From positions 1 through 64,000 of the forward strand of contig JAJYZC010000002.1 of NCBI GenBank assembly GCA_021800255.1: a stretch of DNA of 64,000 bases, in the 5' to 3' direction. The stretch comes from Acidobacteriota bacterium. Lineage in GTDB: Bacteria; Acidobacteriota; Terriglobia; Terriglobales; Acidobacteriaceae. Positions 1 to 64,000 of the stretch are shown piece by piece. The notes beneath the pieces were generated by a model. The model was given only the letters and a program-made list of their open reading frames with translations, was not told the origin of the DNA and ran no database searches. Numbering within the stretch: the first letter of the stretch is position 1; every line of letters starts with the position of its first letter. A program made the translations under genes and the position numbers.

Positions 1-4
1 CGAT

Positions 5-30
5 GTCCACAGCCCATCATAGCTGTGGAC
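5..30. repeat. Perfect 9-bp hairpin at the window edge
   Basis: GTCCACAGC (5-13) and GCTGTGGAC (22-30) are exact inverted copies around an 8-base loop. It lies just beyond the stop of the minus-strand membrane gene at 45 and could be part of its 3' end. No T-run can be seen because the window ends here. Confidence 0.5.
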
Positions 31-44
31 CTCTTTGGTTCCGG

Positions 45-608
45 CTACGCCGGGTTAGGGAGAAAGAATTCAGAGAAGCGCGCGAAGCCCGGATCGGCGA
101 GAGAGACAGTAGCCAGCAGCATCAGCCTCTTGTGCGCGGCCGGATTTTTGCGGAGGGCGATGGCCCACGCCACTAGGATCAGAAACCCGGCAATATCGAC
201 GATATTGACAGAGAAGAACGGCGGTGGATCGTTGGCCGGAGTGTGCAGGTTCACAACAAAGGACGCGATTGCCGCCCATGGTCCCATAACGGCCATCAGA
301 CACGCCCATCCAACCATGAACCAGCCCAGGTTACGGTGCCAGGCCACACGGTCGCCGACCACGAACAGCACCTGCGTGGTGAGTAGCAGAACCCAAACGA
401 TGAACACCGCTGCGTGGTAGTAGACAACCTGCGGCCACGGAGGGTTGGAGTGCAGGAACCCGCGAATATCGACGCCGAAACCGGCAATTGTTCCCACCAG
501 GAAAACGCCGAGCCAGACGGCGGAGGCGATGCGGTCGTCGCGCGAACTCCAGGTTCCTCGATCATGCAACCGTGTTTTCGAGTTACGAACCAGCGGCGCT
601 GTCGCCAT
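45..608 (-). CDS. Multi-pass membrane protein, probably C-terminally truncated
   Basis: From the ATG at 608 the product is 187 residues with about four hydrophobic segments (around residues 22-42, 57-77, 89-110 and 132-150). The segment HKRLMLLATVSLADP resembles a small family of membrane proteins, abundant in acidobacteria and proteobacteria, that continue with further helices after it. Here the frame stops soon after, at FFLPNPA, so the gene looks cut short. The reading frame is open upstream to 827, but that extension runs into a mobile element and has no membrane-protein character, so 608 is preferred. Function unknown. It sits at the edge of a cluster of mobile-element remnants, which fits truncation. 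Confidence 0.6.
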   Translation of the reverse strand: MATAPLVRNSKTRLHDRGTWSSRDDRIASAVWLGVFLVGTIAGFGVDIRGFLHSNPPWPQVVYYHAAVFIVWVLLLTTQVLFVVGDRVAWHRNLGWFMVGWACLMAVMGPWAAIASFVVNLHTPANDPPPFFSVNIVDIAGFLILVAWAIALRKNPAAHKRLMLLATVSLADPGFARFSEFFLPNPA

Positions 609-658
609 GCGGACCTCCGGTTTTTGGATTGAAGCAATAATACAGGACGTATTTGTTT

Positions 659-874
659 GGCGCTTCCGGCTTTGTAGTGGGTGAATCGGTAACCGAACGT
701 TGAAGAGTGGGCATTCTGCCAGCCGTAGCAGTAGCGGCACTTGCTGTGGAAAAGCGGAAAACGTCCTTTGTTTTCCGTCTTTTCCATAGCCTTCTCCGTT
801 CTTTCGCTCTTTGTCTCGCCCCGACATTTTGGGCCGAGCAGAGGCAATCTACCCACTACAAAGCCGGAATTCCC
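659..874. mobile_element. 216-bp MITE-like element with 8-bp target duplication
   Basis: A perfect 19-bp inverted repeat, TTCCGGCTTTGTAGTGGGT, lies at 664-682 and inverted at 851-869. Extending outward with three mismatches gives 24-bp ends that start with GG (659) and end with CC (874). The flanks ATTTGTTT (651-658) and ATTTGTTT (875-882) are identical direct repeats, as expected of a target duplication. The interior has no credible gene but folds into a long hairpin (748-762 with 770-785). The inner part of the repeat, TAGTGGGT, is shared with the ends of the 3.08-kb transposon at 43176. I infer a non-autonomous element moved by an IS1- or IS1595-like transposase. Confidence 0.7.
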
Positions 875-881
875 ATTTGTT

Positions 882-994
882 TAGAGCGTGTTTCAAATAT
901 TGGCGGTCTTGATTCCTCGGCTTCATTCAGGGCCGGTTCTAAAGCGGTTAAGCTGCAGTCTGGTACTCGGCAGGCATTTATGAAACAAGCTCTA
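882..994. mobile_element. 113-bp second inverted-repeat element (MITE-like)
   Basis: TAGAGCGTGTTTCA (882-895) is matched, inverted, by TGAAACAAGCTCTA (981-994) with one mismatch in 14. Both ends carry a TA outside GAGC, so a TA target duplication of the IS630/mariner kind is possible. The interior has no open frame worth calling. It begins at the last base of the target repeat of the element at 659-874, so the two elements sit back to back. Confidence 0.45.
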
Positions 995-995
995 G

Positions 996-1135
996 GTGCG
1001 CGTGAAAGGCGTCGTCATCCAGCCGGTGAGAGTCCTGCCCGAGGAGTTGACGGTACACCTCGGTAGCTACGGGGCAGGCGTGGCGAGCAACGGCCCGTCC
1101 CGCTAGGCAAAGGGATCGCCCGCGATCCGATCATT
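996..1135 (+). other. Structured segment resembling the 5' end of a group II intron
   Basis: The segment opens with GTGCGCG, the kind of 5' end bacterial group II introns have, and contains the phrase GGTGAGAGTCC common in domain I of such introns. A nested stem is visible: CCTGCCC with GGGGCAGG, and inside it GAGG with CCTC (about 1034-1076). No reverse transcriptase or domain V/VI could be found downstream, so if the call is right this is a 5' fragment only. Another structured RNA or a chance hairpin remains possible. Confidence 0.3.
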
Positions 1136-1406
1136 TACAGAACGCAGCAGGCTGCTCATGCCCTCAATTTGATTGAACGGAAGATTCCGCCGGCGCCGCT
1201 TCCGTATCTGTCAGCCTTCTTTGAAATCTCGCGCCGTGACCACTATGAATGTCTACGAGCGGTCAGTGAGGACGGCGCCTGAAGCGCCTCCAGCTTGCGG
1301 CTATATTGCGCGATGTAACGATGAAGCGCCTTGCGCAGTTCAAAGCTGAAGCGTTTGACGAATGCCCGCCAAGCGGAGAGAATAAGAATTGCCATACCGA
1401 CAGTGT

Positions 1407-1483
1407 GGGCCTGTGGCGCAGTTTGGGAGCGCGCTTCCATGGCATGGAAGAGGTCGTCGGTTCGATCCCGACCAGGTCCACCA
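1407..1483 (+). tRNA. tRNA-Ala (anticodon GGC)
   Basis: A full cloverleaf can be folded. The acceptor stem GGGCCTG pairs with CAGGTCC (one G-U), the D stem is GCGC/GCGC, the anticodon stem is CTTCC/GGAAG around the loop ATGGCAT (anticodon GGC), and the T stem is GTCGG/CCGAC around TTCGATC. Discriminator A and an encoded CCA follow (1480-1483). A recombinase remnant begins 16 bases after its 3' end, so this tRNA has served as an integration site. Confidence 0.93.
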
Positions 1484-1499
1484 AATCCATTTCAACAAC

Positions 1500-1793
1500 T
1501 TAGACCGCAACTTCTGGGAACTTTAGCCGACTCGGAGGAACAATCTGGGAACTTTCCCTGTTCGCCCACTCGCCGGCAGCGTTTTTCGGTTCCCGATCCA
1601 GCAGTACATTGACGGCACGACGCTGCGCGATGCGCTTCTGCTCCATGCCCGCCTGCGCGTAGACCTCCATCGTGGTGCTGACCTTGGCGTGGCGCATCAG
1701 TTCCTGAACCACCTTCACATCCTTGCCGGTTGAAGCGGCAGGGAGCTGTAAGTGCGGCGGGACGTATGCCAGCCAATCCGTTTCGTAAGAAGC
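1500..1793 (-). pseudogene. Tyrosine recombinase (integrase), 3' remnant with frameshift
   Basis: Reading leftward from about 1793, one frame gives RIGWHTSRRTYSSL, the box with the catalytic Arg of phage-type integrases. After a frame change near 1740 another frame gives DVKVVQELMRHAKVSTTMEVY, the box with the conserved His-Ala and the nucleophilic Tyr. Intact relatives have these joined in one frame, so there is a small indel between them, and the N-terminal two thirds are missing. The remnant ends 16 bases from the 3' end of tRNA-Ala, the usual position of an island integrase. The intact relative would have catalysed integration into the tRNA gene. Confidence 0.75.
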
Positions 1794-1876
1794 TGTTTAC
1801 GATCTATGGTCCAGGTGCGGCGAGGGTATCCTGGCAGCTATATGCGCCGGCTTCTCCGGGACGGTAATCAAGGAGG

Positions 1877-2170
1877 ATGGAACGGAGAAGAGCCTATCCA
1901 AGCGACATAGGCCGGGAGCAGTCTGAAGCCATTCGTCCCATCCTGGAGGGCGTTCGCAGGCGCACCAAGCCGCGCACGGTAGATTTGCATGCAGCCTTCA
2001 ACGCCGTGCTGCACGTGCTTAAGAGCGGCTGCCAATGGCGCATGCTTCCCGAAGAATTCTCCCATTGGGTCGCGGTGTATTCGTATTTTGCCACGTGGAG
2101 CGCACCCCAGGCGGACAGAGTGAGCGCCCTGGAGCGGGCCCTAGAAAAAAATCGGTTGGCGAGGCCGTGA
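1877..2170 (+). pseudogene. IS5-family transposase, N-terminal remnant
   Basis: The 97-residue frame starts MERRRAYPSDI and carries KSGCQWRMLP, typical of the first half of IS5/IS427-group transposases (DUF4096). It binds DNA ends in intact elements. At 2146 there is a run of seven A residues (GAAAAAAATCGG), the sort of slippery site at which these elements shift frame to make the full transposase. The shifted frame reads KKSVGEAV, as expected, but stops within about 16 codons. The DDE catalytic domain is therefore absent and the element is dead. Confidence 0.75.
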
Positions 2171-2335
2171 TTGCCGGCATTGGGTTTCGGTGACGGCAGA
2201 AACCACCTTTCAAGACACGCCTATTTGCTTCGCTATTCGCCTCAGCGGTGGTTTCATCCCATGTGGCGGGTTACCACACAGATGCAAAAAACGGGACGGC
2301 AGAATTTGCAAAATCCGGTTTTGATCGGTTATTTT

Positions 2336-2349
2336 ACTAACTGGTTAGT
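2336..2349. promoter_or_regulatory. Probable operator of the TetR-type repressor
   Basis: ACTAAC-TG-GTTAGT is a perfect inverted repeat ending seven bases before the ATG of the TetR-family gene. Its position over the start region and its symmetry fit autorepression of the downstream efflux operon. This is an inference from position and family habit. Confidence 0.55.
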
Positions 2350-2355
2350 TAATTT

Positions 2356-3105
2356 ATGTCGTCCCACTCTACCCTCGATCCTGGCGCTGACCGCGCAGCC
2401 GAAACGCGCGCCCGCATCCTGGAAGCCGCCCTGGCCGAGTTCGCCGCCAGCGGCCTTGCCGGCGCACGCACGGAGCGTATCGCCGCCGCCGCAGGCGTCA
2501 ACAAGGCCCTCCTCTACTACTACTTCGAAAGCAAAGAAAAGCTCTATCTCGCGGCCTTCGAGATGGTGGCCGGCCGTGTCCGCGACAGCTCCATGGCCGT
2601 TTTTCTGCGCGACGCCAGCCCCGGCGAGAAGCTGCTGCGCACGGCCTTGAACCATTTTGACCGCATCCTCACCCAGCGCGAGTTCCAGAGCTTGATGCAG
2701 CAGGAGATGATGCGCATCCACGAGGAGCAGGGCGCCTTGCCGATTCTCGTCAAGCGCGTCTTCGAGCCGATGCATACCATGTTTCAAACCATCATGCGCG
2801 AGGGCATCGCATCCGGCGAGCTGATCGAGGCCGACTGGATGCAGATCGCTCTGGCCGCGCTCGGAGCCAACGTCTTTTATTTCCTCAGCGCGCCGGTCTG
2901 GCGGCTCATCATGCGCTTCGAGCCCTTCGCTCCCGAAGCCCTGCGGGCGCGGAGGACCGCACTAGTGGAGTTTCTGGGGCAAGCAATCTTCACCGACCGC
3001 GAGCGCGGCGCCGAGCTCGCCCGCCGCGTGCTCGCCGATACGCCCATGCCCGCCGGCGAATTCAGCACCGGCAAATTTCCGGGAATCGAGGTGAATAGCG
3101 AATGA
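2356..3105 (+). CDS. TetR/AcrR-family transcriptional regulator
   Basis: The 249-residue protein has an N-terminal helix-turn-helix (about residues 15-60) with the family signature TERIAAAAGVNKALLYYYFESKEKLY. The rest is a helical ligand-binding domain that varies between family members. It is the first gene of a four-gene operon with HlyD, ABC ATPase and ABC-2 permease genes that overlap one another by four bases (ATGA junctions), so it most likely represses this exporter and releases it on binding a substrate. A palindrome lies directly upstream of its start. The last residues, after about 235, look disordered. The inducer is unknown. Confidence 0.88.
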   Translation: MSSHSTLDPGADRAAETRARILEAALAEFAASGLAGARTERIAAAAGVNKALLYYYFESKEKLYLAAFEMVAGRVRDSSMAVFLRDASPGEKLLRTALNHFDRILTQREFQSLMQQEMMRIHEEQGALPILVKRVFEPMHTMFQTIMREGIASGELIEADWMQIALAALGANVFYFLSAPVWRLIMRFEPFAPEALRARRTALVEFLGQAIFTDRERGAELARRVLADTPMPAGEFSTGKFPGIEVNSE

Positions 3106-4166
3106 ACCCGCGTAATCGAGTTTTTCTCATTCTGGGGCTGCTCACTCTGGGGTCGCTGATCTTTTACCTGGTCACCGTGCCACGCTCCAACGAGCTTCAG
3201 GTCATCGGCACCGTGGACGCCAACGAGGTGATCGTCAGCTCCAAAATTCCCGGCCGCATCCAGAAGCTGACCGTGGTGGAGGGCCAAAAGGTAAACGCGG
3301 GAGAGCTGATCGCGACGATTGAATGCCGCGATTTGAAGGCCGCGCTCGCGGCCGCCCAGGCCACCGTGGCCGGCGACCGCTGGAAGCTGAGCGAGGCCCA
3401 AGAAACCGTACACCAGAACCGCGGCGAAACCAGCAGCGCCACACTGGCCGCAGAAGCTCAGGTGCGGTCAGCCCAGGCGGCAATCGCTGAGGCGCAGGCC
3501 CAATACGACCGCCAGCAAGCCGACACCAGCCGCGACGTTGCGTTGGCGAAGATGGGCATCGTAAGCGCCCAAACCAGGGACGAGCAGGTGGCCAGCCTGC
3601 AACAAGACGAGGCGGCCGTGGCCGCAGCCCGAGCGAACCTAGCGGCGGCGCAGAACAACCTGCGTCAGTCGCGCGCACACCAGTTGCTCACCGACGTCTC
3701 CGAACGCACCGTCGCCCAGAACCGCTTCGACCTCGAAAACGCCGCCGATCTGGCCCAGGAAGCTGCCGTGGAATTAAGCTATGCGCGCATCGTGGCCCCG
3801 GTCAGCGGCATCGTCAACGAATGGGCCTCTCGCCAGGGCGAAGTAGTGGCCGCGGGAACGCCCATCGTCACCATCATGGACCTGAAACAGACCTGGGTCT
3901 ACGCGCCGGTTCCGGAGACTGACGCCGACGCCGTCAAGCTCGGCGACAAGCTGCGCGTCGTCATGCCCAGCGGAGCCACAGTCTTCGGCGAGGTTATCGC
4001 CAAGGCTCCGGAGGCCGACTTCGCCACCGAGCGCGATGTGAGCCGCAGAAAGCGTGACATCAAAACCGTGCAGTTCAAGCTGCTCATCCCCAATCCCGGC
4101 GAGAAGTTCGTGCCCGGCATGACGGCCCAGATTTACATTCCCACGAGCTGGCTGGTGCGCAAATGA
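3102..4166 (+). CDS. HlyD-family periplasmic adaptor (membrane fusion protein)
   Basis: This 354-residue protein starts with a membrane anchor (residues 7-26), then a biotinyl-lipoyl-like half (VIVSSKIPGRIQKLTVVEGQKVNAGELIA, about 45-72), a long Ala/Gln/Glu-rich coiled coil (about 80-225), the second half of the lipoyl fold (ARIVAPVSGIVNEW) and a beta-barrel domain. Such proteins bridge an inner-membrane ABC exporter to an outer-membrane channel. Its start overlaps the TetR stop and its stop overlaps the ABC gene start, so the genes are co-translated. The closest remembered arrangement is ybhG-ybhF-ybhS-ybhR of E. coli, but no TolC-like channel is encoded here. Confidence 0.9.
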   Translation: MNPRNRVFLILGLLTLGSLIFYLVTVPRSNELQVIGTVDANEVIVSSKIPGRIQKLTVVEGQKVNAGELIATIECRDLKAALAAAQATVAGDRWKLSEAQETVHQNRGETSSATLAAEAQVRSAQAAIAEAQAQYDRQQADTSRDVALAKMGIVSAQTRDEQVASLQQDEAAVAAARANLAAAQNNLRQSRAHQLLTDVSERTVAQNRFDLENAADLAQEAAVELSYARIVAPVSGIVNEWASRQGEVVAAGTPIVTIMDLKQTWVYAPVPETDADAVKLGDKLRVVMPSGATVFGEVIAKAPEADFATERDVSRRKRDIKTVQFKLLIPNPGEKFVPGMTAQIYIPTSWLVRK

Positions 4167-5218
4167 CCGCTCCCGCCATCAACGGCCGCGCGCCCGACAG
4201 CGGCGCAGCCGCGCGCCCCATCGCCATGGCCGTCGAGCGCATCGTCAAACGCTACGGTGACTTTGAAGCGGTGAAAAACATCAGCTTCAGCGTGGCCGAG
4301 GGCGAGATCTTCGGCCTGCTCGGCCCGAACGGCGCTGGCAAGAGCACCCTCATCCGCATGATGACCACGCTCATTCCCGTCACCGCCGGCAAGGCCACGG
4401 TGGCCGGCCACGACGTAAGCAAAGATCCCGATGACGTGCGCCGCATGATTGGCGTCATTCCTCAGGCGCTCACCAGCGACCCCGACCTCACGGTCGAAGA
4501 AAACCTCTCGATCTACGCCAAGCTCTACAGCGTGCCGCGCGCCAAACGCGAAAAAAACATCGTCGAGGTCCTTGAGGCGGTGGACCTGCTCAAGTGGCGC
4601 GGCGCGCCCACCAAGACCCTCTCCGGCGGCATGAGACGCAGGCTGGAGATCGCTCGCGGTCTGGTTCACGATCCACGCATCTTCTTTCTCGATGAGCCCA
4701 CCACCGGCCTCGATCCGGTTTCGCGCATAGCCGTTTGGGAGATGCTCAACCATCTCAAGTCCACCCGCAACCTCACCATGCTGCTCACCACGCACTACAT
4801 GGAAGAGGCCGACAAGCTCTGCGACCGCATCGCCATTGTGGACCATGGCAACCTGGTGGCGCTGGGCACGCCCGTCGAGCTCAAAAACAGTGTGGCCGGG
4901 GCTAACGTGGTCGAAGTGCAGTTCGACCGCGAGGACGAGGAGTGGCGAGAGCGGCTGGAAAGGCTCACCGGCGTAACCAGCGTGCAGCCCGAGAGCGCCG
5001 GCTTTTACCGCGTCATCACCACCTCGGGATCGAAGACCACCATGGAGCTGGTGGAGATGGCCGCGCAGCTCGGCGAATCGCTTGCCTCGCTCAGCGTGCA
5101 AAACACCTCCCTGGACGACGTTTTCGTCCACTACACGGGCCGCCAATTACGCGATGAACAGGTAAAAGCGCAAATGGCTTCGTGGGCCATGATGCCCTCG
5201 CGGGGTGGACAGCCATGA
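4163..5218 (+). CDS. ABC transporter ATP-binding protein (drug/lipid exporter type)
   Basis: The 351-residue protein contains a Walker A motif GPNGAGKST (Lys60), the signature LSGGMRRRLEIARGL, Walker B FFLDEPTTGLD and the H-loop His in LLTTHYMEEAD. The last 90 residues form the C-terminal extension common in CcmA/YbhF-type ATPases. It powers the permease encoded by the overlapping next gene, using ATP to export a substrate handed to the HlyD-like adaptor. The substrate cannot be told from sequence. A single nucleotide-binding domain is present, so it works as a homodimer. Confidence 0.93.
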   Translation: MTAPAINGRAPDSGAAARPIAMAVERIVKRYGDFEAVKNISFSVAEGEIFGLLGPNGAGKSTLIRMMTTLIPVTAGKATVAGHDVSKDPDDVRRMIGVIPQALTSDPDLTVEENLSIYAKLYSVPRAKREKNIVEVLEAVDLLKWRGAPTKTLSGGMRRRLEIARGLVHDPRIFFLDEPTTGLDPVSRIAVWEMLNHLKSTRNLTMLLTTHYMEEADKLCDRIAIVDHGNLVALGTPVELKNSVAGANVVEVQFDREDEEWRERLERLTGVTSVQPESAGFYRVITTSGSKTTMELVEMAAQLGESLASLSVQNTSLDDVFVHYTGRQLRDEQVKAQMASWAMMPSRGGQP

Positions 5219-6327
5219 ACCGCATGCTGGCCATCATCGAGCGCGAGATGCGCAAGTTCTTCCGCTCCCCCGTCCTCATGCTCATGTCCATGATGCTGCC
5301 TCTGGTGCAGCTCATCATCCTGGGCAACGCCTTTGGCGGCAAGATCGTCAACGCCCGCGTGGGCCTGGTGGATTACGATCACGGACCGGAAGCGGTGAAG
5401 GTCGAACAGGCGTTCGCCGCCGTCAACGCCACCATCAAAACCTTCAAAATCATTCCCTACGACAACGAACGGCTGGCGCGCCTGGCCGTGCAGACCGGCA
5501 AGCTCGACGCCGCCGTCGTCATCCCCGCGCAATATTCGCGCCGCGTCGAGGCCGGCGACGACGCCGAGATCGGCTTGGTCGTCGACAACTCCGACCAGTT
5601 CATGTCCGGCAGTCTCGAGTCGGAGATGCAGTCGCTCGTGAACGCGCTCAACGCCCCGCTCATTCCTGCGCCCATCAACAACCAGATCGCCCTGGATATC
5701 GTCGAGCTTTACCCTTACATCTCCTACATGAAGTTCCTGCTCCCCGGTCTGGTGGCTCTGGCCATGTATGTCTCGGTCATGATCGGCGGGGGCATGTTGT
5801 ACATCGACGACAAGGCCCGCGGCGTGCATGAGGGCTACCTGGTCACGCCCATCACGCGCCTGGAGCTGGTGCTGGGCATGAACATCGCCGGCGCTCTCAA
5901 GGCCATCCTCTCCGGCATCTCGCTGGCCGTCATCGGCACCCTGATGGCCGGCTTAGGCTCCATCTTTCACCCCATGCAGGACCTTGCCATGCTGGCGGTC
6001 ATCGTAGTCACCTCCATGGCCTTCAACGGCATGATGTTCCTGATGATGGTGCGCGTCGACGATCCCCTGGTGCCGCGCGCCATGTTCGGGGTGCTGAACA
6101 CGCTCTTGTTCTTTCCTTCGGGGGCCATCTATCCCATTGCGGCTTTTCCGCGCTGGCTGCACGTGATCGCTGTCGCCGACCCCTTTACCTACGCCGTGCA
6201 CGGTCTTCAGCAGGTCATGATCAAAGGCGCCGGCTTCGCCTCCATCTACCAGGACCTTTTATTTCTGGCCGCCTTCGGCATCAGCACACTGATGATCGCC
6301 ACGCCGCTGTTCAAGCGTACGTTGTAA
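5215..6327 (+). CDS. ABC-2 type permease of the efflux operon
   Basis: Starting at the ATG that overlaps the previous stop, the product has 370 residues. There is one N-terminal membrane helix, a long periplasmic loop (about residues 45-170) and five C-terminal helices, the usual ABC-2 fold. The motif PITRLELVLGMNIAGALKAI lies at the coupling-helix region. An in-frame ATG 33 bases upstream also exists but lies deep in the ATPase gene. Only one permease gene is present, while ybh-like operons have two, so the permease probably forms a homodimer. Confidence 0.9.
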   Translation: MNRMLAIIEREMRKFFRSPVLMLMSMMLPLVQLIILGNAFGGKIVNARVGLVDYDHGPEAVKVEQAFAAVNATIKTFKIIPYDNERLARLAVQTGKLDAAVVIPAQYSRRVEAGDDAEIGLVVDNSDQFMSGSLESEMQSLVNALNAPLIPAPINNQIALDIVELYPYISYMKFLLPGLVALAMYVSVMIGGGMLYIDDKARGVHEGYLVTPITRLELVLGMNIAGALKAILSGISLAVIGTLMAGLGSIFHPMQDLAMLAVIVVTSMAFNGMMFLMMVRVDDPLVPRAMFGVLNTLLFFPSGAIYPIAAFPRWLHVIAVADPFTYAVHGLQQVMIKGAGFASIYQDLLFLAAFGISTLMIATPLFKRTL

Positions 6328-6366
6328 AGGATTGTTTGCTGCCATGGCTGGGGCTTGTGCGGGGCT

Positions 6367-6618
6367 TCAGGCAAAGTAACTGATGCTGCTCACGGGAGTG
6401 TCCTGGGACGGATCGGGACTGGCCGTGCTTTCTTCGCCGGCCAATTCCTCTTTTTCGTCTTCTTCGGTCTCCGCGCCCTTCCGGGCCCCGCGCGAGTAGC
6501 TATCGTCACCGGCCTGGGCCGTCCCTTCAATGTCAAAGAGCGCCGAGAGCTGCGGTTCGGCCGGCTGGACCTTCACCGCGGGCAGTGCGTGGATGGCAGG
6601 GATGGGGCCGATCTGCAT
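6367..6618 (-). CDS. Small acidic protein of unknown function
   Basis: The frame has 83 residues and a GAGG ribosome site nine bases before its ATG. The N-terminal part (MQIGPIPAIHALPAVKV, then SALFDIEGTA) looks folded or conserved. The C-terminal half is rich in Glu, Asp and Ser and probably disordered. It lies tail-to-tail with the efflux operon. A plus-strand frame also covers this stretch but is Arg/Gly-rich and looks like a shadow. I do not recognise a family; calling it real rests on the ribosome site and plausible composition. Confidence 0.5.
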   Translation of the reverse strand: MQIGPIPAIHALPAVKVQPAEPQLSALFDIEGTAQAGDDSYSRGARKGAETEEDEKEELAGEESTASPDPSQDTPVSSISYFA

Positions 6619-6743
6619 GGCGCGTCCTCGTGCGCAGCTTCTTCCGCTCTACTTCATCGGCAGAAAGGCGTGAGACTTTAACCTGTGCGCACAACTGCAT
6701 TGAACCTGGGAGGGCGGCCGGCGAACCTTGCTAGACTGAAGCC

Positions 6744-7067
6744 ATGATGGATGAACAGGAGTTCCGGCGCGCGGCTGAATCCGCTCTCGACGCCCTCAAA
6801 CAGCACCTGATCGAGCGCGCGGAAGACGAAGACGCCGGCTTCGACGTGGAGGAGCAGAGCGGCGCCCTCAACGTGCTCTTTGAGGAACTCGGCGACAAGT
6901 TCGTGATCACTCCCAATTCGCCCGTGCGCCAGATTTGGGTCTCCGCGCTGGCCACCAGCTTCAAGCTGGATTGGGATGCGGCCGCGAACGCCTTCGTGCT
7001 GCCTCGCAGCGGCGAAACCTTGATCGCGCTCATCGACCGGCTGATCCGCGAACATCTGGAAGATTAG
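6744..7067 (+). CDS. cyaY: Frataxin-like iron donor protein CyaY
   Basis: The 107-residue protein matches frataxin length and layout. An acidic first helix (EFRRAAESALDALKQHLIERAEDEDAGFDVEE) is followed by beta strands with the family signature PVRQIWVSALATSFKLDW. Frataxins bind iron on the acidic ridge and modulate Fe-S cluster assembly in the cytoplasm. No isc or suf genes are nearby. The gene stands alone between two minus-strand genes. Confidence 0.8.
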   Translation: MMDEQEFRRAAESALDALKQHLIERAEDEDAGFDVEEQSGALNVLFEELGDKFVITPNSPVRQIWVSALATSFKLDWDAAANAFVLPRSGETLIALIDRLIREHLED

Positions 7068-7106
7068 TGCGTCACCGTTACCTGGCCGATAGAGCCTCCA
7101 CGCACA

Positions 7107-8111
7107 TTAGTCTGGCAGGGAATAAATCTTGGCTAGAACTTTGGGCACGAGATTCTCAGGCAGCGGTGCGTAGGAGAGCCCCGAAGCCTGTTTTTCGCCC
7201 GACTTCACGATCCAACTCAGCAGGTCCCTCAGCACCCGCTCCTTGGCCATATTCGTAGGGTGCGTAGGAATCAGAAGATAGGTGAAGCTGGAGATGGGAT
7301 AAGCGTCCGCGCCGGGGGCGTTGGTGATCGAGACGCGAAAGTCAGGAGGCATATTTTTGATGCTGGCTGCGGCCGCGGTCACACTGGCGAGGGACGCCTT
7401 CACCCAGTTACCGGCTGCATTGCGCACCGCGCCGTAGTCGATGTCGCTCTGCAAGGCATAGATCAGCGTCACGTAGCCGATGGATCCCGGCAGTTGGAGG
7501 ACCAGTCCCGCCACGCCTTCATTGCCTTTGCCGCCCACGCCCACCGGCCAGCTCAGGGAGGTCCCTGCTCCGGGCCCATCCTTCCATGTCTTGCTGATCT
7601 TGCTCAGATAGTCGGCAAAGATGAAGGTATCTCCCGACCCGTCGGAGCGGTGCACCACGGTAATTTTCAGGTTGGGCAGGCGCACGCCGGGATTGTCCTG
7701 GGCGATGCGCGGATCGCTCCAGTTGGTGATCTTGCCCAGAAAAATGCCGGCCAGCGCCGGGCCGCTGAAGCGCAGATTGGCAATGCCGGGAACATTGTAG
7801 ATGGGAACCACGGCGCCCAGAACCGTGGGAATGTGCATGAGCTTGACTTTGGATGCGGCCAGCATGGCGTCCGTCATGGGCATATCGGAGGCGCCAAAAT
7901 CCACCAATCCCAACTCCACCTGGCGTATTCCTCCGCCCGATCCGATGGACTGGTAGTTAATCTCCACGCCGGGATGGGCCGCGCTGTATTCGGCAAACCA
8001 CTTCGAATAGATGGGATAGGCAAAGGTCGAGCCCGCCCCGATCAAATCCTGGGCTGCGGCCGCGCTCACCATCAAGGCGAACAACGCAATGCCTGCGAAT
8101 ACTCTTCTCAA
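7107..8111 (-). CDS. pstS: Phosphate ABC transporter substrate-binding protein PstS
   Basis: The best start is a TTG at 8111, eight bases after a GGAGG, which gives a clean signal peptide (MRRVFAGIALFALMVSAAAA). A longer ATG start at 8147 would put seven charged or polar residues before it. Mature motifs GAGSTFAYPIYSKWF, INYQSIGSGGG, HRSDGSGDT and KGNEGVAG are those of periplasmic phosphate-binding proteins. It captures phosphate for the PstCAB importer. Unusually, no pstC, pstA or pstB follows; the gene ends the phoB-phoR-pstS set and the next gene downstream is convergent. Confidence 0.93.
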   Translation of the reverse strand: MRRVFAGIALFALMVSAAAAQDLIGAGSTFAYPIYSKWFAEYSAAHPGVEINYQSIGSGGGIRQVELGLVDFGASDMPMTDAMLAASKVKLMHIPTVLGAVVPIYNVPGIANLRFSGPALAGIFLGKITNWSDPRIAQDNPGVRLPNLKITVVHRSDGSGDTFIFADYLSKISKTWKDGPGAGTSLSWPVGVGGKGNEGVAGLVLQLPGSIGYVTLIYALQSDIDYGAVRNAAGNWVKASLASVTAAAASIKNMPPDFRVSITNAPGADAYPISSFTYLLIPTHPTNMAKERVLRDLLSWIVKSGEKQASGLSYAPLPENLVPKVLAKIYSLPD

Positions 8112-8225
8112 AATGCGCACCTCCACAAATAACTTACAGGAAGTCATTGTCTCACGGAAATGCTATGGAGATTTGAGCCGGGCCGAATTTCGCAAAACCC
8201 GCGCATCGCTGTCATGTCTTTTACC

Positions 8226-9755
8226 CTATTCTGCCGGCGAAGAAACCGCGGGTGGCGGGTGGCCTTGGCGCAGGATGGGCGAGTCTAAGGGCGCGGAAAT
8301 GGGGGGCGCGGAAATGGGGGGCGCGGAAATGGGGGGCGCGGAAACGGGAGTCTGCTCCTCGGACTGGGGCGGATTCCCGGCGGGCCGCTTCAAAGGCAGC
8401 GTGAAATGGAAGCTGGCGCCTTCGCCCAGCACGCTCTCCGCCCACACGCGGCCTCCGTGCGCCTGCACGATGTGCTTCACAATCGCCAGTCCCAGGCCCG
8501 TGCCGCCGGACTCGCGCGAGCGCGCCTTATCCACGCGATAGAAGCGCTCGAAGATACGCTCCAGATGTTCCGAGGCGATGCCGGGACCAAAATCCTGCAC
8601 CGTGAACTGCACTTCGGAATCACCTAGCCGCGCGCCCACGCAGATGCGCTTTCCCTCCCCGCCGTACTTTACCGAATTCTCGATCAGGTTCCCGAAAACC
8701 TGATGCATTGCATCCGGGTCGGCCATCACCACCGCATCGGGCGCGCCTCCGGACTGGATTTTTACGCCCAAATCCACCACCATTCCGCCCAGCGACTGCA
8801 CCGCGTCCTTCACCAGCATGCTCGCCCGCGTAGGCTGTAGGGAAAGCTTGTAGTCGGGGCTTTCCACACTGGCCAGGGCCAACAGATCCTCCGTGAGCCG
8901 GCTCATGCGCGCCGCGTTCTTCAGGATGATGCCCAGAAATTCCAGCGTGGTTTCCGAGCTGGAGTTGGGATCTTCGATCAGAGTCTCCACGTAGCCCTGG
9001 ATCGACGTGAGCGGCGTGCGCAGTTCGTGGCTCACGTTGGCTACGAACTCCCGCCGCGACTGTTGTGCGGCTTCGATGCCGGTTACGTCGTGGAGCACGG
9101 CCAGCGCGCCGCCCGAGGGCAGCGGCGCGGCATTGACCTCAAAGACGCGGCCGGCCGCCAGCGAGCTGGACCGGCCAAAGCGCAGTTCGCGGAGTTCCAG
9201 GGCCTCGCGCACGCAGGCCAGCAGCTCGGGATCGCGCACAAAGTGAACTAGCGGACGGCCGGGCTGAATCTGCCCGCCGGCAACCTGCTGCATGGCCGCG
9301 TTGGACCAGCGCACAAAACCCTCGGGCGTCACTGCTACAACAGCTTCCTGCATCGAATCGAGCATTACCGCCAGCTCGCGCCGGCTGTTTTCGAGTTCCG
9401 CCAGGTTCTTGCTGAGCCGCTCCGCAGCATCATTCAGGGCCGTTTCCATGGCCGAGAACTCGTCTGCGTCCGCGGTCTCCAGCCGGGCAGTCAAATCCCC
9501 TTCTGCGATGCGCCGGGCAAAGGCCTCCGCGCGCCGCAGCCGCGCCGAGATGCGCCTCGCCAACCATGCCGCCAGCGGCAAGACCAAAACCAGCGCGACC
9601 AGCCCGGACCAGAAAACGTAGCGCCCGGAGGGGTACGCCGCTAGCTCCGCCGCGTGCTGCGCGAAGAGGCGAAGAGCGAGCTCCAGCGCCAGAATATAGA
9701 CGGCCAGCAGGAGAAGGATGAGACCGATGAGCTTGGTGAAAACGCGCGTGGTCAA
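8226..9755 (-). CDS. phoR: Phosphate-type sensor histidine kinase (PhoR-like)
   Basis: The 509-residue kinase has two membrane helices (about residues 9-30 and 47-66), a HAMP segment, a PAS domain (about 125-228), a HisKA domain with FVANVSHELRTPLTS (His243), an N box NLIENSVKYGG and G boxes DFGPGI and GGTGLGLAI. This is the PhoR layout. The C-terminal tail beyond about 470 is a low-complexity run of repeated PISAP units encoded by a 15-bp tandem repeat. Its start overlaps the end of phoB by four bases, so the pair is co-translated. It phosphorylates PhoB when phosphate is low. Confidence 0.9.
   Translation of the reverse strand: MTTRVFTKLIGLILLLLAVYILALELALRLFAQHAAELAAYPSGRYVFWSGLVALVLVLPLAAWLARRISARLRRAEAFARRIAEGDLTARLETADADEFSAMETALNDAAERLSKNLAELENSRRELAVMLDSMQEAVVAVTPEGFVRWSNAAMQQVAGGQIQPGRPLVHFVRDPELLACVREALELRELRFGRSSSLAAGRVFEVNAAPLPSGGALAVLHDVTGIEAAQQSRREFVANVSHELRTPLTSIQGYVETLIEDPNSSSETTLEFLGIILKNAARMSRLTEDLLALASVESPDYKLSLQPTRASMLVKDAVQSLGGMVVDLGVKIQSGGAPDAVVMADPDAMHQVFGNLIENSVKYGGEGKRICVGARLGDSEVQFTVQDFGPGIASEHLERIFERFYRVDKARSRESGGTGLGLAIVKHIVQAHGGRVWAESVLGEGASFHFTLPLKRPAGNPPQSEEQTPVSAPPISAPPISAPPISAPLDSPILRQGHPPPAVSSPAE
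8291..8350. repeat. 15-bp tandem repeat, four copies, at the 3' end of phoR
   Basis: GCGCGGAAATGGGGG is repeated exactly at 8291, 8306 and 8321, with a fourth copy at 8336 that differs at its end. On the coding strand it yields repeated PISAP pentapeptides in the disordered tail of the kinase. The length keeps the frame, so copy-number changes would alter only tail length. Confidence 0.9.
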
Positions 9756-10459
9756 GACAAAGACTCGCCCTTGGGCAGCTCGAAGCGGTAACCGGCCCCG
9801 CGCACCGTCTTCAGATAGCGCGGATTCTCCGGGTCGATCTCGATTTTCTCACGGATGCGCCGCACGTACACATCCACCGAGCGCGGGGTGACGAAACGCG
9901 CATCGCCCCACACCGCGTCCAGCAGATGATCGCGGCTGAAGACGCGCCCCGGATGGCGCGACAGGTAATCGAGCAGGCGAAACTCGGTGGCCGTGGTAGT
10001 GGTCGCCTGCCCGCGCACCTTCAATTGCATGGCCCCCGCATCGATCACGATATCTTCGAAGCTGATGACCGGAGACGAGACTGGGCGCTCGAAACGGCGC
10101 AGAACGGCCTTCACGCGCGCCACCAGCTCGCGCGTGGAAAAGGGTTTGGTGATGTAGTCGTCAGCGCCCTGATCCAGTCCCGTTACGCGGTCGTTTTCGC
10201 CGGCCCGCGCGGTCAAAAAGATGATGGGGATGGTGCAGAGTCCGGTGTGATTGCGCAGCCGCCGGCAAACGTCCAGCCCGTCTCCGCCGGGAACCATGAT
10301 GTCGAGCAGAAACACCGCCGGCGGCGCCTGCTCGGCCTCCGGAATGAGATTGGCAGGGGTGTAAAACAGGCGCGCCTCGAAGCCGGCCGCTTCCAGGTGG
10401 TGCTGGACCAGCCGCGCGATGTCGGCGTCGTCTTCCAGAACGAATACGGTTTGGCTCAA
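9752..10459 (-). CDS. phoB: Response regulator PhoB-like (OmpR/PhoB family)
   Basis: From a TTG at 10459 with an upstream GAGG, the product has 235 residues starting MSQTVFVLEDDADI. The receiver has the phospho-acceptor Asp53 (FLLDIMVPGGDG), Thr83 and Lys105. The C-terminal winged helix has EFRLLDYLSRHPGRVFSRDHLLDAVWG and RSVDVYVRRIREKIE. The frame is open for 75 more codons upstream, but that part has no domain character. It activates phosphate-starvation genes, presumably including pstS two genes down. No convincing Pho box was seen by eye. Confidence 0.9.
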   Translation of the reverse strand: MSQTVFVLEDDADIARLVQHHLEAAGFEARLFYTPANLIPEAEQAPPAVFLLDIMVPGGDGLDVCRRLRNHTGLCTIPIIFLTARAGENDRVTGLDQGADDYITKPFSTRELVARVKAVLRRFERPVSSPVISFEDIVIDAGAMQLKVRGQATTTTATEFRLLDYLSRHPGRVFSRDHLLDAVWGDARFVTPRSVDVYVRRIREKIEIDPENPRYLKTVRGAGYRFELPKGESLS

Positions 10460-10625
10460 ACCATCGGTCCTCGCCCGGCGGCCTTTCGGGTTTTCTTCAA
10501 CAGCTCGGGCCGCGGGAACCAGTAACAGAGTAATGCAAGCGGGTAAAGAATTTGCTAACGTTTGATGAATTTCGGCAGGATTGCCGCCCGGCGCGCCGCC
10601 CTGGGCGTATCCCGCCTGCGCTTCT

Positions 10626-11378
10626 CTATCGGGATATGGCGATGAAGCGCAGGCGCACGTAGTCGGCGGTCCAGTTGCCTTCACTATCGCGCAAGACGGG
10701 CGCCAGCATCTCAGCGGTTTCAGCGGCGACGGTTTCCCGCAGCGGTGCGGGCAGGGCGTGGAGAACGCCGCGGCGGAAGGTTTTGATCCAGCCCAGCATT
10801 CCGCTGGCGTCGAGAGGCGTAGGGCGGGGAATCAGCGCGATGTCTTTCACCTGGAACCGATGCTCCCGCAGCCGGCGCGAGTACAGATCGGGGGTGGGAT
10901 AGTAGGCATCGCTTTCCTCGTAGCCGGAAAAGCCGTGATGCTTGAGCACTGCGATCATGGCCACGCGAATGGCCGCTATGTTGCCGTGGCCGCCCATCTC
11001 GGCTACAAACCGGCCGCCGGGCTTAAGCACACGATGAACCTGGGCAAGCATGGCGTCGTGGTCGCGCACCCAGTGCAGGGCGGCGTTCGAAAAAACAGCG
11101 TCGAAGGTCCCCTCGGGGTAGGGCAGCGATTCGGCGTTTGCTTGATCGGCCTCCACGCCGCGCGCGCGGGCTGCCGCCACCATCTCCGGTGAGTTGTCAA
11201 CCGCTGTAACCATGGCTCCGGTGGCGGCGAGGCGCAGCGTCAACTGCCCGTCGCCGCAGCCCAGGTCGAGAATACGCTCGCCGGGCCGGGCGTCCAGCCA
11301 CTCCAGAACGCCTCCCGCCATCTCATGGACAAATGCGCCGTTGCGGGCATAAGCATCCGGATCCCAACTCTGCGCCAT
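10626..11378 (-). CDS. Class I SAM-dependent methyltransferase
   Basis: The 250-residue protein opens with WDPDAYARNGAFV and has the SAM-binding motif ILDLGCGDGQLTLRLA (about residues 36-51), motif II around AVDNSPEM and a post-I segment TFDAVFSNAALHWV. The type resembles trans-aconitate or UbiE-like methyltransferases; the substrate cannot be deduced. It is the last gene of a three-gene minus-strand run with a lipoprotein and bshB1, 21 bases after bshB1, so it is likely co-transcribed. Confidence 0.82.
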   Translation of the reverse strand: MAQSWDPDAYARNGAFVHEMAGGVLEWLDARPGERILDLGCGDGQLTLRLAATGAMVTAVDNSPEMVAAARARGVEADQANAESLPYPEGTFDAVFSNAALHWVRDHDAMLAQVHRVLKPGGRFVAEMGGHGNIAAIRVAMIAVLKHHGFSGYEESDAYYPTPDLYSRRLREHRFQVKDIALIPRPTPLDASGMLGWIKTFRRGVLHALPAPLRETVAAETAEMLAPVLRDSEGNWTADYVRLRFIAISR

Positions 11379-11399
11379 CGGTTGTCTCCGCTGCCGGCC

Positions 11400-12131
11400 T
11401 CAGATCGATTGCACCGGCAGTAATGTCAAGTCGTCCACCAGCCCCACTTCCTTTTGCACAAAAGGCTCGCCATAGCGCACGCCCGCCAGTAATCCATAGT
11501 GCCGCGCCTCAGCCAAGGTACGCTCCCGAATCTCCTCCTCGGGAACGAACAGCCCGCCGCCGGCCTCCTGGTGGGCATACTGCGAGCGGTAGGCCATCAG
11601 AGCTAGATGCCGCTGCTCGATGAACGGCGTAATATCCACGATGAAGCTGGGGCGGACGTCAGCGTAAAGGCTGGCGTAAACGATCTTGAAGGGCCGGTGC
11701 GGCTCTGTGCCGGTGTCGATCTTCTTCAGTCCGGAAAGGAAGCACGCCTCGTAGCCCAGCGTGGCCGCGACTGCGTGATCGGGGTGCCGCGCCCGCCAAT
11801 AGGGCAGAATCACGACCCGTGGCCGCAACAGCCGCAGTACGCCGGCGATGGCCAGACGGTTCTCCAGCGTGTTTTCGAGCCTTCCGTCGGGCAGGGTGAG
11901 CGCCTGGCGCCATCCCGCGCCCAAGATGCGCGCGGCTTCCGCAGCCTCGCGGGCGCGGTCCTCGGCGCTGCCGCGCGTCCCCGCCTCGCCCTGGGTCAGG
12001 TCCAGGATGGCCGTGCGCAAACCCCGCGCCGCCATGCGCAGCAGCGTCCCTCCGCAGGTCTGTTCCACGTCGTCGCGATGGGCAGCGATGGCCAGAACGT
12101 CGGCCCGGAAATCCACACCTTGGGCGGTCAT
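11400..12131 (-). CDS. bshB1: Bacillithiol biosynthesis deacetylase BshB1 (PIG-L family)
   Basis: The 243-residue protein has the PIG-L zinc motif AAHRDDVEQTCGGTL, in which the usual HPDD is HRDD, plus LTQGEAGTRGSAEDRAREAAEAARILGA and a second zinc/catalytic segment ARHPDHAVAATLGYEA, the BshB1 layout. It removes the acetyl group from GlcNAc-malate on the way to bacillithiol, the low-molecular-weight thiol of several phyla including Acidobacteria. bshA and bshC are not in the window. It starts five bases after the stop of the lipoprotein gene. Another PIG-L deacetylase activity is possible but less likely. Confidence 0.8.
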   Translation of the reverse strand: MTAQGVDFRADVLAIAAHRDDVEQTCGGTLLRMAARGLRTAILDLTQGEAGTRGSAEDRAREAAEAARILGAGWRQALTLPDGRLENTLENRLAIAGVLRLLRPRVVILPYWRARHPDHAVAATLGYEACFLSGLKKIDTGTEPHRPFKIVYASLYADVRPSFIVDITPFIEQRHLALMAYRSQYAHQEAGGGLFVPEEEIRERTLAEARHYGLLAGVRYGEPFVQKEVGLVDDLTLLPVQSI

Positions 12132-12136
12132 TGCGC

Positions 12137-13621
12137 TCAGTAAACGGTATTGTCTGCGTCGCTCACCGCATCCATGTAAGCCACGTCCGAAGCCGTTCCG
12201 GTCACCGTGACGAATTGGTTGTCGATAGCCGAACCGTTGACGGTGGAATAGATGTACACTTGGCCGCCTTCCGCCGTGTAGATTTTGTGCAAACCGGTGA
12301 TGGCTGCGATGCCTGTGTCGTTGCCCAGATAGGGCTCCAGCGTGACCGTTTTGCTAGCGGTGTTGTACATAGTCAGGCAGCCGAATCCAGACGGTGCATC
12401 GGTCGCGGCGCGCACCCCAGTGATGCATCCGGTCATGCCGATCCACAGCGTGTTATCGTCGCCTTCCACCATGCGGCTTAACGCCCCAGGCAGACCGTCG
12501 CTGATGGAAACCGGCGCCGAGGCCGTATTATTCGCCAGATTCACCACCGTGAGATGGCCCCCAAACAACGTTTGTCCGCTGATCTGCTCTGGCTCCTGAC
12601 CCACCACATACATGGTGCTGGTGTCGACCAGCGCATTGCTCGCTCCACCGGGCAGGGGAATATTGGTGATGGGCGCAGCCTTGGAGTTGGCGCAAGGCGC
12701 GGTGTTGCACGGGAACAGACCGGATTGTTCGCCGGGCGTAAAGACCATGGGCGCCGTTGGCAGCAACGATACCGATGACTTGTTTCCGCCGCATTCCGGC
12801 CCGCAGTTCAAAATGTAGGCAATGCTTCCATCGGCGGAGAAAACAGCCTTCACGGGCCGGTCGAAGACCAGCGGGGCGCCATAATAATTTCCGGTTGAGT
12901 CGATGGCGTCCGGACTCTGCACCTGAAACAGGCACCAGCTTGGCCCATTCTGCGGCTCGCAGTCCACCGCGGCCTTAGGCCATGAGGACGGACCCCCGGA
13001 ATACTGTACCGATTGCGCAGTTGTGAGCTGGCGAGCGTAATAGGCGTAGTTCGAATCCTGCACAAAGGCCATGGCCACCGTTCCGCCAGGGTTCACGCTC
13101 ACCCGGTAAACGTCGGGAAGGCCGAGCGCCACGGATGTGTTGGCGGTCCGGTTCACAACCGTCAGTACATGCGATTCCTGGTTGGCGGCAAAGACAAAAT
13201 TTTGGCTGCGCGTGATGAAGATGCTCGAAGAGAGCCCACCCAAGCCGCTGACGTTGCCTAGCTCATTCTCCTTCTGATAGTTAATCAGCGCGAAACTTCC
13301 GTCGCCGGCGCCGTACACAGCGCCCTCCTGCTCCTCCGGCATATTCTGGATGGTAAGCGGCAAGGATCCTGAATAGCCGGAGATGAAAATCGCTCTCTGT
13401 GTGCCGTTGTAGGTGGATTTCTCATCGTAGTAGGCGTCCATCACTTCCAGTTCGCCCGATTCGATCGCGTTGGGATTCTGGATGGCGACCAGAACGCGGT
13501 ATTGCTCTCCGCTTGGCGGGAGGGAGCGTCCGGCAACGTAATACGTAGTGCCGCAACCGGCCAGCGCCACCGCGACCGCCAGGGCGGCCACGGTGCAAAT
13601 CCAAAGACCTTTGCTCTTCAA
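12137..13621 (-). CDS. Lipoprotein with beta-propeller-like repeats
   Basis: This 494-residue protein begins with a lipoprotein signal ending in VALAGC (Cys22-23 region), so it is anchored to a membrane. The body has recurring strand patterns such as VSVNPGGTVAMAFVQDSN, PVKAVFSADGSIAYILNC and SNALVDTSTMYVVGQ that suggest a seven-bladed YVTN/NHL-type propeller. Such propellers are usually binding platforms; no enzymatic residues can be named. It heads the operon with bshB1 and the methyltransferase. Confidence 0.7.
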   Translation of the reverse strand: MKSKGLWICTVAALAVAVALAGCGTTYYVAGRSLPPSGEQYRVLVAIQNPNAIESGELEVMDAYYDEKSTYNGTQRAIFISGYSGSLPLTIQNMPEEQEGAVYGAGDGSFALINYQKENELGNVSGLGGLSSSIFITRSQNFVFAANQESHVLTVVNRTANTSVALGLPDVYRVSVNPGGTVAMAFVQDSNYAYYARQLTTAQSVQYSGGPSSWPKAAVDCEPQNGPSWCLFQVQSPDAIDSTGNYYGAPLVFDRPVKAVFSADGSIAYILNCGPECGGNKSSVSLLPTAPMVFTPGEQSGLFPCNTAPCANSKAAPITNIPLPGGASNALVDTSTMYVVGQEPEQISGQTLFGGHLTVVNLANNTASAPVSISDGLPGALSRMVEGDDNTLWIGMTGCITGVRAATDAPSGFGCLTMYNTASKTVTLEPYLGNDTGIAAITGLHKIYTAEGGQVYIYSTVNGSAIDNQFVTVTGTASDVAYMDAVSDADNTVY

Positions 13622-13811
13622 AATCCTTTACCTCGATCAGTAGCGCGGAGCTTGCCCCAGCGGATGAAAATTGATGGCGTTCAGATCACCGGACCGGCCC
13701 CAAACCGCCTGCGCCGGGACCGGATTTTACTCAGCTTATGACTTCCGAAGTATAACAAAGCGGCCCTGCCCTCTGGCGCCGCGCGCCGCCGTGCCGTAGC
13801 ATGACAAGTGA

Positions 13812-15698
13812 ATGACGCAATGGGATCAGATTCTTCTCAGCCGTCCCTTGCTTGCCGACGGCGCCATGGGCACGGTCCTCGACGCTCGTGGTGTGTTCGT
13901 CAATCGTTCCTACGGCGAGTTGAACCTCACTGATCCCGCGCTCATCCTCTCTGTCCACGAAGAGTATCTCCAGGCCGGAGCCGAGATTGTTGAAACCAAC
14001 ACCTTTGGCGCCAACCGTTTCCGGCTCGGCCGCCACGGGCTGGGCGACAAGGTGCGAGAGATCAACGCCGCCGGCGTGCGGCTGGCGCGCCAGGCCGTCG
14101 AGCATCTGCGCGAAAAACAGGGCGGCGAAGCCTGGGTGGCCGGCTCCGTCGGCCCGCTGGGAGTGCGCCTGGAGCCGCTGGGCAAGACCGGCCTCGATGA
14201 GGCCCGAGCCGCCTTTGCCGAGCAAATCGCCGCTCTGGCCGAAGGCGGCCCAGGCGCGGGCGCAGACCTGATTGTCATTGAAACCATGCCCGCGCTGAAC
14301 GAGGCGCACGCGGCCCTCGAAGCCGCCCGCGCCGCCGCCCCGGAACTGCCCGTGCTGGCCATGGTTACCGTGGACGACGAAAGCAACTGCCTCGACGGCT
14401 CTTCGCCCGCCCAGGCCGCCGCCCTGCTCACGGAGTGGGGCGCAACCGCCGTGGGCGTCAACTGCTCCAACGGTCCCACCGCGGTGCTTACGGCCATTGA
14501 AGCCATGCGCTCCGCCACCGCGCTGCCCCTGGCCGCCATGCCCAACGCCGGCATTCCTCGCGCCGTTGAAGGCCGCAACATTTACCTCTGCTCGCCGGAG
14601 TTCATGGCTGGCTTTGCGCGCAAGGCCATCGCCGCAGGCGTCAAGATTGTAGGCGGCTGCTGCGGCACCACCCCCAACCACATCCGCGCCATGCGCTCCG
14701 CCATGCGCGCCATGGATGAGCAAATTCCCATTGTGGCGGGGGCGGCGGCGCCGGCGCCCAACCCTGAAACACCCCCCGCTCCGCTCAGCCATCGCTCCCG
14801 CCTCGGCTCGTTGCTCGCCGGCGGCAAATTCATCACCCTGGTCGAGTTCCTACCGCCCAGAGGCATCGACTGCTCCAAAGAGATTGAGGCTGCCAGCCTG
14901 CTGGCGAGCCTGGGCGTGGACGCCATCGATGTCTACGATGCGGCCCAGGCCTCGGCGCGCATGAGCGCCCAGAGCCTGTGCATCCAGATTCAGCAGCATA
15001 CCGGGATCGAAACGGTTCTGCATTACACCTGCCGCGACCGCAACATTCTTTCCATCGAGTCGGATTTGCTGGGAGCGTCGTCTATCGGCCTGCGTAACAT
15101 TCTCTGCATCACCGGCGACCCGCCCAAGGGGGGTAATTATCCTGACGCTACGGCTGTCTTTGACGTCGATTCCATCGGCCTGGTCAACATGGTCAACCGC
15201 CTCAACCACGGTCTCGACATCGGCTCCAACGCCATCGGCGCCAGCACCAACTTCACCATCGGTGTGGCCGCCAACCCTGCTGCCCCCGACCTCGAAAATG
15301 AGCTGCGCCGCTTCGCCTACAAAGTCGAGGCCGGCGCCGAATACGCCGTCACCCAGGCCGTCTTCGATCTGCGCCTTCTCGAAAACTTCCTGGAGCGCAT
15401 CCGGGACCACCGCATTCCTATCCTCGCCGGCATCTGGCCGCTCACCAGCCTGCGCAACGCCGAGTACATGAAAAACGATCTGCGCATTGCCATGCCCGAG
15501 GAGATCATGCTGCGCATGGCCCAGGCAGGCACGCCCGAAGCCGCGCGCCTGGAAGGCATCAAAATCGCCCGGGAGATGCTGGATGCAGTGCGGCCTCTCG
15601 TCCAGGGCGTGCAGGTCAGCGCTCCTTTCGGCCACTTCGATGCCGCCGCCGAGGTTATCGCCAGCGCCCTGCCGAGGGGCAACCACGAAAGGAAGTAG
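13812..15698 (+). CDS. Bifunctional homocysteine S-methyltransferase / methylenetetrahydrofolate reductase
   Basis: The N-terminal half (residues 1-300) is a homocysteine methyltransferase barrel with ADGAMGT, VNCSNGP and the zinc cluster GGCCGTTPNHI. The C-terminal half (about 335-620) is an MTHFR barrel with VEFLPPRG, LHYTCRDRN, ITGDPPKGG and a flavin-binding region. This fusion (YitJ-like) both makes methyltetrahydrofolate and methylates homocysteine to methionine. Spacing and length (628 residues) match the family. A short 5' region of about 190 bases precedes it, in which no SAM riboswitch could be recognised. xseB follows four bases later. Confidence 0.92.
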   Translation: MTQWDQILLSRPLLADGAMGTVLDARGVFVNRSYGELNLTDPALILSVHEEYLQAGAEIVETNTFGANRFRLGRHGLGDKVREINAAGVRLARQAVEHLREKQGGEAWVAGSVGPLGVRLEPLGKTGLDEARAAFAEQIAALAEGGPGAGADLIVIETMPALNEAHAALEAARAAAPELPVLAMVTVDDESNCLDGSSPAQAAALLTEWGATAVGVNCSNGPTAVLTAIEAMRSATALPLAAMPNAGIPRAVEGRNIYLCSPEFMAGFARKAIAAGVKIVGGCCGTTPNHIRAMRSAMRAMDEQIPIVAGAAAPAPNPETPPAPLSHRSRLGSLLAGGKFITLVEFLPPRGIDCSKEIEAASLLASLGVDAIDVYDAAQASARMSAQSLCIQIQQHTGIETVLHYTCRDRNILSIESDLLGASSIGLRNILCITGDPPKGGNYPDATAVFDVDSIGLVNMVNRLNHGLDIGSNAIGASTNFTIGVAANPAAPDLENELRRFAYKVEAGAEYAVTQAVFDLRLLENFLERIRDHRIPILAGIWPLTSLRNAEYMKNDLRIAMPEEIMLRMAQAGTPEAARLEGIKIAREMLDAVRPLVQGVQVSAPFGHFDAAAEVIASALPRGNHERK

Positions 15699-15702
15699 CC
15701 CC

Positions 15703-15930
15703 ATGCCCTCGTTTGAAGAATCGCTCAAGAAACTCGAAACCATCGTCGACCGGCTGGAAAAGGGCGATCTGGCCCTCGAAGAGTCGCTCAAGCTCTTCGA
15801 AGAGGGAGTGAGCCTGTCGGCAGCTTGCAAGCAGGAGCTGGACGCCGCCGAGGGCAAGGTGCAGATGCTTGTCAAGCAGCGTGACGGCTCCTTGAAAGCG
15901 GAGCCCTTTTTGACCGAGAAGCCGTCTTAA
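15703..15930 (+). CDS. xseB: Exodeoxyribonuclease VII small subunit
   Basis: The 75-residue protein has the complete family pattern: FEESLKKLETIVDRLEKGDLALEESLKLFEEGVSL, then CKQELDAAEGKV. The ATG at 15703 follows an AAGGAAG ribosome site that overlaps the stop of the preceding gene. XseB binds the large subunit XseA to degrade single-stranded DNA from either end. xseA is not in the window. Confidence 0.93.
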   Translation: MPSFEESLKKLETIVDRLEKGDLALEESLKLFEEGVSLSAACKQELDAAEGKVQMLVKQRDGSLKAEPFLTEKPS

Positions 15931-16000
15931 AGACGGTGGTCAGTGGCCGGCTATCAGTAGTCAGCGATTTACCAGCATCTGGCTCGCTATTCCCTGTTTC

Positions 16001-17029
16001 CTAGTCTCTAGTCCCTGCGCCCCTATTCTTGGCCAGGCGGGCCAGCACCGCCTGCTCGCGCAAAACCTGCTTCAGCGGCCGCGCTGGAGTCCCGTACAGT
16101 ACAGTCCCCGGCTTCAGTCCTTCGTTGGTCACCGTGGCGCCGCTGAAGACTCCCGCTTGCCCGCCCAGAATCACTCCCGGCCCGATGCGCACGTGGTCGC
16201 CGATGCCCACCTGCCCGGCCAGCAGTGCGCCCTTGCCGATGGCGGACGAGCCCGAGATGCCGGTCAGCGCCACCAGGATCACGTCTTCGCCGATCTCGCA
16301 GTTGTGCCCCACGTGCACCAGGTTGTCGATCTTCGTGCCGCGCCCGATGCGCGTCTCGCCCAGCGCCCCGCGATCAATCGTGGAGTTGGCTCCGATCTCC
16401 ACACCGTCTTCGATCACCAGCGTGCCCTGCTGTGGAAACTGCGTGTAGGCGCCGGTCTCCGGGTCGCGCACGTAGCCAAAGCCATCTGCCCCCAGCACCG
16501 CGCCGGCGTGAACGATGACGCGGTCGCCGATGGTAGTGCCGGGATAGATCACTACGCGCGGATAAATATGGCAATGCTTGCCGATGCGCACGCCCTCGCC
16601 GATGACCGCGCCGGCATCGATGCGGCTGCGCTCGCCGGCCCGCGCGCCTTTGCCGATCACCGCATGGGCACCCACCGTTACCGATTCCAGCAGCTCCGCA
16701 CCTTCGCCGATCACTGCGGCTGGATGAATTCCTTCGCAGGGCAGCTCGGGGTGCAACAGCTTGGCCGCGCGCGCGAACCATAGCCGCGGCTGTTCCGACT
16801 CAATCACAGCGATAGACGGGTTCGACGCATAGGACGCCGCCACGCCGGGCTTCAAGACCACGGCCGCCGCCGCGCTGGCCAGCGCCTTTGCCGCAGTGGT
16901 CTCGTCCTCGGCAAAGACCAGCGAAGCCGAGTGCGCCGTCTGGAGCGAACTCACTGCGGATAGGTTTTGCGCAGCACCCCGTTGCACCAGCCTGCCGCCG
17001 AGCTTCTCCATTAGTTCCGCCAGCGTCAT
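16001..17029 (-). CDS. lpxD: UDP-3-O-acylglucosamine N-acyltransferase LpxD
   Basis: The 342-residue protein has the LpxD N-terminal uridine-binding domain (1-100) and then a left-handed beta helix of hexapeptide repeats with the catalytic-site signature NLVHVGHNCEIGED (His239, His242) and ALTGISGSSAIG. It adds the N-linked hydroxyacyl chain in lipid A synthesis, at the cytoplasmic face. It follows the lpxL-like gene by 25 bases, so two lipid A genes form one operon. The organism therefore makes lipid A. Confidence 0.93.
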   Translation of the reverse strand: MTLAELMEKLGGRLVQRGAAQNLSAVSSLQTAHSASLVFAEDETTAAKALASAAAAVVLKPGVAASYASNPSIAVIESEQPRLWFARAAKLLHPELPCEGIHPAAVIGEGAELLESVTVGAHAVIGKGARAGERSRIDAGAVIGEGVRIGKHCHIYPRVVIYPGTTIGDRVIVHAGAVLGADGFGYVRDPETGAYTQFPQQGTLVIEDGVEIGANSTIDRGALGETRIGRGTKIDNLVHVGHNCEIGEDVILVALTGISGSSAIGKGALLAGQVGIGDHVRIGPGVILGGQAGVFSGATVTNEGLKPGTVLYGTPARPLKQVLREQAVLARLAKNRGAGTRD

Positions 17030-17054
17030 GCGTCTCCTTTGCCCGGCCGTAGAC

Positions 17055-17966
17055 TCAGTACAACCCCGGTTCCCCTGCCGGCCGCGTCTTCCAGCGCCGG
17101 TGAATCCACAACCACTGGTCAGGATAGCGCCGGATCCAGGCCTCGATCACCTGGGTGCAGCGCGCCGTGCCTTCCAGAATGTCATCGGCCACGCACTCAG
17201 TATGCGGAATCTCAATCTCTGGCCCGAAGTGCAGCACATACTTGCGCTCCGCCGCCTCCCACACCATGAACCCCGGCAGCACCGCGGCGCCCGTTTTGCG
17301 CGCCACATGGGCCAGTCCCGTGCCCGTGCAGGCATCGATGCCGAAGAACTTCACAAACGCCCCCTGCGGAGGGGTCATATTGGTGTCCATCAGGATGCCT
17401 ACCGTGCCGCCGGTGCGCATGGCGGTGAGCAACCCGCGCCCAAAGTCATCCTTGTGCAGAACGTAGTTGCCGTGCAGGCAGCGGATGGCGTTCACGTAAG
17501 CGTCGAGAAGGCGGTTATCGAGGCGGCGAATCACCATCCCCATGGGATGACCCATGAGCGAGTGATAGAAGCTCGAAAGCTCCCATGCGCCTAGATGGCC
17601 GGTGACTACCAGCACGCCCTTGCCGCGCGCCTGGGCGGCGAGAAAGTGTTCCAGGCCCTCGGTGCGCAGCCAGCCGCGCGTGTTTTCCGGCGTATAGCGG
17701 CTCATGCGGCAGAACTCGACCAGGTGCCAGCCAAGATGCACGTAGACGCGCCGCAGAATTTTTTTCCTGGCTTTAGACGAGAGCTCCGGGAGAGCCAGCC
17801 CAAGGTTGCGCACGCCCACCCGCCGCAGCCGGCCGCATAGCCAGTAGACCTTGAAGGCCAGAATCCAGGCCCACCATCGCGCCAGTCTGCGCGGCAAGCG
17901 CCCCAGGCAGCGCGCCACGGCCACTACTAGCCAATACTCGATCTTCTCCCGCATGGTTGAGGACAA
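17055..17966 (-). CDS. Lipid A late acyltransferase (LpxL/HtrB family)
   Basis: The 303-residue protein has a membrane anchor near the N terminus and the conserved acyltransferase motifs VTGHLGAWE (HxxxxE dyad) and YPDQWLWIHRRWK near the C terminus. Family members transfer a secondary acyl chain to Kdo2-lipid A at the inner membrane. Neighbour lpxD supports this role. Acyl chain specificity cannot be read from the sequence; a related phospholipid or ornithine-lipid acyltransferase role is the main alternative. Confidence 0.85.
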   Translation of the reverse strand: MSSTMREKIEYWLVVAVARCLGRLPRRLARWWAWILAFKVYWLCGRLRRVGVRNLGLALPELSSKARKKILRRVYVHLGWHLVEFCRMSRYTPENTRGWLRTEGLEHFLAAQARGKGVLVVTGHLGAWELSSFYHSLMGHPMGMVIRRLDNRLLDAYVNAIRCLHGNYVLHKDDFGRGLLTAMRTGGTVGILMDTNMTPPQGAFVKFFGIDACTGTGLAHVARKTGAAVLPGFMVWEAAERKYVLHFGPEIEIPHTECVADDILEGTARCTQVIEAWIRRYPDQWLWIHRRWKTRPAGEPGLY

Positions 17967-18102
17967 AAGACAGTGTAGCCTGCGGGAACAGACTTTTCCG
18001 GCGAGCGGGAAGGCAAAGGCAAACCCGGCGCGGCCCTGCCTTTGCCGGGCCAGCTTTCACCCTGGCTTACGCCGGCTGAGCTTGCGGTTCATGCGGCGCT
18101 GA

Positions 18103-18801
18103 TTATTTGTGGGCTGCGGCAAAGTGATGGGCGACATCGCGCACGAACGCCACAGCGCCCGGCGGCACAGCCACCTGTCCCCGGAGGATGCTCTCGAAGC
18201 TGTGGTGTCCGCCGTAATAAAGATCGGTGTCTGCGGCGTTCTGGGTCACGCTGGTGCCGCTCAGATCGACGCCGGCAAACAGGCCCTTGTTGCGCGAGTA
18301 GCTCAATAGTTCGGCGTTCATCTTCCAGTCAGTGGCCGCCTGGCCGGCGCGGCCCACCGGACCGGCCGCAACGGAAGCGCCCGCTCCCAGTTTGAACTTG
18401 CTCTGCAGCAGGTCCTGAAAGCCGCGCTGATTCACAGCCACCAGAACCAGAGCCGTACTCTGGCCGCCGATCAGGAATCCGAAGGAACCGCCAGCCATGC
18501 GGATGAAGACCGGGCCGCTCCAGCCGTGGCCGGTGCGGCAGGTCACCACGCCTTGGCCGTATTGCCCAGCAAAGATAAAGCCTCCTTTGAGGAGCGACGG
18601 AACCACGCCGACGCAGGTAGCCGAAGCCAGAATATTCGTGGGGATGGTGCGGTCCGGGGTGGCCATGATCTCGTCGATCACCACCTTGGCCGCGTTGATG
18701 CGGTTCTGCACATCCTGGCGCGCCGACGCCGCAAAAGCCGTGCTGACGCACGTGAGCATCAGACAAAAACAGATCGAAGCTGCAACTTTCTTTATCATCA
18801 T
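18103..18801 (-). CDS. Exported SYLF-domain (Ysc84-like) lipid-binding protein
   Basis: A signal peptide (MMIKKVAASICFCLMLTCVSTAFA) is followed by the SYLF domain: PTNILASATCVGVVPSLLKGGFIFAGQYGQGVVTCR, GGSFGFLIGGQST and KNKGLF-type SRNKGLFAGVDLSGT. SYLF proteins bind phosphoinositides in eukaryotes; in bacteria they are secreted or periplasmic and poorly understood. The length of 232 residues is usual. The gene stands alone. Confidence 0.85.
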   Translation of the reverse strand: MMIKKVAASICFCLMLTCVSTAFAASARQDVQNRINAAKVVIDEIMATPDRTIPTNILASATCVGVVPSLLKGGFIFAGQYGQGVVTCRTGHGWSGPVFIRMAGGSFGFLIGGQSTALVLVAVNQRGFQDLLQSKFKLGAGASVAAGPVGRAGQAATDWKMNAELLSYSRNKGLFAGVDLSGTSVTQNAADTDLYYGGHHSFESILRGQVAVPPGAVAFVRDVAHHFAAAHK

Positions 18802-19138
18802 CCGTATCCTTTCCGTTGCGTCCGTCCGGCGGAGCGCATTCTCTTTAGGGTTAGGGTTAGGGCCGACCCCTGCGCCGCCATAAATTCAAGACGGCGCGCA
18901 TCGGGAAATCTACCTGGAACAGCGTACATCATCGCACGCTATTCTCCAATTTTGCAGAACCATGTACTCAAGATGCTTTGCTTTCAAGCACTTCCTCTGG
19001 TTCGATGGCGGCGCGCGCACACCAATTCCCTCTCTTCTTGAGGGTAAGATGCGCCATCTGCGGTTGGGGAGGGCTGAGGGGGTAGAGGTGAACTTCGGTT
19101 TGCGGCGTGAGCCTCACAGTATCGGGAGCTTAGTCCAA
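18802..19138. other. Intergenic stretch with three telomere-like TTAGGG units
   Basis: No gene is visible. TTAGGG occurs three times in a row at 18845-18862. The rest is unstructured and A/T-richer than its surroundings; it separates the SYLF gene start from the terminator of the LuxR-type gene. Confidence 0.6.
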
Positions 19139-19190
19139 GAAAAAAGAGGAGTTCTTAGATAACACACCAAGGCGTTATCTAGGAACTCCT
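19139..19190 (-). terminator. Strong rho-independent terminator after the LuxR-type gene
   Basis: AGGAGTTCTTAGATAAC (19147-19163) pairs with GTTATCTAGGAACTCCT (19174-19190) as a 17-bp stem with one G-U. Read on the minus strand the stem is followed by a run of T (19145-19139). It lies about 115 bases beyond the stop of the regulator gene at 19305. Confidence 0.75.
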
Positions 19191-19304
19191 TTCCCCAGAT
19201 CTGCGTTGTTTCTTTAAGGATGATGTACAAAGGGGAAAAATAGCACAAGAGTACTTAAGGGCGATGCCTCTAAGTAACCAGATAATTTACCAAATGGTAA
19301 TGTC

Positions 19305-20009
19305 CTAAAATTGAGCACCCGGATTGCGATTCCGGTCTCCGCTGCTGGCAGAAAGCTGTGAGAGGCTGAGCGCCACCATGGAGAGTTTGATGCGGTTGTC
19401 GGCGCCGGTCTTGCGCATCAGCCGCCCCACGTAGGTCTTTACTGTCCTCTCTTCCAGGCCCAGTTCAGCAGCGATCTCACGATTCGACCGCGCCGTCAGA
19501 ATCAGTTCCAGCACCTGCCGCTCGCGCGCGGTCAGTTGCCAGCCTGAGGGAGTGGTGGTGTTGCTGTCAGGCAGCTTGAGCAGCCGGTCGATGAGCCGGG
19601 AAAGCAGCCGGCGCGGCGCCCAGATCGACCCCGCTGTGACCACGTTGATGGCCTTGCGCACCATCTCCGGACCTGCGGTCAAATCCAGATACGCCCTGGC
19701 GCCAGCGACAATCGCGTTCATTACCAATTCATCGTCGCCCTCCGGACCGATTACGATCAGGCGTATATCCGGCCGGGCGCGGCGAACGCTCTGCAGGGCC
19801 TCCATTCCGGAAGAGGCTAGGAGATCGATCACCAGGTATTCGAGTGCGCGGCTGGCCAGTAACTCCGGCATGATCCCGCTCACCGGAACAAGTTGCGGCT
19901 GGCCTTCTTGAGCCGGTTGGTCGAAGATGCTGGCGAGCCCCGCCAGGCGGAGGGGCTCGTCTGCCACTAATCCGATGCGGATAGCCTGGGCATTCTTGCT
20001 CCCGGACAT
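19305..20009 (-). CDS. LuxR/NarL-type response regulator with atypical receiver
   Basis: From the ATG at 20009 the product has 234 residues; an upstream ATG at 20072 would add 21 basic residues. The receiver-like domain (about 8-125) keeps an Asp in LEYLVIDLLAS, but the usual Thr/Ser is in a segment reading IVIGPEGDD and the switch Lys of GYLLK is replaced (ARAYLDLTA). The C-terminal HTH is canonical: LTARERQVLELILTARSNREIAAELGLEERTVKTYVGRLMRKTGADNR. Signalling may thus not depend on phosphorylation. No histidine kinase is adjacent. Targets unknown. Confidence 0.82.
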   Translation of the reverse strand: MSGSKNAQAIRIGLVADEPLRLAGLASIFDQPAQEGQPQLVPVSGIMPELLASRALEYLVIDLLASSGMEALQSVRRARPDIRLIVIGPEGDDELVMNAIVAGARAYLDLTAGPEMVRKAINVVTAGSIWAPRRLLSRLIDRLLKLPDSNTTTPSGWQLTARERQVLELILTARSNREIAAELGLEERTVKTYVGRLMRKTGADNRIKLSMVALSLSQLSASSGDRNRNPGAQF

Positions 20010-20130
20010 TGCTCCTCTCCCGTGGTGCGAAAAAGAACCGTAGGCAATTCGGCGCAGCCGTGTTTTGCTCACGCCATTGCATCAAAGTTTCAAATCTGCC
20101 TAAGTGCCCGTTGGGCCCGCCGGCGGCCCC

Positions 20131-20685
20131 TCAGATTTTAGGAAGAACAATCCCCTGCTGCTTCTGATATTTGCCTTTGCGATCCGCATAGCTGATCTCG
20201 CAGGCTTGGTCAGAGCGGAAGAACAGAATCTGGCACAGTCCTTCGTTGGCGTAAATCTTGGCCGGCAAGGGCGTGGTATTGGAAATCTCCAGGGTTACAA
20301 AACCCTCCCACTCCGGCTCAAAGGGTGTTACGTTCACAATGATTCCGCAACGCGCATAGGTAGACTTGCCAACGCAGATCGTCAAAACATCTCTGGGAAT
20401 ACGAAAATACTCAACCGAACGCGCCAATGCAAACGAATTGGGCGGAACGATCACCGATGCGGCCCGAACCGAGACGAACGACCGCTCGTCGAAGGCTTTG
20501 GGATCGATGATGGCGCTGTTCACATTGGTAAAGATTTTAAACTCATCGGAGACTCTGAGGTCGTATCCATAAGAGGAAAGCCCATAAGAGATCACCCCCG
20601 CAGCCACCTGCTTTTCGCTGAAGGGCTCGATCATGCGGTGCTGGAGGGCCTGTTCCCGTATCCAGCGGTCGCTCTGAATTGCCAT
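20131..20685 (-). CDS. dcd: dCTP deaminase
   Basis: The 184-residue protein carries the family motifs [64 protein letters not shown], including the catalytic Glu in the WEG segment. It converts dCTP to dUTP for thymidylate synthesis. Length is normal. The gene is monocistronic, ending at 20131 after the LuxR-type gene region. Confidence 0.95.
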
Positions 20686-20965
20686 GCGTCTCCTCTCTGG
20701 CTCCTGCGGTAGGTAAAAGGCGTCTCAAGGGAAAGAGCCGTGTCCGGCTGCAACTCGAAGATTCATCTTACGCAACGGTTCTGCGATTGACAAATCGGCC
20801 CGCCAGTGCCTGGCTCCAGCCCCTCCGGGGGATGGCAGTGCGCTCTGTTCCGCGGGTTGCCCACCATGCTGCTCTCCAGGGAGTTTCCTAATCGCAGCAA
20901 AATCTGTACTATGACCCCAGAAGGGTGTGGTAGGTTCCATATCATTTGCCCCTGAGGATATTCCA

Positions 20966-21256
20966 TTGATCAAACAGGACATCGTACATCACGTGGTGGA
21001 GCGCACCGGCCTGCCGCGCACCAAAGCCGAGGCGGCCGTAGATACGGTCTTCGAGGGCCTCAAGCAGGCTCTGGCCGCCGGCGAGCGCATCGAACTGCGC
21101 GGATTTGGCGTCTTCAGCGTCCGCGCCCGCAAAACCGGCATCGGCCGCAATCCCCGCACCGGAACCGAGGTCAGCATCGCCCCCGGTAAGGCGGTGCGCT
21201 TTAAGCCGGGCAAGGAACTGCACACGCTGGCCGCGGGAGGCGCCGCTCACTCCTAG
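20966..21256 (+). CDS. HU/IHF-family DNA-binding protein
   Basis: The best start is a TTG at 20966 behind a GAGG, giving a 96-residue protein MIKQDIVHHVVERTGLPRTKAEAAVDTVF. An earlier in-frame ATG at 20927 would add 13 residues with no family support. The beta-arm motif GRNPRTGTEVSIAPGKAVRFKPGKEL and RGFGVFSVR are diagnostic. It bends DNA in the nucleoid. It resembles IHF-alpha more than HU in the GIGRNPRTG region. A site-2 protease gene follows. Confidence 0.9.
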   Translation: MIKQDIVHHVVERTGLPRTKAEAAVDTVFEGLKQALAAGERIELRGFGVFSVRARKTGIGRNPRTGTEVSIAPGKAVRFKPGKELHTLAAGGAAHS

Positions 21257-21368
21257 CCAGTTCCCCGGCGGGATCATTTCCCAACCGGCCAGGACGGTCC
21301 GCCTGGACGCTTGAGGTCTGCGTGCACCCTGCGGCCTCATGCCCGGGAAGTCAAGAAGGAGAGTTTCG

Positions 21369-22295
21369 TTGCCTTCCGTCTTTCGCGAGTATGGCCTGCC
21401 GGTGGTGCTTTTCGGCGCCAGCGTGGTGACCACCACCGCCGACGGCGCCCGCTTCATGCAGAACTTCATAGCGGGCCTGCCGCCGGTGGCCCGTGATGCC
21501 GACCTCTGGCCCTGGGGCTGGCTCTGGCGCCATCCTTATCTCTTCAGCTCCGGCTTTGCCTTTTCCTTCACCCTGCTGGGGATTTTGCTCATTCACGAGT
21601 TCGGCCACTACTTCGCTTGCCGCGCCCACCGCCTCAAAACCACACTGCCCTGGGTGCTGCCTGCACCCACGCTCTGCGGCACCGTAGGCGCAGTCATTCG
21701 AATCCGCTCCCGTATCCCCACCCGCGACGCCCTCATGGACGTGGGCATCTACGGCCCTCTGGCCGGTTATATCGCTTCGCTCGCGGCCGTCGCCGTGGGC
21801 TTTATGCTTAGCGTAGCGGCCCCGGTCAACGCGCCCTCCGCCATCATCCGCTTTGGCGGCGAGCCGTTCACCCTCCGCCTGGTGCACGCCCTGCTCGCAC
21901 GCTGGAACCCCGCGATTCCATCCTTCGACCAGAGTGCGCCTCATCCGGTCCTGGTCGCCGGCTGGATCGGCCTGTTCATCACCTCGCTCAACCTCATTCC
22001 CGGCGGCCAGCTCGACGGCGGTCACATACTCTACGCCCTATCTCCGCGCTTGCACAAAATTTTCACCCGCGGTCTGCCCTTAGCGCTCTTCTTGGCCGGA
22101 GCCGTCTATTGGGTAGGCTGGTTTCTCTGGGGAGCCTTTTTGCTGCTGCCCGCCCTGCGCCATCCCCAGGTTCCGTCCGGAGCCGAACTTACCCGCGGCC
22201 GCGTGGCGCTGGGCATCATCGGCCTCGTTCTCCTCCTGCTTACCTTCACGCCCACCCCCTTTTCCTCGAGCTCGCTCATCGACTTTTTGCGTTAG
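21369..22295 (+). CDS. Site-2 protease family membrane metallopeptidase (M50)
   Basis: Starting at a TTG seven bases after AAGGAG, the protein has about 308 residues and six or so membrane helices. The zinc motif HEFGH lies in a helix (ILLIHEFGHYFACR), and the third ligand motif is LNLIPGGQLDGGHILY. It would cut membrane-embedded substrates within the bilayer. No PDZ domain is present, so it is not RseP itself. Substrate unknown. Confidence 0.88.
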   Translation: MPSVFREYGLPVVLFGASVVTTTADGARFMQNFIAGLPPVARDADLWPWGWLWRHPYLFSSGFAFSFTLLGILLIHEFGHYFACRAHRLKTTLPWVLPAPTLCGTVGAVIRIRSRIPTRDALMDVGIYGPLAGYIASLAAVAVGFMLSVAAPVNAPSAIIRFGGEPFTLRLVHALLARWNPAIPSFDQSAPHPVLVAGWIGLFITSLNLIPGGQLDGGHILYALSPRLHKIFTRGLPLALFLAGAVYWVGWFLWGAFLLLPALRHPQVPSGAELTRGRVALGIIGLVLLLLTFTPTPFSSSSLIDFLR

Positions 22296-22423
22296 CAGGA
22301 AAGCGAACGGATAAAAGTGTGCAAAAGCGTCTAACCAATTCTGGGCTGGCGCGTCTAATCGTCTACGTGCCGGTCGTGCAGCGCCATCGCAAATTCAATG
22401 GCCGGCGCCTGTTCGAGGTGACC

Positions 22424-22594
22424 ATGAAGAAAGCTGTATTTCTTTCGCTCCTGATGCTGATGGCTACCGGCGCATTTGCGGTGACGCCCCAATTCACGCT
22501 GAATACGCCGCAAATTGCGGCCACGAGTCCCACGACTCATATGGGAAGGAAGCACAAGGGTGGAAAGAAGCACAAGAAGCACCACAAGAAGTAG
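22424..22594 (+). CDS. Small exported His/Lys-rich protein
   Basis: The 56-residue product starts with a clear signal peptide (MKKAVFLSLLMLMATGAFA) behind a GAGG ribosome site. The mature part is about 37 residues and ends in a run of Lys, His and Gly (GRKHKGGKKHKKHHKK) that should bind anions or metals such as nickel or zinc. Similar tiny secreted proteins are frequent in acidobacteria. Function unknown. Confidence 0.7.
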   Translation: MKKAVFLSLLMLMATGAFAVTPQFTLNTPQIAATSPTTHMGRKHKGGKKHKKHHKK

Positions 22595-22761
22595 CTCGAC
22601 TTTGTCCTGAGGAGTGTGCGCCTTCCCCCACAGGCGCCCTGCAAGCCCTTACATTCACGGATTCTTCCGGGCGACTGAGTCTCGGACAGTGAAGTGCGCC
22701 TAAGCTCGGCTCTCTCTGTGCTCAGCTACTCGACGGCTTTCTCAGTCGCTCGCTGTTTTTC

Positions 22762-25341
22762 TTACATCAATCTCTGCGCATCCACATCCACCACCACGTT
22801 CCGCCGCGGCACGCCACTCTGGCCGGCGTGCTCCAGCATTCCTTTGAGCGCCGCGTTCAGCGCCTTGCGCGACGCGGCTTTTAAGATCAGGTGGAATCGG
22901 TATACCCCCTTGATGCGCGCAATGGGCGCGGTGCACGGTCCCAGCATGCGCACGGCTCCGCCAGCGTTCTGGTTTTGGACGAAATATTTGCCTAAGATGG
23001 CGGACCACCCCGCCGCCTCCTCCAGCTTTTGCGACTGCACCAGCACGTTGGCCAGCGCGCCGAAGGGCGGGTAGTGCATCCAGCGGCGGTACTTCAGCTC
23101 GCGCTCAGCGAAGGCCGCGTAATCGTGGGCCATCGCGGCCAGAATCGCGTAGTGATCCGGATAATACGTCTGGACCACCACACGCCCGCGCAGCTCGCCG
23201 CGGCCGGCCCGCCCGCTCACCTGGGTCATGAGCTGGAAGACCCGCTCGGCGGCGCGGAAGTCAGGCAGCGAAAGCGCGTAGTCGCAGCCCACTACTCCCA
23301 CCAGCGTCACGCCGTGCACGTCGTGTCCTTTGGAGATCATCTGCGTGCCCACCAGCAAATTGATCTCGCCCGCGTGCAGCCGCGCCAGCAACCGCTCCAG
23401 GTCGTGCCGCCCGCGCACCGTGTCGCGGTCCATGCGCCCGATCCGGGCGCCGGGAAATATCTCTGCCAGCCGCTCCTCGCCCTGCTGCGAACCCGCGCCC
23501 AGGTAGTACAAGTGCTCACTGCCGCATTTGGGGCAGCGCGCCGGCACCGTGCGCCGGTAGCCGCAATAGTGGCACTCCAGCCGCTCGCCGGCGCGCGCGA
23601 TTCCGGCATCTTCGGCCGCCGCTTTGTGGTGGGTCAGTGCGATGGCGCAGTTCTGGCACTCCAGCTTCTCTCCGCACGCCCGGCAGATCACCGCAAATGA
23701 GTACCCGCGCCGGTTGAGCAGGATCAGCGCCTGCTCGCCGCGCTCCAGCACCGTCTTGGTCTGCTCCACGAGCGACCGCGAAAAGAGCTGCTCCCGCCCC
23801 GTCTCCTGGAACTCGCGGCGCATGTCCACAAGCTCCACCTCCGGCAACGGCCGGTTCATCACCCGCTCTCTAAGCTCGATGCGCGCGTACTTGCCCTGGG
23901 CTGCGTTCTGCCAGCTTTCGAGCGACGGCGTGGCCGACCCCAGCACCGCTACGGCTCCAGCCAACTTGGCCCGCATCACGGCCACGTCGCGCGCGTTGTA
24001 GCGCGGCGTCTCTTCCTGCTTGTAGCTCTGGTCGTGCTCTTCGTCCACCAGAATGAGGCCGAGATGGGGCACGGGCGCGAAGATGGCCGAGCGCGTGCCC
24101 ACCACGATCGGCGCTTCTCCGCGCCGGATGCGCCGCCATTGCTCACTGCGCTCTTCGGGCGTCAGCGCCGAGTGCAGCAGCGCCACCCGCTGCCCGAAGG
24201 CCTGATCCAGCAGTCCAGCCATCTGCGGCGTGAGCCCGATCTCAGGAACCAGCAGAATCGACGACAAGCCGCGGTCCAGCGCCTGCTGCATGGCTGCCAG
24301 ATAAACGGCGGTTTTACCGGAGCCTGTGACTCCAAAAAACAAAAAGGCGTGGAACCCTCCCAGCGCCGTCACGATGGTCGCCAGCGCACTCTCTTGCGCC
24401 GCGTTCAGCCGGAATGGCGCTGCCGCTGGCGTGAGCCCGCCCAGATGAAACTTCGCCGGCCGTTCGTCGATGCGCACCAGCCCCCGCCGGACCAGCGTTT
24501 GCAGGGTAGACGAAGGCAGATCGCGCTGCCGCAGCTCAGCCAGAGGCATCTCTCCGCCGCACGCCGCCAGCTCGGCCAGAATGGCCTGCTGCTTCTCGGT
24601 CAGCTTCGGCAGCCTCGTCTCGGGGACCAGCACCGCGAAGCGCTCCATCCGCCGCGCGTCCCGCTCGGCCGCCGCAGTCTCGCGCGCAATCCATTTCTTG
24701 CGCACCAGTGCGGCCAGCACGGGCAATGAAGCCGCCGTGGCCGTGCGCAACGTGGAAACCCTCACCGCCTCGCCGGCCGCCAGCCGCACCAGCACGCGAT
24801 GCTCCATATCCTGCGCTTCCTTGGAGAGCCGCCCGCGCCGCTGTCCGCCTCCCGTTCTGTTCCTTTGAACTTCTCTAGCGGCGTCATCCCGAGCGGGACT
24901 TTCGTGCAACGAAAGCCGGGCCGAAGGATCTGAGGCTGTCTTTTTTAGGTTCGCCGCATCGCCGTCCAAACTCTTCGCCAGCACATCGCGTCCCAGATCG
25001 GTAATCCGGTAGTACACCGTCCGCCGCACCTCGGCCATCAGCGGCAGCATGGCGCGCAGCACCTCGCCGAGCGGCGCCAGATAATACTGCGCAATCCATT
25101 CCGCCAACTCCAACAACTGCTCGCCGAGCAGCGGTTCTTCGTCGAGCACCGCTTCTACATAGCGCACCTCGAACTCCGCCGGCGCTTTTACGTCCACCGC
25201 GGTCACCACCCCGATCAGCTTTTCGTTGTGGAAGGGTGCAATCACCCGCGCGCCGCGCTGCGGCGACTGCCCCTGCCGCAGCGCGTAGGTGAAGGTGTGG
25301 TCCAGCGGCACGGGCAAAGCGACTTCACAGTAAGTAGCCAT
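22762..25341 (-). CDS. priA: Primosomal replication protein N' (helicase PriA)
   Basis: The 859-residue protein has the N-terminal DNA-binding domain (MATYCEVALPVPLDHTFTYAL), Walker A FFGVTGSGKTAVY, DEEH box LVDEEHDQSYKQ, helicase motifs TRSAIFAP and GSATPSLES, and paired zinc motifs CRACGEKLECQNC and CHYCGYRRTVPARCPKCGS. PriA reloads the replisome at stalled forks. At about residues 130-155 the sequence is low in family likeness and coincides with a palindromic DNA repeat in frame (24882-24946). The gene ends at 22762; trpF lies upstream on the same strand. Confidence 0.95.
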   Translation of the reverse strand: MATYCEVALPVPLDHTFTYALRQGQSPQRGARVIAPFHNEKLIGVVTAVDVKAPAEFEVRYVEAVLDEEPLLGEQLLELAEWIAQYYLAPLGEVLRAMLPLMAEVRRTVYYRITDLGRDVLAKSLDGDAANLKKTASDPSARLSLHESPARDDAAREVQRNRTGGGQRRGRLSKEAQDMEHRVLVRLAAGEAVRVSTLRTATAASLPVLAALVRKKWIARETAAAERDARRMERFAVLVPETRLPKLTEKQQAILAELAACGGEMPLAELRQRDLPSSTLQTLVRRGLVRIDERPAKFHLGGLTPAAAPFRLNAAQESALATIVTALGGFHAFLFFGVTGSGKTAVYLAAMQQALDRGLSSILLVPEIGLTPQMAGLLDQAFGQRVALLHSALTPEERSEQWRRIRRGEAPIVVGTRSAIFAPVPHLGLILVDEEHDQSYKQEETPRYNARDVAVMRAKLAGAVAVLGSATPSLESWQNAAQGKYARIELRERVMNRPLPEVELVDMRREFQETGREQLFSRSLVEQTKTVLERGEQALILLNRRGYSFAVICRACGEKLECQNCAIALTHHKAAAEDAGIARAGERLECHYCGYRRTVPARCPKCGSEHLYYLGAGSQQGEERLAEIFPGARIGRMDRDTVRGRHDLERLLARLHAGEINLLVGTQMISKGHDVHGVTLVGVVGCDYALSLPDFRAAERVFQLMTQVSGRAGRGELRGRVVVQTYYPDHYAILAAMAHDYAAFAERELKYRRWMHYPPFGALANVLVQSQKLEEAAGWSAILGKYFVQNQNAGGAVRMLGPCTAPIARIKGVYRFHLILKAASRKALNAALKGMLEHAGQSGVPRRNVVVDVDAQRLM
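24882..24946. repeat. Palindromic repeat lodged in frame inside priA
   Basis: The text CGTCATCCCGAGCGGGAC ... GCCGAAGGATCTGAGGCTG is a variant of a repeat I remember as very common between genes in acidobacteria (GTCATCCTGAGCG ... CGAAGGATCT). The middle folds as CTTTCGT-GCA-ACGAAAG. Here it is translated as part of PriA (TASDPSARLSLHESPARDD), near a charged, Gly-rich linker. Confidence 0.55.
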
Positions 25342-25372
25342 GGAAAGTAAGACCTGCGTTTTTTCGCTGCCA

Positions 25373-26071
25373 TCAGCTCAGACTCGTCAACTGACGCTCC
25401 CAGGCTCTGGCGCGCGCGATAAACTCTCGCACCTTCCCGGCGTTCTTCTTTCCCGGCGCGTCTTCGACGCCTGAGGCCACATCCACGCCCCACGGGCGCA
25501 GCACGGCGATGGCTTGGGCCACATTTTGCGCGGTGAGTCCGCCGGCCACGATCAGCCGGCGCTCGCGCGCCATTGGATTTCGGAAGAGCGTCTTGCTGGC
25601 TGCGAGCCAGTCGAAGGCCACGCCCGTCCCGCCCACGGCCGTGGTTGTGCGCGAGTCCACCAGCATCGCATCCGCATTCGGATCCTGAATCCGTTCGCGT
25701 GCGGCGGCGCTGTTCTCCGCGGTCTCGGCATCGAAGTGCACTACGCGGACAATGCGCAAGCTGGCTCCAAAGCGCTCGCGCAACTGCGCCGTCAGCTCGC
25801 CCGCAGCGTCGAATTGCAATTGCGCGCCGGTCAGGCCGCAGGCCGCAACGATCGTAGCAATCTCGCCGAAGCCGGCGTCCACAAACACGCCTATCTTTTC
25901 GAGCGCGTCCGGCAGTTGCGGGACGATGGCCGCTACCTGGGCAGCCGTCACGCGGCGCGGGCTGGGCGCGAAGACGAAGCCCACCGCGTCGGCGCCGGCC
26001 TCGGCAGCCATTCGCGCATCTTCAAGCGAGGTGTTCGCGCAAATCTTAATCCAAATGTCTGCCGTGCTCAT
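25373..26071 (-). CDS. trpF: Phosphoribosylanthranilate isomerase
   Basis: The 232-residue barrel protein has the catalytic Cys11 in IWIKICAN (usually KICG) and the conserved GADAVGFVFAPSPRRV, DS...GGTGVAFDW and GGLTAQNV motifs. It makes CdRP in tryptophan synthesis. Its start overlaps the stop of trpC by four bases, so the pair is translationally coupled. The Gly-to-Ala change after Cys11 is minor. Confidence 0.93.
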   Translation of the reverse strand: MSTADIWIKICANTSLEDARMAAEAGADAVGFVFAPSPRRVTAAQVAAIVPQLPDALEKIGVFVDAGFGEIATIVAACGLTGAQLQFDAAGELTAQLRERFGASLRIVRVVHFDAETAENSAAARERIQDPNADAMLVDSRTTTAVGGTGVAFDWLAASKTLFRNPMARERRLIVAGGLTAQNVAQAIAVLRPWGVDVASGVEDAPGKKNAGKVREFIARARAWERQLTSLS

Positions 26072-26892
26072 GGCTTGCTCTCCGCGTCCTTGAGCAGAGC
26101 GGCCAGCGCCGCGCCTGGGTCGGGCCGGCGCATGAAGCTCTCGCCAATCAGGAAGGCGTCAAAGCCGGCCTGGCGCAGGCGAGCTATGTCTTCGCTGCCG
26201 GCGAGGCCGCTCTCCGTGACGCGCACTGCGCGGGAAGGAATGCGTGCGGCGAGCGTGAGTGAGGTCTCGAGGCTAACGTCGAAGGTGCGCAAGTCGCGGT
26301 TATTCACCCCGATGGCGTCGGCGCCGCTCTCGCCCACGGCGTCCAGCACGCTGTCCAGCTCCTCGCCGGTGTGCACCTCGACGAGCACGTCGAGCGCCAG
26401 CGCGTGAGCCGCCAGGGACAGGCGCTTGAGTTCTTCCGTGTTGAGCGCGGCGGCGATGAGCAGGATGGCGTCGGCGCGATGGGCGCGGGCCTCCACGATC
26501 TGGTACTCGTCGATGGTGAAGTCCTTGCGCAGGCAGGGCAGAGGAACAGCGTCTGAGGCCATCTCCAAATTGCGCAGGCTGCCCTGGAAGTAAGGCTCGT
26601 CGGTGAGCACGCTGAGCGCCGCGGCTCCGCCAGCGCGATAGCGGCGCGCCAGCCACTCTACATCGAAATCGGCGCGAATCACGCCTTTGGACGGCGAGGC
26701 TTTTTTGATCTCGGCAATGATAGCCGGGCCAAGCGCGGCCCGGCGGCGCAGAGCCGCAGCCCAGCCTCGCGGGCGGTGCCGGGCGGCTCGCCGCTCCAGC
26801 TCGGCCACCGGCACACTTCTCTTGCTTGCGGCCAACGCAGCGCGCGTGGTGGCCAGAATCGTATCCAGAACGGTGTCAGCGCGCGTGGACAT
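26068..26892 (-). CDS. trpC: Indole-3-glycerol phosphate synthase
   Basis: The 274-residue barrel has IIAEIKKASPSKGVIRADF, VLTDEPYFQGS, LRKDFTIDEYQI, IGVNNRDLRTF and VTESGLAGSEDI, all with the expected catalytic Lys and Glu residues. It closes the indole ring from CdRP. It heads a trpC-trpF pair; trpB and trpA are not here. No trp operator or leader was recognised in the 150 bases upstream. Confidence 0.96.
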   Translation of the reverse strand: MSTRADTVLDTILATTRAALAASKRSVPVAELERRAARHRPRGWAAALRRRAALGPAIIAEIKKASPSKGVIRADFDVEWLARRYRAGGAAALSVLTDEPYFQGSLRNLEMASDAVPLPCLRKDFTIDEYQIVEARAHRADAILLIAAALNTEELKRLSLAAHALALDVLVEVHTGEELDSVLDAVGESGADAIGVNNRDLRTFDVSLETSLTLAARIPSRAVRVTESGLAGSEDIARLRQAGFDAFLIGESFMRRPDPGAALAALLKDAESKP

Positions 26893-27044
26893 GCTATGGG
26901 TTGAGTATACGTTGAGCGATGCGATGTTCCCCGTTCGGCGCCGGCTGAAAGGGTGGCAGTGAACCAGGATGACACAGCCTACATTTGATGCGCTACCCTG
27001 GCAGGCCGCGCCGAAGAATCCAGGTTCCGAGGCTGTCTGAGCGG

Positions 27045-29018
27045 TTACATGCCCTGAGTCGCCGGTTTCAGCGCCTTGGGATTCATGCGCACGAGGCCGC
27101 GCTTGCGATAGCTGTTCCAGACATCGCTGACGAAGATGTTGAAGGCTTGCTCGCGCCGCTGTTCGAGTATCTGGTCGCGGGTCTGATCGAGGTTTTGCGC
27201 AATCTCCTGCGCGCTGGGCTGCTGCTTGTCCACGATCGCGGCTACCACGCCGTTTTGCCCGGTGTCGATGGGCCCGCTGATGGCGCCCACAGGAAGATTG
27301 AAGAGCTGTGGGGCTACCTGTTCCAAATCGCCGATGTCCGGAACCTGGGTGGTTGTGCCTACCAGGCCGCTGGTCTCCATAGTCGCGCCTACGGCCTTGG
27401 CGGCCTTGGCCAGGTTGCCAAGCGCCTTGGCCTTATCAGCTAATTCCTTGGTCTTCTGGTTGAGCAGGGCCGGAAGCTGCTCGCTGCGATAGTCGTCCAG
27501 CACATGGCTCTTCCACTCGGCAAAGGTGGGCGCGTGCGCCGGATCGATAGCCGCTACCTGAAAGATCGCGTAGCCCTCGCCGGTGGAGGCGAATTGAGGC
27601 GGATCGCCGGACTTCATCTTGAAGGCTTTGGCGAGAATCTGAGAGCTGTCGGCCAATGCCCCGATCATGCCGCTCTGGGCCACAAATCCGGTGGTCACCA
27701 CCTGGAGTTGATGAGCTGCGGCGGTCTTTTCCAGACCGTTCTTGATGGCCTCAGAGGTGAGCTCGGAGGCATAATTTTCCTGGGCCTGAGTCAATTGCTG
27801 ACTAGCCAGAGTTGCCTGGATGGTGGGCAATACCTGACTGAGCGGCTGCGTGTGCGCCGGCTTGCGCGCCTCAACTTGCACCACGTGAAAGCCGTACTGG
27901 CTTCTGACGATAGCGATTTGCCCGATCTTCTGGCTGAAGATGGCGTTATCGAACTCCGGCACCATGCGGCCCCGCTGCACAAATCCCAGTTCGCCGCCTG
28001 AATTCTTGCTTCCGGGATCGTCAGAATACTTTTGGGCCAGCACCTTCCAGCTTCCGCCGGCCTTGAGCAGCTTGAGAACCATCTCCGCTTTGGCCTTGGC
28101 CGCGGCTACGGTCTTGGGGTCGGCATCCTGCGCCACCGCGATGAGAATGTGCCGCGAATCCACCTCCTCAGGCACCATATAATCCGACTGGTGCGCGCTG
28201 TAGTAGGCCTGAATCTGCTGCTGGGTTGGATTGGGAATCCCGCCCGGCAACTGTTCCGGCGTAAAGGCAAAGTAGGTGATCTTGCGCTCCTCCGGCACTG
28301 CTTGGGCATAGCGCACGGCGTTCTTCTTGAAGAATGCCTCCAGCTCACTGTCTGAGGGATTGATCTGGTTGCTCAGGCTGGCGGAGGAGATCACCGCGTA
28401 GTCAAACTTGATCTTGACGTTCTTCTTCAGGTAGTCTTCGCGCACCTCCTGGTCGCTCACCGTAACCGGAGCGGTTACCAGATCCTCCAGACGCTGAATG
28501 ATGATATCGTCCTTCACTCCTTGCTCGAATTCGCTAACGGTCTCGTTGAGCCGGCTCGCGATCAGATTGGCATAGGCGTCTTGGCCGATGAATTGGCCGT
28601 CGGGGAAGAGCACTTGCCCCGTGGGGCCACTGTGCAGGTAACGGCGCACGTCGCTGTCGGAGGCGCGGATGCCCAGCTTGGCGGCCACCTGGAGCAGAAC
28701 CTGCTGCTGCACGAGCTGCTGGCCGACCTCCTGCTCAAAGAAGGTCAAGATGGCCGGATTGTCGGCGTATTGCGGGTCGCGCTCTTGCAGTTGTTGCCGG
28801 GCCATCTGCTCCACCCGCGCCTGGGTCACCGTGGTGCCCGAAGAGAAGAAACGGCTGTACCAGTGCGGATAGACCACCGCGTAGGAGTCGGCCGACGGCG
28901 CGCCCAAGCCGGCCAAGCCGGGAATCAGGTAAACGACCATGCCTACCGACGCGGCGGCGATGACAACGATGAAGATCGCCTTGGTGAAGCGATTCTCAGT
29001 TTGCAGGAAGCGGATCAT
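27045..29018 (-). CDS. PpiD-like peptidyl-prolyl isomerase, membrane anchored
   Basis: The 657-residue protein has one N-terminal membrane helix (about 14-34), a SurA_N-like helical region and a parvulin domain (about 275-375) with VDSRHILIAV, YSDDPGSKNSGGELGFVQRGRMVPEFDNAIF and YGFHVVQVEA. This is the PpiD layout: a periplasmic foldase tethered to the inner membrane that helps secreted and outer-membrane proteins fold at the Sec translocon. The C-terminal third is helical. It is monocistronic. Confidence 0.88.
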   Translation of the reverse strand: MIRFLQTENRFTKAIFIVVIAAASVGMVVYLIPGLAGLGAPSADSYAVVYPHWYSRFFSSGTTVTQARVEQMARQQLQERDPQYADNPAILTFFEQEVGQQLVQQQVLLQVAAKLGIRASDSDVRRYLHSGPTGQVLFPDGQFIGQDAYANLIASRLNETVSEFEQGVKDDIIIQRLEDLVTAPVTVSDQEVREDYLKKNVKIKFDYAVISSASLSNQINPSDSELEAFFKKNAVRYAQAVPEERKITYFAFTPEQLPGGIPNPTQQQIQAYYSAHQSDYMVPEEVDSRHILIAVAQDADPKTVAAAKAKAEMVLKLLKAGGSWKVLAQKYSDDPGSKNSGGELGFVQRGRMVPEFDNAIFSQKIGQIAIVRSQYGFHVVQVEARKPAHTQPLSQVLPTIQATLASQQLTQAQENYASELTSEAIKNGLEKTAAAHQLQVVTTGFVAQSGMIGALADSSQILAKAFKMKSGDPPQFASTGEGYAIFQVAAIDPAHAPTFAEWKSHVLDDYRSEQLPALLNQKTKELADKAKALGNLAKAAKAVGATMETSGLVGTTTQVPDIGDLEQVAPQLFNLPVGAISGPIDTGQNGVVAAIVDKQQPSAQEIAQNLDQTRDQILEQRREQAFNIFVSDVWNSYRKRGLVRMNPKALKPATQGM

Positions 29019-29104
29019 AGATGGATTTCAACCTTCAATTCTCTGCGCGTGTTTCAGGCGCGGGCAGATACGAATTTTGCTGCTCCGGCGCTGGATCGGC
29101 TACG

Positions 29105-29222
29105 GCGGTTCTCCAATTCCCGTGGAGTGATTGAAAAGCGCACCCGCCGCGGCGGGTGGCGTTTTCTTGAGGCAAACGCCGCGCAGTGATCGCGCCGCGC
29201 TTTACGCCAATTGGAGAACCGC
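29105..29222. repeat. 118-bp palindromic intergenic element
   Basis: GCGGTTCTCCAATT (29105-29118) is exactly inverted at 29209-29222. Inside lies the perfect palindrome CACCCGCCGCGGCGGGTG (29141-29158) with A-runs and T-runs on its sides, so it could also stop transcription. The rest of the 29019-29417 gap holds no gene. Its outer ends resemble those of the element at 52007-52112. Confidence 0.7.
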
Positions 29223-29417
29223 TATAACCGCAGCTATCCGCCGCGCACATGCGCAGGGCACTGTGCAGGCAGCTCGATCTCATTATAGATGAGACAGAAT
29301 GAGGAGATTCTTACGCTGGACATGCGGAGTTTTCCGTCATGCCGCACCGCTTGCTTGCTCCTCAAATACTGCGGGCGCCCCGGATCCGAGACGCCCGCCA
29401 GGCGCAGCCACATGGGC

Positions 29418-30908
29418 CTACCGCCAGTAGTAGAGGCCGCCCATCATGAAATAGGGACGATAGAAGACCGGCGGATAACCATAAAGAGGACTATAAGGAT
29501 AGCCATAGGAATAACCGTAGGGGTAGCCATACGGAGAGCCGTTATAAAACTGTGATCCGTAGGGGGAATACCCGCGCCGGTAGAGGTTTGGACCGCCCTG
29601 AAAGAGTCCCTGGGCCAGCCGCGCAGCTTCCTGTGGGCTCACCGGGTTGACCGTGAGCGGGGCCGTCAGGTGGAAGGTAACCAGCGCCTCGGAAGGGATC
29701 CAGGCCCCCGGTCCCGGAGCCGCAGCGGATGCCGCCGTACCCGCTCCTGCGCCGGCCGCGGCGCCGATGGCGCAACCAACGCCACGGCCCGCGATACAGC
29801 CGATGATGGTCCCCAGCAGCGCGCCCCCAATGGCGCTGTTGACCGTCCGGCCGGTCTTACTCGGTCCCTTTACTTTGAACAGATCACTCTGGAGCGGATA
29901 GCTCTTGCCGCCCAAGTCGAGCGAGGTGAGGGTCAGCGCCAGCTCCGGGCTACCGCCCAGCTTGCCGGAGCCCACATTTTTGCTCTCTGTCACCACTCCG
30001 TGCACGGTGGCCCCACGCGGAATGGCCAGCACGCCGCTGGGAGCCACGTCCTGAATCACGGTGAACTGGACTGGGGTGCCGTCCACGGCCCCTTTGCTGT
30101 TTACAGCCTCGGCAGTGCGCAACTGCAAGAGCGTGCCCGCGGGAATCGTAACCGGGCCTTTGGCCGGTTGATAGGAGGGAGCGGGGGGCTGCTGAGGCTG
30201 CTGATAGGGGTATTGATACTGAGGCTGCTGGGAAGGATTGGGGTACTGTGGCTGCGTTCCAGGATAGCCCGGATAAGATTGAGCGGAAGGCTGACCCGGA
30301 TAGGGAGATTGGCCCGGGTAGGGGGGCTGATTCGGATAAGGAGGCTGACCCGGATAGGGGGGCTGATTCGGATAAGGAGGTTGACCCGGATAGGGAGATT
30401 GACCCGGATATTGGCCTTGATCCTGGCCGGGAGCCGGCATAGGTTCATTTTCCTCTCCCGGCGCGGGAGCAGCGTTGGGCTCATTTTCGGGTACCTGCGT
30501 TTCCCCGGCGTTCGATTCGCCGGGAGCCTGCTCGTTCTGGGCCTGCTCCGGATTGCCGATGGTAAGGTTGTTATGCACCTTGGTCACGCCCGGCACGCTG
30601 GCCGCAATCTTCCCCGCCAGTTCGCGGGCGGCTTGGTCAGATACCGTTCCTGCGAGCGTGACCTCGCTCTGGATGGTTGCAGCGGTGATGAGGTCGTTCT
30701 TCAGCGGTTGGGAGGCGTCCAGCGCCTTCACCACGTCCATCTCGATCTGCGCGTCCGTGCGCTGGCCGGCCGCGGTAGCCGCGCCGCTGGTCGTGCCAGC
30801 CGGCGGGTTCTGGGCGTTCTGTGCAAAAGCCGCCGCGGCGCACAGAACCACCGCTGCGGCCCAGGTTATGACTTGCGGGATCATCCGTTTGAGCAATGGA
30901 CGATTCAT
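29418..30908 (-). CDS. Exported BON-domain protein with YPGQ repeats and glycine-zipper
   Basis: A signal peptide (to about residue 29) is followed by a BON domain (about 50-120; VVKALDASQPLKNDLITAATIQSEVTLAGTVSDQAAR), then a Pro/Gln-rich run of PYPGQ and PYPNQ repeats (about 165-245), a beta-rich domain (PVTIPAGTLLQLRTAEAV, about 253-345), a glycine zipper (IGGALLGTIIGCIAGRGVGCAIG) and a Tyr/Gly/Pro-rich end. BON domains bind membranes or peptidoglycan-associated partners. The whole suggests an envelope structural or surface protein. The Pro/Gln region is coded by short near-repeats around 30295-30420. Function unknown. Confidence 0.75.
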   Translation of the reverse strand: MNRPLLKRMIPQVITWAAAVVLCAAAAFAQNAQNPPAGTTSGAATAAGQRTDAQIEMDVVKALDASQPLKNDLITAATIQSEVTLAGTVSDQAARELAGKIAASVPGVTKVHNNLTIGNPEQAQNEQAPGESNAGETQVPENEPNAAPAPGEENEPMPAPGQDQGQYPGQSPYPGQPPYPNQPPYPGQPPYPNQPPYPGQSPYPGQPSAQSYPGYPGTQPQYPNPSQQPQYQYPYQQPQQPPAPSYQPAKGPVTIPAGTLLQLRTAEAVNSKGAVDGTPVQFTVIQDVAPSGVLAIPRGATVHGVVTESKNVGSGKLGGSPELALTLTSLDLGGKSYPLQSDLFKVKGPSKTGRTVNSAIGGALLGTIIGCIAGRGVGCAIGAAAGAGAGTAASAAAPGPGAWIPSEALVTFHLTAPLTVNPVSPQEAARLAQGLFQGGPNLYRRGYSPYGSQFYNGSPYGYPYGYSYGYPYSPLYGYPPVFYRPYFMMGGLYYWR

Positions 30909-30956
30909 GGTCTTCTTTCCCCTTTACCCCTTGCGTTTACGCAACCGCCGCGGAGA

Positions 30957-31060
30957 GGTCTCTGACCGCTTGATTTTGCCCCATCCTGGGGCGGCCCAGG
31001 TCTCCTGTAGGACCTGGGAAAGCACGAACTCGAAGAAACGAATTCATGCGGTCAAAGACC
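30957..31060. repeat. 104-bp palindromic repeat, copy 1
   Basis: The ends GGTCTCTGACCGC and GCGGTCAAAGACC are inverted copies with one mismatch. Two inner hairpins are visible, CCTGGGGCGGCCCAGG and CCCAGGTC-GACCTGGG. The sequence is closely related to 41650-41752, including CTTGATTTTGC and GGGAAAGCACGAAC. It occupies the gap 30909-31288, which otherwise holds only a short hairpin (31096-31135) and no gene. Confidence 0.85.
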
Positions 31061-31288
31061 AGCCGCACAGCGCTGCCGTGCTACGCTTCAATGGCGCTTC
31101 CGTATAATCCGTTAGACGAGGTTTCACGGAAGCTGTCATGGGTGTGAACCCTTTCGCCGGGAAAAAGTTCCGCTGGCGGGCGCGGGTATGTAGCGTATTC
31201 CCGGCGCCATGGGAACGCTTCGGTGCCGCAGGGATGCGCGAGATGGGGCAAGCATCCGGGATTTGCGGTGCAGTCCGGACGGAGGTCT

Positions 31289-32998
31289 TTACTTGAGGGC
31301 TGCATCCATGGCCGCGCGCAGCGTTTTCAAGCCCGCCGCGACATCGGCGCCCAGATGCACGCGCAAGGCGCGGCGCCCGCGCGACTCCAGCACGGCCAAG
31401 TCGCCTGCGGCCTGGGCGGCGATCACCACGCCAAAGCTGTACTTCTGGCCTGGAATTGCCAGGTCCACGGCGTGGTCCGCAGTGATCTGCAAAAAGACCC
31501 CGGTATTGGGGCCGCCCTTGTAGTCCTGGCCGGTGGAGTGCAGAAAACGCGGACCAAAGCCCATGCAGGTGGCCACGCACTTGCGGTCGCGCACCTTGTG
31601 ACGGAAGGTCTGGATGGCGGCCTCGTGGCCGGCAAACATGGGTATAAACGCGAGCGTGGCGAAGTAGTCGCCGGCATGAAGCTGGTCCAGATGCGCACGG
31701 AGCATGCCTTCCAGTGTGTTCCCAGACGCAGCCGCTTTGAGCTTCGCGGCGTAGCTGTCCGTCGCGTAAAGCGCGAGGCCGCCATCGGCGAGGAAGGGCG
31801 TGCGTTGCGGCAGCTTGCCGGTCTTCTCGTACTCCGTGGTGAGGGCGCGGGCCTCCACCTTGGCTGTCTCCACATCGGGCTGGTCAAAGGTGTTGATGCC
31901 CATCACGGAGCCTGCGACCGCGGTAGCGATCTCCCAGGTAAAGAACTGGCCGAATATCTCGTAGCGGTCTGCAATCTCAATCCAGACCACCGGATGGCCT
32001 GCCTTCTCCAGCTTCTCCACCGCGGCGTCCTGGCCAGCATCTCCTGTGCCTTTGAGCCGGATATAGGCGAAGACGCGATCGTTTCCGTAGACCTCAGGTG
32101 GGCCGATCGCTTCGCGGTCCACCGGCGTAATGCCCTTGCCCAGCTTGCCGGTGGATTCGGCGATCAACTGCTCCAGCCACGCGCCCAGGTCGTGGATCTC
32201 AGGCGAGGTAAAAAAGGTGATCTTATCGCGGCCGGCGTTGGCGGCAGAACCTAAGAGCAGGCCCAACCGCACAGCGGAATTGTCGTCGACTTTCAGCTTC
32301 GCGCCGGCCACGGCCTTGGCTGCCTCGGCAAGCAGTTTGCGAACGTCCAGGCCGGCCACTGCGGCCGCTACCACGCCGAAGTTCGAAAGCGCCGAATAGC
32401 GCCCGCCGATCTGCGGGTCGCCGTAGAAGATGTGGCGAAAGCCGTCCGCCTTGGCCACCTGCTCAAGCTTGGAGCCGGGGTCGGTGATGGCCACGAAGTG
32501 GCTGCCGGCCTCGGCCGCGCCGGCGGCCACTTTCATCTCCTCAAAGAAATACTGCTTGAGGATGTTCGGCTCCAGCGTGGAACCCGACTTGCTGGAGACC
32601 AGGACCAGCGTCTTTCTCATATCCACGCTGTCGCGGGTGGACTTCACCTGCGCCGGATCGGTGGAATCGACGATGCGCAAGACCGGAAAGCCGGGTTGAG
32701 CGCCGAAGGTGACCGCCAGAACCTCGGGGCAGAGGCTGGAGCCGCCCATGCCCAGCAGTAAGGCGGAGGTGAATTTGGCCGCCTTTACCTCCTGGGCCAG
32801 GGCCGTGAATACTGCCAGATCCTTTTGCTGGCGCTCTACGATGTCGATCCAGCCCAGCCAGTTTTCCTCGCCGTGGCCGGTCCACAGGGCAGGGTCCTTC
32901 CGCCAAAAGCAGTCAATTTTGTCGTTTGCGCTCCATTCCGCGGCGGCTGCGTCCACCGCGCGGCGAAGTTCCGGGGGGATTGCGAATTGAAGGCTCAT
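31289..32998 (-). CDS. pgi: Glucose-6-phosphate isomerase
   Basis: The 569-residue protein has LLLGMGGSSLCPEVL, VSSKSGSTLEPN, GGRYSALSNFG and the C-terminal HSTGQDYKGGPNTGVFLQIT, characteristic of the bacterial PGI branch that in some species is fused to transaldolase. It interconverts glucose 6-phosphate and fructose 6-phosphate. No transaldolase domain is present here. The gene stands alone. Confidence 0.93.
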   Translation of the reverse strand: MSLQFAIPPELRRAVDAAAAEWSANDKIDCFWRKDPALWTGHGEENWLGWIDIVERQQKDLAVFTALAQEVKAAKFTSALLLGMGGSSLCPEVLAVTFGAQPGFPVLRIVDSTDPAQVKSTRDSVDMRKTLVLVSSKSGSTLEPNILKQYFFEEMKVAAGAAEAGSHFVAITDPGSKLEQVAKADGFRHIFYGDPQIGGRYSALSNFGVVAAAVAGLDVRKLLAEAAKAVAGAKLKVDDNSAVRLGLLLGSAANAGRDKITFFTSPEIHDLGAWLEQLIAESTGKLGKGITPVDREAIGPPEVYGNDRVFAYIRLKGTGDAGQDAAVEKLEKAGHPVVWIEIADRYEIFGQFFTWEIATAVAGSVMGINTFDQPDVETAKVEARALTTEYEKTGKLPQRTPFLADGGLALYATDSYAAKLKAAASGNTLEGMLRAHLDQLHAGDYFATLAFIPMFAGHEAAIQTFRHKVRDRKCVATCMGFGPRFLHSTGQDYKGGPNTGVFLQITADHAVDLAIPGQKYSFGVVIAAQAAGDLAVLESRGRRALRVHLGADVAAGLKTLRAAMDAALK

Positions 32999-33153
32999 AT
33001 TTGTATTTATGGTTCTCCCTCAAAACAGTAAGATGCAAAAACTGCTCCGCCAAGCGCACACCATGGCGCTGGCGGCCTCCCGCACGAGCGCGATGCGGCC
33101 CGCCTTGGTAAGAACGCGCAGCCTGGAGGGAAGATCGTCAGCAAATTGCAACG

Positions 33154-33759
33154 TTATTGTCCATGCCAGAAGTTGTACGACACACCGATCGTAAAACCTT
33201 GGGGGTTGAGGTCATTCGGTCCAAAAATGTGGCGCCAAAACTGGTATTCGTAGTCGCCCCTTACCCAGAGTTGGCGGTAAGCGTGGTACTCGACTCCTCC
33301 ACCCGGCGACAGCACGTCGCGGGTGTCGTGGGTATACGCGGGATTCGTGGAATCAGGAAAGTCGATACTGCCGATTCCGGCCAGAAATTTGGCGTAAGGA
33401 TGGATGAGGCGATAGCGGCGCAAAGTGTAGATGGCCCCGCCTTCGCCGGTGTCCTGGCGCATCGTCGGAAGGCTCGATGGATGCGCGTAATTAATATCGT
33501 GGCCCTCAGCTTCGATGCCGAACCCGCGCAGTAACGATGGCAGCCGAGAGAGGTTCCAGAAGTTCCAGTCGACCCAAACGGTAGGCCCTGCCATACGGCG
33601 CCCCTCTCCCCAATCGAGGGAGTAGTCGGAGAAGCCAGCGCCGACCACCAGGGGCAGACCGCCCTGTCTGGCCGCGGGAACGGCTTGAGGGAATAAAGAG
33701 GGAGCAGAACCGGCGAAGAGCACCGCCAGCCCTATGGACAGAAACGATTGCAATCGCAT
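33154..33759 (-). CDS. Outer-membrane beta-barrel protein
   Basis: From the ATG at 33759 (the open frame extends to 33855 without support) the 201-residue product has a signal peptide ending near AVPAARQ. The mature part alternates hydrophobic and polar residues in strands of 8-10 residues and ends with GFTIGVSYNFWHGQ, an aromatic C terminus typical of outer-membrane proteins. It fits the OmpA-like eight-stranded barrel class. Ligand or role unknown. Confidence 0.72.
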   Translation of the reverse strand: MRLQSFLSIGLAVLFAGSAPSLFPQAVPAARQGGLPLVVGAGFSDYSLDWGEGRRMAGPTVWVDWNFWNLSRLPSLLRGFGIEAEGHDINYAHPSSLPTMRQDTGEGGAIYTLRRYRLIHPYAKFLAGIGSIDFPDSTNPAYTHDTRDVLSPGGGVEYHAYRQLWVRGDYEYQFWRHIFGPNDLNPQGFTIGVSYNFWHGQ

Positions 33760-34320
33760 TGTGCGTGTCTCCTTAGGGGAAAGTTCGAGTTGCAGGACAT
33801 TCCACAGCGCTTCCGCTGGGGAAAACGGCCATCTGCAACCGGAGATACCAAGCAATGATTCGGCGAGTGTTTTCAGCCGCGCACACCCAGCCTAGACTAA
33901 GTGTGTCATAGCTGCCGCAGAATCGAAAGGAAAACCTTAAACCGCCGCGTTTCCGCCGCGGTACACAACGCGCTGAGGGAAATACTCCAGCCCCAAAGCC
34001 GCCTAAACCGGAAGGTTGATCGAACCGGGGGAGACAAACCCTCCGGGCACTGAGGCTCTACAGCCGCTTTGAGCCCAAGCGCGTCCAGCTATGGTTAATT
34101 GCTTAGATGCGCCTTGCCGGCAAAGTGTTCACTCGCCCAAAGAAAAAAAGAGGCGACGCGGGCGCAGACCTAAAATTCCGCGGCCTCCGGCCCCGAATCA
34201 TCTCTCCTAAGCCCAGGCGCAATGAAAAATCTCCGGCCTCCGGGGCTGCAAAGGCGTATGAAAATAAGGGAGGTACGATGAAAAACACGGCTACGCACCG
34301 GCTGTTTGGCAGCAAAGGAG
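33760..34320. other. Intergenic stretch without a convincing gene
   Basis: Only short, Arg-rich or Pro-rich frames are present. A GGGAGG ribosome site precedes an ATG at 34278, but its 75-codon frame runs antisense into the RraA-like gene and has the composition of a shadow. No repeat was recognised. Confidence 0.5.
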
Positions 34321-35301
34321 CTAAGGCTTGGCGTGGGGGCGGGAATGCAGAGCCCGTTCCTTGTGCTGCTGCAACAACTGATCGAATTCGCTGCGGGACA
34401 TCTTCAGCTTTTCAGGATGGGCGTCGATCCACTTGGCGAAGGCGTCGTACTTGGCCACAGTCCAGCCGCCCTCGAACTGGCCGCCGTTTTTGCCTTCCTG
34501 GTTGAGCATGAAGTTGTATTCGTCGGTGAGATGCGTAAACTCCGCGGAGTTGATGGCTGCCCGGGCCATGATGGCGGGAATGAACAGCACGCCTTCCTGT
34601 GGTTTGCCCAATACCAGGTCTCCGGGCAGCACGATGGCATGACCGATGCGCACCGGCACGTTGATCCCGGTCAACTCCATGTTCTCCCACGCCGTGGGAT
34701 CGTAGCCTTTGTACATGCCGTTGAAATTTGGGATTTCGCGGCACTCCTGCTGATCCCGGATGCCGCCAAAGAAGATGAATCCAGCCAGCGTATGGCCGGC
34801 GATGCCGTTGGCCAGGTTGGAGCCAATCAGGGTCCCATACTGGATTTTGTCGAAGCCGTCGGCCACATAGACATCGCCTTGGCGCAGCATCGCGATAGGC
34901 CAACTGTTGGTGCCGATACCCCCGCCCATTACACGTCCTTCCGCTTTGCCCTCAGCCAGGATGGCTGTTCGCATATCGGGCCGGGTGGGCATGTATTGGG
35001 CGGTCAGCGCGCGGCCCACAATGGGCATAGCGTCGGTCATGTGCAGGGCATCCCAGCGGCCCTCGAATTGATTCCGGTAGCCGTGAGCTTCCAGATAGCC
35101 CCAGATGTCCTCAATACTCATGGAAGCGGCGCGCTTGAGCAGATCGCCGGGAACCTTCGGCCGTCCGTCGGGGAAACGGTCGCCCTTCCATTGCGACGTA
35201 TAGAAAAGAATCTGCGCTCTCGTCTGGCGAACCTGAGAGCAGGCGGGCGCAGCCGCCCAGGCCGCGGCAAGAATGAGCAGGCTCAAAATCGCTTTTTTCA
35301 T
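34321..35301 (-). CDS. Exported RraA-family protein
   Basis: The body matches the RraA/HMG-aldolase family: GDVYVADGFDKIQYGTLIGSNLANGIAGHTLAGFIFFGGIRDQQE (about residues 138-185) and VPVRIGHAIVLPGDLVLGKPQEGVLFIP. The GGIRD Arg-Asp pair and the GDVxxAD acidic residues needed for metal and substrate binding are present. Unlike cytoplasmic RraA, it has an N-terminal signal peptide (MKKAILSLLILAAAWAAAPACSQ) and a longer C-terminal tail, total 326 residues. It may be a secreted aldolase or decarboxylase; substrate unknown. Confidence 0.8.
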   Translation of the reverse strand: MKKAILSLLILAAAWAAAPACSQVRQTRAQILFYTSQWKGDRFPDGRPKVPGDLLKRAASMSIEDIWGYLEAHGYRNQFEGRWDALHMTDAMPIVGRALTAQYMPTRPDMRTAILAEGKAEGRVMGGGIGTNSWPIAMLRQGDVYVADGFDKIQYGTLIGSNLANGIAGHTLAGFIFFGGIRDQQECREIPNFNGMYKGYDPTAWENMELTGINVPVRIGHAIVLPGDLVLGKPQEGVLFIPAIMARAAINSAEFTHLTDEYNFMLNQEGKNGGQFEGGWTVAKYDAFAKWIDAHPEKLKMSRSEFDQLLQQHKERALHSRPHAKP

Positions 35302-35569
35302 TGCGGCTGTTCTCCTCGTTGAACGATCTGTGCTGTTCGTGGTGTGCGGATGCAGCCTTTACGGCTTCGCTCAAAAAATCTACTGAACGCGGGATCTCGG
35401 GCTGCTCCGTGCCACACACTAGATGGCGTGCATTGGGGGTGTCAAGACGAAAAGCTCTTTTCAACGCCGGCGCCGGGAAAACGGCGGCGCAGATTGAGTT
35501 CTGAAATCGTCGTCCGATCTTTGTTTTAGCGGTTCTGGGGTGAAGGCTGGTTCCGTCTTTATGAAGCGG

Positions 35570-35767
35570 TCAATTGCGGTGCGCAGCGTGGGCTTCGGCG
35601 GCAATGCGCTGGGCGAGCAGTTGCGACAACACCTTTTCCGGGCAGAGATGCCGCGCTTCCGCCCGGTCCAGTTCCTTCTCCGTCTCGATGCTTGAAGCGA
35701 TGGTCATAAAACAGTAAAGGCAACGAGTATTGTAGCTGCCGTTTTCGTTTTGGGTGCGGCTATACAT
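35570..35767 (-). CDS. Small conserved Cys-containing protein
   Basis: From the ATG at 35767 the product has 65 residues: MYSRTQNENGSYNTRCLYCFMTIASSIETEKELDRAEARHLCPEK. A CxxC with a later Cys and His (RHLCPEK) suggests metal binding. I remember similar small proteins from acidobacteria, all without function. The open frame extends upstream to 35986 but the extension has no family character. The gene is isolated. Confidence 0.6.
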   Translation of the reverse strand: MYSRTQNENGSYNTRCLYCFMTIASSIETEKELDRAEARHLCPEKVLSQLLAQRIAAEAHAAHRN

Positions 35768-36083
35768 GGCGTCTTGCGTCCACCACGAAAGATTGAACGA
35801 TGTTAGCCCGGCTTGGATTTCTGTTGTGTGACTGACATCACTCGGCTCTGTGACGCGCTGTTGATAGCTCGCCGCCGGAATGCGGCTGAGTGTTTCACCT
35901 GGAGAAATACTTGAGCAGCCTTCACGCGCACTTTCAGCAGGCGGCCGCGCAAGAGCGTGTGTTGGGGAAGCGCCGAACCGGCGCAACCCGCTCCCCGGCG
36001 AACGGAAAGCTGCTGGAAGTTAGTGTGCGTGCGCTGCTACCATTTTTGTTGGATAGAAGCAGGGGGCGCTTATCGTTTGCGCC
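35768..36083. other. Intergenic stretch, no gene seen
   Basis: The region separates two divergent genes. It contains no repeat or RNA that I recognise and should hold both promoters. Confidence 0.5.
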
Positions 36084-36632
36084 ATGGGAGTCAGAGTGCG
36101 TCGCATCTGTGTCGATATGGATGAGGTCATGGCCGACACCCTTGCCGAGCACCTGCGCCGCTATAACCAGACCTTCGACGAAAACGTTACCCCTCATGAC
36201 CTTGCAGGCAAGGGACTGTGGGAGATCACGCCCCCCGGCCGCCAGCAGCAGCTACGCGACTTTCTCGACGCAGAGGACTTTTTCGAGAATCTGGCTCTCA
36301 TGCCCGGCGCGCAGAAGGTTTTGAAAGACCTTTCCGCGCGTTTTGAGATCTTTATTGCCACGCAGGCCATGGCCGTCCCCAACTCGCTCGGCCCCAAGTA
36401 CCGCTGGTTGCAGCGGCATTTCCCGTTTATTCCGCCTACGCACTACGTCTTCTGCGGCAACAAATCCATCCTTCGCGCCGACTACCTGATCGACGACCAA
36501 CCCAAAAACCTGCTCTGCTTTGCAGGCCAGGGCTTGCTCTACACCGCCCCGCACAACTTGGCCGTCACGGGCTTCGTGCGCGTGAACAACTGGCAGGAGG
36601 TGGGCGAATATTTCGCCCCGATTCACGATTGA
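36084..36632 (+). CDS. 5'(3')-deoxyribonucleotidase-like HAD phosphatase
   Basis: The 182-residue protein has the HAD motif I RICVDMDEVMADT with the two catalytic Asp residues, motif II FIATQAM and motif III-IV region KSILRADYLIDDQPKN. This is the NT5C type, which dephosphorylates deoxyribonucleoside monophosphates. Length and order match the family. It precedes a metallophosphoesterase gene by 50 bases. Confidence 0.87.
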   Translation: MGVRVRRICVDMDEVMADTLAEHLRRYNQTFDENVTPHDLAGKGLWEITPPGRQQQLRDFLDAEDFFENLALMPGAQKVLKDLSARFEIFIATQAMAVPNSLGPKYRWLQRHFPFIPPTHYVFCGNKSILRADYLIDDQPKNLLCFAGQGLLYTAPHNLAVTGFVRVNNWQEVGEYFAPIHD

Positions 36633-36681
36633 GGACCGCAGGGCCCCTCGCGGGCGTGAGACGGAAGAATTACCATGAAGT

Positions 36682-37569
36682 GTGGCGCACACTCACACCT
36701 TCCCCAGAGGGCCGATCACCCGCCGCCGCTTCCTCAAGGCGGGTATCTGCGGCGCGGCAGGCCTGACGCTTTATGCGGGCGAAATCGCGCGTCACTGGAT
36801 CGAAATCACCCGCCGCGACATGGTTCTGCGCGGCCTGCCTGCGGCCTTTGACGGCCTGCGCGTAGCGCAACTCAGCGACATCCATCTGGACGAATTCACG
36901 GAGCCTTTTTTTCTCCGCCAGGCGATTGGCTGCATTAACGCGCTGCATCCCGACCTGGTATTTCTGACCGGGGACTACGTAACCCACCAGCTTGGAATGC
37001 ATAAATTTGCAGTAGGAGAGGCCTGGCAATGCGCCAACATCCTGCAAGAACTCAAATGCCGCCGCATCTACGCCATCCTCGGCAACCATGACGTGCTGGT
37101 AGGAGCAAAACAGGTGACGGAAGCGTTGACGGCCAACGGCATCACAGTGCTCGTCAACTCCTATCTGCCCATCGAACGCGGAGGCAGCCGATTCTGGCTG
37201 GCCGGACTCGACGAACCGGGAGTCGGCCATCCGCGTCCGGAGTTGGCGGTGCCGGAGTCCATCCGCAACCTACCCCATGAACCCGTCGTGCTGATGTGCC
37301 ATGCGCCCGATTATGCCGACGATCTTATCACCCATCCGGCGGGCCAAGCCGTGAACGTGATGCTGGCCGGCCACACCCATGGCGGTCAGGTTCGGTTGCC
37401 GTTTGTAGGGGCTTTGGTGCTGCCTCCGCTGGGCAAAAAGTACGTCGAGGGAAGTTTTACTGTAGGCTCCATGCAGCTTTACGTCAATCGCGGCCTGGGC
37501 ACCGTCGGCCTTCCTTTCCGGTTCGATTGCCCCCCTGAAATCACATTGCACACGCTGCGCCGAAGCTAA
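36682..37569 (+). CDS. Tat-exported metallophosphoesterase (YkuE-like)
   Basis: A twin-arginine signal (ITRRRFLKAGICGAAGLTLY) opens the 295-residue protein, whose start is a GTG at 36682. Metal-binding motifs are in order: LSDIHLDEF, FLTGDYV, ILGNHDVL, LMCHAPD and LAGHTHGGQ. The family hydrolyses phosphomonoesters or diesters and YkuE-type members sit at the membrane exterior. The substrate is unknown. It could be co-transcribed with the nucleotidase upstream. Confidence 0.88.
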   Translation: MAHTHTFPRGPITRRRFLKAGICGAAGLTLYAGEIARHWIEITRRDMVLRGLPAAFDGLRVAQLSDIHLDEFTEPFFLRQAIGCINALHPDLVFLTGDYVTHQLGMHKFAVGEAWQCANILQELKCRRIYAILGNHDVLVGAKQVTEALTANGITVLVNSYLPIERGGSRFWLAGLDEPGVGHPRPELAVPESIRNLPHEPVVLMCHAPDYADDLITHPAGQAVNVMLAGHTHGGQVRLPFVGALVLPPLGKKYVEGSFTVGSMQLYVNRGLGTVGLPFRFDCPPEITLHTLRRS

Positions 37570-37625
37570 GCTTTTCCGTTCCGTCATGCGGTGGGGTGGT
37601 CTTCCCTTGTTCAGTAAAAGAGGCA

Positions 37626-37720
37626 GAGTCCCCGCGGACGTTTTTGTCCGCGGGGACTCCAGGAGACACCAACCCTGCGCAGACCAGGATGCACGGCCCG
37701 GCTTTGTGCAAGCCGGGCCG
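37626..37720. repeat. Two strong hairpins between convergent genes
   Basis: GAGTCCCCGCGGAC (37626-37639) pairs exactly with 37646-37659 around GTTTTT, and CGGCCCGGCT (37694-37703) pairs exactly with 37711-37720. They lie between the ends of two convergent genes and probably stop or protect both transcripts. No clear T-run follows either. Confidence 0.65.
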
Positions 37721-37732
37721 CCGCCCGGCCTT

Positions 37733-39280
37733 TTACTGTCCGGCCTGGTTGGTTTGCAGCACCACGTAGGCCGTACCCTGATTCGACCACACCAGGAGCA
37801 AAACATCCTGGCCCGCGGGGATGGACTGAACCTCGCTCATAAAGCTGTCAACGCTGTCGACGGGATGACGATCGACCTCCATGATTACGTCGCCGGACTG
37901 AAGTCCTGCGAGGTCAGCAGGGCTGCCGGAAGCTACATGCTCGACGACCACTCCGTGAACCGACGCGGGTACGTTGAGCTGCTGGCGCACACCGGAAGTG
38001 AGGTCGCTGGGGGTGATGCCGAGCCTCGCGTGTTGCGATGATCCCGCTCCGGAGTTCTGGGCTTCTTCGCCGTTGCCGTGGTACTGGCCCACAGTAGCTT
38101 TGAGTGTTAGCGGTTTGCCATTGCGGAGAATGCCCAGATTGATGGCCGTGCCGGGAGCCATCTCGCTGACCATAACCTGCAGATCGGTGGCGTCGGTGAT
38201 TCCCTTTCCGTTGATCGACCGTATGACGTCGCCCCTCTGGAAACCGGCGCGGGAAGCGGGCGTGTCAGGGCTTACCTGGTCAACCAGAGCGCCGGAAGCC
38301 GCGGGCAGGTCGAAGAATTTCGCATTTTGGGGTGTGATATTGGTGATGTCGATGCCCAGGAAGCCATGTTCGACCTTGCCTGTCTTGATGATTTCGTTGA
38401 CGTAGTGCTGGGCGAGGTCGGATGGAATGGCAAAGCCGGCGCCAGCGAAGGAGCCGCTATTGGAATAAATGAAGGTGTTGATTCCGATCACGCGGCCGTA
38501 GGCGTCGACGAGCGGTCCGCCGGAGTTGCCGGGGTTGATGGCGGCGTCGGTCTGAATGTAATCCTTCGGAGCGCGCAAATTGTTACTGGGACTGACTCCG
38601 CGATGGGTCGCGCTCACAATGCCGCGGGTGACGGAAAAGCTCAATTCGCCAAAAGGATTGCCAAACGCCATTACCGCTTCGCCGTCCTCGAGTTTGGCGG
38701 AGTCGCCCCAGGAAACCGTGGGCAGGTTGGTGGCGTTGATTTTGATTACGGCCAGGTCATCGAGCTTGTCGACACCCACGACTTTGGCAGCGTAGACCTG
38801 CCGGTTGTGCAGAGTGACCTCGATGGTCTTGGCGCCTGCAACGACGTGATGATTGGTCACGATGTAGCCATCCGGCGAAATGATGAACCCGCTGCCGATG
38901 GCTTCCTGGTATTGCGGCTTCTGATTCTGGCCGTTGCCGGGACCGAAAAAGAAGAAGTGGCGGAATTCGGGGGGGATTTCATTGGGGTTGATGCCGCCGA
39001 AGCCCTGGCTTGCGTTCTGGTCTTGGTTGACCGTGGCCGTCACTTCGATGTCAACCACAGCCGGCATGACGTGATGAACCACCGCTTCAACGGCGTTGTC
39101 GACGGTAACCAAAGGCGCGATTTCGTTTGCGCTCAGAGGCGACTCGGCGCTGCGGGTAGCAGCTTGCGCTACGTTGTGTCCGAGCAGGAATATTGCGGAG
39201 AAGGCCAGGACCGCTACGACAGCCGCGGGAAGAATCCATCCTGTCAGCTTTGCTACTAAGGAATTAGTTTTTGTTGACAT
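37733..39280 (-). CDS. DegP/HtrA-family periplasmic serine protease
   Basis: The 515-residue protein has an N-terminal membrane anchor or signal (about 14-40), a trypsin-like domain with the triad His145 (VTNHHVV), Asp175 (KLDDLAV) and Ser253 (INPGNSGGP), and two PDZ domains (about 310-390 and 420-505). It degrades and chaperones misfolded envelope proteins. A longer than usual loop (about 85-120) with Asn/Gln and Phe-rich parts precedes the His. The M56 gene ends 31 bases upstream on the same strand. Confidence 0.93.
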   Translation of the reverse strand: MSTKTNSLVAKLTGWILPAAVVAVLAFSAIFLLGHNVAQAATRSAESPLSANEIAPLVTVDNAVEAVVHHVMPAVVDIEVTATVNQDQNASQGFGGINPNEIPPEFRHFFFFGPGNGQNQKPQYQEAIGSGFIISPDGYIVTNHHVVAGAKTIEVTLHNRQVYAAKVVGVDKLDDLAVIKINATNLPTVSWGDSAKLEDGEAVMAFGNPFGELSFSVTRGIVSATHRGVSPSNNLRAPKDYIQTDAAINPGNSGGPLVDAYGRVIGINTFIYSNSGSFAGAGFAIPSDLAQHYVNEIIKTGKVEHGFLGIDITNITPQNAKFFDLPAASGALVDQVSPDTPASRAGFQRGDVIRSINGKGITDATDLQVMVSEMAPGTAINLGILRNGKPLTLKATVGQYHGNGEEAQNSGAGSSQHARLGITPSDLTSGVRQQLNVPASVHGVVVEHVASGSPADLAGLQSGDVIMEVDRHPVDSVDSFMSEVQSIPAGQDVLLLVWSNQGTAYVVLQTNQAGQ

Positions 39281-39311
39281 TGCTTTATCTCCAGAGGGTT
39301 GAAATGACTGT

Positions 39312-40964
39312 TTACAGTTGGATCACAAGCCAGCCGTCAGCGATGGGAACCTTAGCGGCTGATGTGGATGCGGAAATTGCGGGATAAACTCTGCATATCA
39401 AGCGGGTAAAGGAGATGCGGATGCGGGGCATGCGCCCGGCCGCCGCGCCGGCCTGAGCCTCTTGGCCGTGAGCGCCTGCCGCGGATGCTTCTGCATCCGC
39501 TTCCGTAGCAGCTTGCACCTGCTCCCAGGTGGTGAGCACAAACCATTCTTGCGCTTGAACGGGGTGCGGCGGTTGGTTGGCGGTTGGCCGCGATGCGGAC
39601 ATTCGCGCCTTCAGCCGCGCCTGCGGCGGCGCGCCGGCGCTGGGCTCAATGAACGCCGTCTCCCAGGCACGCGCGGAGATCGATGAGGCCGGTGCGCGAT
39701 GGACCACGATCGGCGTTTCGGCAGCGGACGCGCGACGCGCCGGAATGGCAACTGAACCCACGGAGTGGAATCGCGAGGCAACACGGATGATCTTGGCTGA
39801 CTCATTCTTTCCATGATTTGCGCTGAGCACATGCGCCAGCCCTGGCTGTGCCGCCGCCGGCTGTTGCGCCGCTTCTACGCTTGGCGCCGGGCTCCGCGCC
39901 GGAACGAAGGCTACCAACTGCGGACAACGGGCAAATTCCACCGAGCCGAAGACCAACCCGCAGCCCAGCGCGGCCAGGAGAGCGCGGGTTACCCAGGGAC
40001 TCAACACGGGTGTGCGCTTGAGAATGCGGTGGACGCGCTGAGCCAACTCGGGGCGCCGTTGCCAGACCCCCAGCGAGAGGGCTTCGGCGCGCCTTTCAAT
40101 ACCGCGCTCGGCGAGGCTGGCGAGGCAGGCTGCGTAGGCGCGCGGCGCACAGGTAACCCGCACCACTCCGTCGTCGCAGGCCATCTCCCGCTCCCGGCAC
40201 AGGCGGCGCTCGATCCAGATTAGCGCCGGGTTCAGAGGAAACAGGATCAGGCAAAGCTTTTGCAAGAGATTGGTCCAATCGTCGCGCCGGCGCAGATGCT
40301 CGGTCTCGTGCAGGACTACCTGCTGGAGTTCTTCCCCGCTCAGGCGAGGCAAAAGCCAATGAGGAATGAGGATGCGCGGCGCCCAAAAACCGATCACGCT
40401 AGGCCGGTCGAGCTCCTGCGTTGTGCAGACTTGAATGGAACGCCGGCCCCGCCGCGCGGCTGAGCCGGGCTGCAGTGCAGGCGAAAGCACTGGAGGCAGG
40501 TCGCCAGGCGCAATGGGGACGGCCGTTCTCCAGAGCCTGCGCAAGCGCAAGGAGTGCAACCCCAGGTCCACGGCGCGCAGCAGCGACGCGGCAATCCACA
40601 GCGCGCCCAGGACCAGGCTCCAGCGAATGTCCAATTGCAGCCATGGCTTAGGCGGCGCCGCGGCCAGGCTGGAAGGGACGCCGCTGGCGGCATGCGCGCC
40701 GAAGCTCAAGAGCATGGGCAGAAAGGGAAGCGAGAGAACCGCGGCAAAGCCTGCGGCCCACACCGCGAAGCGGTGCGCAGCCGGCGTGCGGGGAGCCAGC
40801 CGCAGGCAGACAGCCAAACCACACGCCACGGCAACGCCTTGCCAGGCCGCCGTTACCACCATCGGCGCCGCGGCCCGAGAAAACGCCTGGAAGGCTGAGG
40901 GCAGCCAGTGGGCCACGGCCGCAAGCAGCCACCGTATGACATCGGCAATGAAGGTCTTGTCCAC
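39312..40964 (-). CDS. M56-family (BlaR1-like) membrane metallopeptidase
   Basis: The 550-residue protein has four predicted membrane helices in the first 330 residues and the zinc motif HETEH (His219, Glu220, His223) in VVLHETEHLRRRDDW, followed by CREREMACDDGVV. The C-terminal 200 residues are low complexity, with no penicillin-binding sensor domain. Members sense a signal and cleave the partner BlaI-type repressor. The partner gene lies 16 bases upstream. Signal unknown. Confidence 0.87.
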   Translation of the reverse strand: MDKTFIADVIRWLLAAVAHWLPSAFQAFSRAAAPMVVTAAWQGVAVACGLAVCLRLAPRTPAAHRFAVWAAGFAAVLSLPFLPMLLSFGAHAASGVPSSLAAAPPKPWLQLDIRWSLVLGALWIAASLLRAVDLGLHSLRLRRLWRTAVPIAPGDLPPVLSPALQPGSAARRGRRSIQVCTTQELDRPSVIGFWAPRILIPHWLLPRLSGEELQQVVLHETEHLRRRDDWTNLLQKLCLILFPLNPALIWIERRLCREREMACDDGVVRVTCAPRAYAACLASLAERGIERRAEALSLGVWQRRPELAQRVHRILKRTPVLSPWVTRALLAALGCGLVFGSVEFARCPQLVAFVPARSPAPSVEAAQQPAAAQPGLAHVLSANHGKNESAKIIRVASRFHSVGSVAIPARRASAAETPIVVHRAPASSISARAWETAFIEPSAGAPPQARLKARMSASRPTANQPPHPVQAQEWFVLTTWEQVQAATEADAEASAAGAHGQEAQAGAAAGRMPRIRISFTRLICRVYPAISASTSAAKVPIADGWLVIQL

Positions 40965-40980
40965 GCTCTATTCCTCGGCT

Positions 40981-41409
40981 TTACGACTCGTTCGCCTTGG
41001 CAGGATTCGCATCGCCGGCCTGGCCGCTGTCCGGCGCTGTTTCCAGAATTGCTTCCTTGAGCCGCTGCAACTCCTCCGCTGTGATCTCGCCGTCATCGAG
41101 CAGAGACAGAAGCAGCCGCTCGCGTGAGTTGCCGAAAAAGCGGCTCAGCACCCGGCGCACCTCCGACCGGCTGGCCTCTTCTTCTAAGATGCAGGGCCGG
41201 TAGATGAACGCACGGCCCTCCTGGCGGTGCGCAACGTAGCCCTTTTGCTCCAGAATACGGATCGTCGTCAGCACCGAGTTATAAGCTAACGGCTCGCCTG
41301 CCGGCATGGCGGCGACAAGACCGGTTACTGCCGACTCGCCGCGCCGCCAAAGAATCTTCATCAGTCTCAGCTCGGCTTCAGTGAGCGTGTTAGATTTTTT
41401 CGGCGGCAT
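40981..41409 (-). CDS. BlaI/MecI-family transcriptional repressor
   Basis: The 142-residue protein is a winged-helix repressor: LTEAELRLMKILWRRGESAVTGLVAAM, then YNSVLTTIRILEQKGYVAHRQEGRAFIYRP. The C-terminal dimerisation part contains ALVSRFF-like RRVLSRFFGNSRERLLLSLL, where partner proteases cut. Its start has AAAGAG upstream. It should repress its own operon with the M56 gene through the palindrome at 41478-41493, and be inactivated by M56 cleavage. Confidence 0.9.
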   Translation of the reverse strand: MPPKKSNTLTEAELRLMKILWRRGESAVTGLVAAMPAGEPLAYNSVLTTIRILEQKGYVAHRQEGRAFIYRPCILEEEASRSEVRRVLSRFFGNSRERLLLSLLDDGEITAEELQRLKEAILETAPDSGQAGDANPAKANES

Positions 41410-41477
41410 ATATATCTCTTTGATTTCATTTGGAATAGATCCATAACCGGGATCAATTCCACTGTCTATGGACGAAC

Positions 41478-41493
41478 AACTAAAGGATTAGTT
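41478..41493. promoter_or_regulatory. Probable BlaI-type operator
   Basis: AACTAA-AGGA-TTAGTT is a perfect inverted repeat about 70 bases before the blaI start. The ACTAA/TTAGT halves resemble known BlaI-type boxes. Position in the promoter region supports autorepression; the call is an inference. Confidence 0.5.
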
Positions 41494-41649
41494 AGCCGCA
41501 AAGAAGAGAAAAACGAGGTTTTTGGGACATGGCTGCCGGAGGGTCTTGTGCTCTTTCACGATCCTGCCGTCCGCCTTTATGCCTGGCGAGCATGGCGTGC
41601 TTTCTCAGGTCCTCCGCCATGGTGGAGGACCCCGGCTGTCAAAAACCTG

Positions 41650-41752
41650 GGTCTCTGACCGCTTGATTTTGCACCACCTGGGGTAACCCAGGTCCCCTTT
41701 GGAACCCGGGAAAGCACGAACGCGAAGGAACGAATCCAGGCGGTCAAAAACC
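41650..41752. repeat. 104-bp palindromic repeat, copy 2
   Basis: GGTCTCTGACCGC and GCGGTCAAAAACC form the ends. The inner order CTTGATTTTGC, ACCTGGGGTAACCCAGGT, GGGAAAGCACGAAC and GAAGGAACGAAT matches 30957-31060. It lies beyond the stop of the carboxypeptidase-regulatory-like gene. A further hairpin (GGTCCTCC with GGAGGACC, about 41608-41631) is just outside. Confidence 0.85.
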
Positions 41753-41814
41753 TAGCGGACGGCGGGCCGGGAGGCGTTGCCTTCCCGGTCTGAAACGGTG
41801 AATGAACAACCCCA

Positions 41815-42978
41815 TCAGGGAAACTGCCGGCGCAGGGTGGCGCGATGACCGGGCGCATGCGTGGTGAACGCCGGCAGCACGAACTCCCGGAGCATATCCG
41901 TGCCGGCCATGCCACCGATTTCGATCAGCGTGTTCGTAAAGATCAGACCTGCGCCCTCGTTCGACTCCGGATAATAAACATTCGCCAGGCCGCCGGCAGC
42001 GACGTCTCCCAAAATATGCGAGAAGTCGACCTCGTTGCGGCCGTTGTCGCCACGGCAGATGAAGGCCGATTTGATCGCGTAGAGGACGCGCGAGCGCGTG
42101 CTGCCCGTGCCTTTGTAGAAATAGCGCGGATCTTGGTGGAACAGCGACGGCAGGAGCGCGCTGCCAATCATCCGGCTGCCGAAGTCGTTGGCGTACTGCG
42201 CACCAAATCGCTTGCCGAAGCCACTGAACCCGGAGCCGTACCCAGGATACATATTCTGATGCTGCTCGGCGCCGGCCACCGCCGCAGCGCCCGCAAAGGT
42301 GATGGGATCGATCTCCGAACGAAAGGCAAGCGCGAATTTCTGCCGCGCGTTGAGATGCGGCGTGTTCCATGCGTACACCGAGTAGAAGTTTGGGATAACG
42401 CCCAACACGCGCTGGCTCTCCTCCGCGTGCACCTCTGTTTCTGCGATCTGCTCCGGGTTAGCGAAGACGCGCACCGCGGTAACACCAGTAGTGAGCTCGA
42501 GCACTACTCCCGGCACAAACTTGGTCTGGCCGGGTTGGAGCACGATCACCGGTGATTCATACGTGCTCATGCCAGTCCTGGTGACCGTCAGCTTGTAGCT
42601 TCCCGGAGGCAGTCCGGAAAAGGTGAATTGCCCTTCTGGCCCGGACTTGAGGACACGCTGGCCTGCCTGTCCGTGCAGCACCGCGCGCGCACCTTGCACT
42701 ACATCACCGTTGGTGTCTAAGACAGTGCCGGCAATTGTCGCCGGTGCGGCAGGCTGGGAGGGGTCGCTGGCGGAGTCCTGAGCGGTGATCGCCGGGGAAC
42801 TCGATCCGGGCGCGTCCGGAAGATTCTTTTGGGCGCCCCGCGCGAACTGGGGCAGCGTCCAGCCCGCCAACACAAGCGCAAGCGCGGCGCCCCCGGGCAA
42901 GACCATCCGCAGACGATCTGAAGCGTGATGAAGGAAAGGCACCCGAACTCCTCGGAAGGTCTTCTTACTACGGTTCAT
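41815..42978 (-). CDS. Exported carboxypeptidase-regulatory-like protein
   Basis: From ATG 42978 the product has about 387 residues with a signal or anchor (about 25-48), then a carboxypeptidase regulatory-like (CarboxypepD_reg) beta sandwich: TIAGTVLDTNGDVVQGARAVLHG ... GQFTFSGLPPGSYKLTVTRTGM. The second half (from NFYSVYAWNTPHLNARQKF) is a helical region seen in many acidobacterial proteins with this N-terminal domain. No TonB-dependent barrel follows. Envelope location is likely; function unknown. The IS1-type transposon inserted upstream of this gene. Confidence 0.75.
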   Translation of the reverse strand: MNRSKKTFRGVRVPFLHHASDRLRMVLPGGAALALVLAGWTLPQFARGAQKNLPDAPGSSSPAITAQDSASDPSQPAAPATIAGTVLDTNGDVVQGARAVLHGQAGQRVLKSGPEGQFTFSGLPPGSYKLTVTRTGMSTYESPVIVLQPGQTKFVPGVVLELTTGVTAVRVFANPEQIAETEVHAEESQRVLGVIPNFYSVYAWNTPHLNARQKFALAFRSEIDPITFAGAAAVAGAEQHQNMYPGYGSGFSGFGKRFGAQYANDFGSRMIGSALLPSLFHQDPRYFYKGTGSTRSRVLYAIKSAFICRGDNGRNEVDFSHILGDVAAGGLANVYYPESNEGAGLIFTNTLIEIGGMAGTDMLREFVLPAFTTHAPGHRATLRRQFP

Positions 42979-43240
42979 CCAGAGCAGAGCAGCCGGCCCC
43001 CCAACATCCCGCCTGGAGGCGAGATGCCAGTTTTTATAGGACGGTTGCCAGGGGCGGAGGTAATCCGCCCGCGAATGCATGACCTCTCTTTCATTGAATT
43101 ACCATAGCCTGCGCCGCTTGCCGCAACGAAACCGGCGCCCCCAGCCGACGCCGGAGCGGACGCCAGCGTAGTTTTGGTAGTGGGTCAGTTTGAATTTCTC
43201 TGCGCTTGCGACGTTTCGCCAGATGGATCACACTGAAATC

Positions 43241-43480
43241 ATGCCAAAGAAGTCCGAACACGATTTTGCCGTGAATGCGTTTAGAGTGGTCGAGCAGGCG
43301 ATAGGCGAGCACATGGACGGGACACCGCTAGAGAGTCCAGACACAGGCAAGAATCCGGCGGCAGTTGCTCTCGGAAAGCTCGGCGGCGCTAAAGGTGGTC
43401 GAGCAAGAGCCGCAAAGCTCTCGTCTTCTAAACGCAAAGCGATAGCGCGAAAGGCTGCCAAATCCCGCTGGCAGTCGTGA
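43241..43480 (+). CDS. Small basic protein with a GGxKGGxARA-RW motif
   Basis: From ATG 43241 the product has 79 residues (in-frame ATGs at 43190 and 43223 are possible). The C-terminal half reads KNPAAVALGKLGGAKGGRARAAKLSSSKRKAIARKAAKSRW, a short basic motif I have seen in many small bacterial proteins of unknown role, possibly nucleic-acid binding. It is the first gene of the transposon, just inside the left inverted repeat, and precedes the toxin-antitoxin promoter. Confidence 0.65.
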   Translation: MPKKSEHDFAVNAFRVVEQAIGEHMDGTPLESPDTGKNPAAVALGKLGGAKGGRARAAKLSSSKRKAIARKAAKSRWQS

Positions 43481-43481
43481 A

Positions 43482-43570
43482 TTGTCCTTAAGACAACTTT
43501 TGTCTTGACAGCAAAACAAATCTAATTTATCGTTAGGGACAATTGTTGTCCGTGGGACACACGTTGTCCC
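43482..43570 (+). promoter_or_regulatory. Promoter with palindromic operators of the toxin-antitoxin pair
   Basis: A -35 TTGACA (43505-43510) and -10 TATCGT (43528-43533) are 17 bases apart. Downstream lie GGACAA-TTG-TTGTCC (43537-43551) and GGGACA-CACGT-TGTCCC (43554-43570), centred about 18 bases apart, and upstream TTGTC-CTTAA-GACAA (43482-43496). The repeated half-site GGACA fits binding by an HTH dimer such as the MqsA-like protein encoded next. The regulatory role is inferred. Confidence 0.65.
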
Positions 43571-43590
43571 AAAACAGGAGGGCCACCCCC

Positions 43591-43986
43591 GTGACAGACG
43601 ACCCAGAGCTGAGGTTTGAATACGTTGGGCCGATGCCGAGAGAGAAGAAGGTTATTTCAAGCCTTCCGGCAGCGCTATCGGCAGAGAATCTTCACCTGAT
43701 TATCAAAAAGGCCTGGTCTATCGGGCGCTATCAGATCACCAATCACTTTCGGGTTCGAGCAAGGGAAAGGGGATTCGATGTTCTCGATGCTGAAAATGCG
43801 ATTCGCCGAGGCAGGACACGAGGAGAACCTGAATACTGTGCAGATTTCTTGAACTGGAAATGCCGCGTCATCGGCCCAGTCGAAGGTAGGTTTTTGGAAG
43901 TCGTAGTTGCCTTGGACGACTTCGAGGATTACGTGGAATGTCCTTTAATCATTCCGATCACTGGCTACTGGAGGGAAAGCTACTAA
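43591..43986 (+). CDS. DUF4258 protein, probable toxin of the pair
   Basis: The chosen start is a GTG at 43591 ten bases after AGGAGGG; the frame is open to 43543 but overlaps the operators. The 131-residue product has the DUF4258 core AWSIGRYQITNHFRVRARERGFDVLDAENAIRRGR and RVIGPVEGRFLEVVVALDD. DUF4258 proteins are small RelE/MqsR-like folds often found before YgiT-type antitoxin genes. The next gene is exactly such an antitoxin. RNA-cleaving activity is suggested by family and context only; no residues can be proved catalytic. Confidence 0.75.
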   Translation: MTDDPELRFEYVGPMPREKKVISSLPAALSAENLHLIIKKAWSIGRYQITNHFRVRARERGFDVLDAENAIRRGRTRGEPEYCADFLNWKCRVIGPVEGRFLEVVVALDDFEDYVECPLIIPITGYWRESY

Positions 43987-44020
43987 TGTCCCGTACATGG
44001 CCGTGTATGTGGAGGTGCTT

Positions 44021-44644
44021 ATGAGCAATACCGTGTTGCAAGCTAAGTTTGTCGATGAATCTGCTTGTGTGAGGAAGTGCTACGACTGCGGAAAAATGAT
44101 GCGTGGAAGGAGGGAGAATTACAACTACGCAGAGTGCGGATTGCGCAACGTTGTGCTATTGAACATTCTCGTGTTCCACTGCAAGTGCGGTGCAATTGTT
44201 CCTGAAATTCCTGCCCCGGCTGCACTGCACGCAGCCATTGCAATGGCTGTCCTCAGCAAAAAGACTCTGCTCTCGTCTGAGGAGATTCGTTTTACCCGGA
44301 AAGTTGCTGGATATACAGCGACGGAGTTTTCAAAAGTGCTCGGGGTACTTAACACGAGCGTCTCGCATTGGGAAACCGGCAATAAGCCAATTGGGAAAGA
44401 TTCCGATAGGCTGGTTCGGCTAGTGTGCTTTATGCGAATGATGGAGAACGTCGCTGGATCGGATTATGGCTTGCCAGAAAAAGTTAGCCTTCTAGCGAAG
44501 ATGACAGAGACGATGAACCTAACATCGCTTCTTGAACAAATCGAGGATCGCGCAGGAGGTTCTGAATTGGTAAGGATTGATCCAGAATCCCTTTTCCTCT
44601 GTGGTAGTCCAACCGAAACTCCAGAATTCGCTACGGTCCAATAA
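44021..44644 (+). CDS. MqsA/YgiT-type zinc-finger HTH protein, probable antitoxin
   Basis: The start is the ATG at 44021, behind GGAGG; the ATG at 43997 lacks one. The 207-residue protein has zinc-binding cysteines (CVRKCYDCGK ... HCKCG), then an XRE-type helix-turn-helix: RFTRKVAGYTATEFSKVLGVLNTSVSHWETGNKP. This is the MqsA plan: an N-terminal zinc domain that holds the toxin and a C-terminal DNA-binding domain that represses the operon. It is longer than E. coli MqsA by a C-terminal helical tail of about 70 residues. It ends just before a terminator. Confidence 0.8.
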   Translation: MSNTVLQAKFVDESACVRKCYDCGKMMRGRRENYNYAECGLRNVVLLNILVFHCKCGAIVPEIPAPAALHAAIAMAVLSKKTLLSSEEIRFTRKVAGYTATEFSKVLGVLNTSVSHWETGNKPIGKDSDRLVRLVCFMRMMENVAGSDYGLPEKVSLLAKMTETMNLTSLLEQIEDRAGGSELVRIDPESLFLCGSPTETPEFATVQ

Positions 44645-44654
44645 CCAATCCTCA

Positions 44655-44690
44655 ATGCACTCACTGGTTCCATACCGTGAGTGCATTTTT
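44655..44690 (+). terminator. Rho-independent terminator of the toxin-antitoxin operon
   Basis: ATGCACTCAC (44655-44664) pairs exactly with GTGAGTGCAT (44677-44686) and is followed by TTTTT. It closes the operon and insulates it from the transposase promoter that starts four bases later. Confidence 0.85.
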
Positions 44691-44693
44691 GTC

Positions 44694-44722
44694 TTGACTA
44701 TACTTGAACGCTAAAGCATAAT
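44694..44722 (+). promoter_or_regulatory. Transposase promoter giving a nearly leaderless transcript
   Basis: TTGACT (44694-44699) and CATAAT (44717-44722) are 17 bases apart. The transposase ATG follows only seven bases after the -10 box, so the mRNA would start at or next to the start codon. No ribosome site is present. Confidence 0.65.
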
Positions 44723-44729
44723 AGTCAGT

Positions 44730-45596
44730 ATGAATTTACTGGGCACATCTCAAAAAGTCCAAGTGGTCAAATGCCTCTGCGAAGGTCTTAGCATACGCAG
44801 CACGGTGCGACTGACCGGCGCGGCAAAGAACACCGTGGTCGGACTACTGGTCGATATGGGGATGGTCTGCTCGAACCTGCATGACCGCACGGTGCGTGGC
44901 GTAAAGGCGCGGCGTTTGCAGTGCGATGAAATCTGGTCATTCGTGGGCGCAAAGAAGAAGAACGCGACTCCTGAGCAAAAGGCTGAGGGCTGGGGTGACA
45001 TATGGACATGGACCGCGATTGATGCGGAGAGCAAACTGTGCGTCACGTACTTTGTGGGGGCGCGGGATACGGAAACAGCAACATCGTTTGCTTGCGACCT
45101 GCGAGAGCGGGTTACCGGCAAGCCGCAGATTACAACAGATTCCCTCAAGTCCTACTTGACGGCCATCGAAATTGCTTTTGGATCGAATGTGAACTATGCG
45201 CAGATGCACAAGATTTACGGCGCATCCGATGATCCAGATGCACGGTATTCACCGGCCACATGCATCGGCTGCGATATGAAAACTGTCATCGGAAGCCCCG
45301 ATTACGAGCACGTCAGCACATCATATGTGGAGCGCCAGAACCTCACAATGCGCATGTCAATGCGCCGGTTTACCCGCCTGACTAATGGATTTTCAAAGAA
45401 GATCGAGAACCATGCGGCTGCAATCTCGCTCTACTTCGCGTTCTACAACTTCTGCCGCGTTCACCAAACGCTGCGCGTTACTCCTGCCATGCAGGCCGGT
45501 TTGACGGATCACGTTTGGGAGGTTGAGGAATTGGTTTCCCTGCTGCCTCAGCCAGAAGCGAAGAAGCGCGGGCCGTATAAAAAACGGGTAAACTAA
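44730..45596 (+). CDS. IS1-family DDE transposase
   Basis: The 288-residue protein has an N-terminal HTH (EGLSIRSTVRLTGAAKNTVVGLL), then the catalytic triad Asp66 (LQCDEIWSFVG), Asp137 (ITTDSLKSY) and Glu201 (STSYVERQNLTMRM). The segments WGDIWTWTAID and NHAAAISLYFAFYNFCRVHQTLRVTPAM are typical of IS1-type transposases encoded in one frame. Its end motif is basic (KKRGPYKKRVN). It should move the surrounding 3.08-kb element, whose 8-bp target repeat fits the family. All catalytic residues are present. Confidence 0.93.
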   Translation: MNLLGTSQKVQVVKCLCEGLSIRSTVRLTGAAKNTVVGLLVDMGMVCSNLHDRTVRGVKARRLQCDEIWSFVGAKKKNATPEQKAEGWGDIWTWTAIDAESKLCVTYFVGARDTETATSFACDLRERVTGKPQITTDSLKSYLTAIEIAFGSNVNYAQMHKIYGASDDPDARYSPATCIGCDMKTVIGSPDYEHVSTSYVERQNLTMRMSMRRFTRLTNGFSKKIENHAAAISLYFAFYNFCRVHQTLRVTPAMQAGLTDHVWEVEELVSLLPQPEAKKRGPYKKRVN

Positions 45597-45675
45597 CGCC
45601 AAACACGTCGATGCCCCGACTGGCATCGGGGCACCCAATTTCCTTTGGTCCACAATCCAAGTCTAAAGGAGAATT

Positions 45676-45879
45676 GTGCCCGTGTTCAACAAATTTCTTC
45701 AATACGAAACCATCGAAGACAGCAGGCACCTTGGCGACTATCGCGTCGAAGCCATCGATACGCAGAGCGAAGGCGAAGTTTATACAACGATTTTCACCGG
45801 ACCTGATGCCCCCGCCCGCGCACAAGAATATGCCGACTGGAAGAATTCCAGCCGAGAGGAATTAGCTAAGGCGAGCTAA
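45676..45879 (+). CDS. Small passenger protein of unknown function
   Basis: The frame has 67 residues from a GTG at 45676 (or 65 from a GTG at 45682, better spaced from AAAGGAG). It reads NKFLQYETIEDSRHLGDYRVEAIDTQSEGEV, mainly acidic and likely a small alpha/beta fold. It sits between the transposase and a convergent gene inside the transposon. No family recognised. Confidence 0.55.
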   Translation: MPVFNKFLQYETIEDSRHLGDYRVEAIDTQSEGEVYTTIFTGPDAPARAQEYADWKNSSREELAKAS

Positions 45880-46196
45880 TAGGCGACGACTGCATCAACA
45901 AAATCAACGCACGTCTGCGGGCGCGAATGATCCGGCGCGGTGTGCCAAGCGCCGATGTCGATGATCTTCACATCGACGAGGGCGCTGATGTCGATACAAC
46001 GCCAGTTATCGGGAGAGCCGTCTGGTTGAATCGGTCGGCTGTTGCTCTGTCCCGCAAATTGATAGAAGAGTCCGTGCAATTTGCTATTTTTGGTTCCGAG
46101 AACATGTGGGCACATTTCTCTATATTGCCCATGATAGTAAGCTGAAATTCCGCGCTTCTCAAGAATTGCCTTTCGCACAAGTTCATAGGACGACAC
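45876..46196 (-). CDS. Passenger protein of unknown function
   Basis: The 106-residue frame ends tail-to-tail with the preceding gene, overlapping by four bases, and starts close to the right inverted repeat behind an AAAGGAG (46204-46210). It has well-mixed composition with VRKAILEKRGISAYYHGQYREMCPHVLG, FYQFAGQSNSRPI and VKIIDIGAWHTAP. I do not recognise the family with certainty; conserved Cys, His and Trp suggest a folded, conserved protein. Confidence 0.6.
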   Translation of the reverse strand: MSSYELVRKAILEKRGISAYYHGQYREMCPHVLGTKNSKLHGLFYQFAGQSNSRPIQPDGSPDNWRCIDISALVDVKIIDIGAWHTAPDHSRPQTCVDFVDAVVAY

Positions 46197-46388
46197 AGGG
46201 AATCTCCTTTGGGAAATGCCCGTATTTTACGCCCTAAAATTCAAACTGACCCACTACCGTAGTTTTGCCGCACGGCCCCCGTGGCGTAAAATGACCCCGC
46301 CTCCCAAATCCGCCCTTCGGCCGCCGCAAAAGCACCCGAGCGCCTTGGGCCGCCGAAACCGCAGGTCATCTTTAAGGAGAATATTGAA

Positions 46389-47576
46389 TTGGCTACTACC
46401 ATCATGAAACCGCTTCTCCGTTCACATCTGCTGCACTGGCTAGCTCTGCCGGCGCTTCTTCCGGTCTTCGTGGCGGCTTCGCTCCTGGCCGCCGTCCGCG
46501 CCCAGGCGCAAACTGAGATCGGCGGCGAAGAGATCGTCACCCTCACCCGCAAGCCGGTGAGCAAAACCAAGCCGGAGTTCACCAGCGTGACGGTGATGCC
46601 GGGGCGCGGCATGGAACTGCTCTACATCCGGGCGAATTTTCCTGGCAGGGGCGAAGTAAACGTTCTCGCCTCGCCCGATCTGGCGACCGCCAAGAAGATG
46701 CTCGACGATCAGGACACGGCCAACGGCGATCTGGGCTACCGCCTGGGCGCGGCCATGCTTTGCCCCTACCCCAACCGCATCATCGGCCAGCTTTCGCCCG
46801 ATGGCAAGACTGTAACCGCTTCCTGGGAGGGCCGTACCGTGACGCTGCCGGCCAACGACAAGGGCAAACTGCCGGGCGCCAAGCCCGACGCCATGCACGG
46901 GCTGATTCTCAAGGCCAAGGCCACCGGTGTTCACGTGACCAAGATTCCCGGCGGCGAGCAGGTGACGGGCGTGATCCGCGACGCGTTTCACGGGCGCTGG
47001 TTCGCCAAGACAGACCTCGACATCACTATCTCCCTCACGGCCAACGCCATCGATGTGGTCGATGTTGCACACAATGTAGGCGCACAGGCTGAGCCTATCG
47101 CCATCGGCTGGCATCCTTACTTCAATTTTCCGTCCGGCCGCCATGCGCAGGTGCGCGTTCACATCCCTGGAACGATGAGGACCGTGGTGAACAACTACGA
47201 CAGCGTCTGGCCCACCGGCAAGCTGGTCCCGGTCGCCGGAACCCCTTACGATTTCCTCGCTCCCGGCGGCGCGCCGCTCGGCCATCACTACTTCGACGAC
47301 AACTGGAGCCGCTTGATATGGAAGAATGGGGCCGTCACCGTGCGCGTGATCGATCCCGCGGCGCATTACGGCGTGGAAGTCGAAGGGCTGTCGCCGCAGA
47401 TCAAAACCATTCAGATGTACTCACCGCCCACCGCGAAGTTCGCGGCCATTGAGGACCAATACAACTTCAACGATCCCTTCGGCAGGGAGTGGCGCGGGAT
47501 GAATACGGGCATGGTCACGCTGAAGCCGGGGCAAAGCACCAAGTGGCACGTGCGGCTGCGCGTCTTCACGCCATAG
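46389..47576 (+). CDS. Exported aldose 1-epimerase-family protein
   Basis: The start is a TTG at 46389 behind AAGGAG (ATG 46404 is the alternative); the signal peptide ends near AVRAQAQ. The 395-residue body has the galactose-mutarotase fold with PYPNRI, HGLI, GWHPYFNF and the catalytic Glu region VEGLSPQIKTIQMY. It interconverts sugar anomers, here in the periplasm. It follows the transposon by 130 bases. Confidence 0.85.
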   Translation: MATTIMKPLLRSHLLHWLALPALLPVFVAASLLAAVRAQAQTEIGGEEIVTLTRKPVSKTKPEFTSVTVMPGRGMELLYIRANFPGRGEVNVLASPDLATAKKMLDDQDTANGDLGYRLGAAMLCPYPNRIIGQLSPDGKTVTASWEGRTVTLPANDKGKLPGAKPDAMHGLILKAKATGVHVTKIPGGEQVTGVIRDAFHGRWFAKTDLDITISLTANAIDVVDVAHNVGAQAEPIAIGWHPYFNFPSGRHAQVRVHIPGTMRTVVNNYDSVWPTGKLVPVAGTPYDFLAPGGAPLGHHYFDDNWSRLIWKNGAVTVRVIDPAAHYGVEVEGLSPQIKTIQMYSPPTAKFAAIEDQYNFNDPFGREWRGMNTGMVTLKPGQSTKWHVRLRVFTP

Positions 47577-47619
47577 GCGCAAGCCGAGGCGATTGCCGCG
47601 CTGTTCATCTTATGGCCGG

Positions 47620-48840
47620 TCAGTCAGTGAAGAGAGGATCGGCCTGCTTCAGCTGGGATAGAATCTCGCGCGCAATGGGCAGAGAAGCGGTTGCGGCCGG
47701 AGACGGCACGTTGCAAACGTGCAGGATGCGATGCTGAAATTCGAAACGGAAGTCGTCGAGCAAGCCGCCGGACCGGTCCAAGGCCTGGGCGCGGACGCCA
47801 GAGCCGAGGGGATGAATATCGTCATAGGCCAGGGAAGGCACCAGCTTCTGCATCGACCGCACAAAGACATGCTTGCTCCAGGAGCGGTAGAACTCCTCGC
47901 AGCCCATCTTCCAGTACTTTGAGGCCATGATCCAGAACCCGCTGAACAGCGCCATCTGAGCCGTGTCGGCAAAACTGAATGCGGTGCGCGTATAACCTTC
48001 GCGCTTGAACGCCAGCACCGCATTGGGACCGACCTCAACCTCGCCGTGCGTGCGCTTGATGAGGTGCACGCCCAGGAAAGGAAAGCGGGGATCGGGGACG
48101 GGATAGATGAGGCCGCGAACCACAGGACGCTTGGCGGGCACGACCTCAAAGAACTCGCCGCGGAAGGGCACGATCTGCAAGCCTAGGTCCGCTCCGGCCA
48201 TCTTGGCGATGCGGTCGCTTTGCAGCCCCGCGCAGTTGATTGCGTAGCGGGCGCGAATGACGCCGGCAGCAGTCTCCAGCGCAATCTCGCCCGGCTTGCG
48301 GACGATTCCTCTTACGCCCGCGCCGGTCAGAACCTCGCCGCCGCCGAGGACGATGAGTTCGGCGTACTTCTGCGCAACCATCTTGTAATCGGTGACCGCG
48401 CCGCCGGGCACGTGAATGCCGCGGATGCCGGCCGCGTGGGGCTCGATCGCGCGGATTTCGTCCCCATTCAACTCGCGCACGCCGGGCACGCCGTTGGCGC
48501 GGCCCCGGCGCAGAAGCTCCTCCAACGCCGGCAGCTCGCCTTCACAGGTGGCGACGATGATCTTGCCGCAGACCTCGAGCGGAAGTCCATGCTCACGGCA
48601 AAACTGAGCCATGGCCGCAGCGCCTTCTACGGACAGCCTGGCCTTGATGGAGCCGGGCTTATAGTAAATGCCGGAGTGAATCACTCCGCTGTTGTGGCCG
48701 GTCTGATGCGCGGCAACTTCACTCTCCTTTTCGAGGACGAGGATTTTCAGAGCCGGATAACAGCGCGTGAGCTCCAAGCCGACGGCGAGGCCAACGATGC
48801 CGGCGCCGATGATGGCTACATCGCATTGCTGATCATCCAT
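47620..48840 (-). CDS. lhgO: L-2-hydroxyglutarate oxidase LhgO
   Basis: From ATG 48840, behind AAGGGAAG, the product has 406 residues. It has the FAD-binding motif VAIIGAGIVGLAVGLEL, the family signature TGHNSGVIHSGIYYKPGSIKARL and a C-terminal ASLPIAREIL. It oxidises L-2-hydroxyglutarate to 2-oxoglutarate with electrons to the membrane. Length and motifs match LhgO/YgaF. It is divergent to alaS. Confidence 0.9.
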   Translation of the reverse strand: MDDQQCDVAIIGAGIVGLAVGLELTRCYPALKILVLEKESEVAAHQTGHNSGVIHSGIYYKPGSIKARLSVEGAAAMAQFCREHGLPLEVCGKIIVATCEGELPALEELLRRGRANGVPGVRELNGDEIRAIEPHAAGIRGIHVPGGAVTDYKMVAQKYAELIVLGGGEVLTGAGVRGIVRKPGEIALETAAGVIRARYAINCAGLQSDRIAKMAGADLGLQIVPFRGEFFEVVPAKRPVVRGLIYPVPDPRFPFLGVHLIKRTHGEVEVGPNAVLAFKREGYTRTAFSFADTAQMALFSGFWIMASKYWKMGCEEFYRSWSKHVFVRSMQKLVPSLAYDDIHPLGSGVRAQALDRSGGLLDDFRFEFQHRILHVCNVPSPAATASLPIAREILSQLKQADPLFTD

Positions 48841-49046
48841 CGATCTTCCCTTCACCGGCGGTTCGGCCGGTCGAGCCCAGCCGGACAGCCATGAACCATC
48901 TGTTCACGCCGGCCCCTGTCAATACTGCGGTTGTGCGCCGTTCAGAGCGTAATTGAAGACATTATATTCGCCGCCGCGCCCTGGCTGCCCTGGGCTGAGT
49001 CCCGAAGCTGCCGTGGCGAGGGCGCGGCTCCAATTACACTAACCCT

Positions 49047-52004
<2,958 letters not shown>

Positions 52005-52006
52005 AG

Positions 52007-52112
52007 CGGTTCCAGAATCCACATGTCATTTTGGGGTTTGTGCTGAGTGGCATTTTCTGAAAAGAAATGCCACTCGGAACTGTGCTTTACGGATACTGCA
52101 ATTCTGGAACCG
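52007..52112. repeat. 106-bp palindromic element after alaS
   Basis: CGGTTCCAGAAT (52007-52018) is exactly inverted at 52101-52112, with an inner stem GAGTGGCATTT (52045-52055) with 52065-52075. It starts two bases after the alaS stop and can fold into a long hairpin that may end the transcript. The outer ends resemble the element at 29105. Confidence 0.7.
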
Positions 52113-52157
52113 TTGTCGCCGAGCGGAATTCTGCGCAGTTTTCGGCAGAGTGAACCG

Positions 52158-53039
52158 CTACGGTGCGGCGGCTGCCGCCTGCGCGCGCGCGGCCAAATAG
52201 GCGTGCAATCCCTCGCGCCAATCCGTGAACACATTCAGTTGCGCCCGTTTGAGCGCGCCATTCTCCAGCACGGAGTACTTGGGCCGGTTTACCTTCATCG
52301 GGAACTCGCCCGGCCGCGCCTTCTCCAGGCGAATTTTGGTTCCGGTTGCCGCGAAGATCGCAGAGGCAAATTCGTACCACGAGCAGCTCCCTTCGGCGGT
52401 AGCGTGATACAGGCCGTAAGCGTTCGCGCCGGCAAGGGCGACGATTTGCCGGGCGATCTGCTCTGTGGGCGTGGGCGTAACAAACTCGTCATCCACCACG
52501 CGCAACTCCTCGCGCTCGCGGGCGAGCTTGAGCATCAGCTCGACAAAATTCAGTCCTCCCTTGGCCCGGCAGGGGTGACGGCCGTAAATCGCAGAGACGC
52601 GCAGAACAAAGTGCCTGGGAGCGATAGCCGCGGTGAAGTGCTCTCCGGCCAGCTTGGTGATCCCGTAGGCATTCAGAGGAGCCGGAGCGTCGGCTTCAAG
52701 GTAGGGCTGCGCCTTTTTGCCGTCGAAGACGTAGTCGGTGCCGACGTAGATCACGGTGGCGTCCGCGCGCCTGGCCCAATCGGCCACGTTCTTGGCTCCG
52801 ATCGCGTTGACGGTGAACGCGGCCGCGGGATCGGCCTCGCACTTCTCCACGTGGTGCATGGCTGCGGTGTTGACAATAAGCTGCGGGTTCGCGGCCGACA
52901 GGGCCGCATCAACCGATGCCGCTGAGCTTACCTCCAGATCGGAGTGAGTCAGACCCAGGACTGCATCGCCGTGGCGCTCGAAGGCCGCGCACACGTCGCT
53001 GCCAAGCTGCCCATTGCTTCCCAGCACCGCGACCTTCAT
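52158..53039 (-). CDS. rfbD: dTDP-4-dehydrorhamnose reductase
   Basis: The 293-residue protein is an SDR: GSNGQLGSDV at the NADPH site, VNTAAMHHVEKCE, VGTDYVFDG and the catalytic YGITK (Tyr125, Lys129). It makes dTDP-L-rhamnose from the 4-keto intermediate. It is the last gene of a minus-strand set with rfbC and an epimerase, 11 bases after the epimerase. A related NDP-sugar reductase role is possible. Confidence 0.88.
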   Translation of the reverse strand: MKVAVLGSNGQLGSDVCAAFERHGDAVLGLTHSDLEVSSAASVDAALSAANPQLIVNTAAMHHVEKCEADPAAAFTVNAIGAKNVADWARRADATVIYVGTDYVFDGKKAQPYLEADAPAPLNAYGITKLAGEHFTAAIAPRHFVLRVSAIYGRHPCRAKGGLNFVELMLKLAREREELRVVDDEFVTPTPTEQIARQIVALAGANAYGLYHATAEGSCSWYEFASAIFAATGTKIRLEKARPGEFPMKVNRPKYSVLENGALKRAQLNVFTDWREGLHAYLAARAQAAAAAP

Positions 53040-53050
53040 ACTCCGGCCCT

Positions 53051-54037
53051 CTACCTGGCGGCCGGCGCGCCCGTCCGGCTCTCAGTCTCGATCTTCTTGA
53101 AGACTTTGATGTTGTAGTAGGCGGGATTGTCCCAATCGCTGCACTTATCGATGTTGTCGATCAAGCTGCGAACGATGGACTTCACGCTGTGATGCGGATG
53201 GAAGCTGAGGACCGTCTCAGCGCGCTCGATGGAGACTTTGTAGTTGCGCACGTCCGCGATGTGCTGGATGTCGAGAGCGATCTTCTTGCCGAAATGCTCC
53301 TCTATCGCCAGCTTGACCAGGTCGGCGATCTCGCCCACGGTGTGATTGCCGGAAGCGATGTTGAAGATGCCGCTCAGCGAGGGATGGGCTTCCACGGCGC
53401 GGGTATAGGCCATGGCGGTGTCGTCGATGCTGAGGAACGGCCGCCAGATGCCCGGATTGTTGACGTGAATCAGACCATCCTGCATCGCGCATTTGAACAT
53501 AGTATTGATAATCAGGTCGTAGCGCATGCGCGGGCTGTATCCGCAGACCGTCCCCTTGCGCAGGGCGATCACGGAAAAATCGCTGTCAATCATCTGCAGG
53601 ACCGCGCGCTCGCCTTGCAGCTTGGAGATTCCGTAAGGATAAGCAGAACTTACAGGCCGGTCCTCATCGAAGAGCTCGTTCTCGGTGTATCCGTAGACCG
53701 AGCACGAGCTGGCATAGATGTACCGCTTTACCTTCGCCTTTTTGGCGATATAGGCCAGATAGGCCGGCGCTGCGGCGTTGAAGACGAAGTTTTTGCTGGG
53801 CGAAAAATCCGCCATCGGATCATTGGAAAGGCCGGCGAGAAAAATCACCTGGTCGTAGCTGGCGAGGTCATCCGTCTGGAGGTCGAAGATGTCCTTCTGA
53901 AGCACCCCGACATTGCCGGGGAGATGGTTTCCGAACCAGAACAGGTCCACCACATCCACCTTGTAACCGCGGTCGAGAAGCCTCGGAATCAGCACCGAGC
54001 CGATATAGCCGGCTCCGCCGGCGATCAAAATTCGCAT
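53051..54037 (-). CDS. NAD-dependent epimerase/dehydratase
   Basis: From ATG 54037 the product has 328 residues of the extended SDR type: ILIAGGAGYIGSVLIPRLLDRG, ASSCSVYG, YPYGISKLQGE and a C-terminal NYKVSIERAETVLSFHP. It acts on a nucleotide sugar, probably as C4 or C3 epimerase or 4,6-dehydratase-like reductase. It lies between rfbC and rfbD, so the operon may produce a 6-deoxy sugar other than rhamnose. Substrate cannot be named. Confidence 0.83.
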   Translation of the reverse strand: MRILIAGGAGYIGSVLIPRLLDRGYKVDVVDLFWFGNHLPGNVGVLQKDIFDLQTDDLASYDQVIFLAGLSNDPMADFSPSKNFVFNAAAPAYLAYIAKKAKVKRYIYASSCSVYGYTENELFDEDRPVSSAYPYGISKLQGERAVLQMIDSDFSVIALRKGTVCGYSPRMRYDLIINTMFKCAMQDGLIHVNNPGIWRPFLSIDDTAMAYTRAVEAHPSLSGIFNIASGNHTVGEIADLVKLAIEEHFGKKIALDIQHIADVRNYKVSIERAETVLSFHPHHSVKSIVRSLIDNIDKCSDWDNPAYYNIKVFKKIETESRTGAPAAR

Positions 54038-54070
54038 GGTTTTTCCTCCCAGCACTTGCGGTTTGGATCC

Positions 54071-54649
54071 CTACTGCGATGCGTACTTGATGTTTTCTGA
54101 AAGCGGTGACTCGAGCCATTGCGCCAGAGTCTGCGCGTGGGCGTCTTTTGCGGAGACCTGAACGTCTTTGAGAGGCCACTCGATGCCGATGGCGGGATCT
54201 TTATAGAGGATTCCGGACTCGCCGCCGGAGTTGTAGATTCCCGTGCACTTATATTGCACCTCACACTCGTCAGTGAGCGCGCAAAAGCCGCGGGCGAAGC
54301 CATAAGGCGCGTAGATTTGCTTCTTGTTGCCGGCCGAAACCTCCATGCCAAACCACTGGCCGAGAGTGGGCGAACCCTTGCGGACATCCACGGCGACCAA
54401 AAAAGCTGCACCGTGTGTCACCCGCATCAGCTTGCTCATGGGCGGGTCCCACTGAAAGTGCAGGCCGCGGAGAACTCCCTTGGAGGAGCGCGAGTGATTG
54501 TCCTGCACCCATTCGGTGGGCAAACCGAGATCGCGGAAGTTGTCGGAGCGGTAGGTCTCCATGAAAAAGCCGCGGTCGTCGCCCATCACCTTGGGTACGA
54601 TCACCACTACGTCTCCGCCGATGTGCTTGCTCTCGATCAGCAACGGCAT
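54071..54649 (-). CDS. rfbC: dTDP-4-dehydrorhamnose 3,5-epimerase
   Basis: The supported start is ATG 54649, giving 192 residues; the open frame extends to 55030 without family character. RmlC cupin motifs are present: DDRGFFMETY, QDNHSRSSKGVLRGLHFQ (catalytic His64), VAVDVRKGSPTLGQW and PYGFARGFCALTDECEVQYKCT. It flips C3 and C5 of the 4-keto sugar. It heads the operon with the epimerase and rfbD. rfbA and rfbB are not here. Confidence 0.9.
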   Translation of the reverse strand: MPLLIESKHIGGDVVVIVPKVMGDDRGFFMETYRSDNFRDLGLPTEWVQDNHSRSSKGVLRGLHFQWDPPMSKLMRVTHGAAFLVAVDVRKGSPTLGQWFGMEVSAGNKKQIYAPYGFARGFCALTDECEVQYKCTGIYNSGGESGILYKDPAIGIEWPLKDVQVSAKDAHAQTLAQWLESPLSENIKYASQ

Positions 54650-54980
54650 CCGTCCATGCTCCTTTTTCACTCTCGATGCAACTCGCTCACGCCCTTCCAC
54701 AGCCTCCGTCTTGGGCCGGTGATAGTGTAGCAGTTGCAATGGATTCCTCTCGCCAAGCGGCCATGCGCGCCGTCCGCCAGGAGCCAAAGGCGTTAACAGC
54801 CCGCCCGCCTTGCCGGGGCGCGTCCGGGCCGCGCGAAGCTGAAGTCCCGCAGCCAACCCCTGCAATCCGCCCAGCCGCTCCGTCCGCCCCTCCCGGCTGT
54901 AATCTGGTCTACAATGAAGATAGGTTAAAATCAGAATTTTCCGCGCGCCGCGCGTCCATTTACAAGGAGCTGCACTTCCT

Positions 54981-55541
54981 ATGGCGATTCCCGCCACACA
55001 ACTGCGTCCGGGCATGATTATCAAGCACAACGATCAGTTGCACCTGGTCTTCAAGGTCGAGCACCGCACGCCCGGCAATCTTCGCGCCTTTATCCAGGCC
55101 AAACTGCGCAACCTGAAATCGGGCGCGATGTTCGAGCACCGCTTCCGCTCCGCTGACGCCATCGAAAAAGTCGTCGTCGATGAGATTCCCATGGAATTTC
55201 TCTACGCCGACGGCGATGACTACTACTTTATGAACCCGCAAGATTACGAGCAGACCGTTCTCAAGAGCTCAACCCTGGGCGATGCGGTCGAATATCTCAC
55301 CGCCAATTTGCAGATCAAGGTCAGCTACTTTGACGGCCAGCCCGTGGGCATCGAGCTGCCCCAAACCGTCGATCTCGAAGTGGTGGAGACCGAGCCCGGC
55401 CTGAAGTCCGCGACCGCCTCCAGCGTGACCAAGCCCGCAAAGCTCGAAACCGGCCTCGTGGTCCAGGTCCCGCCCTTCATCAACCAGGGTGAAAAGATCC
55501 GCGTGGACACCAGCGAAGGCGCCTACCTGAGCCGGGCATAA
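54981..55541 (+). CDS. efp: Translation elongation factor P
   Basis: The 186-residue protein has the three-domain EF-P layout: LRPGMIIKHNDQLHLVFKVEHR, then YFMNPQDYEQ and TGLVVQVPPFINQGEKIRVDT. It frees ribosomes stalled at proline stretches. At the tip loop, where E. coli has PGKGQAF with modified Lys34, the sequence here reads TPGNLRAF with Asn33. There is therefore no Lys or Arg to modify at this position. No epmA/B/C, earP or ymfI gene is adjacent. Confidence 0.95.
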   Translation: MAIPATQLRPGMIIKHNDQLHLVFKVEHRTPGNLRAFIQAKLRNLKSGAMFEHRFRSADAIEKVVVDEIPMEFLYADGDDYYFMNPQDYEQTVLKSSTLGDAVEYLTANLQIKVSYFDGQPVGIELPQTVDLEVVETEPGLKSATASSVTKPAKLETGLVVQVPPFINQGEKIRVDTSEGAYLSRA

Positions 55542-55704
55542 TTCCATTCCAGGGGGAAGGCGGATCGCATTTTCAGTGCTCTGCAATGCATCCGCTGCAC
55601 GGCCTGGACGAGGAACAACCACATATCCTTCAGCTTCGCCTCAGGATTACAACCGCGTTTGCAGATTCTGGAGGGTCGCTTGGCAAACCAGAAGCTGGTT
55701 CGAT

Positions 55705-56169
55705 CTAGCCTGCGCTGAGCAGGACTACATTAGCCTCCAACTTTCCCTCTGCGCTAACTGTCAACAGCCCAATCGTCACCGGCAGCTCGAACCGCCTCGG
55801 CCCGCAGGAGCCGGGGTTGAAGTAGAGGACGCCTTTCTTGCGGTAGAAGTTTGGGACGTGCGTGTGCCCGAAGAGGACGGCGGCGAATTTCGCAGCAGCG
55901 GGGTCGAGGTGCAGGGTCTTGAGGTCGTGGAGGAGGTAGAGATAGCGGCCCTCGGCGAGGACGACTTCGGTTTCCGGCAGTTGGGCGCAAGGACCCTCGC
56001 GGTCTACGTTGCCGCGGATGGCCGTTACCGGCGCGATCTTCTCCAGTTCCTGCAAGATGGAAAACTTGCCCACGTCGCCGAGGTGGAGGATGCGATCCAC
56101 GCCTGCGAGCGCGGGCAAAACTTCAGCGCGGAGCAGGCCGTGGGTGTCGCTGACGATGCCGAGTTTCAT
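55705..56169 (-). CDS. Metallophosphoesterase (YfcE/MJ0936-like)
   Basis: From ATG 56169 the 154-residue product has the metal motifs LGIVSDTHG, ILHLGDVG, IRGNVDREG, LHDLK and LFGHTHVP in order, followed by NPGSCGPRR. Members are phosphodiesterases of about this length. Its start overlaps the stop of the upstream permease gene by four bases, so the two are co-translated; the functional link is unclear. Confidence 0.88.
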   Translation of the reverse strand: MKLGIVSDTHGLLRAEVLPALAGVDRILHLGDVGKFSILQELEKIAPVTAIRGNVDREGPCAQLPETEVVLAEGRYLYLLHDLKTLHLDPAAAKFAAVLFGHTHVPNFYRKKGVLYFNPGSCGPRRFELPVTIGLLTVSAEGKLEANVVLLSAG

Positions 56170-57050
56170 AGGCCAAGTTCCAGGCGTGTGCGGGGGTCGA
56201 GCTGGTCGCGGAGGGCGTCGCCAAGAAAGTTGAAGCCGAGTACGGCGGCGGCAATGGCCAGCGCGGGAAAGAGGACGAGGTGGGGCGAGTCGAACAGGTG
56301 CAGGCGGGCGTTGTTGAGCATCGACCCCCAACTGGGAGCGGGAGCAGGAATGCCTAATCCCAGGAACGACAGCGTGGCCTCGGCCAGGATGACGCCAGCC
56401 ATGCCGATGGTGGCCTGCACCAGGACGGGCTGGATGATGTTGGGCAGGATGTGCCGGAAGAAGATGCGCGGGCCGCTGGCGCCCAGAGCGCGGGCTGCGT
56501 CTACATATTCGCGCTCTCTGACGGTCATCACCTGGGCGCGGACCAGGCGGGCGTAGCCGGCCCAGCCGCCGATCGCCAGCGCCAGAACCAAATTGGCGAA
56601 GCCTGGCCCGAGAAAAGCGGCAAAGGCGATCGCCAGAAGAATCCCCGGCAGGGCCAAAAAGGTGTTCATGGCGAAGGTCGTGAGGACGGTATCGACCCAG
56701 CCGCCGAGATAGCCGGCAAGACCGCCTACAGCGAGACCCAGGGCCAGCGAGACTGCGACCACAGTGACGGAGACAGCCAAGGAGATGCGCGCGCCATAGA
56801 GGAGGCGGGAAAAGGTGTCGCGGCCGAGCTCGTCGGTTCCAGCCCAATGGGCGGCGGAAGGACCTTGGAGCCGGTGCAGCAGGTCGATGGCGGAGGGGTT
56901 GTACGGCGCCAGCCAGGGCGCAGCCAGCCCGCAGAAGACAAAGCCGGCGAGCAACACAAAGCCGATGGCGGCCAGCGGCTGGCGGCGAACAAAGATTCGC
57001 ATCCTGCGCAACGTCCTGGAGACCGAAAGGCTAGAGACGGGAGATGCCAT
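56166..57050 (-). CDS. ABC transporter permease, DppC/OppC type
   Basis: The 294-residue protein has an N-terminal OppC_N-like helix, the segment HWAGTDELGRDTFSRLLYGARISL typical of oligopeptide permeases, about six membrane helices and the EAA loop REREYVDAARALGASGPRIFFRHILPNI. It imports peptides or nickel with partners DppB, DppD and DppF, none of which is in the window, and the 5' side is bounded by a divergent gene. It is thus an orphan subunit; partners must lie elsewhere. Confidence 0.88.
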   Translation of the reverse strand: MASPVSSLSVSRTLRRMRIFVRRQPLAAIGFVLLAGFVFCGLAAPWLAPYNPSAIDLLHRLQGPSAAHWAGTDELGRDTFSRLLYGARISLAVSVTVVAVSLALGLAVGGLAGYLGGWVDTVLTTFAMNTFLALPGILLAIAFAAFLGPGFANLVLALAIGGWAGYARLVRAQVMTVREREYVDAARALGASGPRIFFRHILPNIIQPVLVQATIGMAGVILAEATLSFLGLGIPAPAPSWGSMLNNARLHLFDSPHLVLFPALAIAAAVLGFNFLGDALRDQLDPRTRLELGL

Positions 57051-57097
57051 CGACAGTCAAAAGAATACAGCGACAGGCGCGGCAAAGCGGGGTTTAA

Positions 57098-58015
57098 TTG
57101 AGTATGCGCATGATGGTGAGGGGTTTACAGCGGATCTCGAATCCAAGTTGGGAACCAAGAGCGGATGTGTTCCGTGGTGGAGGACGCTGGCCGCAGCGTG
57201 CGCCGCGCAGAGGTCGCGCGCTGCTTTGGTCCTTTACGAGCGCCGCGATGGTGTTGTGCCTGATCTTTGCTGCGGCCATGACTTGCCGAGCGCAAGCGGG
57301 GAGGCCGCCGGCGGGCGCGGCGCGGCCGGACCTGCTGAATAAGGCCGAAGAGTTGTTCGTGCTGGCCAACCAGGCGCGGGCGGCAGCGGGGGAAAAGCCG
57401 CTGCACTGGGACCCGGCCTTGACCAACGCTGCACTGGCGCATTGCCGGCTGATGGCGGAGAAGGGGCCGATTGAGCACCAATATGCAGGCGAACTGGGGG
57501 TCGAGGCGCGGGCGGCGAAGGCGGGCGCGCACTTCAGCTTGATCGCGGAGAACATCGCCATAGGAACCTCGCCGGCGGGGATTCAGCATGGATGGATGAA
57601 CTCGCCGGGCCACCGCGCGAATTTGCTGAACCCGCAGGAGGACCGGCTGGGAGTGGCCGTAGTGAGAGCCCGCGGCATGCTCTACGCCGTGGAGGATTTT
57701 TCCCGCGCCGAACCGGTGCTGTCGCGCCGCCAGGTGGAGATGGTGATTTCGAGGCTGGTGGCGGCAAGGGGCGTGACCATGCTGGCCAGCAACCGGGCGG
57801 CGCGAGCCTACTGCGCAACGGGAAACGTGCCGGAGAACGCATCGCCTCCCAGCTTTTTGGTCAAGTGGCAGGGTCCGAACCTGACCGCTCTGCCCCCACC
57901 GCTGCTCTCGCGGCTGGCGTCGGGGCATTACCACGGCGCGGAGGTGGGCAGTTGCGCGCCCCAAGGCGCGAAGGGATCGTTCACCGTGTACCGGGTTGCG
58001 GTGCTGCTCTACTGA
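57098..58015 (+). CDS. Secreted CAP-domain (SCP/PR-1) protein
   Basis: The CAP domain spans about residues 80-200: VLANQARAAAGEKPLHWDPALTNAALAHCRLMAE, HFSLIAENIAIG and GWMNSPGHRANLLNP. Signal-like hydrophobic residues at about 45-65 precede it; the start is uncertain because TTG 57098 and in-frame ATGs follow one another and the first 45 residues are basic. A C-terminal extension of about 100 residues lacks a known domain. CAP proteins are secreted; bacterial roles are mostly unknown. Confidence 0.8.
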   Translation: MSMRMMVRGLQRISNPSWEPRADVFRGGGRWPQRAPRRGRALLWSFTSAAMVLCLIFAAAMTCRAQAGRPPAGAARPDLLNKAEELFVLANQARAAAGEKPLHWDPALTNAALAHCRLMAEKGPIEHQYAGELGVEARAAKAGAHFSLIAENIAIGTSPAGIQHGWMNSPGHRANLLNPQEDRLGVAVVRARGMLYAVEDFSRAEPVLSRRQVEMVISRLVAARGVTMLASNRAARAYCATGNVPENASPPSFLVKWQGPNLTALPPPLLSRLASGHYHGAEVGSCAPQGAKGSFTVYRVAVLLY

Positions 58016-58168
58016 GGCGAGAGTAGGTCTTGTGCGTTCCCACCCCTTGCGCGATTGCGACTTCGCCAAGGATGGGGGCCCTGTTGGATGGTAGAGGCGG
58101 CCTCAGCCAAAGCCCTGTACGTGTTTCCAGAGTACGGGCCAAGGCTGACGCGGCGGGACAGATAAATG

Positions 58169-58780
58169 TCAGCGATCTGCGGTCCGTTGCGCTCTTTCGA
58201 GCGGCGACGGAACGCGCACTGAGGCCATGCCGGCGGCGGTGGCCGCCTGAATCCCCATCGCCGTGTCTTCAAAGACCAGGCAATTGCGTGGAGCGACGCC
58301 GAGGCGAGAGGCGGCGAGCAAAAAACCGTCCGGAGCGGGCTTGCCATTTTTGTAGTCGCCGGAGCCGACAATCACCTGGAACCTGTCGAGCAAGCCAATG
58401 GCGGTGAGCGACTTGACGACCGAGGTGCGGCTACTGCCGGAGACGACGGCGAAGGGAATGCGGCCCTGCTGCGCCTGGATATGCTCAAGCACCTCGGGCA
58501 CAGGCTTGAGCTGCGGAAGAAGCTCGTAGTAGAGGCTTTCCTTGTGCGCGGCGACAGCCTCGGCGGGCATGTTGAGCCCTTGCATCTGGTTGAGATCGGC
58601 GACGATCTTCACCGTTGGCTTGCCGCCCCAGGAGTAAAAAAGCTCCTCGTCAAAGGTGCAGCTCCACTCGCCGAGAACTTTGGTCCACGCGATATAGTGG
58701 AGGGGCATGGAATCGGCAATGGTGCCGTCGCAGTCGAAGAGGTAGGCGCGAAAGTCGCCGGCGGGGATTTCGAGCTTCAT
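58169..58780 (-). CDS. HAD-superfamily phosphatase/phosphoglucomutase-like
   Basis: The 203-residue protein has motif I YLFDCDGTIADSMPLHY, motif II VVSGSSRTSV, and motif III/IV KPAPDGFLLAASRLGV with FEDTAMGIQAA. The cap domain is of the beta-phosphoglucomutase class. YqaB-like fructose-1-phosphatase or a related sugar phosphatase is the best guess. Its start overlaps the stop of the deleted AhpD-like gene by four bases. Confidence 0.88.
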   Translation of the reverse strand: MKLEIPAGDFRAYLFDCDGTIADSMPLHYIAWTKVLGEWSCTFDEELFYSWGGKPTVKIVADLNQMQGLNMPAEAVAAHKESLYYELLPQLKPVPEVLEHIQAQQGRIPFAVVSGSSRTSVVKSLTAIGLLDRFQVIVGSGDYKNGKPAPDGFLLAASRLGVAPRNCLVFEDTAMGIQAATAAGMASVRVPSPLERAQRTADR

Positions 58781-59055
58781 CGGACGGCGGTTTCCTCTGC
58801 GAACGGCATAGCGCAGCCGCCTTCGCTGGGTTTCATGCGCAGTGCGCTGTTGGAGCTGTTGCAGCAGTTGAAGAGGCCGATGGCGCAGAGCATTTCCACA
58901 ATCTCGCCTTCAGAATAGCAGTCGCGCAACTCAGGCCGGTGCGCCATCACCCCGAACATATTGGGCACATTGCGGCGTTGGGCGAAGACCTGGGCATAGA
59001 GCGCGTCGAGATCGGGGGAAAACTCGCTGCGGTCGAGGCGCGAGATGCGGAACAT
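58777..59055 (-). pseudogene. AhpD/carboxymuconolactone-decarboxylase-like protein, internal deletion
   Basis: From ATG 59055 the frame encodes 92 residues. The first 46 (MFRISRLDRSEFSPDLDALYAQVFAQRRNVPNMFGVMAHRPEL) and the last 45 (EGEIVEMLCAIGLFNCCNSSNSALRMKP) match the two ends of a family of about 180 residues. The middle, which carries the peroxidase-like CxxCxxxH site, is missing. The frame stays open across the join, so the gene looks normal to software, but the active centre is gone. A short protein may still be made. It is translationally coupled to the HAD gene. Confidence 0.7.
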
Positions 59056-59220
59056 GGGAGGACCTCCTCCATTCAAGGCTATCGCATGGGGAGAGGTGCA
59101 GAGTTTCCCGGGCATCGCTCACCTCATGCCGCGGCGGATACCACTGTACGGCAGCGCCGGGTGCGTCCGTCTTCCGTCCGGCGCTTTCGGCCGGGACACA
59201 CTATGCGAACTGCCGCATAG

Positions 59221-62200
59221 CTACGCCGCTCGCAAGGGAGCAATCTCGCTTCGGCGCGCCTTCAGCACCGCCTTGCTCACCGGCATCTCGTGCAGCAAGA
59301 GTTCCGCTGCCTGAATCTGTGGATGGTTGTGAAACCATCGTTGCACGGCGTTTTCCCGCAGCAGGTTGGTGACGGCGAGCAGTGACATGCCCAAATGGTG
59401 CGCCATCCACTCCCGCACCAGCACCGGCCTGCGCGACTGGGTGTAGTCGGCCGCTTCGTAAAATCCGTATGCGCCCGTCCAGCCGGCTTTATCCATGCGA
59501 TGCAAATTCTTGAATGCCTCCCGCGCGTTGACGGTGAGCGCGAGAAAAGTGGAGTAGGGCGAAATCACCGGCCCGGCCGTGGCCTCGAACCACAGCGCAA
59601 CGCGGGGCACGCCGTATGCGTAGTAGTGGTAGTGGCCGGCTTCGTTACGATGCGCGGCGCCGGATTCCGAGATGCCCCAGGGGATTCTGCGGCGGCGCGC
59701 AAAGGCGCGCTGCACATGGACCGCCGCATCCTGCGTGCGCGCGATCAGCGTGCCCGGATAACTGCGCATCCACAGCGCCGGCATCAGGTATTCGAACATG
59801 GTGCCCGACCAGGAAAGCAGCAGGAAGCGTCCGTAGGCGTAGGCGTGGTCGCGGGAAAGCTTGCACCAGCTCTGGTAGGGCAAATCGCCGCGCGCGATGG
59901 CGAGAAAAGTGGCCATGCGCGCTTCAGAGGCGATCATGTCATAGCAGGCGTCGTGAATCTGCGGTGCTCCCTTTTCGTAGCCGATGGAAAGCATCTGGCG
60001 GGATGGATTGGCGAGAAAGGCGAAGTCCGCGGCCCCCGCCAGCCGCTCCGTCTCTTCTTCGAGGCTGCGCAACTGTGCCAGCAGCGCGAGCAAATTCTCG
60101 ATAGCTGCGGCTGCCTGTGCGCGCAGACCGGCGGCCAGCCCGGCAAGCTCGGCATCGTCCCAGAAAGCGGCCAGCGCGCCATCGATCCGTGTCACCAGCG
60201 TCCGGGCGTAATCCAAAGCGTCTTCGAGGGAAAGCGCACCGTCTTTTTCTTCGATTCCGAGCTGAGGCAGCACGCCCAGCGGCTTGTACTCCGGCTGCAA
60301 CCAGGGCAACTCATCCCGCACCAGGGCGAGAATGGCGTCCACGCGGCGCCGTGTTTCGTGGAGCAGCCAGGTTTCACGGGAATCCGCGGCTGCTGCGCAT
60401 GCCGCAGCCAGTGCGGTCTGCGCCTTGGGCAGCCACACCATCCACTTGGCCATGCTTGCCGAGCAACGCGGCGGCTTAAGGCGCCGCAGCGGCGCGGGCC
60501 GTCCCTTCTGCTTCAACATCAGGCGCCAGTGCGTGTGCAGTCCGGGAAAAAGCTGCGGCGCCAGAAGCGGTTTACGCGCAATCTCGCGCAGGCCCGCGTT
60601 CAAGGTGTAGAGCGAAGCTACAAAGTTGCCGCTGTCCACGGAGGAAACGAAGGGCTTTTCCCCTAGCGTCTGCAACGTTTGCGTGTCATACCAGTTGTAC
60701 AAATGGCCGCGATGCTTTTCCAGGCGCGCTACGGTGGCCAGGGTGGCGCGGCTCAGCGCGGCGAACTCGGGCACGGTCAAAAAGCCGAGTTCACAAGCCG
60801 CCTGGCGCGCATTCAAAAGCAGGCCGATGTTGGTGGGTGAAACGCGCGGCGCTTCGCGATAGCCCTCCTCGTCTACGTTGTCGGGGATGAGGAAGTTGTG
60901 GCGCTCGACGCTGAACTCGGCAAAGTAGCGCCAGATGCGCAGCGCATGAGCGGATAGGAAATCCCTGTCTTTGGGAGTAACGGGATAGCGTTCGCGCGGC
61001 TGGTGGTCCAACCAGATGGTGACCGGGCTGGCGAGGGCCCACAACGCCAGGATGGGCAGAGCGCAGAAGATCGCGCTGCCCGGCCTGGTGAGGAGCCAGA
61101 TCACCAGGCCGAGTGCCGCCACGAGCGGCAGTACGGCCGCCAAATAGCGGTCCATAGGCGTGCGGCTTGTGCGCTCCGCCTCTGTCTGCGCTGCCGTTTC
61201 CCACTCCAGCAGCCGCTCCCCGGTGATGAACCTGCGCACCAGCGAGCGCGCGATCGCGTCAAGGGCGAGCAGCGTTTGATGGGGGAGCATGATGAGACGC
61301 AGCAGCGACAGGAGCAGCGCGTGGCCGAAGGCGGCGAGCGCCTCGGCCTGCTGTCCCTTTTGCCCCCCGGCGAAGGCGCGGCCCAACCCGAAAGCGAATT
61401 CAACCAGGGTGGGAAAAAACAAGAGGAGCAGGGAAACGGCGGTCCAGTAGAGCGGACCGCCTGGCAATCCCAGCCAACCAGCGACGAACAGAATAAAGAG
61501 TGCGGGATCGACGAGCGACCGGCGCAGGTTGTCGGCGATCTTCCAGCGCGAGATCTCGGAAATAGGATTGCGGACCCAGCGGCCTGACTCATCCGGCACG
61601 CGCGAAAACATCCACTGCGCGATCTGCCAGTCGCCGCGCACCCAGCGATGAAGACGGCGGCTGTAGGCGCTGTAGTGGGAGGGATAATCGTCCACCAGCT
61701 CGATGTCCGAAGCCAGCCCGGCGCGCGCGTAAGCGCCCTCGATGAGATCGTGACTGAGCAGAAAATTACGCGGGAAGCGGCGATTGAGCACCGCGTGCAG
61801 CGCAGCTACCTCGTAAATTCCCTTGCCGGTAAAGATGCCTTCGTCGAATAGGTCCTGATACACGTCAGAGACGGCGCGGGAGTAAATGTCGAAGCCGGTC
61901 TGGCCGGAGTAGATGGCGGCCAGGCGCGAACGGGTGGCCGAACGCACTGCGATCCCGATCCGCGGCTGCAGGATGCCGTAGCCGGCCGTAACTATGCGCA
62001 GTTTGGGATCGATGACGGCCTGGTTGAGGGGGTGCGCAATCGCTCCCGCCAGCCGCGCCGCCGTCCCCGGCGGCAGTTGCGTGTCGGTGTCGAGGGTGAG
62101 AACGTAGCGGACCCGGTTGAGCACTTCAACGCGGCCCACCTTGGTGGGGAAAGCATCGGATTCGCCTGTAATCAGCTTATTCAGATCGAGCAGCTTGCCC

Positions 62201-63717
62201 CGTTTGCGCTCCCAGCCCATCCACACGCCCTGGCGGGTATTGAAGACGCGATGCCGGTGTAAAAACAGGAAAGCGCCATTTTGAGGCGAATCGTACTTCC
62301 GGTTCAGATCTTCGATGAGCCGCACCGCCAGTTCAACAAGCGGATGCGTATCCCTTTCGCACGGCCTGCCGACTGAGTCGGGAAGGTCAGTGAGCAGCGC
62401 AAAGTGCAGGTTTGGATCGCGGTTGGCGAGAAAACGGACTTCGAGGTCATTGACCAGATTCCGCACCTGTTTTTCATTCAAGAGCAGGGTAGGAACCGCA
62501 ACCAGCGTGGTGCATTCCTCCGGGATGCCTGCACTGAAATCGAGCTTGGGCAGGGGCTGGGGATCGAAAAGGCCGGCAATGGCGCTGTTGATCAGACCCA
62601 CCGCATCGTGCATGGCCGGAAGCAGGAGCAGGACGACGATCCACAGCAAGCCCGCGAAGGAACCGATTCGCGGCAGGATGGGAAACACTGCGGCGGCAAT
62701 GAAGAGAATGGTGAAAACTTGAATGCCATTGAAGAAAAAGTCGGCGCTGTGGTCGCGCACAAACTGGCGCGCGCGCCAGGCAAGAGAGGGATGAAAGTCC
62801 ACCCGGTTGGCGAGCAGAGGAAAGCCCTTGTCGATGAGGTAGTAGCCGGCGTGCATGCGGCGGCGATGGTCGCGCTCGCCGGCTGCCGCAGCTTGGCCGC
62901 CTGCGCGGGCAAGCTCGAGCGCGGCTTGCGCCACCTGCATCTCGCTACAGTCAGAACGCTGGGCCACCTGCGCGATCCGCTGGCGATACAGCTCCCGGCT
63001 TTCAAAGTCCATGCGCTCATAAGTCCGGGCGGGGTCTTCGCGAAGACAGGCATCGATGCAGATGAGCGGCTCGATCAGATAAACCCAATCGGCATTGGCA
63101 ATCTCACGCAAGCTCTTCAGGTGCCGTAGCACCGCAGGCGCGGAATCGGAGTTGTTTGCGTCCATGAGCGCCCGCGCTTCGCCGATCAGCGTCTCCACCA
63201 GAGCAAACTTCAGAAACACGCCGATGTTCCACATTTCGTCCACGTTCAGGGGATTCTGCTCCTGCAACGCGCGGAGAAATGCGGTCAAGGTTGAAGCCGA
63301 AAAGACGCCATCCGCGGCGCGAAAGTATGCGGCGGCAACTGCGTAAGCCTGGGGCTCCTCCTTGCCTCCCGCTAGCACCACGCGCGGAAGCTGGGCGATG
63401 CGCCGGGGGCGTGCGCCGGCAGAGTTCACGGCTGCGCGCAGCAGCCGGTGATTCGCCCCCAGCTCTAACAGCGCGGATCGCCGCGCGGCCAGGCCCGGAT
63501 CGTTCGGAACGCCGGCAATCGTCTGGCCGGCCAAATCGGCCTCCAGCTTGCGGAGCATCCGCCTGACTTGGCGCACTCGCGCCAGAAATGCGCAGTCCGT
63601 CCTAGGCCGCAGCAATACCTCCCACTTGGCCGCCGCAGCCGCCGCGTTCCGCAGACGCTCCATAGCTCCGTGGTCGAACAACCCTTGTACATCGAGGGTG
63701 GTAGCGGCTTGACTCAT
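59221..63717 (-). CDS. Cyclic beta-1,2-glucan-synthase-like protein, GH94 part missing
   Basis: From ATG 63717, seven bases after the ABC gene stop, the protein has 1498 residues. It has two membrane helices (about 395-440), a glycosyltransferase family 84 domain with YVLTLDTDTQLPPG and HRWVRGDWQ, five further helices (about 790-935), and a glucoamylase-type domain (MLSIGYEKGAPQIHDACYDMI, PWGISESGAAH, YGVPRVALW, REWMAHHLGMSLLAV). Full NdvB-like enzymes continue with a GH94-like phosphorylase half of about 1300 residues, absent here. It may make or trim a beta-glucan at the inner membrane. Periplasmic or surface polysaccharide is the likely product. Confidence 0.82.
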   Translation of the reverse strand: MSQAATTLDVQGLFDHGAMERLRNAAAAAAKWEVLLRPRTDCAFLARVRQVRRMLRKLEADLAGQTIAGVPNDPGLAARRSALLELGANHRLLRAAVNSAGARPRRIAQLPRVVLAGGKEEPQAYAVAAAYFRAADGVFSASTLTAFLRALQEQNPLNVDEMWNIGVFLKFALVETLIGEARALMDANNSDSAPAVLRHLKSLREIANADWVYLIEPLICIDACLREDPARTYERMDFESRELYRQRIAQVAQRSDCSEMQVAQAALELARAGGQAAAAGERDHRRRMHAGYYLIDKGFPLLANRVDFHPSLAWRARQFVRDHSADFFFNGIQVFTILFIAAAVFPILPRIGSFAGLLWIVVLLLLPAMHDAVGLINSAIAGLFDPQPLPKLDFSAGIPEECTTLVAVPTLLLNEKQVRNLVNDLEVRFLANRDPNLHFALLTDLPDSVGRPCERDTHPLVELAVRLIEDLNRKYDSPQNGAFLFLHRHRVFNTRQGVWMGWERKRGKLLDLNKLITGESDAFPTKVGRVEVLNRVRYVLTLDTDTQLPPGTAARLAGAIAHPLNQAVIDPKLRIVTAGYGILQPRIGIAVRSATRSRLAAIYSGQTGFDIYSRAVSDVYQDLFDEGIFTGKGIYEVAALHAVLNRRFPRNFLLSHDLIEGAYARAGLASDIELVDDYPSHYSAYSRRLHRWVRGDWQIAQWMFSRVPDESGRWVRNPISEISRWKIADNLRRSLVDPALFILFVAGWLGLPGGPLYWTAVSLLLLFFPTLVEFAFGLGRAFAGGQKGQQAEALAAFGHALLLSLLRLIMLPHQTLLALDAIARSLVRRFITGERLLEWETAAQTEAERTSRTPMDRYLAAVLPLVAALGLVIWLLTRPGSAIFCALPILALWALASPVTIWLDHQPRERYPVTPKDRDFLSAHALRIWRYFAEFSVERHNFLIPDNVDEEGYREAPRVSPTNIGLLLNARQAACELGFLTVPEFAALSRATLATVARLEKHRGHLYNWYDTQTLQTLGEKPFVSSVDSGNFVASLYTLNAGLREIARKPLLAPQLFPGLHTHWRLMLKQKGRPAPLRRLKPPRCSASMAKWMVWLPKAQTALAAACAAAADSRETWLLHETRRRVDAILALVRDELPWLQPEYKPLGVLPQLGIEEKDGALSLEDALDYARTLVTRIDGALAAFWDDAELAGLAAGLRAQAAAAIENLLALLAQLRSLEEETERLAGAADFAFLANPSRQMLSIGYEKGAPQIHDACYDMIASEARMATFLAIARGDLPYQSWCKLSRDHAYAYGRFLLLSWSGTMFEYLMPALWMRSYPGTLIARTQDAAVHVQRAFARRRRIPWGISESGAAHRNEAGHYHYYAYGVPRVALWFEATAGPVISPYSTFLALTVNAREAFKNLHRMDKAGWTGAYGFYEAADYTQSRRPVLVREWMAHHLGMSLLAVTNLLRENAVQRWFHNHPQIQAAELLLHEMPVSKAVLKARRSEIAPLRAA

Positions 63718-63724
63718 AGGTCCC

Positions 63725-64000
63725 TCATCGATAGTTGGCGGCTTGCATCTCAAACATGGCCGCGTAGCGCCTGCCCAACGCCACAAGCTGGCTGTGCGTG
63801 CCTTCTTCCACCAGCTTGCCCCCTTCCAGCACCACAATACGGTCCGCCATCCGCACCGTAGAAAAGCGATGCGAAATCAGCAGCGCCATCTTCCCAAAAG
63901 TCAGCTCGGCAAAGCGTTCGAAGATTTCCTGTTCGCTGCGCGCGTCCAGCGAGGCGGTAGGCTCGTCCAGAATCAGCAGTTGCGCGTCGCGCAGATAAGC
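63725..64000 (-). CDS. ABC exporter ATPase domain, C-terminal end only (cut by window)
   Basis: The last 91 residues of a protein are seen. They include Walker B LLILDEPTASLDARSE, the H-loop LISHRFSTVRMADRIVVLEGGKLVEEGTH and the end RYAAMFEMQAANYR. This pattern is that of MsbA/LapB-like exporters with fused membrane and ATPase domains. The stop is seven bases before the glucan-synthase-like gene start, so the two may export and build a related polysaccharide. Confidence 0.85.
   Translation of the reverse strand, partial: AYLRDAQLLILDEPTASLDARSEQEIFERFAELTFGKMALLISHRFSTVRMADRIVVLEGGKLVEEGTHSQLVALGRRYAAMFEMQAANYR

Follow-up and report, generated by a model that had tools for sequence, protein, structure and literature searches.

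A palindromic repeat family of about 104 bp in Acidobacteriaceae is very probably a MITE derived from an IS630-type insertion sequence

The window, a 64,000-nucleotide stretch of Acidobacteriota DNA, contains two copies of a palindromic element of about 104 bp, which raises the question of whether this is a selected RNA, a REP-type repeat or the non-autonomous derivative of a transposon. Two copies, with their ends, had been placed at 30957-31060 and 41650-41752 in a preliminary description, and the sequence agrees. An independent repeat finder paired 30985-31072 with 41677-41764 at 80% identity and 30957-30990 with 41650-41683 at 88% identity. The conserved unit reaches a CTAG on either side, giving a consensus of the form CTAG-GTC...GAC-CTAG with a length of ~110 bp. 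The parts of the two copies are as follows.

30957..31060, + strand: copy 1 of the element, 104 bp (from the sequence; covariance-model match 30954-31063, 106.2 bits)
30954-30957 and 31060-31063: quads flanking copy 1, AGAG and CAGC, at the consensus position of CTAG
30957..30969, + strand: left terminal inverted repeat of copy 1, GGTCTCTGACCGC (from the sequence and the consensus)
31048..31060, + strand: right terminal inverted repeat of copy 1, GCGGTCAAAGACC (from the sequence; exact 13-mer match on the - strand)
30995..31018, + strand: central hairpin of copy 1, CCCAGGTCTCCTGTAGGACCTGGG (a hairpin of this type is also free-standing in related genomes)
41605..41650, no strand given: possible remnant of another, degenerate element abutting copy 2 (by eye; weak, 6.8 bits with the model)
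41650..41752, + strand: copy 2 of the element (from the sequence; covariance-model match 41647-41755, 106.4 bits)
41647-41650 and 41752-41755: quads flanking copy 2, CTGG and CTAG
41687..41710, + strand: central hairpin of copy 2, CCCAGGTCCCCTTTGGAACCCGGG (from the sequence)

The candidate remnant consists of a hairpin followed by an end-like GGCTGTCAAAAACCTGG, and the CTGG is common to it and copy 2. Another mobile element was observed in the window at 43176-46258, where 22-bp perfect inverted repeats (GGTAGTGGGTCAGTTTGAATTT) enclose three genes. This arrangement is that of a transposon whose passenger genes are possibly a toxin-antitoxin-like pair.

43543-43986: DUF4258 protein
43997-44644: uncharacterised protein of 215 aa with a possible Zn/HTH look
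44730-45596: IS1-type transposase (Pfam DDE_Tnp_IS1)

The expectation, from two copies in 64 kb, of many more across the genome was borne out. With copy 1 as the query, BLAST found 39 places in the host genome at E < 0.01, and a covariance model built from 50 full copies gave at least 61 matches at E <= 0.01 in the 3.36-Mb draft. Scoring up to 65 candidates in each genome, the model matched 58 of the 59 genus members. In a BLAST search across 60 genomes, hits came from 34 of the 36 belonging to the genus and from none of the 24 belonging to other genera; in many relatives the hit spanned the central hairpin only. Named contigs carrying this hairpin were all Acidobacteriota MAGs, mostly Acidobacteriaceae, including Terracidiphilus. 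One of them (L136) has the same copy and flanks as locus L033 of genome G003, a match that links the genus with the Acidobacteriaceae/Terracidiphilus group.

The consensus of the family reads CTAG-GTCTCTGACCGCTTGATTTTGCACCATCCTGGGGTGCCCCAGGTCCCCTTTGGGACCTGGGAAAGCACGAACTCGAAGGAACGAATTCATGCGGTCAAAGAC-CTAG, with GGTCTYTGACCGC and GCGGTCARAGACC as terminal inverted repeats. Elements are 104-110 bp long and have no gene of their own, spurious long reverse-strand frames running across them, and the copies in the host genome share a mean pairwise identity of 83% (range, 70-94%). Among about 114 quads on each side, CTAG leads with 54 and 42; beyond it the bases are random, and it could be either the target or part of the element. 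Tandem copies have one CTAG in common (L244) or abut at CTAG (L191). Left and right quads agree above expectation, an agreement that is inseparable from shared decay and comes from a set that included a few chance regex hits. A search among relatives for empty sites returned none, and no relative was closer than ~80% over the compared stretches. We also observed a second palindromic family in the host genome, TAGCATTTTCGGAAAAGG...TTTTCCGAAAATGCCGTA, of ~115 bp and with at least 40 copies (e.g., L088-L099), which looks like another TA-targeting MITE; at G000:C17:25242 and G000:C92:23861, a copy of it lies directly against a 104-bp element, at the latter's CTAG end.

Matching ends were found on IS630-type elements of related genomes. 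Locus L398, from a relative, contains a complete IS630-family element of 1207 bp at 891-2097, with CTAGGTCTTCGACCGTATAAAGAAGTACCA at one end and CTAGGTCTCAGACCGCATGAAGTTGTTCCC, read inward, at the other. Its DDE frame scored 130.7 bits against NCBIfam IS630 (cut-off, 100), and the frame upstream matched HTH_32; the autonomous elements of the relatives are assigned to IS630 by NCBIfam and also match Pfam DDE_3. Both ends match in L398, in L406 (1203 bp) and in the decayed L402 (824 bp), and a single end matches in L405, L407, and L408. Profiles of the MITE ends matched the termini of IS630 loci with a best E value of 1.9e-5, and most of the named IS630 loci fell below ~0.02 with at least one profile, against nothing better than 0.16 in 291 kb of control sequence. 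Further inward, bases 17-32 of the right end of the host copies matched IS right ends beyond chance, and bases 33-42 did not. This comparison of subterminal bases indicates that the outer ~30 bp on the right come from the insertion sequence, that the same applies more weakly to the left, and that the middle does not.

In both L398 and L406 the transposase is split between two frames that overlap near an A6-A7 run at ~1414 (A7 in L398), an arrangement that suggests programmed frameshifting. Searching for a partner by pattern alone was abandoned, the 13-mer with 2 mismatches occurring 278 times as compared with 221 for the reversed control. The IS630-type loci of the host genome itself were rejected as partners, as they do not have matching ends. 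At one of these (L051, G000:C81), an open frame starts like a histidyl-tRNA synthetase and continues as an IS630 transposase, through insertion, deletion or misassembly, and a fragment on host contig C13 resembles the C81 element with an internal deletion.

Collectively, the dispersed multicopy distribution, sharp CTAG boundaries, intergenic location and, in related genomes, IS630 elements with the same ends support an origin as a miniature element. The family has the features of bacterial MITEs, being short and non-coding with terminal inverted repeats and many dispersed copies, and that of IS630-derived MITEs in particular, namely ends in common with an autonomous IS630 element, here in relatives. 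We therefore regard the element, with high confidence, as a MITE that goes back to an insertion sequence of the IS630 family (Tc1/mariner-like), whose transposase probably moved it in trans. Among the 102 contigs of the draft host genome we found no autonomous IS630 element with these ends, so the family may be an orphan there; membership of the class does not require an autonomous partner in the same genome.

The ends and their surroundings suggest how such an element would move. An IS630 transposase would bind the CTAGGTCTYTGACCGC ends and excise the element, which would then insert at the TA of a CTAG, with duplication of the TA. For ISY100, TA is established as the target and as the duplicated sequence (PMC2170065), and IS630 is described as preferring CTAG (PMC2170065 and references cited there). 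With G as its first base, the element would regenerate the TAG stop codon of its target on insertion; because of this, insertions at gene ends would be harmless and persist. The middle of the ancestral element would have given way to a hairpin that is a common repeat of these bacteria in its own right.

This modularity, with a central hairpin that is also free-standing, is the one unusual feature of the element. The hairpin, GGGTGCCCCAGGTCYC...GRGACCTGGGAAA, stands alone in most of the sampled Acidobacteriaceae contigs and in about four fifths of sampled occurrences; out of 84 exact matches, ~18 lie within full elements (above ~54 bits), the remainder being free or partial. The ends vary as well. 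A second, CTAGTACCGTGACCGC-like type is present on some full elements (L100 and L103) and also at the IS630 genes L391, L396, L397, and L421, so that the same hairpin is found between two IS630 end types, CTAGGTCTCTGACCGC and CTAGTACCGTGACCGC. The first end type is also found directly adjoining an IS630 element, at L399, where another hairpin follows it. These combinations of ends and hairpins suggest that modules may have been exchanged. The element could even be a chimera of two mobile systems, IS630 ends around an independently spreading REP-like hairpin, with both parts exchangeable; we put this forward tentatively, as a serious possibility that falls short of an even chance. If it is true, modular recombination between repeat families would generate new MITEs. 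In the copies of genome G063 (L268-L276), ends of the first type likewise lead to another hairpin: a further palindrome, CCGCCG...CGGCGG, extends the central one, and some copies have unequal arms, as if the arms had been rewritten by template switching or recombination.

Gene ends are the setting in which a host function for the IS630-derived element might be sought. All 30 host copies inspected with a simple codon-usage gene finder were intergenic. The TAG of the flanking CTAG is the exact stop codon of a neighboring gene in 14 of 52 copies, and 10 further copies lie within 20 bp of a stop codon, so a preference for gene ends, raised as a point to check in the preliminary description, is real. 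It is also ordinary, since CTAG often holds a TAG stop codon and insertion spares the stop. Stop-codon use was in excess when compared with all CTAG sites (57/543; P value, 0.0015), and not significantly so when 14/50 was compared with CTAG sites that are at a stop codon or intergenic (57/326; P value, 0.06). The comparison with these controls indicates that the preference is largely what is expected of a CTAG-targeting element after coding insertions have been lost. The MITE might in addition have taken on a partial host role at gene ends, terminating transcription or stabilising mRNA 3' ends, for instance, which is compatible with the MITE reading. The strong hairpins and the proximity to stop codons speak for such a role; however, the excess over the stricter control is not significant and no clear constraint on the fold was found, and we consider co-option unlikely, though conceivable.

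The fold itself bears on a more far-reaching proposal, that the family is a structured RNA or a terminator/attenuator under selection at the RNA level, as differences between the two copies had earlier been taken to hint. Folds are stable, with z-scores against shuffled sequences of -6.2 and -8.3 (copy 1, one value per strand) and ~-3.5 (copy 2), and among host copies the two main stems diverge slightly less (0.074 and 0.062) than the remainder (third stem, 0.115; elsewhere, 0.093). Compensatory change is present between genomes at pair 53/66, with little excess elsewhere: 33 doubly changed cells were counted against ~23 expected, 14 of them at this pair, and a covariation term of just -0.63 kcal/mol accompanies the 14 pairs kept by RNAalifold. 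Against the proposal, the covariation excess is small and concentrated in one pair, and the wobble-type mismatches of host copies on the + strand (33 G.T versus 46 A.C) reveal no clear strand bias. Moreover, Rfam returned no family match, the copies lie beside unrelated genes on either strand, and the outer stem is explained by transposon ends. A selected RNA is thus not supported by the host and relative copies, in which a weak effect is possible, and we judge it highly improbable as an account of the family. Copies decay with no evident constraint on the folded form, and the strong fold follows from the inverted repeats together with the hairpin, as a by-product and not a demonstrated RNA function.

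A REP/BIME-type repeat mobilised by a RAYT/TIRYT transposase, with a hairpin substrate moving as single-stranded DNA and leaving no target duplication, would account for the REP-like character of the hairpin and for its solitary occurrence in many genomes. Acidobacteria are known to have RAYT-type genes (PMC3733652), and one is present in the host (L055:1450-2293; NCBIfam REP_Tyr_transpos, 107 bits), flanked by inverted CGCTCATCGCAAAGAACGC repeats and followed directly downstream by two copies of the central hairpin. However, the full element is absent from the host RAYT-type loci and from the RAYT loci of 20 relatives, where a hairpin-like match lies near a few only, and across the genus the element and RAYT genes are not generally associated. 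Several of the relatives' RAYT genes are followed by other, shared hairpins; across these loci (L359-L378) the short 3' hairpin varies with the type of RAYT, e.g., CGGCACGACTGAAGTCGTGCCC with one type and GGGCCACCTGCC-like repeats with another. The element also differs from a REP unit, which measures 20-40 bp and has a conserved 5' tetranucleotide such as GTAG, in its length of 104 bp and its CTAG end motif. Its ends match IS630 and not the RAYT loci, and where a REP-associated transposase had been proposed as something to look for, the transposase that matches is of the IS630 type; movement of the family by a RAYT can accordingly be given very little credence.

Identification as an IS630-derived MITE adds a family with an identified IS630-type partner to those known. 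It would also offer a simple reason for siting at gene ends, in that insertion into the TA of CTAG by an element starting with G restores TAG, and the free-standing hairpin makes the origin of a REP-like repeat in these soil bacteria testable. In the literature searched, we found no report of an acidobacterial MITE or IS630 element, and a 2007 review names only RUP among bacterial repeats with an IS630-type partner (PMC2229807).

Several known systems share features with the family. As in the IS630 family itself (ISY100 and IS630), the target looks like TA in CTAG, whereas a transposase is lacking from the window element. In its free form, the central hairpin resembles those of REP/BIME and TIRtron systems, two copies of it adjoining one host RAYT gene, but the length of the full element is greater and its ends are of the IS630 type. 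ERIC/IRU of enterobacteria is likewise an intergenic imperfect palindrome, of 127 bp, with TA at its ends (PMC2229807); its sequence is unrelated by inspection, and effects on mRNA are documented for ERIC/IRU in Yersinia. Correia/NEMIS of Neisseria is a MITE of ~104-107 bp with TA at its ends and long stem-loops (PMC2229807), although its ends are different and the review names no IS partner for it (PMC2229807). The closest known system is RUP/IS630-Spn1: RUP is 107 bp long, is present in about a hundred intergenic copies, has a tight fold that includes its ends, and has inverted ends in common with an IS630-family element and a TA-type target (PMC2229807 and PMC3049150). The family described here differs from RUP in host phylum, in end sequence, in its CTAG boundary and independently occurring central hairpin, and in that no autonomous partner was found in the element's host genome; it is a new family that works like RUP/IS630-Spn1.

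Follow-up and report, generated by a model that had tools for sequence, protein, structure and literature searches.

The window, a stretch of DNA of 64 kb analysed as a whole, contains at positions 43176-46258 one intact IS1-type element of 3.1 kb that carries a likely toxin-antitoxin pair. This element is very likely a unit transposon (transporter IS) from a divergent branch of the IS1 superfamily with a single-ORF transposase, a clade with cargo by default, in which the middle of the element is an exchangeable cassette, occupied here by a probable MqsRA-type module. The original prediction of a whole IS1-type element with 22-bp ends, an 8-bp repeat and a complete transposase was borne out for the ends, the duplication and the intact ORF, and its five extra genes agree with the five further ORFs that were counted inside the element besides the transposase. 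The features, from left to right, are as follows.

43168-43175, no strand: left target-site duplication GTAGTTTT, identical to 46259-46266
43176-43197, + strand: left inverted end GGTAGTGGGTCAGTTTGAATTT, 22/22 complementary to the right end
43241-43480, + strand: core gene A, coding for a basic protein of 79 aa that bears the motif GGxKGGxARA...IAxKAAxARW (homologues in 49/56 elements)
43490-43570, + strand: promoter TTGACA-17-TATCGT (43505-43533) with three palindromes of GACAA half-sites, a probable autoregulatory operator (promoter scan, sequence reading)
43591-43986, + strand: DUF4258 protein, 131 aa from GTG 43591, a probable MqsR-like toxin (PF14076, predicted fold)
44021-44644, + strand: MqsA-family antitoxin-like protein, N-terminal CxxCG...CxCG and C-terminal HTH (TIGR03830, alignment)
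44656-44692, + strand: terminator-like hairpin ATGCACTCAC...GTGAGTGCATTTTT downstream of the antitoxin gene (read in the sequence)
44694-44722, + strand: promoter-like site of the transposase gene, TTGACT-17-CATAAT (promoter scan)
44730-45596, + strand: IS1-superfamily DDE transposase, single ORF of 288 aa, D66/D137/E201 (PF03400, hhalign to InsAB')
45676-45879, + strand: passenger ORF E, 67 aa, an orphan with an AAGGAG-type ribosome site in front (homologue search)
45876-46196, - strand: passenger ORF F, 106 aa, a conserved protein (homologues in family genomes)
46237-46258, - strand: right inverted end, 22/22 complementary to the left end
46259-46266, no strand: right target-site duplication GTAGTTTT, identical to 43168-43175

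The target duplication is a perfect 8 bp directly outside both 22-bp ends, and the G+C content of the element is 51%, against 62% in the 5-kb flanks. An exhaustive scan of the 64 kb for inverted arms of at least 14 bp, at most 20 kb apart and with a perfect 8-bp direct repeat outside them, found no second such structure, and one full copy of the element is present in its own genome. A composite transposon was rejected, as the element has a single transposase and a single pair of ends. Start codons were picked by the ribosome-site-like sequence in front of them (ATG 43241 for A, GTG 43591 for the DUF4258 gene and ATG 44021 for the MqsA-like gene).

The transposase ORF is intact and its product matches Pfam PF03400 (DDE_Tnp_IS1) at 34.5 bits, against a cut-off of 24.1; hhalign places it on InsAB' of E. 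coli IS1 (E 9.3e-10) with the catalytic D/D/E residues aligned, and D66, D137 and E201 are invariant in 12 relatives. The NCBIfam IS1 equivalog NF033558 scores 61.7 bits, which is below its cut-off of 100 but still makes IS1 the best family, the next being IS6 at 34.4. Because Pfam and NCBIfam assign the transposase to IS1, the IS1595 family was rejected. Solved structures gave no direct sequence match for the transposase. The ends start with GGTAGTG, fitting the IS1-type GGnnnTG, and the 8-bp duplication, found in this element and its relatives, is within the 8-9 bp expected of the IS1 family. A homologous DDE transposase, the type of end and the duplication are shared with E. coli IS1 and its family, whereas the classical IS1 build (about 0.7-1.2 kb, insA/insB' with a -1 frameshift, an N-terminal zinc finger and short D-E spacing) is absent: here 3.1 kb hold cargo and core gene A, and the single 288-aa ORF has no frameshift, lacks the N-terminal CxxC pair of a zinc finger and has 63 residues between D137 and E201. 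The IS1 family includes single-ORF and ISMhu11-type members, and the ISMhu11 group reaches about 4.6 kb; a literature search for the ISfinder groups and ISMhu11 found no paper with the name.

On the combined indications of sequence and predicted structure, the DUF4258/MqsA-like pair is probably a toxin-antitoxin module of MqsRA type. As in the MqsRA system (PMC6918082), the toxin gene comes first, the partner is an MqsA-family protein with a Cys motif and HTH, and MqsR is the best structural match; unlike in that system, the presumptive toxin is a DUF4258 protein (PF14076, 1.2e-7), and the antitoxin falls just under the family cut-off (TIGR03830, 1.2e-15, 57.4 bits against 61.8) and has CxC where most of 9 aligned homologues have CxxC. 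The match to MqsR is a weak one, being that of a model with the predicted fold aaabbbb (mean pLDDT 80.6) to E. coli MqsR in 3hi2 (E 0.1, prob 0.92, TM 0.44/0.56), and sequence searches of solved structures gave no match for the MqsA-like protein and none of significance for the DUF4258 protein. An MqsA-like gene lies downstream in all nine of the other DUF4258 loci that were read. The two best promoter-like sites of the region precede the DUF4258 ORF and the transposase; over the former lie the GACAA-half-site palindromes (43490-43506, 43537-43551 and 43554-43570), and palindromes of other sequence are found upstream of several other DUF4258/MqsA pairs. The hairpin behind the antitoxin gene was read in the sequence; its loop exceeds the length that the scan permits. 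The pair had been predicted to stand under its own promoter, and a probable toxin-antitoxin pair that has a promoter-like site of its own (43505-43533) is supported.

Cassettes of this kind could instead provide anti-phage or anti-element defence and not addiction, with the DUF4258/MqsA pair acting by abortive infection, a reading that we regard as possible but rather unlikely. Other elements of the clade hold defence-type cargo, including GmrSD (PADLOC HEC-06, 1.6e-166), OLD/AAA-like (HEC-04, 1.4e-54) and DUF488 (PDC-M19A, 4.7e-29) proteins as well as Fic, Schlafen AlbA and STAND-like ATPases. For the pair itself, however, PADLOC gave no match to the DUF4258 protein and weak HTH matches for its partner, and for modules of this type the two roles, defence and addiction, do not rule each other out. 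A further alternative is that the two proteins are a repressor and its antagonist that regulate the transposon. Their genes do stand immediately upstream of the promoter of the transposase gene, and an HTH is present in the second protein, but the hairpin and the separate promoter set the pair apart from the transposase gene, sister elements lack it, and it also occurs at loci without recognisable element ends; the toxin-first order and the MqsR-like model fit mqsRA, and a regulatory role is accordingly improbable beside that of a toxin-antitoxin module.

Ends of this kind, together with 8-bp duplications, mark out 56 distinct elements with a median length of 3.1 kb (1.1-6.7 kb), which come from Acidobacteriota, Pseudomonadota, Verrucomicrobiota and Planctomycetota. 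Within a single pair of ends GGTAGTGGGTCAGTTTGAA, flanked by an exact target duplication of 8 bp, stand the transposase gene, gene A at the left end and a middle part that varies, and this architecture recurs with exchanged cargo at dozens of unrelated sites. The consensus of the ends (n=112) is GGTAGTGGGTCAGTTTGAAA, with positions 1-3, 6 and 7 invariant in all 112. End-like sequences were present in 121 of 300 family genomes, and a reversed control pattern matched in 1 of the listed genomes. IS1-type elements are usually seen as minimal parasites with a transposase only. In this clade cargo is the rule and not the exception, because 54 of the 56 delimited relatives hold more than 1 kb besides the transposase, which contradicts the original prediction that such cargo is exceptional. 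That prediction could also name no element of this build; the clade is indeed little described, and it spans several bacterial phyla, but the build itself recurs, in the 56 elements and also on sequenced plasmids of named isolates.

The first small ORF, A, had been placed among the passengers. It is a core gene of the clade, because 49 of the 56 elements have a homologue, which in most cases lies close to the left end and points into the element; in 39 of them the gene has this inward orientation and its stop is within 420 bp of that end. Its product is modelled as three helices, with low pTM. In a Mesorhizobium loti element (L191), the gene at the position of A is annotated 'histone H1'.

The cargo of the clade is modular and in many cases resembles addiction or defence genes, comprising ImmA/IrrE-type, Fic, P63C, STAND-like ATPase, GmrSD, DUF488 and proteasome-like proteins, and several of these modules occur on unrelated transposase branches. 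Peptidase_M78 was matched by 11 of the 125 cargo ORFs; for comparison, the whole genomes of 21 relatives gave 19 matches. Some mechanically called cargo ORFs (for example 421 aa in L010 and 390 aa in L027) are likely spurious antisense frames and were excluded as evidence, as was a RES/Xre toxin-antitoxin pair close to the plasmid element of Acidiphilium, since the delimited ends leave that pair just outside. Among the passengers of the present element, ORF E has no homologue in 200 family genomes, whereas ORF F has homologues (28-47% identity) in 11 other family genomes, with element ends recognisable in none of the 9 loci read. DUF4258, the MqsA-like protein and F have homologues outside such elements, which marks them as passengers without a part in transposition, the kind of gene that a transporter IS carries between its ends. 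The same observation would suit an ordinary IS1-family element with accidentally trapped host genes and no lasting link to its cargo, as would a related element (L178) that lies directly upstream of a chromosomal DUF4258/MqsA pair in one genome and shows a possible start of capture. Accidental capture is nevertheless unlikely, given the cargo of more than 1 kb in nearly all relatives, its recurrent module types and the accompanying gene A. In addition, a genome from a different genus holds a near-identical copy (99.4% over 2037 bp) whose flanking DNA and left end differ, but in which A, DUF4258, MqsA and the beginning of the transposase still stand side by side; the 5.5-kb contig that bears it comes from a metagenome bin and is possibly misassigned.

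That the ends stem from two separate insertions around host genes is highly improbable, as no supporting point was found, and against it stand the perfect 22-bp ends, the perfect duplication, the lower G+C and a build that recurs at dozens of unrelated sites. An empty site would read ...CAGCGTAGTTTTGCCGC...; the joined flanks were searched in 80 same-genus genomes, where only the window itself matched both sides. Synteny through the neighbouring epimerase gave 29 orthologous loci, with an element end in none; these are no strict empty sites because the other neighbour is not conserved, and no clean one could be found, since gene order is not kept across the genus. Two outcomes had been named in advance as speaking against a single element: passengers at the site without the ends were seen in no relative examined, and an origin of the ends in unrelated insertions is excluded by the perfect duplication and the recurring architecture.

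In the mechanism that we propose, the DDE transposase would bind the two ends and move everything between them, a staggered 8-bp cut of the target giving the duplication. InsA regulates transposition in IS1 and serves as a model for A, which, being small, basic, helical and nearly always present, may bind DNA and either regulate transposition or help the end complex. The middle would be an exchangeable cassette, here the DUF4258/MqsA-like operon with the small genes E and F, and the antitoxin may repress its own promoter through the GACAA palindromes. The likely gain for the element is retention, as loss by the cell or replicon would free a stable toxin; defence is an alternative role for the same cassette. 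A wider reading, quite possible though a little short of an even chance, is that a whole IS1-superfamily clade has turned from bare IS into elements specialised in carrying one exchangeable cassette each, for addiction or defence, and has spread to at least four phyla, with A as a conserved left-end DNA-binding partner serving transposition or cassette retention and with cassettes exchanged through recombination within the ends and core that the elements share. Such recombination is suggested by the near-identical copy, whose left end is a hybrid.

Transporter ISs are IS derivatives with passenger genes (PMC3129680, PMC9330008) and, like the present element, have one transposase and passengers within a single pair of IS ends; the clade described here differs in that nearly every member has cargo and that a small partner gene is conserved near one of the ends. 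Tn3-family transposons also carry toxin-antitoxin pairs of several types as an exchangeable unit (PMC7157771), but no Tn3-type TnpA, resolvase or res site was recognised in our element, which has an 8-bp duplication and whose pair has its own promoter and stands in a position independent of any resolvase. Among Tn7-like transposons, those with defence genes (PMC8649781) similarly have exchangeable cargo rich in toxin-antitoxin and defence genes, whereas the elements here measure 2-4 kb, contain just one transposase gene and have no recognised TnsB/C-type machinery.

With near-universal cargo and a fixed accessory gene, such a clade would amount to a small vehicle, easy to delimit, that moves toxin-antitoxin and defence genes among soil bacteria, and it allows one to test directly whether addiction genes promote the persistence of transposons. 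Because exact ends and duplications can be read, the cargo can be listed without guesswork, and the elements are therefore a route to new defence and addiction modules (e.g. the proteasome-like, P63C and F proteins).

The original prediction of a whole IS1-type element at positions 43176-46258 was borne out by its inverted ends, an 8-bp duplication and an uninterrupted transposase frame. The 22-bp ends are a perfect inverted match and the 8-mers on both sides are identical (GTAGTTTT). A scan of the whole window for inverted arms of at least 14 bp, up to 20 kb apart and with a perfect 8-bp repeat outside them, found this pair only. The element has a G+C content of 51% compared with 62% for its flanks. 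It is present in one copy in its own genome, another contig of which holds a second, distant fragment of a related transposase.

The transposase is encoded by a single frame of 288 aa and matches the Pfam family DDE_Tnp_IS1 above cut-off, while the IS1 model was its best NCBIfam family yet scored under the strict cut-off. A profile of 12 relatives aligned with InsAB' of Escherichia coli IS1 (E 9.3e-10), with D66, D137 and E201 falling on the IS1 catalytic residues; the start of the IS1 sequence was verified against E. coli genomes. Unlike classical IS1, the window transposase has a longer second D-to-E spacing (63 residues) and lacks both the N-terminal cysteine pairs and the frameshift. The protein thus belongs to the IS1 superfamily without being a classical IS1. 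The IS1 family in ISfinder contains a subgroup with long members.

Of 300 genomes from the taxonomic family, 121 contain the end sequence (up to two mismatches), and only one of the genomes listed in the same search matched a reversed control pattern. A single scan across 84,980 species genomes yielded 441 transposase relatives, and the best 80 of these 441 loci were retained for analysis. A boundary finder relying solely on GGT...ACC, end similarity and an 8-bp duplication delimited 56 distinct elements around related transposases, which is a lower bound because truncation at contig ends or divergence was common among the uncalled loci. The duplications were exact over 8 bp in all but one, and the elements measure 1.1-6.7 kb, with a median of 3.1 kb. 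Across the 112 ends the consensus is GGTAGTGGGTCAGTTTGAAA, in which positions 1-3, 6 and 7 are invariant, with positions 1-3 being imposed by the finder. Hosts include Acidobacteriota, Lysobacter, Sphingomonas, Rhodospirillaceae, Verrucomicrobiota and Planctomycetota, and elements of the same build occur on plasmids of Hoeflea, Acidiphilium and Mesorhizobium. One of these is on a plasmid of a named isolate, Acidiphilium multivorum (L190:2767-5400); the right end of the element falls at the 3' end of a gene annotated as RES-domain, beyond which lies an MbcA/ParS/Xre antitoxin gene, and this toxin-antitoxin pair (5383-6221) adjoins the element outside its ends. At locus L118 two end pairs are apparently nested (2504-6945, 4442 bp; 3693-6922, 3230 bp), which suggests growth by insertion of one element into another or alternative end use.

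Cargo had been expected to be exceptional in an IS1-type element, a view that did not hold for these relatives. Less than 1 kb of DNA besides the transposase was present in only 2/56 elements (1085 and 1766 bp long) and the median was 2.2 kb, using a finder equally able to detect short, cargo-free elements. The first small ORF of the window element (gene A) can likewise no longer be regarded as a passenger, and we treat it as belonging to the element itself, since a homologue was found in 49 of the 56 elements with a search model built partly from that same set. Gene A of the window encodes a small basic protein with the motif GGxKGGxARA...IAxKAAxARW. The 49 homologues are mostly fixed in direction (46/49 co-directional with the transposase) and place (39 of 49 ending no more than 420 bp from the left end). 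Among 60 relatives searched, an element end (up to three mismatches) lay just upstream of 7/17 near-full-length gene A matches; several of the remainder were near a contig end or had a more diverged element end. The predicted fold of A is a three-helix arrangement of low confidence (pTM 0.32). The KGG/ARW motif also occurs at the N-terminus of P63C-domain cargo proteins (L066:2635-3708, L089, L101 and L136) and in a 366-aa frame elsewhere in the window's genome (contig C32:29934-30065), and may be a common DNA- or partner-binding segment.

Transporter ISs, derivatives bearing passenger genes, are already known (PMC3129680, PMC9330008), and toxin-antitoxin pairs in Tn3 transposons (PMC7157771) and defence cargo of Tn7-like transposons (PMC8649781) have been described. 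Our literature search, with ISfinder outside its scope, found no description of an IS1-type clade whose members carry cargo and share a conserved partner gene. Transposition, binding of the ends by A and toxicity are inferred.

The window element also carries a DUF4258 gene (probable toxin) followed by an MqsA-like gene (probable antitoxin), with a hairpin and a separate promoter between this pair and the transposase gene. Searching 250 genomes gave DUF4258 homologues in 9 besides that of the window; an MqsA-like gene lay downstream in 9/9 distinct loci read, a near-copy apart, and several of these loci have promoter palindromes as in the window element. The predicted structure of the window's DUF4258 protein (9 sequences, mean pLDDT 80.6) had as its best PDB match MqsR in the MqsR-MqsA complex 3hi2, albeit a weak one (E 0.1, TM 0.44/0.56). 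The MqsA-like protein combines a Cys motif at its N-terminus with an HTH, and its score falls a little short of the MqsA-family cut-off. As in mqsRA, the toxin gene comes first (PMC6918082). We consider it quite likely that the pair is an MqsRA-type module. ORF F encodes a conserved protein also occurring outside such elements, and ORF E is an orphan.

Pfam searches of 125 cargo ORFs detected HTH_3 in 13, Peptidase_M78 (ImmA/IrrE type) in 11, P63C in 4, Fic, STAND-like ATPase and proteasome domains in 3 each, and GmrSD, DUF488, a DNA methylase and an OLD-like AAA protein in one each; HigA-, spr1629- and SocA-type antitoxin models of NCBIfam also matched. As the whole genomes of 21 relatives gave only 19 M78 matches, M78 is strongly over-represented in cargo, the two samples not being matched. 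On a tree of the 56 transposases, one M78 type, P63C and an AAA type each arise once per member, a second M78 type requires five changes for seven members, and the proteasome-like type forms one clade. It follows that most modules have moved between carriers and one was inherited together with its transposase. The transposase nearest to that of the window (75%, L062) accompanies quite different cargo. The proteasome-like protein (300-347 aa; N-terminus TIAAGFV..G..I.AD), a probable Ntn hydrolase, is found in 10 elements of a single transposase clade, where its gene occupies the right end and converges tail to tail on that of the transposase (L064:3958-5001, L065:1865-2836, L067:4983-5927, L079:2498-3454 and six more).

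A genome of another genus holds a copy that shows 99.4% identity along 2037 bp, extending to its contig end, within flanking DNA unrelated to that of the window; the contig is only 5.5 kb long and comes from a metagenome bin, and may have been misassigned. In this copy the initial ~86 bp, as far as the beginning of A, are different, although the end motif is unchanged. These features fit a recent transfer and recombination inside the element. In another genome, a related element of 3188 bp (L178:1792-4979, duplication CAACGGTC) has inserted immediately upstream of a chromosomal DUF4258/MqsA pair (879-1741), possibly a snapshot of how such cargo gets captured. Finally, a 2256-bp element (L068:1671-3926) lacks a transposase yet has perfect ends, an exact 8-bp duplication, a copy of gene A and HTH/M78 cargo, and two MITE-like elements of ~350 bp (L038:1501-1851 and L044:1181-1522) share the same ends and have exact 8-bp duplications. 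Together these suggest mobilisation in trans, and the L068 element would be a cargo element able to move in trans only.
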